A stretch of 21,794 bases of DNA from a virus. The notes under the pieces are model-generated. The model did not search any database, was not told where the DNA came from, and was given only the letters and a program-made list of their open reading frames with translations. The DNA lies in the IMG/VR virus record IMGVR_UViG_3300015371_000207, positions 1 to 21,794 of that record. One strand, given 5' to 3'. The position numbers were made by a program, and so were the translations under genes. How positions within the stretch are numbered: the stretch's first letter is position 1; every line of letters starts with the position of its first letter. Shown piece by piece: positions 1 through 21,794 of this stretch.

Positions 1-1
1 C

Positions 2-1606
2 GGGAAAGTCAAAACGTGGGCGAAAGGCGTCGGCGTCGCTATCGGCACCGCGTTCGCGGTCCACCAGATCAGCGACTGGGTCGGCGCCGCGTCCGCGTTG
101 CAGGACCAGCTCGCCGCCACCCAGGTCATTTTCGGGGACGCGGCCGGGTCCGTCGAAAAGTTCGCCGGCGCCGCGGGCGACTCGTTCGGTATCGCCAAAT
201 CCGACGCGCTCGACGCCGCCAACCAGTTCGCCGCGTTCGGGAAAGGCGCCGGCCTGGCGGGCGACGACCTCGCCGGGTTCGCGACGAAAATGACGGGTCT
301 GGCGGGCGACCTCGCCAGCTTCCGGGGCACGTCACCGGAAGAGGCGATCACCGCGATCGGGGCCGCGTTGCGGGGCGAGTCCGAACCGATCCGCAAGTTC
401 GGTGTCCTCCTCGACGACGCCACCCTCAGGAACCGGGCCATGCAGCTCGGCCTGATCAAAACGACGAAACAGGCGCTCACCCCGCAGCAGAAGGTCCTCG
501 CCGCGCAAGCCGAGATACTCGCCCAAACCGGCGACGCGCAAGGCGACTTCGCGCGCACGTCGGACAGCACCGCCAACCAACAGAAAATCCTTTCCGCCAA
601 AATCAAGGACACCCAAGCGGCGCTGGGCAACGCTCTGCTCCCCGTCCTGCAACGCATCCTCCCGGCGGTGTCCGCGTTCGCGGGGTTCATCGAAAAGAAC
701 GCCGGCCTGCTCGTCCCGCTCGTCGGCGCCGTCGCCGCCGTCACCGCCGCGGTGTGGCTGTTCAACGCCGCCCTCGCCGCCAACCCCGTCATCCTGATCA
801 CGATCGCGATCGCCGGCCTCGTCGCGGCGCTGGTCCTCGCCTACCAGAACGTCGAAGGGTTCCGCGACATCGTCGACACGTCGTTCGCCGCGATCCGCGA
901 GTTCAGCGCCGGCGTGGTCGAAGGGTTCCAAATGGTCCTCGACGGGATCGTCGCCGTCTACGAATGGGTGGTCGGCACGTTCCAGGACATCGGCGGGTGG
1001 CTGGCGGGACCGTTCTCGGCGGCGTGGACGATCATCCAGCCGATCGCGGACTGGATCATCGGCGGATTCCAACGGGTGTGGGACTACATCGGCGGACCGT
1101 TCCAAGCGATCGCGGACAAGATCAGCGGCCCGTTCTCGGCGGCGTTCGGTGTCATCCGCGACGCGTTCAACGGGCTCATGTCGTTGCTGGGGATCGACAC
1201 CGGCGAGAACCATCCGCGCCACATCGACGAACGCCAAGGCCCGTCGCTGCTCGGCCCCGGCAACTTCCTCGGCCCCCGGCAGGGCCCGTCGCTGGCGGGT
1301 GCCGGGAACTTTCAGGGCCCGTTCGTCGGGCCCGTCTACGTCGCGCCGCAGATCAACCGCAACCGGTTCCACGCCGACGGCGGCATTTTCACGCGCCCCC
1401 GGTGGGGAATGATCGGCGAAGCCGGCCCCGAAGCCGTCCTACCCGTCGACCGTCTGCTCGACAGTCTCGGCGGAAACGTCACCGTGAACGTCTACACAAC
1501 CGGGTTGGGCGCCGACTCGCCCGCGATCCAGTCGGCGGTCGTCGACGCGTTACGCCAGGCGACGGGCCGCAACGGGTCCCTCGGACGGATGGGTGTCGCA
1601 CTGTGA
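2..1606 (+). CDS. Tail tape-measure protein, C-terminal part (5' end outside window)
   Basis: The frame is open from the left edge and gives 534 residues without a start, so the N-terminal part lies outside the window. Tape-measure proteins set tail length and are threaded through the tail tube. The visible part opens with an Ala/Gly-rich helical region, has a KTTKQALTPQQK-type segment typical of the family, and two adjacent hydrophobic stretches (about nt 707-850). A Trp/Gly/Phe-rich section follows with repeated GPFSAA and IGG units (nt 990-1190). Near the end, GPSLxGxGNFxGP occurs twice (about nt 1237-1320), and the C-terminus carries GEAGPEAVLPVDRL, a hallmark of siphovirus tape measures. 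The stop overlaps the next gene's GTG by 4 nt. I am confident of the family; full length cannot be judged here. Confidence 0.9.
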   Translation, partial: GKVKTWAKGVGVAIGTAFAVHQISDWVGAASALQDQLAATQVIFGDAAGSVEKFAGAAGDSFGIAKSDALDAANQFAAFGKGAGLAGDDLAGFATKMTGLAGDLASFRGTSPEEAITAIGAALRGESEPIRKFGVLLDDATLRNRAMQLGLIKTTKQALTPQQKVLAAQAEILAQTGDAQGDFARTSDSTANQQKILSAKIKDTQAALGNALLPVLQRILPAVSAFAGFIEKNAGLLVPLVGAVAAVTAAVWLFNAALAANPVILITIAIAGLVAALVLAYQNVEGFRDIVDTSFAAIREFSAGVVEGFQMVLDGIVAVYEWVVGTFQDIGGWLAGPFSAAWTIIQPIADWIIGGFQRVWDYIGGPFQAIADKISGPFSAAFGVIRDAFNGLMSLLGIDTGENHPRHIDERQGPSLLGPGNFLGPRQGPSLAGAGNFQGPFVGPVYVAPQINRNRFHADGGIFTRPRWGMIGEAGPEAVLPVDRLLDSLGGNVTVNVYTTGLGADSPAIQSAVVDALRQATGRNGSLGRMGVAL

Positions 1607-3057
1607 CGTGGACGCCGTCGGACCCGTGGCCGTCGAACACGCCCGGCGGCACCCGCGGCGCGGACCCCACCGCCCCGTACGCGTGGGGCGCGTACCAGAA
1701 GGTGTGGGTGCTCGCCGAGATCGCGTCGGGGAACCCGTGGACGATGGGCCCCCACCCGTTCGACCGGCTCGACGCCGGGAACGTGCTGATCGACGCGGGC
1801 GATATGGCCGGCGGCGGCCCCACCCCGCCCGGGACGCTCCCGCCCGTCGACGGACTGTGGGTAGACCTGTCATGCGACCTGATCGACCTCGAGATCAGGG
1901 GCGGCGCCGGGAACGTGCAAGGCGTCCGATCCCAAACCGAAGCGGGGACGCTCACCGCCACCCTGTACGACCCGACCGGGAAATACGACCCGCTCAACCC
2001 GGACACCCCGTTCCAGATCGGCGGCCGCTCCCGGCTGCAGGCCGGGACCAGGGTCATGGCGTTCTGCGAAACGATCGTCGACCCGACCGCGGCCACCCCG
2101 ACCGTCGCTACGCGCTACCTGTTCGGCGGGACCGCCGACGTCTGGGCGGAAGAGTGGACGAAAGAACCGTCGGACCGCCGATGCCAGCTGATCGCGACCG
2201 ACATAGTCAAGGACCTCAACAAGATGGACCGGCCCGAACAACCCCCGGTTGGGGGCGGCGACGACGTGTTCACCCGCCTCAACCGGATCGCCGCCTATTT
2301 CGGGTTCCCCGGCCCGACCGGGCTTGGCGAGTTCACTGACCGCACGCTCCAGGCCACCACGCTCGCGCAACCGGCGTGGGAGCAGTTGAACCGGGCCGTC
2401 ACCGACGACCTCGGGTTCCTGTACGTCGCGCCGTACCCGACCGGCGGACTGTTGGTCTACATCTCGTCGCTGATGTGGCAGGACGGCGTCGCGGACCCGC
2501 CTCTCATCACCGTCGGGTGCGACGACCCCGCCGCGTTCGACATTGTCACCGGCGCCCGCCCAGCCAGCCTCGACGCCTACCTCACCAACCATGTGACCGC
2601 GGCCCGCGCCGGCGGCGTCGAACAGGTCGCCGACAACCCGACCAGCGTCGACACGTACGGCACGAAGGACTACAAGCGCACCGATTTGGGTTTGGAGACG
2701 GACGCGTGGGCGGCGGATTGGGCGACGACATTGGTCGCGTTGTCCGCCTACCCGCGTCATGCCGTCGACCGGATCACGCTGCAGCCGGCCGTCGCGCCCG
2801 ACGCGTGGCTCGCGTTCCGGCGGGTCCTCCAAGTCACGCCCGTGGTGTCGCGGATACGGCTCCTGTTCCAAACCCCGCTCGTCCCGTACACGCTCGACTT
2901 GACGGTCCGGATGGTCGGATGGACGCACCGCGTGAACGCGTGGACGTGGCAGACCGAATGGCGGACGACCGCCGCGAGCATGGGCGCCGGCGGCCGGCCG
3001 TGGACGATGGGCCCCCACGCGTTCGACGCGCTCGACGCCGGGAACGTACTGATCTAG
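1603..3057 (+). CDS. Minor tail / baseplate-type protein with duplicated terminal motif
   Basis: A 484-aa protein starting at GTG 1603, which overlaps the tape-measure stop as GTGA; the frame stays open far upstream, but only this start respects the neighbouring gene. Position directly after the tape measure and content (all-beta style segments, no signal peptide, no membrane helix) fit a tail-tip or baseplate protein, as in other actinophages. The motif PWTMGPHxFDxLDAGNVLI occurs near the N-terminus (about residues 45-63) and again as the last 19 residues. The middle contains LTATLYDPTGKYDPLNP, a phrase typical of tail-hub-like minor tail proteins. Precise role (hub, receptor-binding adaptor) is not shown by the sequence. 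Confidence 0.75.
   Translation: MTWTPSDPWPSNTPGGTRGADPTAPYAWGAYQKVWVLAEIASGNPWTMGPHPFDRLDAGNVLIDAGDMAGGGPTPPGTLPPVDGLWVDLSCDLIDLEIRGGAGNVQGVRSQTEAGTLTATLYDPTGKYDPLNPDTPFQIGGRSRLQAGTRVMAFCETIVDPTAATPTVATRYLFGGTADVWAEEWTKEPSDRRCQLIATDIVKDLNKMDRPEQPPVGGGDDVFTRLNRIAAYFGFPGPTGLGEFTDRTLQATTLAQPAWEQLNRAVTDDLGFLYVAPYPTGGLLVYISSLMWQDGVADPPLITVGCDDPAAFDIVTGARPASLDAYLTNHVTAARAGGVEQVADNPTSVDTYGTKDYKRTDLGLETDAWAADWATTLVALSAYPRHAVDRITLQPAVAPDAWLAFRRVLQVTPVVSRIRLLFQTPLVPYTLDLTVRMVGWTHRVNAWTWQTEWRTTAASMGAGGRPWTMGPHAFDALDAGNVLI
1735..1791 (+). repeat. 57-nt direct repeat, copy 1 (inside minor tail gene)
   Basis: This in-frame segment matches 2998-3054 at 53 of 57 bases by direct comparison. It encodes the first PWTMGPHPFDRLDAGNVLI motif. 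Confidence 0.95.
2998..3054 (+). repeat. 57-nt direct repeat, copy 2 (last codons of minor tail gene)
   Basis: Second copy of the 1735-1791 segment. It ends at the last sense codon before the TAG stop, so the gene finishes exactly with the repeat. Four substitutions separate the copies, one of them silent (GTG/GTA). Confidence 0.95.
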
Positions 3058-3067
3058 AGGAGGACTG

Positions 3068-3580
3068 ATGGCAGGCCATAAGACGTGGGCGGTGTCGGAG
3101 TCGATGTTGCAATCCGAGTTCCAGGGGTATGTGGGCGACCAGGTCGTCGCGCAGTTCGCGTCGACCGCGGCCCGTGACGCCGGGTGGGCGTCACCCCCGA
3201 ACGGCGCGAAATGCGTTACCACCGATACCGGCACGACGTGGGATCGCGCCGGGGGAGTGTGGCAGCCGCAGAACACGGTCGAGCGGGCCATCGGCACCCA
3301 TACCGTCGGGTCCGCGGTGTCGGCGTCGTCGCGGCTGGTCACGAAAGCGGGGTCGGTGATCGTGACGACCACGTCGGGCGGCGCCGCCAGTTTCACGCTT
3401 CCGGGCACCGCGTACGCCACCGGGATCGCGACGATCCTGCTTTCGGTGGGCGACACCACCGGCGGCGCGTACACCGTCGTGCCCGTCCTCGCGTCGACGA
3501 CGCTGACGTCGATAGCGACGTTCCACCCCGGCGCCGTGTCCGTAACCGTCCGGGTCAACTACCTCACGATCGGAGCATGA
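3068..3580 (+). CDS. Hypothetical tail-region protein, 170 aa
   Basis: ATG 3068 is preceded by a strong ribosome site, AGAGGAGG, at 3056-3063. The 170-aa product begins with a short helical part. It then has WASPPNGAKCVTTDTGTTWDR, reminiscent of the short beta-hairpin repeats in phage fibre and tail proteins (parameter-plus-Trp patterns). Its C-terminal half is Thr/Ser/Val-rich and looks all-beta, with no membrane segment. Between a minor tail gene and the lysis gene it is probably another virion tail component, but I recognise no specific family. Confidence 0.7.
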   Translation: MAGHKTWAVSESMLQSEFQGYVGDQVVAQFASTAARDAGWASPPNGAKCVTTDTGTTWDRAGGVWQPQNTVERAIGTHTVGSAVSASSRLVTKAGSVIVTTTSGGAASFTLPGTAYATGIATILLSVGDTTGGAYTVVPVLASTTLTSIATFHPGAVSVTVRVNYLTIGA

Positions 3581-3581
3581 C

Positions 3582-3737
3582 GTGGCGACCTTCCAGATTG
3601 TGTGCCGCAACCCGGTGTGCGACGAACGCGACGTCCCCAAAGAAATGGACGACGTGTTCGTCGCCGACTACCAGGCCGGCCTGGTGTTCTGCGGGGTGTG
3701 CCGCCAGCCGATCACCGGCACCCCCACGGAACCCTGA
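3582..3737 (+). CDS. Small Cys-rich protein, 51 aa
   Basis: Starts at GTG 3582, two bases after the preceding TGA, and ends two bases before the endolysin ATG, so it fills the gap in the same transcription unit. The product has CRNPVC near the N-terminus and CGVC near the C-terminus, a four-cysteine spacing compatible with a small zinc ribbon. Function is unknown; many actinophages carry similar tiny zinc-ribbon-like proteins in late operons. Confidence 0.6.
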   Translation: MATFQIVCRNPVCDERDVPKEMDDVFVADYQAGLVFCGVCRQPITGTPTEP

Positions 3738-3739
3738 CC

Positions 3740-4594
3740 ATGTCGGGTTGGCTCGACGGGATCGAACGGGTCCCGAACGACCATTCCGGCGGCGGCACGT
3801 ACGCCGACGGGGTCCCGTGGCGGTTCGTGGTCCACACCGTCGAAGGCGACCCGAACACCGTGTCCGATTGCCGGCTGCTCGCCAGCTCGCACGCGTCGCC
3901 ACCGCACCTCTGGTACTCGCCGAAACTGCAATGGTTCGGTCAGACCGTCCCGCTCGACCGGTCCGCGTTCGCGCTCGCGCACCCGTCCGGCACCGTCGAA
4001 ACCAACAAAATGCGCGCCATCCAGGTCGAATGCTTCGGGTACGCCGCCGACACCCCGTTTTGGAGTCAGGCGTGGCTCGAAGGGCTCGGCCACCTGATCC
4101 GCCGGTGCATCAACGCCGGCTACCCGATCAACCTCGACCGGGTCGCGCCCACGACCGGGAGCGACGGGTACGGGACCGGCGGCAAGGTCCGGTTCACCGA
4201 AACGGAATGGGAGCTGTTCGACGGGCTCTGCTGCCATTCGAACGTTCCCGTAAACGACCATTGGGACGCCGGCGCGATCAACCTGACCGCGGTCGCCGCC
4301 GCCGCCCGACCCCCGCAACCCGCCCCCGAACCCGAAGAGGATGACGACATGCTTTACATTGCGAGTTTCCCCGACGTCGGCGTAATGACCCTGGTCGATT
4401 CCACGTCGGGAATGTGGGTCGATTTCGCGTTCGGGTCCGACGTCGGCCCGTACCAGTCGGCCGGCGTAAAGGTGCTCGGTAACTTCACCGACGACCACCG
4501 CACCCGACTGTGGCAGGCGTGCGAAGCGATCCGTGACCCGCAGGTCAAGGTCACGCCGCTACCGCCCGACGAAACCACCCGCGGCGACCTCTAG
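3740..4594 (+). CDS. Endolysin, N-acetylmuramoyl-L-alanine amidase (Amidase_2-like)
   Basis: A 284-aa protein from ATG 3740; the frame is open upstream but this ATG fits the gene spacing. The catalytic domain spans roughly residues 1-190. Candidate zinc ligands are His32 (in FVVHT), His166 (CCHSNVP) and Asp176 (HWDAG), in the order expected for the Amidase_2/PGRP fold, which cuts the bond between MurNAc and the L-Ala of the peptide stem. A Pro/Glu/Asp linker (about 191-203) leads to an 80-residue C-terminal domain, likely for cell-wall binding, that I do not recognise. There is no signal peptide, so release would need a holin. The next gene is convergent and only 5 nt away. Confidence 0.88.
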   Translation: MSGWLDGIERVPNDHSGGGTYADGVPWRFVVHTVEGDPNTVSDCRLLASSHASPPHLWYSPKLQWFGQTVPLDRSAFALAHPSGTVETNKMRAIQVECFGYAADTPFWSQAWLEGLGHLIRRCINAGYPINLDRVAPTTGSDGYGTGGKVRFTETEWELFDGLCCHSNVPVNDHWDAGAINLTAVAAAARPPQPAPEPEEDDDMLYIASFPDVGVMTLVDSTSGMWVDFAFGSDVGPYQSAGVKVLGNFTDDHRTRLWQACEAIRDPQVKVTPLPPDETTRGDL

Positions 4595-4599
4595 CGGGG

Positions 4600-5811
4600 C
4601 TACTCCACCGTTAGAAACATCCCGCATCGCTCCCGCGCCAAGTCCGCGTTACGTGCGTCCAAGTCGATGCCGATGGCGTCCCTGCCGTGACCCGTAGCCA
4701 CCTGCAGCGTCGTCCCCGAACCCGCGAACGGGTCGAGAACTACGCCTGGGCGATAGTCGTCGTGACCGCAATCCGACCAACCGAGCGTTATGTTCTTACG
4801 GTGCCGGTCCTCGGGTGATAGCCCATTGCCCCGCCTATCGCGCTCCTGCGTCTTGTGTCTCACGTTCGGATCGTCGGTAGCGCCGTCGAACATTGCCCCG
4901 CCGAGAATCGCCGCATACTCCGCGTCCGGTTCCGTGATGCGTTCGGAGGGTTCCCCGCACACCCGGCAGACGCGCTCCGGGCACATCGCCCTGATCGGCC
5001 TAACGCACAACTCCCGCGGGAACGTCGCGTAATGCGAGCCGGCGTACGGTTCGGTGGGTATCTGCCACCAATCCAACGGAGGCGCGCCCGCGGCGTTTCC
5101 AGCCATCGGCGTGACAGCTCCGTTACCGGCGGGGTTCCCCTTCGTGTACCCGTTGCCCGTGTACGTCGCCGGGTCCTGCGTCGGCGTCGTTCGTACGGCG
5201 TCGAGGTCGAAATCCCGCCGCGGCGATTGGCACGCCACGACCATTTCTGAGGTTGCGGGACGGAACTTGTCGCCCAACGCTCCCACCGGAGGGTTCGGGC
5301 GGCACCAGCGGACCACGTTCCGCGCCCGCCACCGCGGCGTCTCGCGGCCGGTTAGCGGGTTGAACCCGTACACCAACGAAATGCGGTAAATCTCAGGGAT
5401 AAGACACAGAGACTTCGCTTGCGGCCAGTCCGGGTTCACGCCGAGGATGCGCGACGCGTTGCGGCGGGCGGACGCGGAGCCGACGAACTTCGGTGCGTCC
5501 TCTCGTAGCCCGTGGGCGTTGTAGTCCCCGCCCGCGCCACCGGAACCGCTGTACGTGTCCCCCAACTCGACACAAATGCTCCCGTGCGGTGCGAGGACCC
5601 GCGCCCACTCCTCCGTGAGAGCGAGCAGCGTGTCGATAAACGCGCCCGGAGTCGGTTCGCTACCAATCTCTTTCGCCTTGTCCGGATGGTCAGCGGGAAG
5701 GTAACTCCGCAACGCGAGAAACGGCGGGGACGTGAGCACCAGGTCCACGCTGTTATCGGGGATCGTCGCGAGAACATCGAACACGTCCCCCACGATGAAG
5801 CGGGCCGTCAT
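4600..5811 (-). CDS. DNA methyltransferase, beta class (N4-cytosine or N6-adenine)
   Basis: A 403-aa enzyme starting at the ATG at 5811-5809, which overlaps the upstream stop as ATGA; the longer open frame upstream belongs to the neighbour's shadow. Motif IV comes first, LTSPPF at residues 26-31, and motif I comes last, DPFAGSGTTL at about 360-369 followed by GID. That IV-TRD-I order defines the beta class. SPPF is commoner in N4-cytosine enzymes, but N6-adenine specificity cannot be excluded. A Cys cluster (CPERVCRVCGEP, plus a later SDCGH) lies between the motifs and probably binds zinc, as in many actinophage methyltransferases. No restriction partner is adjacent, so it is likely an orphan enzyme for host-restriction evasion. 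Confidence 0.88.
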   Translation of the reverse strand: MTARFIVGDVFDVLATIPDNSVDLVLTSPPFLALRSYLPADHPDKAKEIGSEPTPGAFIDTLLALTEEWARVLAPHGSICVELGDTYSGSGGAGGDYNAHGLREDAPKFVGSASARRNASRILGVNPDWPQAKSLCLIPEIYRISLVYGFNPLTGRETPRWRARNVVRWCRPNPPVGALGDKFRPATSEMVVACQSPRRDFDLDAVRTTPTQDPATYTGNGYTKGNPAGNGAVTPMAGNAAGAPPLDWWQIPTEPYAGSHYATFPRELCVRPIRAMCPERVCRVCGEPSERITEPDAEYAAILGGAMFDGATDDPNVRHKTQERDRRGNGLSPEDRHRKNITLGWSDCGHDDYRPGVVLDPFAGSGTTLQVATGHGRDAIGIDLDARNADLARERCGMFLTVE

Positions 5812-6335
5812 CGGGTCGCGGCCCACGGGGCGAGGTTGCGGCCACCGTCGGACAGGACATAGACGCACTGGCGTTGCCCGTCGACGGTGTACGGGTCCAT
5901 GCCCGCGCACGCGCCGGGGTGGTCGCCCGTCCGATAATGGGAAAGCAGGGTTTGCGCGCACCCGTACGCGCCCGACGGGTTCCGGGCGTTCGGGTTCCCG
6001 CCCGACTCGCGTTCGATGATGTAGTCGGGGATCACGAACCCGGTACACGCCCCCCGGGCGGCGCCCGTCGAGCTAGGCGGCGGTGCGGGCCGGCCGGGCG
6101 GAGCGATCACCCGACCGGCCCGCGGTAGCGCGGTCGCGGCCGTGTTCCACGCTCGAGCGGCGTTCCATTGGACGGCGGACACCATACGGACGGCGTGAAC
6201 CAAACCGGGGCCCGGTGTCGGGCCCGGCGCCGTGCTCGCGGCGGTGGGGTTTGCGAGGGCAAGTGCCACCGCGAACACGGCACCGATCACGCTAGGCGGC
6301 CGTCCCCGCGCGCCTGCGGGCACGCACGACGACAT
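5808..6335 (-). CDS. Secreted lytic-transglycosylase/lysozyme-like protein
   Basis: A 175-aa product. Residues 10-34 look like a signal peptide: Arg residues, then a hydrophobic VIGAVFAVALALA core and a small-residue cleavage area. A Pro-rich linker (about 78-92) precedes a C-terminal domain with IIERESGGNPNARNPSGAYG, the SLT/Rpf-like pattern in which the Glu of ESGG (residue 110) is the expected catalytic acid and GAYG-CAQ matches the G-A-x-G-xxQ motif. Cys97, Cys126, Cys143 and Cys157 could form disulphides outside the cell. Inferred role is peptidoglycan cleavage. An alternative GTG start at 6290, 1 nt after the upstream small gene's stop, would give 160 aa and a shorter signal peptide. 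The stop overlaps the methyltransferase start. Confidence 0.78.
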   Translation of the reverse strand: MSSCVPAGARGRPPSVIGAVFAVALALANPTAASTAPGPTPGPGLVHAVRMVSAVQWNAARAWNTAATALPRAGRVIAPPGRPAPPPSSTGAARGACTGFVIPDYIIERESGGNPNARNPSGAYGCAQTLLSHYRTGDHPGACAGMDPYTVDGQRQCVYVLSDGGRNLAPWAATR

Positions 6336-6423
6336 GACGGCCGGCCATCACCGTGAACGCCACCCACGCGGCCCACGCCTGCTGGCCGTAAAGGTGCGGT
6401 GCAATGTCACTGTGGAACGGCAT
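6292..6423 (-). CDS. Small putative membrane peptide, 43 aa
   Basis: ATG at 6423-6421 has a strong ribosome site on the minus strand (AAGGGGGA, about 8 nt upstream), the best evidence that it is real. The product has one hydrophobic stretch, AWAAWVAFTVMAG, followed by a strongly basic tail (RxRRRAG), so an N-out/C-in single-pass membrane topology is plausible. It overlaps the start of the downstream transglycosylase-like gene by 44 nt, suggesting coupled translation. A holin-like or accessory envelope role is possible but unproven. Confidence 0.55.
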   Translation of the reverse strand: MPFHSDIAPHLYGQQAWAAWVAFTVMAGRHVVVRARRRAGTAA

Positions 6424-6450
6424 GTTGATTCCCCCTTATGGGTTTTCCGC

Positions 6451-6474
6451 CCGCGACGCTAAACCGCGTCGCGG
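6451..6474 (-). terminator. Perfect 9-bp hairpin between minus-strand genes (terminator or RNA-processing site)
   Basis: CCGCGACGC (6451-6459) and GCGTCGCGG (6466-6474) are exact reverse complements around a 6-nt loop. The hairpin lies after the 65-aa gene (stop 6496) and before the ribosome site of the 43-aa gene. There is no U-tract, so it could be a weak terminator, an mRNA-stabilising structure or a processing site. Confidence 0.5.
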
Positions 6475-6495
6475 GGTCCGGTGGTGTACCGGTCG

Positions 6496-6693
6496 TTAGC
6501 CCGCCGTCGATCGTAGAACGCCGGTCATGTGAAGCATTCGCCGGAGCCGCACTCGCCGGGACCGTCGTCGCCACCCTCTGTCGGTTGTGTCCAACGCCGC
6601 TAGGCGCATACGAGCATCACACTGGCAGTGGTCGTCACAGCCGCAACCGTCAAGTGACCACACAATCCCCTTGCCGCACGTCGGACAGGTCAT
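6496..6693 (-). CDS. Small Cys-rich (zinc-ribbon-like) protein, 65 aa
   Basis: ATG 6693 sits exactly at the end of a start-associated repeat (6691-6720), which carries the ribosome site. The N-terminal third has CPTC, CGC and CQC (Cys 3, 6, 17, 19, 23, 25), a plausible zinc-binding module. The C-terminal half reads through another copy of the repeat (TTDRGWRR) and becomes Arg-rich, so the true end of the functional protein or an eroded following gene is uncertain. No named family is recognised. Confidence 0.5.
   Translation of the reverse strand: MTCPTCGKGIVWSLDGCGCDDHCQCDARMRLAALDTTDRGWRRRSRRVRLRRMLHMTGVLRSTAG
6562..6591 (-). repeat. Start-associated repeat, copy 1 (without ATG)
   Basis: Read on the minus strand it matches the other copies over ACAACCGACAGAGGG and GGCGACGA, but the expected ATG is replaced by CGG. 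It lies inside the 65-aa Cys-rich frame, so it may be a relic of a lost gene start. Confidence 0.85.
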
Positions 6694-6720
6694 TCGTCGT
6701 CTCCCTCTGTCGGTTGTGTC
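6691..6720 (-). promoter_or_regulatory. Start-associated repeat, copy 2, with ribosome site
   Basis: On the minus strand this 30-nt copy ends with the ATG of the 65-aa Cys-rich gene. It contains ACCGACAGAGGG followed by AGACGACGA; GAGGG lies about 9 nt before the ATG and serves as ribosome site. Confidence 0.85.
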
Positions 6721-6817
6721 ACGTTGCGAACCTCATGCCAACGAACAGCAGCGCGATGGTCAACAGCACGGCGCACGGAATCCACCAGGGCACGCCGTCG
6801 CGGTTCTCCCACATCAT
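6719..6817 (-). CDS. MMWE-type membrane peptide, 32 aa
   Basis: ATG at 6817-6815 is the last codon of a start-associated repeat (6815-6844). The product begins MMWENRDGVPWW and continues with one hydrophobic helix (IPCAVLLTIALLFVGM), so it is a single-pass membrane peptide. It shares its MMWE start, size and repeat-embedded start with the 26-aa peptide at 9682 on the other strand. Function unknown. Confidence 0.6.
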   Translation of the reverse strand: MMWENRDGVPWWIPCAVLLTIALLFVGMRFAT

Positions 6818-6844
6818 TCGTCGCCACCCTCTGTCGGTTGTGCC
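6815..6844 (-). promoter_or_regulatory. Start-associated repeat, copy 3, with ribosome site
   Basis: Minus-strand copy with GGCACAACCGACAGAGGG, then TGGCGACGA, then ATG. It fills the gap between the lipoprotein stop (6846) and the 32-aa membrane peptide. Confidence 0.88.
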
Positions 6845-6845
6845 G

Positions 6846-7043
6846 TCACCACCCGCCGCCCCCACCCCCACCGCCGCCGCCGCCGCCACCGTCGAGGATC
6901 GTGCAATCCCACACGCCCAAACCGGGGACGATGTGACATTCGGCAACGTCGGGCGGATATGGCGGGTCCCCTACCGGCGACAGGTCACACGCGACCAGAG
7001 TCGCCGCCAACGCCAGGGCCACGGCCAGGACCAGCCGTCTCAC
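6846..7043 (-). CDS. Phage lipoprotein with poly-glycine C-terminus, 65 aa
   Basis: GTG at 7043-7041 overlaps the upstream stop as GTGA. The N-terminus is a textbook lipoprotein signal: Arg-Arg, a Leu/Ala/Val core, and a lipobox LVAC with Cys19 as the lipidation site. The mature part has two further Cys (AECH and WDC) that could pair, and ends in about thirteen consecutive Gly and a final Trp, encoded by mixed GGN codons. Expected location is the outer face of the membrane. Prophage and phage lipoproteins often block superinfection, which is the leading guess, but nothing here proves it. Confidence 0.68.
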   Translation of the reverse strand: MRRLVLAVALALAATLVACDLSPVGDPPYPPDVAECHIVPGLGVWDCTILDGGGGGGGGGGGGGW

Positions 7044-7234
7044 GATTGCGCGAACCGGGCGACCGCGACCGCCTCGCGGGCGTCGTTCACCGCCAGCTCG
7101 CGGGCCGTGTTCGCCTCGACCCCCGCCGCGTGGTGGACCAAGTAGCGGCCGACCGCGTAATCCGCGACCCGGTCCGCATCCCATCCCGCCGGTAGTTCGA
7201 CCGCCCGCCCCCGCCCGCTACGCGAAATCGTCAT
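7040..7234 (-). CDS. Hypothetical protein, 64 aa (first gene of minus-strand operon)
   Basis: I chose ATG 7234 (MTISRSGRGRAVEL) because AGGGTG lies about 8 nt upstream; a GTG at 7258 would add eight residues and cut into the divergent control region. The product is mixed alpha, with a helical C-terminal half rich in Ala, Val and Asn (VEANTARELAVNDAREAVAV). No membrane segment or known motif is visible. It heads the leftward operon, facing the HTH gene across 46 nt. Confidence 0.6.
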   Translation of the reverse strand: MTISRSGRGRAVELPAGWDADRVADYAVGRYLVHHAAGVEANTARELAVNDAREAVAVARFAQS

Positions 7235-7280
7235 ACCCGGCACCCTAGACGACTCCACGCCACTCGTCTAGACTCCACTT
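7235..7280. promoter_or_regulatory. Divergent promoter/operator region
   Basis: These 46 nt separate two divergent operons. CTAGACGA (7245-7252) and TCGTCTAG (7264-7271) form a perfect inverted repeat with an 11-nt spacer. GACTCCAC occurs at 7251-7258 and 7271-7278, exactly 20 nt apart, so both face the same side of the helix. TAGACT (7269-7274) could be a -10 element placing transcription start at or next to the GTG at 7281, i.e. a leaderless mRNA; this last point is inference. Confidence 0.6.
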
Positions 7281-7526
7281 GTGACTGATGAGCCGTTGTT
7301 GACTACCGAGGACGTCGCGGCGTGGCTGCATGTCGCCGCCGGCACCCTCGAAAACTGGCGGTACCGGGACCCGGACCCGGGCCCCCCGTACGTCAAGGTC
7401 GGCGTTCGCCAGGTCCGTTACCGGCGCGCCGACGTCGACGAATGGCTCGAGGCGGCGAGGGCCGCGAACGTGGCCCTCGACGACGAAATGGACGCCGCGC
7501 AACGCGCAGAACGGGAAGCGGGATGA
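7281..7526 (+). CDS. Helix-turn-helix protein, excisionase/MerR-like (HTH_17)
   Basis: An 81-aa protein from GTG 7281. Residues 6-57 match the HTH_17 pattern: LLTTEDVAAWLHVAAGTLENW (helix-turn-helix), a PYVKVG wing, then VRYRRADVDEWL. These small winged-helix proteins act as excisionases or transcription regulators. As first gene of the rightward operon, next to a repeat-rich control region, an early regulator is more likely than an excisionase because no integrase is present in the window. No ribosome site stands out upstream, in line with a possible leaderless transcript. Confidence 0.8.
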   Translation: MTDEPLLTTEDVAAWLHVAAGTLENWRYRDPDPGPPYVKVGVRQVRYRRADVDEWLEAARAANVALDDEMDAAQRAEREAG

Positions 7527-7774
7527 CCCGCCCGCGGCGTTGGCCCGACCCGTTCCACTACGACGGTCCCGACCCGGGCCCGCCCGTCGCCCGGCCCGGG
7601 CCCGCCCGCCGGGTGATCGACCCGGAGGTCTTCGCCGCGATCGGCCGCGACCGCGACCTCGACGCCGGGATCGTCCGATGCCATATCTGTTACCGGCTCG
7701 TGGACCGGGGCGAGGACCGTTGCGAGTCGCACGTCGGGATGCCGGACCCGTGGCCTTCGGAGATCGTCGGGTGA
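7523..7774 (+). CDS. Small CxxC protein, 83 aa
   Basis: ATG 7523 overlaps the HTH stop as ATGA and the stop overlaps the ERF gene's GTG. The N-terminal half is Pro/Arg-rich and probably disordered (repeated PDPGPP). The C-terminal half has RCHICYRLVDRGEDRCESHVG, a CxxC...C..H arrangement that could hold one zinc. It may be a small DNA-binding accessory protein, but no family is recognised. Confidence 0.65.
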   Translation: MTRPRRWPDPFHYDGPDPGPPVARPGPARRVIDPEVFAAIGRDRDLDAGIVRCHICYRLVDRGEDRCESHVGMPDPWPSEIVG

Positions 7775-8445
7775 CCGCCGCGGACGTGGACCTGATCGCG
7801 CCGGCGTTCGTGGCGGCGTTGGGTGAACTGGGCGACGTAAGAAAGTCGAGCACCGCGAACGCGGGGACGTATTCGTATTCGTACGCCGACCTCGCGACGG
7901 TGTTGGGGTCGGTGCGCCCGGTCCTCGCCGCGCACGGTCTGGCGTTGTACCAGGCGTGCGAGGTCATAGGCGGGCTGGCGCGGGTGACGACGACGGTTCT
8001 GCACGCGTCGGGCCAGTCGATCACCCCGCCGCCGTTGGAGCTGCCGGCGGGGAACACGGCGCAGTCGGCGGGGTCCGCGATCACGTACGCGCGCCGGTAC
8101 GCGGCGCTGGCGGTGTTGGGTTTGGCGACGGAGGACGACGACGGCGCCTCATCACGCCCGCCGCCGCCGCCGCCGAGGCGCGAGTTTGATTTGGCGGCGT
8201 TCGTGAAGGCGTGCGACCAGGCTGGCGTCGACGAATACGAAGTGATGTACGTCGCCGGGATACCGGCCGGCGTCGACCTGGGCGACCTGACCGTGGAGCA
8301 TCGCCCCGCGTTGTTGACGGCGCTGGCAGAGTTGAAGGACGCCCATGGGGGACACCAGGGGTCCGGCGGCGGAAGCGTTGCTGCTTCTCCCGCACCGCAG
8401 CCGGACCCCGCCGCCACCGACACCGAAGGCGAGGACGGCGAGTGA
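7771..8445 (+). CDS. erf: ERF-family single-strand annealing protein
   Basis: A 224-aa protein from GTG 7771 (GTGA overlap). The first 125 residues carry the ERF signature: YSYADLATVLGSVRPVL (36-52), VTTTVLHASGQSI (72-84), and AGSAITYARRYAALAVLGL (100-118) ending in an acidic EDDDG. ERF proteins, named from phage P22 Erf, anneal complementary single strands and promote recombination or circularisation of phage DNA. A poly-Pro stretch (130-135) separates a small helical domain (about 140-200) and a disordered acidic tail, as in other ERF proteins. It is the only recombinase seen here. Confidence 0.85.
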   Translation: MTAADVDLIAPAFVAALGELGDVRKSSTANAGTYSYSYADLATVLGSVRPVLAAHGLALYQACEVIGGLARVTTTVLHASGQSITPPPLELPAGNTAQSAGSAITYARRYAALAVLGLATEDDDGASSRPPPPPPRREFDLAAFVKACDQAGVDEYEVMYVAGIPAGVDLGDLTVEHRPALLTALAELKDAHGGHQGSGGGSVAASPAPQPDPAATDTEGEDGE

Positions 8446-8600
8446 GGTTTCTGCGGTTGTGCGATGAGTGCCACGGCGACGGCCGGGTCGTCGATTTCGC
8501 GCTCGACGACCCGGTCGTCGCGTGCCCGGTTTGCGACGGTTCGCGGGTCGTCGACGCCTATCCACAGGCTGTGGATAACGCAGAAGTTAGGGGAACCTGA
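8442..8600 (+). CDS. DnaJ-type zinc-finger-like protein, 52 aa
   Basis: GTG 8442 overlaps the ERF stop. The product has two CxxCxG knuckles, CDECHGDG and CPVCDGS, spaced as in the DnaJ central zinc domain, so one zinc site is likely. The last 15 codons overlap two DnaA boxes (8558-8578), meaning the C-terminus may be set by DNA-level constraints. Function beyond zinc binding is unknown. Confidence 0.65.
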   Translation: MRFLRLCDECHGDGRVVDFALDDPVVACPVCDGSRVVDAYPQAVDNAEVRGT

Positions 8601-8760
8601 CAGGTGATGTTCTCCACAGGTTGTCCCCAGGGTTGTCCACACGGCAACCGACCGGTTTGGGGTGGTTCGTCCAGGGGTTTCGCGGGTTATCCACAGATTT
8701 TGGGTGCCCCTACTACTACAACTACTGATAATTCAAGTTTTAGAAGTGTCTTAGATAGGG
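8558..8760 (+). other. Putative replication origin: DnaA-box cluster plus DnaA-trio-like AT-rich tract
   Basis: Matches to the 9-mer TTATCCACA/TTGTCCACA: CTATCCACA 8558-8566 (one mismatch), TGTGGATAA 8570-8578 (exact, minus strand), TTCTCCACA 8610-8618 (one mismatch), TTGTCCCCA 8621-8629 (one mismatch), TTGTCCACA 8633-8641 (exact), TTATCCACA 8687-8695 (exact). After the last box comes a GC patch (GGGTGCCCC) and then CTACTACTACAACTACTG (8710-8727). Its complement reads mostly 3'-GAT-5' triplets, the pattern of the DnaA-trio element that loads DnaA on single strands in bacterial oriC. Bases 8711-8760 are 16/50 GC (32%), far below the surrounding DNA, as expected for an unwinding element. Origin function is inference. 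Confidence 0.6.
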
Positions 8761-8786
8761 CCGCGCGGGTCGGGGTGGCGCGGTGA
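8604..8786 (+). CDS. Doubtful small ORF across the putative origin, 60 aa
   Basis: For it: GTG 8604 has AGGGG about 10 nt upstream and the stop overlaps the next gene's GTG (GTGA), the usual junction style here. Against it: the frame translates the DnaA boxes (FSTGCPQGCPH) and the trio-like tract (a run of five Thr), its composition is unlike its neighbours, and no family is recognised. I think the DNA is mainly a regulatory or origin segment. Confidence 0.25.
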   Translation: MMFSTGCPQGCPHGNRPVWGGSSRGFAGYPQILGAPTTTTTDNSSFRSVLDRAARVGVAR

Positions 8787-8986
8787 CTCCGAGGTTCGAC
8801 AAGGACGGGTTCTATATTCCGGGGTCGAACCGGACGCTGCGACCCGGCGATACCGCTGAGCGTGCGAGAGTGCTCGAGCGGGTACGGGAGGCGCGAGCGA
8901 AGTTGAATCTGCCGAAAAGCAAACGGCGACAACGCGAAGGGGAGCGGGGCGTCGTGGCACTACCGACAGAGGGTGGCGACGAATGA
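8783..8986 (+). CDS. Small basic helical protein, 67 aa
   Basis: GTG 8783 is the first start after the AT-rich tract. The product has an amphipathic, strongly charged helix (AERARVLERVREARAKLNLP, residues 25-44), a basic KSKRRQR patch and the C-terminal ALPTEGGDE, which is encoded by the start-associated repeat of the next gene. It might bind nucleic acid, judged only from charge and its place beside the putative origin. Stop and next ATG overlap. Confidence 0.6.
   Translation: MTPRFDKDGFYIPGSNRTLRPGDTAERARVLERVREARAKLNLPKSKRRQREGERGVVALPTEGGDE
8956..8985 (+). promoter_or_regulatory. Start-associated repeat, copy 4, with ribosome site
   Basis: GGCACTACCGACAGAGGG, then TGGCGACGA, then the ATG of the gene at 8983. 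The copy is identical over its 30 nt to the one at 9655-9684. It also encodes the last residues of the preceding protein. Confidence 0.9.
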
Positions 8987-9228
8987 AGGCGGTTCGTCGG
9001 TGGTGGGAGTCCACGCTTCAATGTGCCGTTGGCGTCCATCGCGCTTGCGACGGTCGCGCATGGCTACGACGACCGCCATGGAACGCGCCGTGCGAATGCC
9101 GTTGTCATTGCGGTTGTTACGGCTGCAGCGAAGAGAGTGACGACAGACCGCGGTGTCACGTTTGCGACAGTGGCCCGCTCGACATGGTGACCGCGCCGCA
9201 CGATTGCATCGTGGGTGACGACAAATGA
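8983..9228 (+). CDS. Cys-rich small protein, 81 aa
   Basis: ATG 8983 ends the copy-4 repeat and overlaps the upstream stop (ATGA). The product has ten Cys, with CECRCHCGCYGC in the centre and CHVC near residue 59, so it likely binds one or more zinc ions. The N-terminal part has a basic, Trp-rich segment. No family recognised. The next ATG overlaps its stop and is preceded by GGGTGACGACAA, a weak relative of the start-associated repeat. Confidence 0.6.
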   Translation: MKAVRRWWESTLQCAVGVHRACDGRAWLRRPPWNAPCECRCHCGCYGCSEESDDRPRCHVCDSGPLDMVTAPHDCIVGDDK

Positions 9229-9482
9229 TCTTGTTGACTGAGTGGTCGACGGTGTCACCGGCCCGCCAGTTTTCCGTCGCTCCGGAGCATGTCGTGCTTG
9301 TGGTACGCCGCGACGTCGAGCCGGGCGGCGTCGAGGTCGGGTCGATCGTGTATCTGACGACGGGCCCTGACCTGTCCCGCCTGTTCGTGCGGGAGACACC
9401 CGAAACGGTCCGCGGCTACGTCAACACGGCGTTAGGCACCGTCGACGTTCCCGGCCCCCCGACCCCCCCACCCGCAGAATGA
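9225..9482 (+). CDS. Hypothetical protein, 85 aa
   Basis: ATG 9225 overlaps the upstream stop. The product begins MILLTEWSTVSPARQFSV and looks like a small beta-rich fold with repeated Val/Arg strands (VVLVVRRDVEPGGVEVGSIV), ending in a Pro-rich tail (VPGPPTPPPAE). No membrane segment, Cys or named motif. Codon use and spacing support a real gene. Confidence 0.6.
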   Translation: MILLTEWSTVSPARQFSVAPEHVVLVVRRDVEPGGVEVGSIVYLTTGPDLSRLFVRETPETVRGYVNTALGTVDVPGPPTPPPAE

Positions 9483-9492
9483 CCAGCGCGAT

Positions 9493-9520
9493 GGCACCAC
9501 CGACAGGGTGACGACGAATG
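9493..9520 (+). promoter_or_regulatory. Start-associated repeat, copy 5 (28 nt, two bases shorter)
   Basis: GGCACCACCGACAG-GGTGACGACGA then the ATG at 9518. Two bases are missing in the AGAGGG section relative to the other copies. It fills the 35-nt gap after the 85-aa gene. Confidence 0.85.
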
Positions 9521-9685
9521 AGCGATTGCCCGGTCCAACACATCGGCTGCTACGGCCCGCTGCGGGCCGTCCGATCCGTCGTCTGGAAGTGCGACGCGTG
9601 TGAGCACCTTCGGACAGTGACGGTTGTGCCTCCATGCCCTAGCCCTATCTGCGGGGCACTACCGACAGAGGGTGGCGACGAATGA
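9518..9685 (+). CDS. Small zinc-ribbon-like protein, 55 aa
   Basis: ATG 9518 is the last codon of repeat copy 5. The product has Cys4, Cys11, CDAC at 25-28, Cys39 and Cys44, enough for one or two zinc sites. It ends CGALPTEGGDE; the last nine residues are shared with the 67-aa protein at 8783 because both gene ends lie in a start-associated repeat. The stop overlaps the ATG of the next gene. Confidence 0.55.
   Translation: MSDCPVQHIGCYGPLRAVRSVVWKCDACEHLRTVTVVPPCPSPICGALPTEGGDE
9655..9684 (+). promoter_or_regulatory. Start-associated repeat, copy 6, with ribosome site
   Basis: Same 30 nt as copy 4, ending at ATG 9684. The following bases ATGTGGGAG also match the start of the minus-strand gene at 6817, so homology with copy 3 extends into the coding region. 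Confidence 0.9.
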
Positions 9686-9762
9686 TGTGGGAGGTCGGTG
9701 TCGGCGCGGTGATCGCGGTGGTGTTCCTACTGGTAGCCCACCTGTGGGTGGGGCGCCGGTGA
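9682..9762 (+). CDS. MMWE-type membrane peptide, 26 aa
   Basis: Starts in repeat copy 6 and is one hydrophobic helix between MMWE and a basic GRR end: VGVGAVIAVVFLLVAHLWV. The topology would be a single-pass membrane peptide. It resembles the 32-aa peptide at 6719-6817 in its first four residues, size and embedded start. The stop overlaps the nuclease GTG. Function unknown. Confidence 0.55.
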   Translation: MMWEVGVGAVIAVVFLLVAHLWVGRR

Positions 9763-10139
9763 CGCACGCCGAACTGCAGGCGATGGTGTGCCAGCTGGCG
9801 CACATCATGGGTTGGCGGTGGCTGCACGTCCGCCGGTCGATCGGCAAAGGCCACCGGTGGGCGACGACCACGAACATCGTCGGCTGGCCCGACCTGATCC
9901 TCTGGTCCCCCCGCCAACCAGGCCGGCAGCTCGCGGTCGAACTGAAAGTGCCGCCCGACAAGTTGACCGACGACCAGGCCGCCGTGCTCGGCGACCTCGC
10001 CGCGGCCGGGTGGGAATGTTACGTCGTCACCCCCGACGCCCCGAAGGCGGCGGCCCCCTATCGGGTCGGGCTCGACGACGTCCCCCACCTGTTCGACCGG
10101 TCCAGCATCACCGCCGCCCCCGGTCCCGCTACGGCATGA
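9759..10139 (+). CDS. VRR-NUC domain nuclease
   Basis: A 126-aa protein from GTG 9759 (GTGA overlap). The VRR-NUC fold shows NIVGWPDLILW (39-49) with Asp45, LAVELKVP (58-65) with the ExK pair Glu61/Lys63, then Gln73 and the WECYVVTP strand. These are the PD-(D/E)xK-type metal-binding residues. Family members include Holliday-junction and structure-specific nucleases, and stand-alone phage forms probably process recombination or replication intermediates. It pairs well with the ERF protein of the same operon. Confidence 0.88.
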   Translation: MTHAELQAMVCQLAHIMGWRWLHVRRSIGKGHRWATTTNIVGWPDLILWSPRQPGRQLAVELKVPPDKLTDDQAAVLGDLAAAGWECYVVTPDAPKAAAPYRVGLDDVPHLFDRSSITAAPGPATA

Positions 10140-10148
10140 TGAGGGACC

Positions 10149-10520
10149 GTGGCGAACAAATCTGATCTGGTGATCCAACAGGGCGACGATTTCTCGCTCG
10201 TGGTCCCCATTTTCGGCGACGACGGGTTCCCGATGATCCTCACCGACAACGGCACCAGCCTCACGAACCCGTACACCGCGCAAGCCCAGCTGCGCCGCGA
10301 CAACGCCGACGCTGACCCCACCGTCGACGCCACGTTCTCCACGACGGTGTTCCCGATCGGCTCGCGCGTCCAGCTGGCGCTCAACAGCGCGACAACCACC
10401 GGCCTCGTGAATGGCCCGTACGTGTGGGACCTGCAACTCACCGCGCCCGCGTCGATGGGGTCGACCAAGACGACGGTCGCCTACGGGAAAGTTTCGATCC
10501 GGCTCGAGAGGACCCGCTGA
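10149..10520 (+). CDS. BppU-N-like or fibre-associated structural protein, 123 aa
   Basis: GTG 10149 follows GAGGGA closely. The product opens LVIQQGDDFSLVVPIFGDDG and ends GPYVWDLQLTAPASMG...VAYGKVSIRLERTR. This pattern (a QGDD-like start, a central LRR-x-N region, YxWDI/L, then G-x-V-x-I/V-x-x-D/E-x-T-R) is typical of small proteins beside fibre genes and of the BppU N-terminal domain. It stops immediately before the fibre ATG and probably helps attach or assemble the fibre. Family call is tentative. Confidence 0.6.
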   Translation: MANKSDLVIQQGDDFSLVVPIFGDDGFPMILTDNGTSLTNPYTAQAQLRRDNADADPTVDATFSTTVFPIGSRVQLALNSATTTGLVNGPYVWDLQLTAPASMGSTKTTVAYGKVSIRLERTR

Positions 10521-12263
10521 ATGCCCCAAATCGTGTTTCCTCCCGACGCGCCGCCCGTGTGGGGCCGCGTCGACGCGTCGCCGAACACTGTTCCCGGCCC
10601 GGCGGGCCCGACCGGTCCCGCGGGCGCCGCCGGCGGCGGCGTCGCGATCGACCCGATTTTCGACGCGAAGGGCGACCTCGCGGTGGGGACCGGCGCGGAC
10701 ACCGCGGTCCGGCTCCCGGTCGGCACCAACGGCCAGGTCCTCACCGTCGACTCGACGACCGCGACGGGCCTGAAGTACGCGACGCCGACGGGGGGCGGCG
10801 GGTCCGGCGACGTCGCCACCGACACCATTTGGGACACCAAAGGCGACATCGCCGCCGCGACCGGCGCGGACACCGCCGTCAAACTCCCGTTGGGCACCAA
10901 CGGCCAGGTCCTCACCGTCGACACGTCCACCGCGACGGGCCTGAAGTACGCGACGCCGTCGGTGACCGGGAACGTGTCGACCGACACCCTCTGGGACACC
11001 AAAGGCGATTTGGCCGTCGCGACCGGCGCCGACACCGCGTCGAAACTCGCGGCGGGCGCCAACAACCTGGTGCTGGTCACCGACTCCACCACCGCTACCG
11101 GTCTGAAATGGGCGGCCGTGTCCGCCGCGATGGTCGCCGCCGACCTGGCCACCCAATCCGAACTGGACACGGTCAACACCGCGTTGGGCGCGCACGTCGC
11201 GGACACCACCGCCGCCCACGCCGCCTCTTCGATCGGGTTCTCCCCGGTCGGGACGATCTCGAGCACCGACGTGCAGGCCGCGATAGCGGAAGTGTCCGCC
11301 GACGTGTCCGCCCTCCCGTCGCTCACGACGTCGAACACCACGAAAGTCCCGATCAGCACCGCGAGCGGTGTCACCACCCTCAACGTCGACAACCTGCTCG
11401 ACACGACGACACCCGCCGCGTTTACCGCGATGGTCCTCTCGAGCAGCACCGCCGGCGCCGGCCTTCCCGCGCTGGCCGTGAAACACGCCGCCGACACCCG
11501 CACCACCGGCTCGAGCGGCGGCGCCGGCATTGAGATTTACACGAACCCGTCGCACGGCGCCCGCGTCCATTTCTGGAACACCGGCGGCACAGCCGCCGTC
11601 CCCGCCCAAACCGCGTCGGGCGGGTCGCTCGGCGGTGTCACATGGCGCGGCTCGACCGACGGGACCACCTACTCCGCGACCGCGGCCGCGACGATCGTCG
11701 CCGTCGCCGACGAAAACGTGACATCGACGAACAAGGGCGCCCACATGGACCTGCTGACCACCCCGGTGGGGTCCGGCGGCGTCCTCGGCACCGTCCTGCG
11801 CCTGCAGTCCACCGCGAACTACGACGCGTCGTTCCGCGGCGCAATCCGGTTGGGTGCCGGGTCGAGTCTCGCCGCGCCCGCGACGGGGTACGCGTTGGAG
11901 TCGATTCTCCCGACCGTCGGGATTGGCTACGGCACCGGTGCCGGCGGCGCCCAAACGCAAGCAACGTCGCGGACGACGGCGGTCACGATGACAGGCAACC
12001 CGATCTGCGGGCAGATCACCCTGTTCGCCGCCGCGCCCGCGGTGGGGACGTGGACGTCGTTCACCGTGAATAACACGTCGATCCGGTCGACCGACACGGT
12101 CCGGGTGATGGTGTCGTCCAGTAACGCCGCCAACAAATACATAGCCCACGCGCACACGATCGTGAACGCCACGTCGTTCGACATTTCGGTGACGACGATC
12201 GTCGGGACCACCAGCGACTCGCCGGTAGTGAACTACTCGATTTTCCGGGCCGTGGCCGCCTGA
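10521..12263 (+). CDS. Tail fibre protein with collagen-like segment and three repeats
   Basis: A 580-aa protein whose ATG follows directly on the previous TGA. Residues 26-36 are collagen-like (GPAGPTGPAGA). Three repeats of about 46 residues follow at 44-89, 101-146 and 155-200, with a D-x-KGDL/I...TGADT...LP-GTNGQVLTVD...TATGLKYA signature, a common trimeric-fibre repeat in phages. The remaining 380 residues are Ala/Thr/Ser/Gly-rich and beta-like (for example a GTWTSFTVNNTSIRSTDTV stretch near the C-terminus), as expected for a fibre shaft and receptor-binding tip. Host recognition is the likely role. Confidence 0.85.
   Translation: MPQIVFPPDAPPVWGRVDASPNTVPGPAGPTGPAGAAGGGVAIDPIFDAKGDLAVGTGADTAVRLPVGTNGQVLTVDSTTATGLKYATPTGGGGSGDVATDTIWDTKGDIAAATGADTAVKLPLGTNGQVLTVDTSTATGLKYATPSVTGNVSTDTLWDTKGDLAVATGADTASKLAAGANNLVLVTDSTTATGLKWAAVSAAMVAADLATQSELDTVNTALGAHVADTTAAHAASSIGFSPVGTISSTDVQAAIAEVSADVSALPSLTTSNTTKVPISTASGVTTLNVDNLLDTTTPAAFTAMVLSSSTAGAGLPALAVKHAADTRTTGSSGGAGIEIYTNPSHGARVHFWNTGGTAAVPAQTASGGSLGGVTWRGSTDGTTYSATAAATIVAVADENVTSTNKGAHMDLLTTPVGSGGVLGTVLRLQSTANYDASFRGAIRLGAGSSLAAPATGYALESILPTVGIGYGTGAGGAQTQATSRTTAVTMTGNPICGQITLFAAAPAVGTWTSFTVNNTSIRSTDTVRVMVSSSNAANKYIAHAHTIVNATSFDISVTTIVGTTSDSPVVNYSIFRAVAA
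10650..11120 (+). repeat. Triplicated fibre repeat (coding)
   Basis: Three units encode residues 44-89, 101-146 and 155-200 of the fibre (10650-10787, 10821-10958, 10983-11120). Units 1 and 2 share long exact DNA stretches, for example CACCAACGGCCAGGTCCTCA; unit 3 is more diverged. Confidence 0.85.
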
Positions 12264-12264
12264 C

Positions 12265-13521
12265 ATGGCGTTAGGGAACTGGCGGAACGGGTCGGGAACC
12301 CAGTTCCCGCACCTGATGACCTCGGCGGACGGCACCTACCAGGTCGGCGTGCTGATCCGGAACGACTGGGACCTAACCGTTTTCAAACGGACGGTCGCGA
12401 CGGACAGGATCGACTCGACGTTCAACCTCGGGACCGTCCCCGCGCTGGTCACGTACGGGATAACCCCGATCCTGTCCGACGCGCTCGGCGGCGACGACCA
12501 CTGGGCCGCGGCGTGCGCGATCGACTCCCAAAACCGGACGTGGGTCGCGGGGAACAGCCTGTCGACGACCCCGCACCTGATCATGTCCGACCCCGATGTC
12601 ATCAACTCGTGGACGACGTTCACGTTCCCGTACCCGGGGTGGGGGTCGACGGGGGAGAACACCGGCACGTACAACAACTTCCAACGCCTCGCCGACGGCA
12701 GGCTCGTCTACTTCCTGTCGCAACGCGACGTCGGCGGCGCCCCCACCGGCATCGACTTCCTCGGGTACATACTCCCGGCGACGTCGACGACAACCTGGCA
12801 GCCGCTGACCCCGAACGCGCCGAACCCGGGCGAGTTCTTCACGACCGAACCGGCGTCGGGCCCCGAACGCGTCTACCTCATCGGCACGTACGTCGAAGGC
12901 GCGAACAGCGCCCACCCCGGCCGGTTCTGGGCGGCGGGCGTGTTCCGGTTCACCTGGACCGACGGCGCCACCCAGCACGAACCGTTCATCATCTACAACG
13001 ACACCGTCGCCACCGACACCACATGGAAACGGATCGACGGGACCGCGCAGGCCATGCCGATCAGCTACGCGAACGTCACCGGCACGTCCGCGATCATTCC
13101 CGAACCGCCCACCGCGCCGTACTGGTTCGCGAACTTCCAGATATCGGTCGACTGGTCCGGTCACCCGCACCTGATCTGCGCGCACGGCAGCGCCAGCGAG
13201 CACGTCTGGCACGACGGGACGGCGTGGCAGAACGAAGTCACCGGTTCGAGCTCGTTCGCGCCGTCGCCGTTCAACCTGCGCGGCGGCCAGACGATGATGT
13301 CCCGGGTGCCCGCCGGCCAGGTCCGCATTTCGAAAACGAACCCTGGGAACCCGTCGTTTCTGTGCGGCCCGCTCGTCGACGCCGCCACCGGCAGCGGGTT
13401 CGTCCAGGCGTACGCCGACCCGATCCAAATGCGCGAAGGTATCTGGCACGCCATGATCCCCGACGGCGACACCCCCACCGTCTGCACGTTCGGCGACCAT
13501 CATCGGGCGTTCGCGTCGTGA
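12265..13521 (+). CDS. BNR-repeat-like fibre/receptor-binding protein
   Basis: A 418-aa protein starting 1 nt after the fibre stop. It shows repeated short blades: SADGTYQVGVLIRND, DDHWAAACAIDSQNRTWVAGN, YNNFQRLADGRLVYFLSQ, RFWAAGVFRFTWTDG, and FQISVDWSGHPHLICAHG. This resembles the BNR_4 beta-propeller family found in phage and glycan-active proteins. With the fibre gene upstream, a sugar-binding or sugar-cleaving tip protein is likely. No catalytic residues can be assigned, so enzyme activity is open. Confidence 0.65.
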   Translation: MALGNWRNGSGTQFPHLMTSADGTYQVGVLIRNDWDLTVFKRTVATDRIDSTFNLGTVPALVTYGITPILSDALGGDDHWAAACAIDSQNRTWVAGNSLSTTPHLIMSDPDVINSWTTFTFPYPGWGSTGENTGTYNNFQRLADGRLVYFLSQRDVGGAPTGIDFLGYILPATSTTTWQPLTPNAPNPGEFFTTEPASGPERVYLIGTYVEGANSAHPGRFWAAGVFRFTWTDGATQHEPFIIYNDTVATDTTWKRIDGTAQAMPISYANVTGTSAIIPEPPTAPYWFANFQISVDWSGHPHLICAHGSASEHVWHDGTAWQNEVTGSSSFAPSPFNLRGGQTMMSRVPAGQVRISKTNPGNPSFLCGPLVDAATGSGFVQAYADPIQMREGIWHAMIPDGDTPTVCTFGDHHRAFAS

Positions 13522-13700
13522 ACGCCGCCGAGGCTCTCGCGGTGGTCCGCACCGTCTGCGACGCCCATTTGTGCAACGCCGCGACCCGCCACACCATCGA
13601 CGACGCGTTAGCGACGATCCGCGACCTGATCGCCGCGCCGCCCGAGGTCGACGACGCCCCGCCCGGCAACGGGTCCGAACGAAAGACGAAAACGCGATGA
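13518..13700 (+). CDS. Small helical hypothetical protein, 60 aa
   Basis: GTG 13518 overlaps the previous stop. The first 40 residues are amphipathic helix (AEALAVVRTVCDAH, IDDALATIRDLIAAP) and the tail is charged and probably disordered. Two Cys are spaced CDAHLC. Its stop overlaps the next ATG (ATGA). No family recognised. Confidence 0.55.
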   Translation: MNAAEALAVVRTVCDAHLCNAATRHTIDDALATIRDLIAAPPEVDDAPPGNGSERKTKTR

Positions 13701-13780
13701 CCGACACCCAAGCGTGGATTCTGCTGGTCGAGGTCGGCGTGCTCGCCGTGCTCGCGTTGGCGGGCGCACTGCGGCGGTGA
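13697..13780 (+). CDS. Membrane peptide, 27 aa
   Basis: ATG 13697 overlaps the upstream stop and the stop overlaps the following GTG, so both junctions support translation. The product is one hydrophobic helix (AWILLVEVGVLAVLALAGAL) ending in RR. A holin-like accessory or an unrelated membrane peptide is possible. Confidence 0.45.
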   Translation: MTDTQAWILLVEVGVLAVLALAGALRR

Positions 13781-14262
13781 CCGACTGGGGTTTCACCGAA
13801 ACCACCGTTACCCGCCGTATCCCGAACCCGCCGCCCGCCCGCCTCCGTTGGCGGGTAGGGCCCGTCACCGTGAAGCTCGAGCCCGCCACGAGCGGGCCGC
13901 CTGGTGTACCCGCAACCGGAAAAGAGGATTGGACCATGCAACTCACCGCTGACCAGCAGGTAGCCCTCGAAGTGTCCGCCACCGACGCGTACGGGAACCC
14001 CGTCACCGACGACCTCGGCGACGTGACCTGGACCAGCTCTGACCCGTCGGTCGTCGAAGTCGTCCAGTCGGAGTCACCGACCGCGGTGACCGCTCGCGCC
14101 GTCGGCCCGGCCGGCACCGCCGCCGTCACCGTGACCGCCGACCCCGACCGCGACACCGGAACCCCCAACTTCCAGGGGTCGCTCGCGGTCGACGTCGTCG
14201 CCGGCGACGTCACCGAACTCGTGGTCACCGCCGGGACACCCGAGGACAAGCCCGCCGGGTGA
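13777..14262 (+). CDS. Bacterial Ig-like (BIG_2-type) domain protein
   Basis: GTG 13777 gives 161 aa and keeps the GTGA overlap. ATG 13936 would give 108 aa and has the better ribosome site (AAAGAGG, 9 nt away), so the true start is open; the first 53 residues are Pro/Arg-rich. The domain from residue 54 reads MQLTADQQVALEVSATDAYG, then VTWTSSDPSVVEV and GTAAVTVTAD, the hallmark strands of Ig-like group 2 domains. Such domains decorate phage virions and may bind cell-surface glycans. Similar stand-alone proteins beginning MQLT occur in actinophages, which favours the inner start. Confidence 0.75.
   Translation: MTDWGFTETTVTRRIPNPPPARLRWRVGPVTVKLEPATSGPPGVPATGKEDWTMQLTADQQVALEVSATDAYGNPVTDDLGDVTWTSSDPSVVEVVQSESPTAVTARAVGPAGTAAVTVTADPDRDTGTPNFQGSLAVDVVAGDVTELVVTAGTPEDKPAG
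13921..13935 (+). promoter_or_regulatory. Ribosome site supporting the inner start of the Ig-like gene
   Basis: AAAGAGG at 13921-13927 is 8 nt before ATG 13936, within the longer Ig-like frame. It suggests a shorter protein or two in-frame products. Confidence 0.5.
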
Positions 14263-14424
14263 AACTGACGGGTCGTCGGGTGCCGCGCGTGCGGCACGCG
14301 ACTCGCGGTCGGCTACCCGCCCACCGTCGTCGACCTCGCGGCCCGCAACACCGCCGCCCGCCCGTGCTGCGCGCTCACCGCCCCCCCCGAAATCACGGGA
14401 GACAGCGGTGCAGATCGTTGTTGA
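14259..14424 (+). pseudogene. Possible frameshifted small CxxC protein gene
   Basis: GTG 14259 overlaps the preceding stop (GTGA) and begins MKLTGRR. From 14281 a different frame (+1 relative) encodes CRACGTRLAVGYPP, an Ala/Asp helix, PCC and a stop at 14422-14424, and looks far more protein-like than the Arg/His-rich continuation of the GTG frame. Removing one G from GGG at 14278-14280 joins them. It could be a sequencing error, a real mutation, or chance. Confidence 0.35.
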
Positions 14425-14626
14425 GGTCGTTCAAACCGAAGGCCAACCCGATCAACACCACAGCCAACACCGCCAAAACCACCAGCTTCAACCCGTCTAG
14501 CGTCATCGCCGCTCGAGCTTCGCTGTTCCGCGCATGGTCCAACCACAACCACCACGCCGCCCACCACGCCGCCGAACCCGCCGCCGCGCCCGCCACGACA
14601 CCCGCGACCAGCACCCCGCTAGTCAC
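14393..14626 (-). CDS. Small two-helix membrane protein, holin candidate, 77 aa
   Basis: GTG at 14626-14624 overlaps the upstream stop by 8 nt. Two hydrophobic segments are clear: VLVAGVVAGAAAGSAAWWAA (about 5-24) and LVVLAVLAVVLIGLAFGL (about 48-65), joined by a charged loop (DHARNSEARA). The end is polar (NDLNNDLHRCLP). Size and topology fit a class II holin, which would release the cytoplasmic amidase, but other small membrane roles remain possible. It lies opposite to the flanking plus-strand genes. Confidence 0.65.
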   Translation of the reverse strand: MTSGVLVAGVVAGAAAGSAAWWAAWWLWLDHARNSEARAAMTLDGLKLVVLAVLAVVLIGLAFGLNDLNNDLHRCLP

Positions 14627-14804
14627 GCCGCACCGTCCCGAATGACAACCCCACCACCGTCAACAACCCCGCCGAAAGCTCCGCAGGGATGTCGAAACCA
14701 GTCGCCATCGACGCGAGAAACCCGACGGCCCACGCCCCGAGGACAACCCACCCGACTACAGCCCGGAAACGAGCCGACGGGAACTGGTCGCCCAACGCCG
14801 CCAC
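14619..14804 (-). CDS. Small two-helix membrane protein, 61 aa
   Basis: GTG at 14804-14802 is the only reasonable start before an in-frame stop upstream. Hydrophobic segments are VVGWVVLGAWAVGFLASMA and AGLLTVVGLSFGTV, with an acidic short loop (FDIPAE) and a basic end (VRRD). It is translationally linked to the 77-aa membrane protein. The pair could be a holin/antiholin or a two-component holin; the sequence alone cannot decide. Confidence 0.6.
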   Translation of the reverse strand: MAALGDQFPSARFRAVVGWVVLGAWAVGFLASMATGFDIPAELSAGLLTVVGLSFGTVRRD

Positions 14805-14871
14805 CCATCCGCGAACACAACCGAAACGTTAGAACCCCCGCCCACCACCCCCACGCGATACCGCGTCACTC

Positions 14872-14908
14872 CCGCCCCGGGCCGCCGGGCGGGAGGCGAC
14901 CGGGGCGG
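14872..14908. other. Perfect 9-bp inverted repeat in non-coding DNA
   Basis: CCGCCCCGG (14872-14880) and CCGGGGCGG (14900-14908) are exact reverse complements around a 19-nt GC-rich loop. It lies in the 217-nt gap (14805-15021) upstream of the minus-strand membrane genes. It could be an operator, a terminator arm or a protein-binding site; no flanking T-tract. Nothing else was recognised in this gap. Confidence 0.45.
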
Positions 14909-15021
14909 AAGATCAGCACAGGGGCCAACACACCCACAGACACCGGACCCCGGATGCCAACCTGACCCGGTGCCACCCAAAACGCTACCCACCCCCACCC
15001 CACCCCGAAACGAGCACACAT

Positions 15022-15165
15022 ATGCCAACCACCACCGACACCCACGACTACCTAGGCCGCGACCTCGCCAACACCACACCCGGCACCACCCAAGCCAAAG
15101 ACCACCTAGGCCGCGACATCGCCACCGCCGACCGCGACCACCTAGGCCGCGACCTCAAAGCATGA
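15022..15165 (+). CDS. Tiny protein with three D(Y/H)LGRD repeats, 47 aa
   Basis: ATG 15022 to TGA 15165. The motif D-Y/H-LGRD-L/I occurs three times (about residues 9-15, 27-33 and 39-45), separated by Thr/Ala-rich linkers. The DNA core CCTAGGCCGCGAC is repeated exactly at all three. Short LGR-repeat proteins occur near terminase or head genes in other actinophages, where their role is unknown. The ribosome site is weak. Confidence 0.55.
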   Translation: MPTTTDTHDYLGRDLANTTPGTTQAKDHLGRDIATADRDHLGRDLKA

Positions 15166-15547
15166 CCACCCCCCCCCCCCCCAAAGAAAACCCTTGACAA
15201 CCTGTCCACAGAACGGGTGTTCCCCCCCGACACCGGCAAACCAACGGCGTGAGCGCAACACTCCACCAGTTCGCGCACCCGGATCGTCCACAGGCCGCCC
15301 CCGTTTTTTGGGGCCAGGTGCTCCGTTCATGTCTCTCCCGGCTCTTTTCCCTCCCCTGGCGTGCGTGCGGGGGTCGGGGTGTGCTGCCAGGTGGCCGTGA
15401 GGCGGCTCAGGTTGCGTTCTGAGGGCCTGGGGGCGTGGGCGGGTACGTCGGGGGCGGGCGCCGGGTTCCGTTCTGGTTTTGGGTGGGGTTGGGGTGTCCG
15501 GTGCGTGCTGGGGCGCCGCGGGCGATCCTGGGGCGTTCTAGGGGGCA
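15166..15547. other. 382-nt non-coding region with poly-C tract and strand-composition switch
   Basis: It starts with 14 consecutive C (15169-15182), then TTGACA (15194-15199, a possible -35 box without a convincing -10), and two single-mismatch DnaA-like 9-mers (15202-15210 and 15284-15292). From about 15355 the plus strand becomes G-rich with many GGG/GGGG runs, for example 15481-15514. Only poor short frames occur. Its position just before the terminase cluster makes it a candidate for the packaging site (cos/pac) and the late promoter, both by inference. Confidence 0.5.
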
Positions 15548-16399
15548 ATGGTGGCGGCTGAGAGTCGGACGCCGGTGGTCCGATACGGCTCGTTGTGTTC
15601 CGGGGTCGGCGGGTTGGACCTCGCCGTGGAAGCCGTGTTCGACGCGGAACCGGCGTGGTTCTGTGAAGCCGACGTTCATGCCGCATCCGTACTGGCGGCT
15701 CATTGGCCGGGAGTGCCTATCTACCCGGACCTCAAAACACAGGATTGGACGACCGTTGAACCCGTCGAACTCGTCTGCGCCGGCTATCCGTGCCAACCGT
15801 TCTCGTATGCGGGACGAAGGCGAGGCGAAGCGGACCCCCGGCATTTGTGGCCCGATGTCATCACCGCCGTTCGCGTTCTACGACCGAGATTCGTCGTGTT
15901 GGAGAACGTCGCAGGGCACCTTCGGTTGGGGTTTGACCGCGTGCTCGGTGACCTTGCCGAAGCGGGGTTCGATGCGGAATGGACGGTTGTACGAGCCGCC
16001 GACGCGGGAGCCTGCCACCGCCGGGAGCGGTTATTCGTCGTTGCCTACACCGACCAGAGGCGCGCTACTGCCGACCCCGCGGAGTCAGAACGGCGAGGAC
16101 CGGAACGACCGGCTGTGGGTGCGCCCGTTGAACGAACCGCAGAACCTAGAGAACGCGTTAGCGCGACTCCTACCGATTGGGGCGACTACGGACCCGCAAT
16201 CGAACGTTGGGAACGAATCCTCGGGCGTCCCGCGCCCGCTCCCGCCGAAGAAGGACGCCTAGCCGTGCCTTTCGTGGAATGGATGATGGGGTTTCCCGAA
16301 GGGTGGGTGGACGGACTCTCACGTACCGCTGCGCTGCGGTGTCTCGGGAACGCCGTCGTCCCGCAACAGGGCGCGCTAGCCCTCGCGGGGTTGACGTGA
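15548..16399 (+). CDS. C5-cytosine DNA methyltransferase (Dcm/M.HhaI-like)
   Basis: A 283-aa enzyme with all key motifs in order: LCSGVGGLDLAVEAV (I, 16-30), GYPCQPFSYAG (IV, 79-89, catalytic Cys82), LENV (VI, 118-121), RRERLFV (VIII, 158-164) and GNAVVP (X, 267-272). It transfers methyl from SAM to cytosine C5. The target-recognition region between VIII and X is short (about 170-260), so the site is probably short. Start ATG 15548 or GTG 15551; AGGGGG lies just before both and is better spaced for the GTG. No restriction partner is adjacent; it is probably a protective orphan enzyme. Confidence 0.9.
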   Translation: MVAAESRTPVVRYGSLCSGVGGLDLAVEAVFDAEPAWFCEADVHAASVLAAHWPGVPIYPDLKTQDWTTVEPVELVCAGYPCQPFSYAGRRRGEADPRHLWPDVITAVRVLRPRFVVLENVAGHLRLGFDRVLGDLAEAGFDAEWTVVRAADAGACHRRERLFVVAYTDQRRATADPAESERRGPERPAVGAPVERTAEPRERVSATPTDWGDYGPAIERWERILGRPAPAPAEEGRLAVPFVEWMMGFPEGWVDGLSRTAALRCLGNAVVPQQGALALAGLT

Positions 16400-16406
16400 G
16401 GACCCG

Positions 16407-18176
16407 GTGACCAGGCCGCATCACACGGCGACGTACAAGGCGGCGCGCTCGCGATTGTTAGCGGCCGGCCCGGAGTGTTGGGTACCGGGCTGCCATGAGC
16501 GGGCGACGGTCGCGGACCACCAGCCGCCGCTCCTGCTGCACACCCATTTGGGTGAGGGTCGGGGGTGTTGCGTTCTGGTCCCCCAGTGCGCCCGCCACTC
16601 GGGTGAGCAGGGGTCGATGATCCGCGACGGGGTCCGGCCGCCGGCGCCGTGGGATTCGACGACGGAGGTCGACGATCCGGCCGGGTTCCCGGCGGCGAGC
16701 CCGGTGTGGGACGCCGAATGGTTGGCCGACCTGCGCGACGTCCCCGCCGACGCGGTGTGGCCGCGCCTGATGACCCCGCCGCACCCCGACGCGGTCGGGT
16801 CGTACGGCGACGACTTCTGCGGGTCGGCCGGGTACCGGTCGGGTCGGCCGTTGCGGTGGTGGCAGCGCCTGGTCGCGGTCCGCCTGCTCGAGCATGACGG
16901 GGCGGGCCGGCTGGTGTGGGATTGCCTGTTGTTGACGTTGGCCCGCCAGCTCGGCAAATCGTGGCTACTGCGGGAACTGTTCTGGTGGCGGATGCATCAG
17001 GGCGCCCGGTTCGGCGAACCGCAACTGGTGTTGCACACCGGTAAGGACGTCGGGGTGTGCAAAGAGGTCCAACGCCCCGCCCGTCTCCACGCGAAACACC
17101 AGGCCAACCGGGGTGTGTACGCGGTGCGGGAAGTGAACGGTCAGGAGGAGATCGAACTGGTCGAAGACGGGTCCCGGTGGATGGTGCGGGCCCGTACCGC
17201 GGTGTACGGCTATTCGAGCTCGGTCGCCGGTGTCGATGAGGCGTGGAAGGTCGCCGCCGAGGTCGTCGACGACGGTGTCACCCCCACGATGGTCGAACGG
17301 GAACAGCCGCAGCTGCTGCTGGTGTCGACCGCGCACCGGCGGGCCACGTCGCTGATGTTGAACCGGCGCCGGTTGGCGCTCGACTGTTTCGACCGTCCCG
17401 CCGACGCTGACCTGCTGATCGAATGGTCCGCGCCACGCGGCGCCGCCGTCGACGACCGGGCCGGGTGGCGGGCCGCGTCGCCGCACTGGACACCCCAACG
17501 CGAAAGGATCGTCGCGAAAGCGCTTGAGGGGGCGTTGCGGGGCGAGAACACCGACATCGACGAACCCGACCCGGTCGAAGCGTTCCGGTCCCAATGGTTG
17601 AACATTTGGCCCGCGATGCTGGTCCGACCCGGGAAAGGCGAACCGCTACTGACCGCGGTCGACCGGTGGGCGGCCGCCCGCACCTCCGACGACGGTGCCG
17701 GGCCGGCGGTGTTCGGGGTCGAGGACTGGTTCGGGAAAGGCGCCGCCGTCGCGGTGGCCCGCACCCTCGACGACGGGCGGGTCATCGTCGCCGGATGGGA
17801 ATACCCGCGCCGGTCGGACGCGTACGCCGCTTTGGCGGTCCTCGCCGACCGGGTCCCCGGGTCACGACTGGTCGTCGGCGCCACCCTCGCCGGCGACCCC
17901 GACCTCGCCGACATGCCCGTCCTCGACGTGACCCCCGCTACCGGCGTGAAAACACGGGCCGGCCTGTCGCTGGTCCGCGAACTGGTCGACGACGGCCGCC
18001 TGGCGTGGGACCCCGACGACGGCGACCAGCTCGACGAACAGTTACGCGCCGCCCGGGTCCAACCGTTGTCGACCGGGTTGGCGCTCGTCTCCGGCACCCG
18101 CGCCGACCTGCTACGCGCCGCGGCGTGGGCGGTCGCCGAGATCACCACCGCACAACCCGCGCCCGCCATCCTGTAA
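16407..18176 (+). CDS. terL: Terminase large subunit with N-terminal HNH-like zinc module
   Basis: A 589-aa protein from GTG 16407. Residues 20-70 look like an HNH/treble-clef module: C24-x4-C29, VADHQPP (His38), CC54-55, and VPQCARHSGEQG. The ATPase follows, with Walker A-like ARQLGKS (179-185) and Walker B VAGVDEAW (273-280). The C-terminal half is the RNase-H-like nuclease: FGVEDWFGKG (Glu439/Asp440), a DLADMPVLDVTP region, and GTRADLLRAAAWA with Asp567. The enzyme cuts concatemers and pumps DNA into the prohead. HNH partners of terminases are usually separate genes, so the fusion is unusual. No small terminase gene is recognised. Confidence 0.9.
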   Translation: MTRPHHTATYKAARSRLLAAGPECWVPGCHERATVADHQPPLLLHTHLGEGRGCCVLVPQCARHSGEQGSMIRDGVRPPAPWDSTTEVDDPAGFPAASPVWDAEWLADLRDVPADAVWPRLMTPPHPDAVGSYGDDFCGSAGYRSGRPLRWWQRLVAVRLLEHDGAGRLVWDCLLLTLARQLGKSWLLRELFWWRMHQGARFGEPQLVLHTGKDVGVCKEVQRPARLHAKHQANRGVYAVREVNGQEEIELVEDGSRWMVRARTAVYGYSSSVAGVDEAWKVAAEVVDDGVTPTMVEREQPQLLLVSTAHRRATSLMLNRRRLALDCFDRPADADLLIEWSAPRGAAVDDRAGWRAASPHWTPQRERIVAKALEGALRGENTDIDEPDPVEAFRSQWLNIWPAMLVRPGKGEPLLTAVDRWAAARTSDDGAGPAVFGVEDWFGKGAAVAVARTLDDGRVIVAGWEYPRRSDAYAALAVLADRVPGSRLVVGATLAGDPDLADMPVLDVTPATGVKTRAGLSLVRELVDDGRLAWDPDDGDQLDEQLRAARVQPLSTGLALVSGTRADLLRAAAWAVAEITTAQPAPAIL

Positions 18177-18210
18177 CCACGCCAGGCGGGTAACTATCCT
18201 CGGGCGGATA

Positions 18211-19488
18211 GTGGCCGAACACGCGACGGACTCGGGGCTAGTGGTCGTCGAACGCGCCGCCGTCCCCCGCGACAACCCACCGAACCTCGCCGGCGACGGC
18301 CCCAACGTCCCGCCCGTCTCCGTCGGGCCGACCTCGAGCGAAGGGTTCGGGAACACCAACGTCCTCTACAACGAGGCGTTCCCGCCGCCCGTCGGGGTCC
18401 AGGCGTGGTCGGGGTGGCCCGTCGGGTGGGAAACCCCGACGTGGGGCGCGCCCGGCTGGCTGGCGTCGCGCACCAGCACGGTCGGGACGTGCTGCGACAC
18501 GATCGGCCGGTCCTGTTCCGAGTTTCCGCCCATCGTCGCAAGGGGACCGGACCCGCTCGACCCGCAACCGGGCTGGACCGTCAACCCCGAACCGCGCCTG
18601 TACGCGTCCTTCGACGAATGGCTCAAAGGCGCTATCAACAGTTTGTTACTACGCGGCGACCTGTACGTGTACGCCACCGCCCGCCAGGCCGACGGGTACC
18701 CGTCGCGGTTCGTCAACTTGAACCCCGACCACGTCCAAATCGACATGATCGCCGGCGCCATCGAATACCGCCTCGAGGGCGAACCGCTCAACCCGGCCGA
18801 CGTGCTCCACGTCAAATACCAGACTGTCCCCGGGTTCCTGTACGGTGCCGGCCCGCTCGACTGGATCGCCCAGAACCTGCTGTCCGCCGACGCGCTCGCG
18901 AAGTACGGCGCCGACCTCGCGGCCCGCGGCGGGGTCCCGTGGGGGGTCCTCACCCACCCCGGCCACGTCTCCGAGACGCAGGCCACGAAAATTCGGAACC
19001 AGTGGAACACCGCCGGCCCGTTACGGCAAGGCGCGCCCGCGATCCTGTCCGGCGGCATGACCCTCGCGACCCTGTCACTCAACCCGGAGCAGATGGCGTT
19101 GCTGGCGTTGCGGGAGTTCGACGAACAACGCATCGCCGCCGCGTTCGGGGTGCCGCCCATGTACGTCGGGCTCCCCCAACCGTCCGGGCTCAACTACACG
19201 AGCTCGGAGATGCTCGCCGACTTCTTCTACCGGTCGACGTTGCGGCCCATGGTGAAAAACATTGCCGGCGGGCTGTCCGGGTGGGCGCTCCCCCGCGGCA
19301 CCAACGTCATTTTCGACGCCAGCGAATATTTACAGCCGCCGTTGCCGCAACTGGTCGCCGCGCTCGTCCAGGCCGCCGCCATCGTCGGCCCCGACGGCCA
19401 AAGCGCCGTCGGCGTCGACGACATACGCCGGGCCCTGGGCCTGCCGATCGAAGGCGCCCCCGTGCGGGCGCCGGTAGGGGTCACATGA
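18211..19488 (+). CDS. Portal protein (HK97 family)
   Basis: A 425-aa protein starting at GTG 18211. The first 60 residues are Pro-rich. Next come family landmarks: FDEWLKGAINSLLLRGDLYVY (134-154), VLHVKYQTVPGFLYGAGPLDWI (near 199-220), SGGMTLATLSLNPEQMALLALREF (283-306), and IAAAFGVPPMYVG followed by LNYTSSEMLADFFYRSTLRP. These match HK97-type portals, which form the dodecameric DNA gate at one capsid vertex. The C-terminus is short for the family. The stop overlaps the protease ATG. Confidence 0.92.
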   Translation: MAEHATDSGLVVVERAAVPRDNPPNLAGDGPNVPPVSVGPTSSEGFGNTNVLYNEAFPPPVGVQAWSGWPVGWETPTWGAPGWLASRTSTVGTCCDTIGRSCSEFPPIVARGPDPLDPQPGWTVNPEPRLYASFDEWLKGAINSLLLRGDLYVYATARQADGYPSRFVNLNPDHVQIDMIAGAIEYRLEGEPLNPADVLHVKYQTVPGFLYGAGPLDWIAQNLLSADALAKYGADLAARGGVPWGVLTHPGHVSETQATKIRNQWNTAGPLRQGAPAILSGGMTLATLSLNPEQMALLALREFDEQRIAAAFGVPPMYVGLPQPSGLNYTSSEMLADFFYRSTLRPMVKNIAGGLSGWALPRGTNVIFDASEYLQPPLPQLVAALVQAAAIVGPDGQSAVGVDDIRRALGLPIEGAPVRAPVGVT

Positions 19489-20120
19489 GTAACGAACCGG
19501 TGTTGATCAGGCGGACAGTGTTCGCGCTGGAGCAGTCCGACCCGCGGACACTGTCGGGGCGGGTCGTCCCCTACGACGTCGCCGCCGACGTCGTCGACGT
19601 TCTCCCCGACGGGACCGCCGACGTCTACCGCGAAGGATTCCGGGCGTCGGCGTTCGCGCATCAGCTCGTCGCGCCTCACCGGGTCCGGTTGCGCGACGGC
19701 CACCACGAACCGGCCCGCGATCTCGCCATCGCTACGACGATGACGTCAACCGACACCGGCCTGGACGTCGATTTCCGGTTCCTCACCGACGCCGACGCGG
19801 AACGTGCCGCCACGCTCCTCGACGTCGGCGTCGCGGACCTGTCCGTCGGGTTCAAACCGTTGCGGGGCGGCACGTCCATCGACGACGACGGCACCCGTTG
19901 GCGTACCCGCGCGCTGCTCGACCATGTCGCGCTAGAACCGCAGGGCGCCTACCCGGGCGCCGAGGTCACCGCGTTCCGGTCCGACGTCGACGACGAAGAG
20001 GCGCGAGCGGAGGCGGACTACCTGGCCCGCGAAGCCGAAATCGACGCGTTCCTGGCCCGCGCCCGCGCCACCCAATCCGAACTCGAGGCACGGTTCGGGT
20101 TATCCACACCCCCGGACTGA
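19485..20120 (+). CDS. Prohead protease (HK97 family, peptidase S78-like)
   Basis: A 211-aa protein from ATG 19485 (ATGA overlap). The catalytic core shows GRVVPYDVAADV (25-36), YREGFRASAF, LRDGHHEPARDLA (His73/74 region), and VGVADLSVGFKPL (115-126, nucleophile Ser120), in the order of the S78 family. It matures the head by cutting the scaffold region of the capsid protein. The C-terminus is a charged helix (EARAEADYLAREAEIDAFLA). The last codons contain a perfect DnaA-box 9-mer (20100-20108), probably by chance. Confidence 0.9.
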   Translation: MSNEPVLIRRTVFALEQSDPRTLSGRVVPYDVAADVVDVLPDGTADVYREGFRASAFAHQLVAPHRVRLRDGHHEPARDLAIATTMTSTDTGLDVDFRFLTDADAERAATLLDVGVADLSVGFKPLRGGTSIDDDGTRWRTRALLDHVALEPQGAYPGAEVTAFRSDVDDEEARAEADYLAREAEIDAFLARARATQSELEARFGLSTPPD

Positions 20121-20297
20121 CGCTGGTGTAACTTCACTCATGTAGGGCTCCCGGGTTCCCCGACCCCCGGCCACCCCGACAGGGCGCACCCCGCCGATTG
20201 CGGCACCCGCCCCGATAGGGGCCACCGGCAATCGCATCCCGCACGCCGAACACAAGTGTTTCGACGCGCGCCGCCGGCGCGGGAAAGGGGAAACGGC
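20121..20297 (+). promoter_or_regulatory. Structured leader of the capsid gene
   Basis: 177 nt without a gene. CGATTGC (20195-20201) pairs with GCAATCG (20228-20234), enclosing a CCCC-GATA-GGGG hairpin (20210-20221). CGCGCC (20267-20272) pairs with GGCGCG (20276-20281) just before the ribosome site GAAAGGGGAAA of the capsid gene. The two structures could tune capsid translation or stabilise its mRNA. Confidence 0.5.
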
Positions 20298-21521
20298 ATG
20301 GCCGAGGACCTCATGCTCAAGGGTCTCATGGAGGAGCGTTCGGGGCGGGTGTCGCTCGCGGAGAACGTGAAGCGCGCCGCGCACGAAGCGGGCCGGGACC
20401 TGTCCGACCAGGACAAGCAGACCATCGACATGTGCCGGTCCCGTATCGAGGAAATCGACGGGCAGCTCGACTACGTCGCCGGGTCCTACGAACTGGACGA
20501 AGGCGTCCGCGCCCGTCTCGCTCGCGCTCACCCCGGCGAGGTCGCGTCACCCCACGCCGGTTACCGCACGATCGGCGAGATCTGGTGGGACAAACTGCAC
20601 CGCCACGACGACCGGGCCGCCGCGGACCGGTACGACCGGGCGCTCGTCCGCGCCGCGCAACACATGGGCACCGTCGCGGCGGACACCACCGCGACCGCCG
20701 GCGACCTCGCCGGGGTAGTCGTTGACCCTGTCGTCGGGCCTGTCGTCAACTTCACCGACTACTCGCGGCCCCTGATCGCCGCGATCGGTCCCGTGAACGT
20801 GAACGCCTACGATTTCCGGCGGCCGTACATCGTCGACGCCGCCGCCACCACCCCGAAGCAGACCGCCCAGAAGGCCGAACTGCCCAGCACCGCGTTCTCG
20901 ATCGCGTCGGACACCCTCGAATACTCCACGTACGGCGAATACTTGAACGTGTCCGCCCAGCTGCTCACGTTCCAGCCGGCGGCGTTGCAGGTCATCGTGG
21001 ACCAGTTGCGGAACCGGGTCGCGAAGTCCGCCGAGATCGCCGCGTTCGCGGAGCTGGATAACTCGACGTCGAAGGTGACCCTGTCGTTGACCGCGGTTGA
21101 TGCTGCCACCGTGAACGCCGCTATCGAGGACGGCAAGGCGAAGGTGTACGCCGAAACGGGGATGCCGGCGACGTGGATTCTGATGGGCCCGACCGGCGCC
21201 GCCCGGCTGGGGAAGGTGTCGGACAGTGCGGGCCGTCCGCTGTACCCGTACGCCGCGCCGTCGAACGCGCAAGGGACCGCGGGGGGGTCGGTGAACGGGC
21301 TCACGCCGATCGTGTCGCCCGCCGTCACCACCGCCGCCCTGTGGCTCGGCAACAGCGCCGCGTTCGAAGTGTACGAACACCCGCTCCCGCTGATGCAACA
21401 GACCGAACCGTCGGTCCTCGGCACCCAGGTCGCGGTGGCGTCGATGCTGGCGTTCTACCGTCCCCGTACCGTCACGACCAGCGCGTCCGCCGGTTCCGGC
21501 CCTGTCCAGCTCGGCCCGTGA
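20298..21521 (+). CDS. Major capsid protein (HK97 fold)
   Basis: A 407-aa protein from ATG 20298 with a strong ribosome site (AAAGGGG). Residues 1-75 are charged, helical and partly coiled coil (MLKGLMEERSGRVSLAENV, IDMCRSRIEEIDGQLD), consistent with a scaffold-like delta domain removed by the upstream protease. The shell domain follows: GVVVDPVVGPVVNFTDYSRPL, an N-arm/E-loop region, LEYSTYGEYLNVSAQLLTFQPAALQVIVDQLRNRV (long spine helix), and TWILMGPTGAARLG. The order and length fit HK97-type capsids. A tail SASAGSGPVQLGP closes it. Confidence 0.9.
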   Translation: MAEDLMLKGLMEERSGRVSLAENVKRAAHEAGRDLSDQDKQTIDMCRSRIEEIDGQLDYVAGSYELDEGVRARLARAHPGEVASPHAGYRTIGEIWWDKLHRHDDRAAADRYDRALVRAAQHMGTVAADTTATAGDLAGVVVDPVVGPVVNFTDYSRPLIAAIGPVNVNAYDFRRPYIVDAAATTPKQTAQKAELPSTAFSIASDTLEYSTYGEYLNVSAQLLTFQPAALQVIVDQLRNRVAKSAEIAAFAELDNSTSKVTLSLTAVDAATVNAAIEDGKAKVYAETGMPATWILMGPTGAARLGKVSDSAGRPLYPYAAPSNAQGTAGGSVNGLTPIVSPAVTTAALWLGNSAAFEVYEHPLPLMQQTEPSVLGTQVAVASMLAFYRPRTVTTSASAGSGPVQLGP

Positions 21522-21763
21522 GTTACGAGTCGTACCCGCCGACGGTCCTTCACAAAGTGTCGGACGCTGTACCCGGCGCGATCTACAACGGCACCTGGTT
21601 CCCGACGATCACCGCGCAGGACGCGACGAACGCCGCCCGTCTCGCCGGCCTCGGGTTCGTCGCGGTCCCCACGTCGGCGTGGACGACGGGCCAGTCGATC
21701 ACGGTCGGGACGTTTCTGTTCAACTGGTCCGGCGCGGCGTGGGCCGCCGGCGCCCACGCCTAA
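21518..21763 (+). CDS. Small head-region protein, 81 aa
   Basis: GTG 21518 overlaps the capsid stop (GTGA). The product has a beta-rich middle (YNGTWFPTITAQDATNAARLAGLGF), and ends SITVGTFLFNWSGAAWAAGAHA. The W-based end resembles capsid-decoration or fibre-attachment domains, but no family can be named. It sits where connector or decoration proteins are encoded. Confidence 0.6.
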   Translation: MSYESYPPTVLHKVSDAVPGAIYNGTWFPTITAQDATNAARLAGLGFVAVPTSAWTTGQSITVGTFLFNWSGAAWAAGAHA

Positions 21764-21776
21764 GAGGGGGTCGCGA

Positions 21777-21794
21777 ATGGCACGCGCGAAGCAA
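21777..21794 (+). CDS. Start of next late gene (3' end outside window)
   Basis: GAGGGGG at 21764-21770 lies 6 nt before ATG 21777. Six codons are visible (MARAKQ). Its identity cannot be judged; a head-tail connector is expected from gene order. Confidence 0.55.

Follow-up and report, generated by a model that had tools for sequence, protein, structure and literature searches.

Positions 8558-8757 of the window, which is the whole stretch of 21,794 bp analysed here (an IMG/VR virus record that is a linear and incomplete fragment), are probably the site at which a tailed phage of actinobacteria starts to replicate, an origin opened by the DnaA protein of its host. The sequence-only reading had proposed that the phage may recruit host DnaA to open its genome, and this idea was supported by three independent sequence tests: the occurrence of the same signature in bacterial genomes, its polarity in virus records and the corresponding locus of the homologous phage L007. 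Taken together, the three tests favour a DnaA-dependent origin over DnaA titration or chance. This candidate origin is similar to the chromosomal basal unwinding system (BUS) and is not a chromosomal oriC; as a putative DnaA-opened element it also differs from the phage origins compared here, which rely on a phage initiator. No description of a DnaA-trio in a phage was found in our literature search, which had most subscription journals outside its reach.

The phage record and its recombination genes

The predicted large subunit of the terminase (16407-18176, plus strand; phrog_9, E 2e-22) shows that the record belongs to a tailed phage, and its matches, which include 251 named phages, all 251 from actinobacterial genera, point to an actinobacterial host. 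Genes for portal, protease and capsid are also present in the window. A DNA similarity search of the region against named phages gave no match, and neither IMG/VR nor about 85,000 genomes yielded relatives when probed with the portal. Upstream of the element is a gene for an Erf-type ssDNA annealing protein (7771-8445, plus strand; PHROG 2324, E 5e-31, and PHROG 155, E 2e-26), whose open frame extends from 7330, the GTG at 7771 being the putative start; the protein is 43-46% identical to the Erf proteins of L007 and L008. It is followed by a gene for a small CxxCxG zinc-type protein (8442-8600, plus strand) with a weak DnaJ CXXCXGXG match (E 6e-5 for the 8211-8600 frame, under the Pfam cut-off). 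For the first small ORF 3' of the element (8783-8986, plus strand), PHROG and Pfam scans gave no match. Further downstream, a VRR-NUC nuclease gene of the Holliday-junction-resolvase-like type (9624-10139, plus strand; PF08774, E 2.4e-8; PHROG 5702, E 7e-4) is a member of the recombination module.

No replication initiator was matched among the window ORFs scanned, DnaB helicase is missing from both the window and L007, and neither DnaA nor DnaN appears among the family matches of the window. The lack of replication genes had been explained earlier by the recruitment of DnaA, but it is weak evidence by itself because the record is a linear fragment. The GC skew of the window is too weak for placing an origin.

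Two other features of the gene surroundings were observed. A repeat, CACTACCGACAGAGGGTGGCGACGAATGA, is located on both strands at several places where the stop of one small gene overlaps the start of the next (6565-6598, 6690-6723 and 6814-6863, minus strand; 8953-8986 and 9652-9685, plus strand), with weaker copies at 9212-9228 and 9505-9521, so that several small proteins have a PTEGGDE end. This repeat is similar to start-associated sequences of some actinophages. In addition, the small protein encoded at 5808-6335 (minus strand), next to a DNA methyltransferase, has a weak match of the transglycosylase type and, by eye, is possibly Rpf-like.

The DnaA boxes, the trio and the unstable stretch

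Six DnaA boxes, three exact and three with one mismatch in 138 nt, had been read from the sequence, and all were recovered at 8558-8695. Box 1 (CTATCCACA, 8558-8566, plus strand, one mismatch) is head-to-head with box 2 (TTATCCACA, 8570-8578, minus strand, exact), and both overlap the 3' end of the small ORF at 8442-8600, which corrects the first finding. Boxes 3 (TTCTCCACA, 8610-8618, one mismatch), 4 (TTGTCCCCA, 8621-8629, one mismatch) and 5 (TTGTCCACA, 8633-8641, exact) are on the plus strand, as is the BUS-proximal box 6 (TTATCCACA, 8687-8695, exact), which is found 54 nt 3' of box 5. The sequence TTGTCCACA is the high-affinity DnaA box of Mycobacterium tuberculosis and Streptomyces coelicolor (PMC4285127, Table 1).

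Box 6 is followed by a 14-nt spacer (GATTTTGGGTGCCC, 8696-8709, plus strand), at whose 3' end the GC patch GGGTGCCC lies, between the last box and the CTA run as the earlier reading had it. The run itself was placed correctly at 8710-8727, but it is not pure CTA: the DnaA-trio-like array reads CTA CTA CTA CAA CTA CTG on the plus strand (four of six triplets CTA, one CAA and one CTG), and 3'-GAT GAT GAT GTT GAT GAC-5' on the other. The predicted unwinding element (8708-8757), previously described as 50 nt at 32% GC, has the lowest GC of any 50-mer in the window (0.32), and the proposed stability analysis also identified it as the least stable 50-mer of the entire window (z 5.8). The frame at 8604-8786, which had been named as a possible conserved protein, was rejected as such: it does not look coding, neither PHROG nor Pfam gave a match for it, and its GC by codon position (0.52/0.67/0.48) is atypical when third-position GC is 0.81-0.89 in the genes for endolysin, terminase, portal and capsid. 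When the window was simulated 300 times with a third-order Markov model, the top 138-nt box-cluster score did not exceed 1.2 (4.2 observed), a box followed by CTACTACTA within 4-16 nt never occurred, and the coincidence of box cluster, trio and the least stable site of the window was unmatched. A repeat search of 8540-8800 recovered mostly the DnaA boxes and their flanks, the remainder being short G+C-rich pairs; it detected no iteron family distinct from the DnaA boxes.

The combination of DnaA box and DnaA-trio in bacterial oriC was reportedly set out by Richardson in 2016. This BUS of bacterial oriC consists of a DnaA box and a DnaA-trio (Pelliciari 2021, PMC8287927), with at least three trios (3'-NAN-5') at most 16 bp from a box, and its spacers are commonest at 10-13 bp (PMC8287927). 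The window has the box cluster, with three exact boxes among the six, the same order and polarity of box, spacer and trio, three GAT trios in series and then GTT, GAT and GAC, and past them the AT-rich, intrinsically unstable DNA. Two features count against the reading as an origin: the CAA as fourth triplet interrupts the trio, and the spacer of 14 bp, though within the limit of 16, is outside the 10-13 peak. The latter is no defining failure, because 10-13 is a peak of frequency and not a limit. This putative BUS differs from that of bacterial oriC in that it is beside erf in a phage, flanked by phage genes and not by dnaA and dnaN, and its trio is broken once. Furthermore, the window has neither an initiator gene beside the element, as L007 does, nor non-DnaA iterons beside the AT-rich stretch, such as would be expected of an origin with its own initiator.

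The arrangement in bacterial genomes and virus records

A search for the arrangement of the window, TTATCCACA N8-18 CCTACTACTACAACTA, across about 85,000 genomes gave exactly three matches, one in a Saccharibacteria, one in a Peptostreptococcaceae and one in a Clostridiales genome. All three are directly after dnaA and ahead of dnaN, the dnaN of the first (Saccharibacteria) being a putative one read from a few codons, and the window closely resembles these three chromosomal dnaA-dnaN origins. The matches support the proposal that, among bacterial genomes, the box-trio signature marks only dnaA-dnaN origins.

In 2.9 million IMG/VR virus contigs, four arrangements of a box and a four-fold CTA were scanned, with gaps of 6-30, or 6-26 where the box was reversed. 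A box followed by a trio on one strand was found in 25 stretches, reversed box then trio in 4 (all one coding sequence), trio then box in 1, and trio then reversed box in 4, three of which are one sequence while in the fourth a box also abuts the trio. The box-trio pair is therefore enriched in virus records only in the polarity needed by the BUS. Seven of the 25 forward matches (L018, L019, L021, L026, L034, L037 and L038) were discarded as members of one coding family in which the box stands alone; the remaining 18 are in box clusters and represent 16 distinct elements, whose spacers peak at 12-13. The next box upstream of the BUS box is about 43 or 52-54 nt away, with helical phasing of about 10.7-11 bp that the window boxes at 54, 66 and 77 nt fit, the p-values of this phasing being rough as boxes of one array are not independent.

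These counts bear on a different role for the boxes, which could sequester DnaA or control a phage promoter, the AT-rich stretch then being a promoter or incidental. DnaA box clusters away from origins are known titration or regulatory sites, and the element is intergenic, with a series of small genes downstream of it. However, titration requires neither a trio nor its polarity and spacing, while virus records strongly prefer box-then-trio over the three other arrangements, with an origin-like spacer, and the melting minimum of the entire record coincides with the trio. We consider titration or regulation quite improbable, and the origin reading is retained.

A terminase or portal was recognised in the records of nine of the 16 distinct elements. 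Canonical dnaA is absent from all box-cluster BUS records; the identical L016 and L017 have a weak DnaA-domain match via a DnaC-like loader. DnaB helicase was found in only one of 17 BUS records, and its absence from the other 16, from the window and from L007 is what use of the host replisome would predict. The neighbours of ten BUS elements were scanned and gave an impression of recombination or replication context, as distinct from a count. In one record (L011) a RecT-like annealing protein is encoded 1.7 kb upstream of the BUS. In another (L033) an Erf-like protein immediately adjoins it, and this phage was picked up by its BUS alone, with no Erf probe, which supports the origin reading. 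In L017 (230-1249) and L035 (5810-6700) the BUS is inside a DnaD-like or replication-initiation gene, in the same way that the lambda origin sits within gene O; in these two, host DnaA possibly opens the DNA and a phage protein loads the helicase.

Some matches in named phages were of another kind. Arthrobacter phage Seahorse (L041) was rejected as a BUS, having four tandem DnaA boxes and no trio; these boxes (49-92, three exact) are at one end of its linear genome, outside annotated genes, and short matches similar to them are present at the genome ends of phages Tiff81, Auxilium and BillyTP. Four gokushoviruses, ssDNA Microviridae of about 5.6 kb (KT264800, L039; KT264801, L149; KX513877, L150; MT135259, L151), harbor a TTTTCAACTTTTCCACAGCCTCTACTACTACTACTACAACAAG-like stretch after TTTTCAAC/TTTCCACA arrays, outside annotated genes. 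This stretch is closely similar to the clostridial-looking oriC-dnaN stretch of MT836079 (L152; TTTTCAACTTATTCACAGCCCCTACTACTACTACTACTA), and in an ssDNA phage that replicates by rolling circle, an unwinding element of the chromosomal type would not be expected. MT836079 and MT836067 (L040) are UNVERIFIED 'Bacteriophage sp.' entries from human faeces; both read as bacterial oriC with the beginning of dnaN behind it and are thus probably bacterial at that place, and MT836067 was rejected as phage evidence.

Such phage-filed records with a bacterial oriC-dnaN suggest how the window could be a chimera, in which a piece of bacterial oriC was joined by assembly or transduction and has no phage role. 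Against this, the element is flanked on either side by phage-type genes (erf and VRR-NUC, followed by terminase, portal and capsid), the other BUS records have no dnaA domain match except for the DnaC-like loader of L016/L017, and at the same locus L007 has a different origin. Captured host DNA is accordingly a very remote explanation.

The locus in L007 and the origins of other phages

The record of L007 (24.7 kb) is the only true homologue found. Its identity to the window is 45% for TerL, 38% for the portal, 30% for the protease, 32% for the capsid (MCP) and 43% for Erf, and it encodes an integrase. After erf, L007 encodes a replication initiation protein of 119 aa (phrog_3926, E 5e-15), similar to the RepA-like initiators of the Microbacterium phages Appa and Dropshot, and two exact 20-bp repeats beside the initiator gene are followed by the 50 nt of lowest stability in that record (z 5.2). 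A search for the boxes at the same spot in homologous phages had been proposed, and it went against conservation: L007 is without a DnaA box cluster, and its locus has no CTA or TAG triplet run. The two loci share the position after erf and repeats adjoining the least stable DNA, but the window has DnaA boxes and a trio with no initiator where L007 has an initiator, its 20-bp repeats and an AT-rich stretch. The simplest reading is that one origin module may have been exchanged for another at a single locus. Conservation among Erf phages likewise was not borne out: the 80 best Erf-encoding virus loci yielded no BUS close to erf, which suggests sporadic replacement and not a family trait. In one of the 80 (L143), four boxes are located 3.3 kb upstream of the Erf match, with no trio under the criterion applied, and no close relative of the window with the same element was found.

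The origin might need a phage initiator besides host DnaA, as in P1-type replicons, whose RepA/DnaA origins use an initiator plus DnaA. Because the record is incomplete, the gene could sit in the missing part of the genome; moreover, L007 encodes a small initiator, and in L017 and L035 the BUS is inside a gene of this type. On the other hand, the initiator gene of L007 immediately follows erf, at precisely the position of the BUS in the window, no initiator was matched in the window, and the element has no iterons of its own beyond the DnaA boxes and their flanks. A co-initiator is therefore unlikely, and opening by host DnaA continues to be the preferred reading.

Host DnaA also takes part in P1 replication, in which RepA does the opening. 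Origins of the lambda and P1 type thus resemble the window in the participation of host DnaA in phage DNA replication; there, lambda O or P1 RepA is the opener and DnaA is accessory, whereas in the window DnaA would itself be the opener through the BUS. The participation of host DnaA in lambda replication is described in PMC5499656. For Pseudomonas phage PseuGes_254, an Ori-Finder prediction likewise proposes DnaA boxes and an AT-rich region as origin, and the passages on it mention no trio, comparison of arrangements or homologous locus (PMC11512268).

From these comparisons we infer DnaA binding, unwinding, helicase loading and the status of main origin. Host DnaA would bind the six boxes, chiefly the tandem boxes 3-5 and box 6. 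A DnaA filament would then grow from box 6 over the GC patch onto the 3'-GAT-5' trios and melt the AT-rich stretch, which could serve as entry point for the host replisome.

Phages are usually thought to supply their own initiator and so to escape the replication timing of the host. The chances seem about even that several unrelated phage lineages, possibly including the ssDNA gokushoviruses, have independently swapped their own initiator for a host-type system of DnaA boxes and trio, and start replication via the DnaA switch that times the host chromosome. If this is true, a BUS-dependent phage ties itself to host DnaA, which raises the question of how it over-replicates. Phage BUS would also be compact natural elements away from chromosomes, in which the parts of oriC that are sufficient could be tested.
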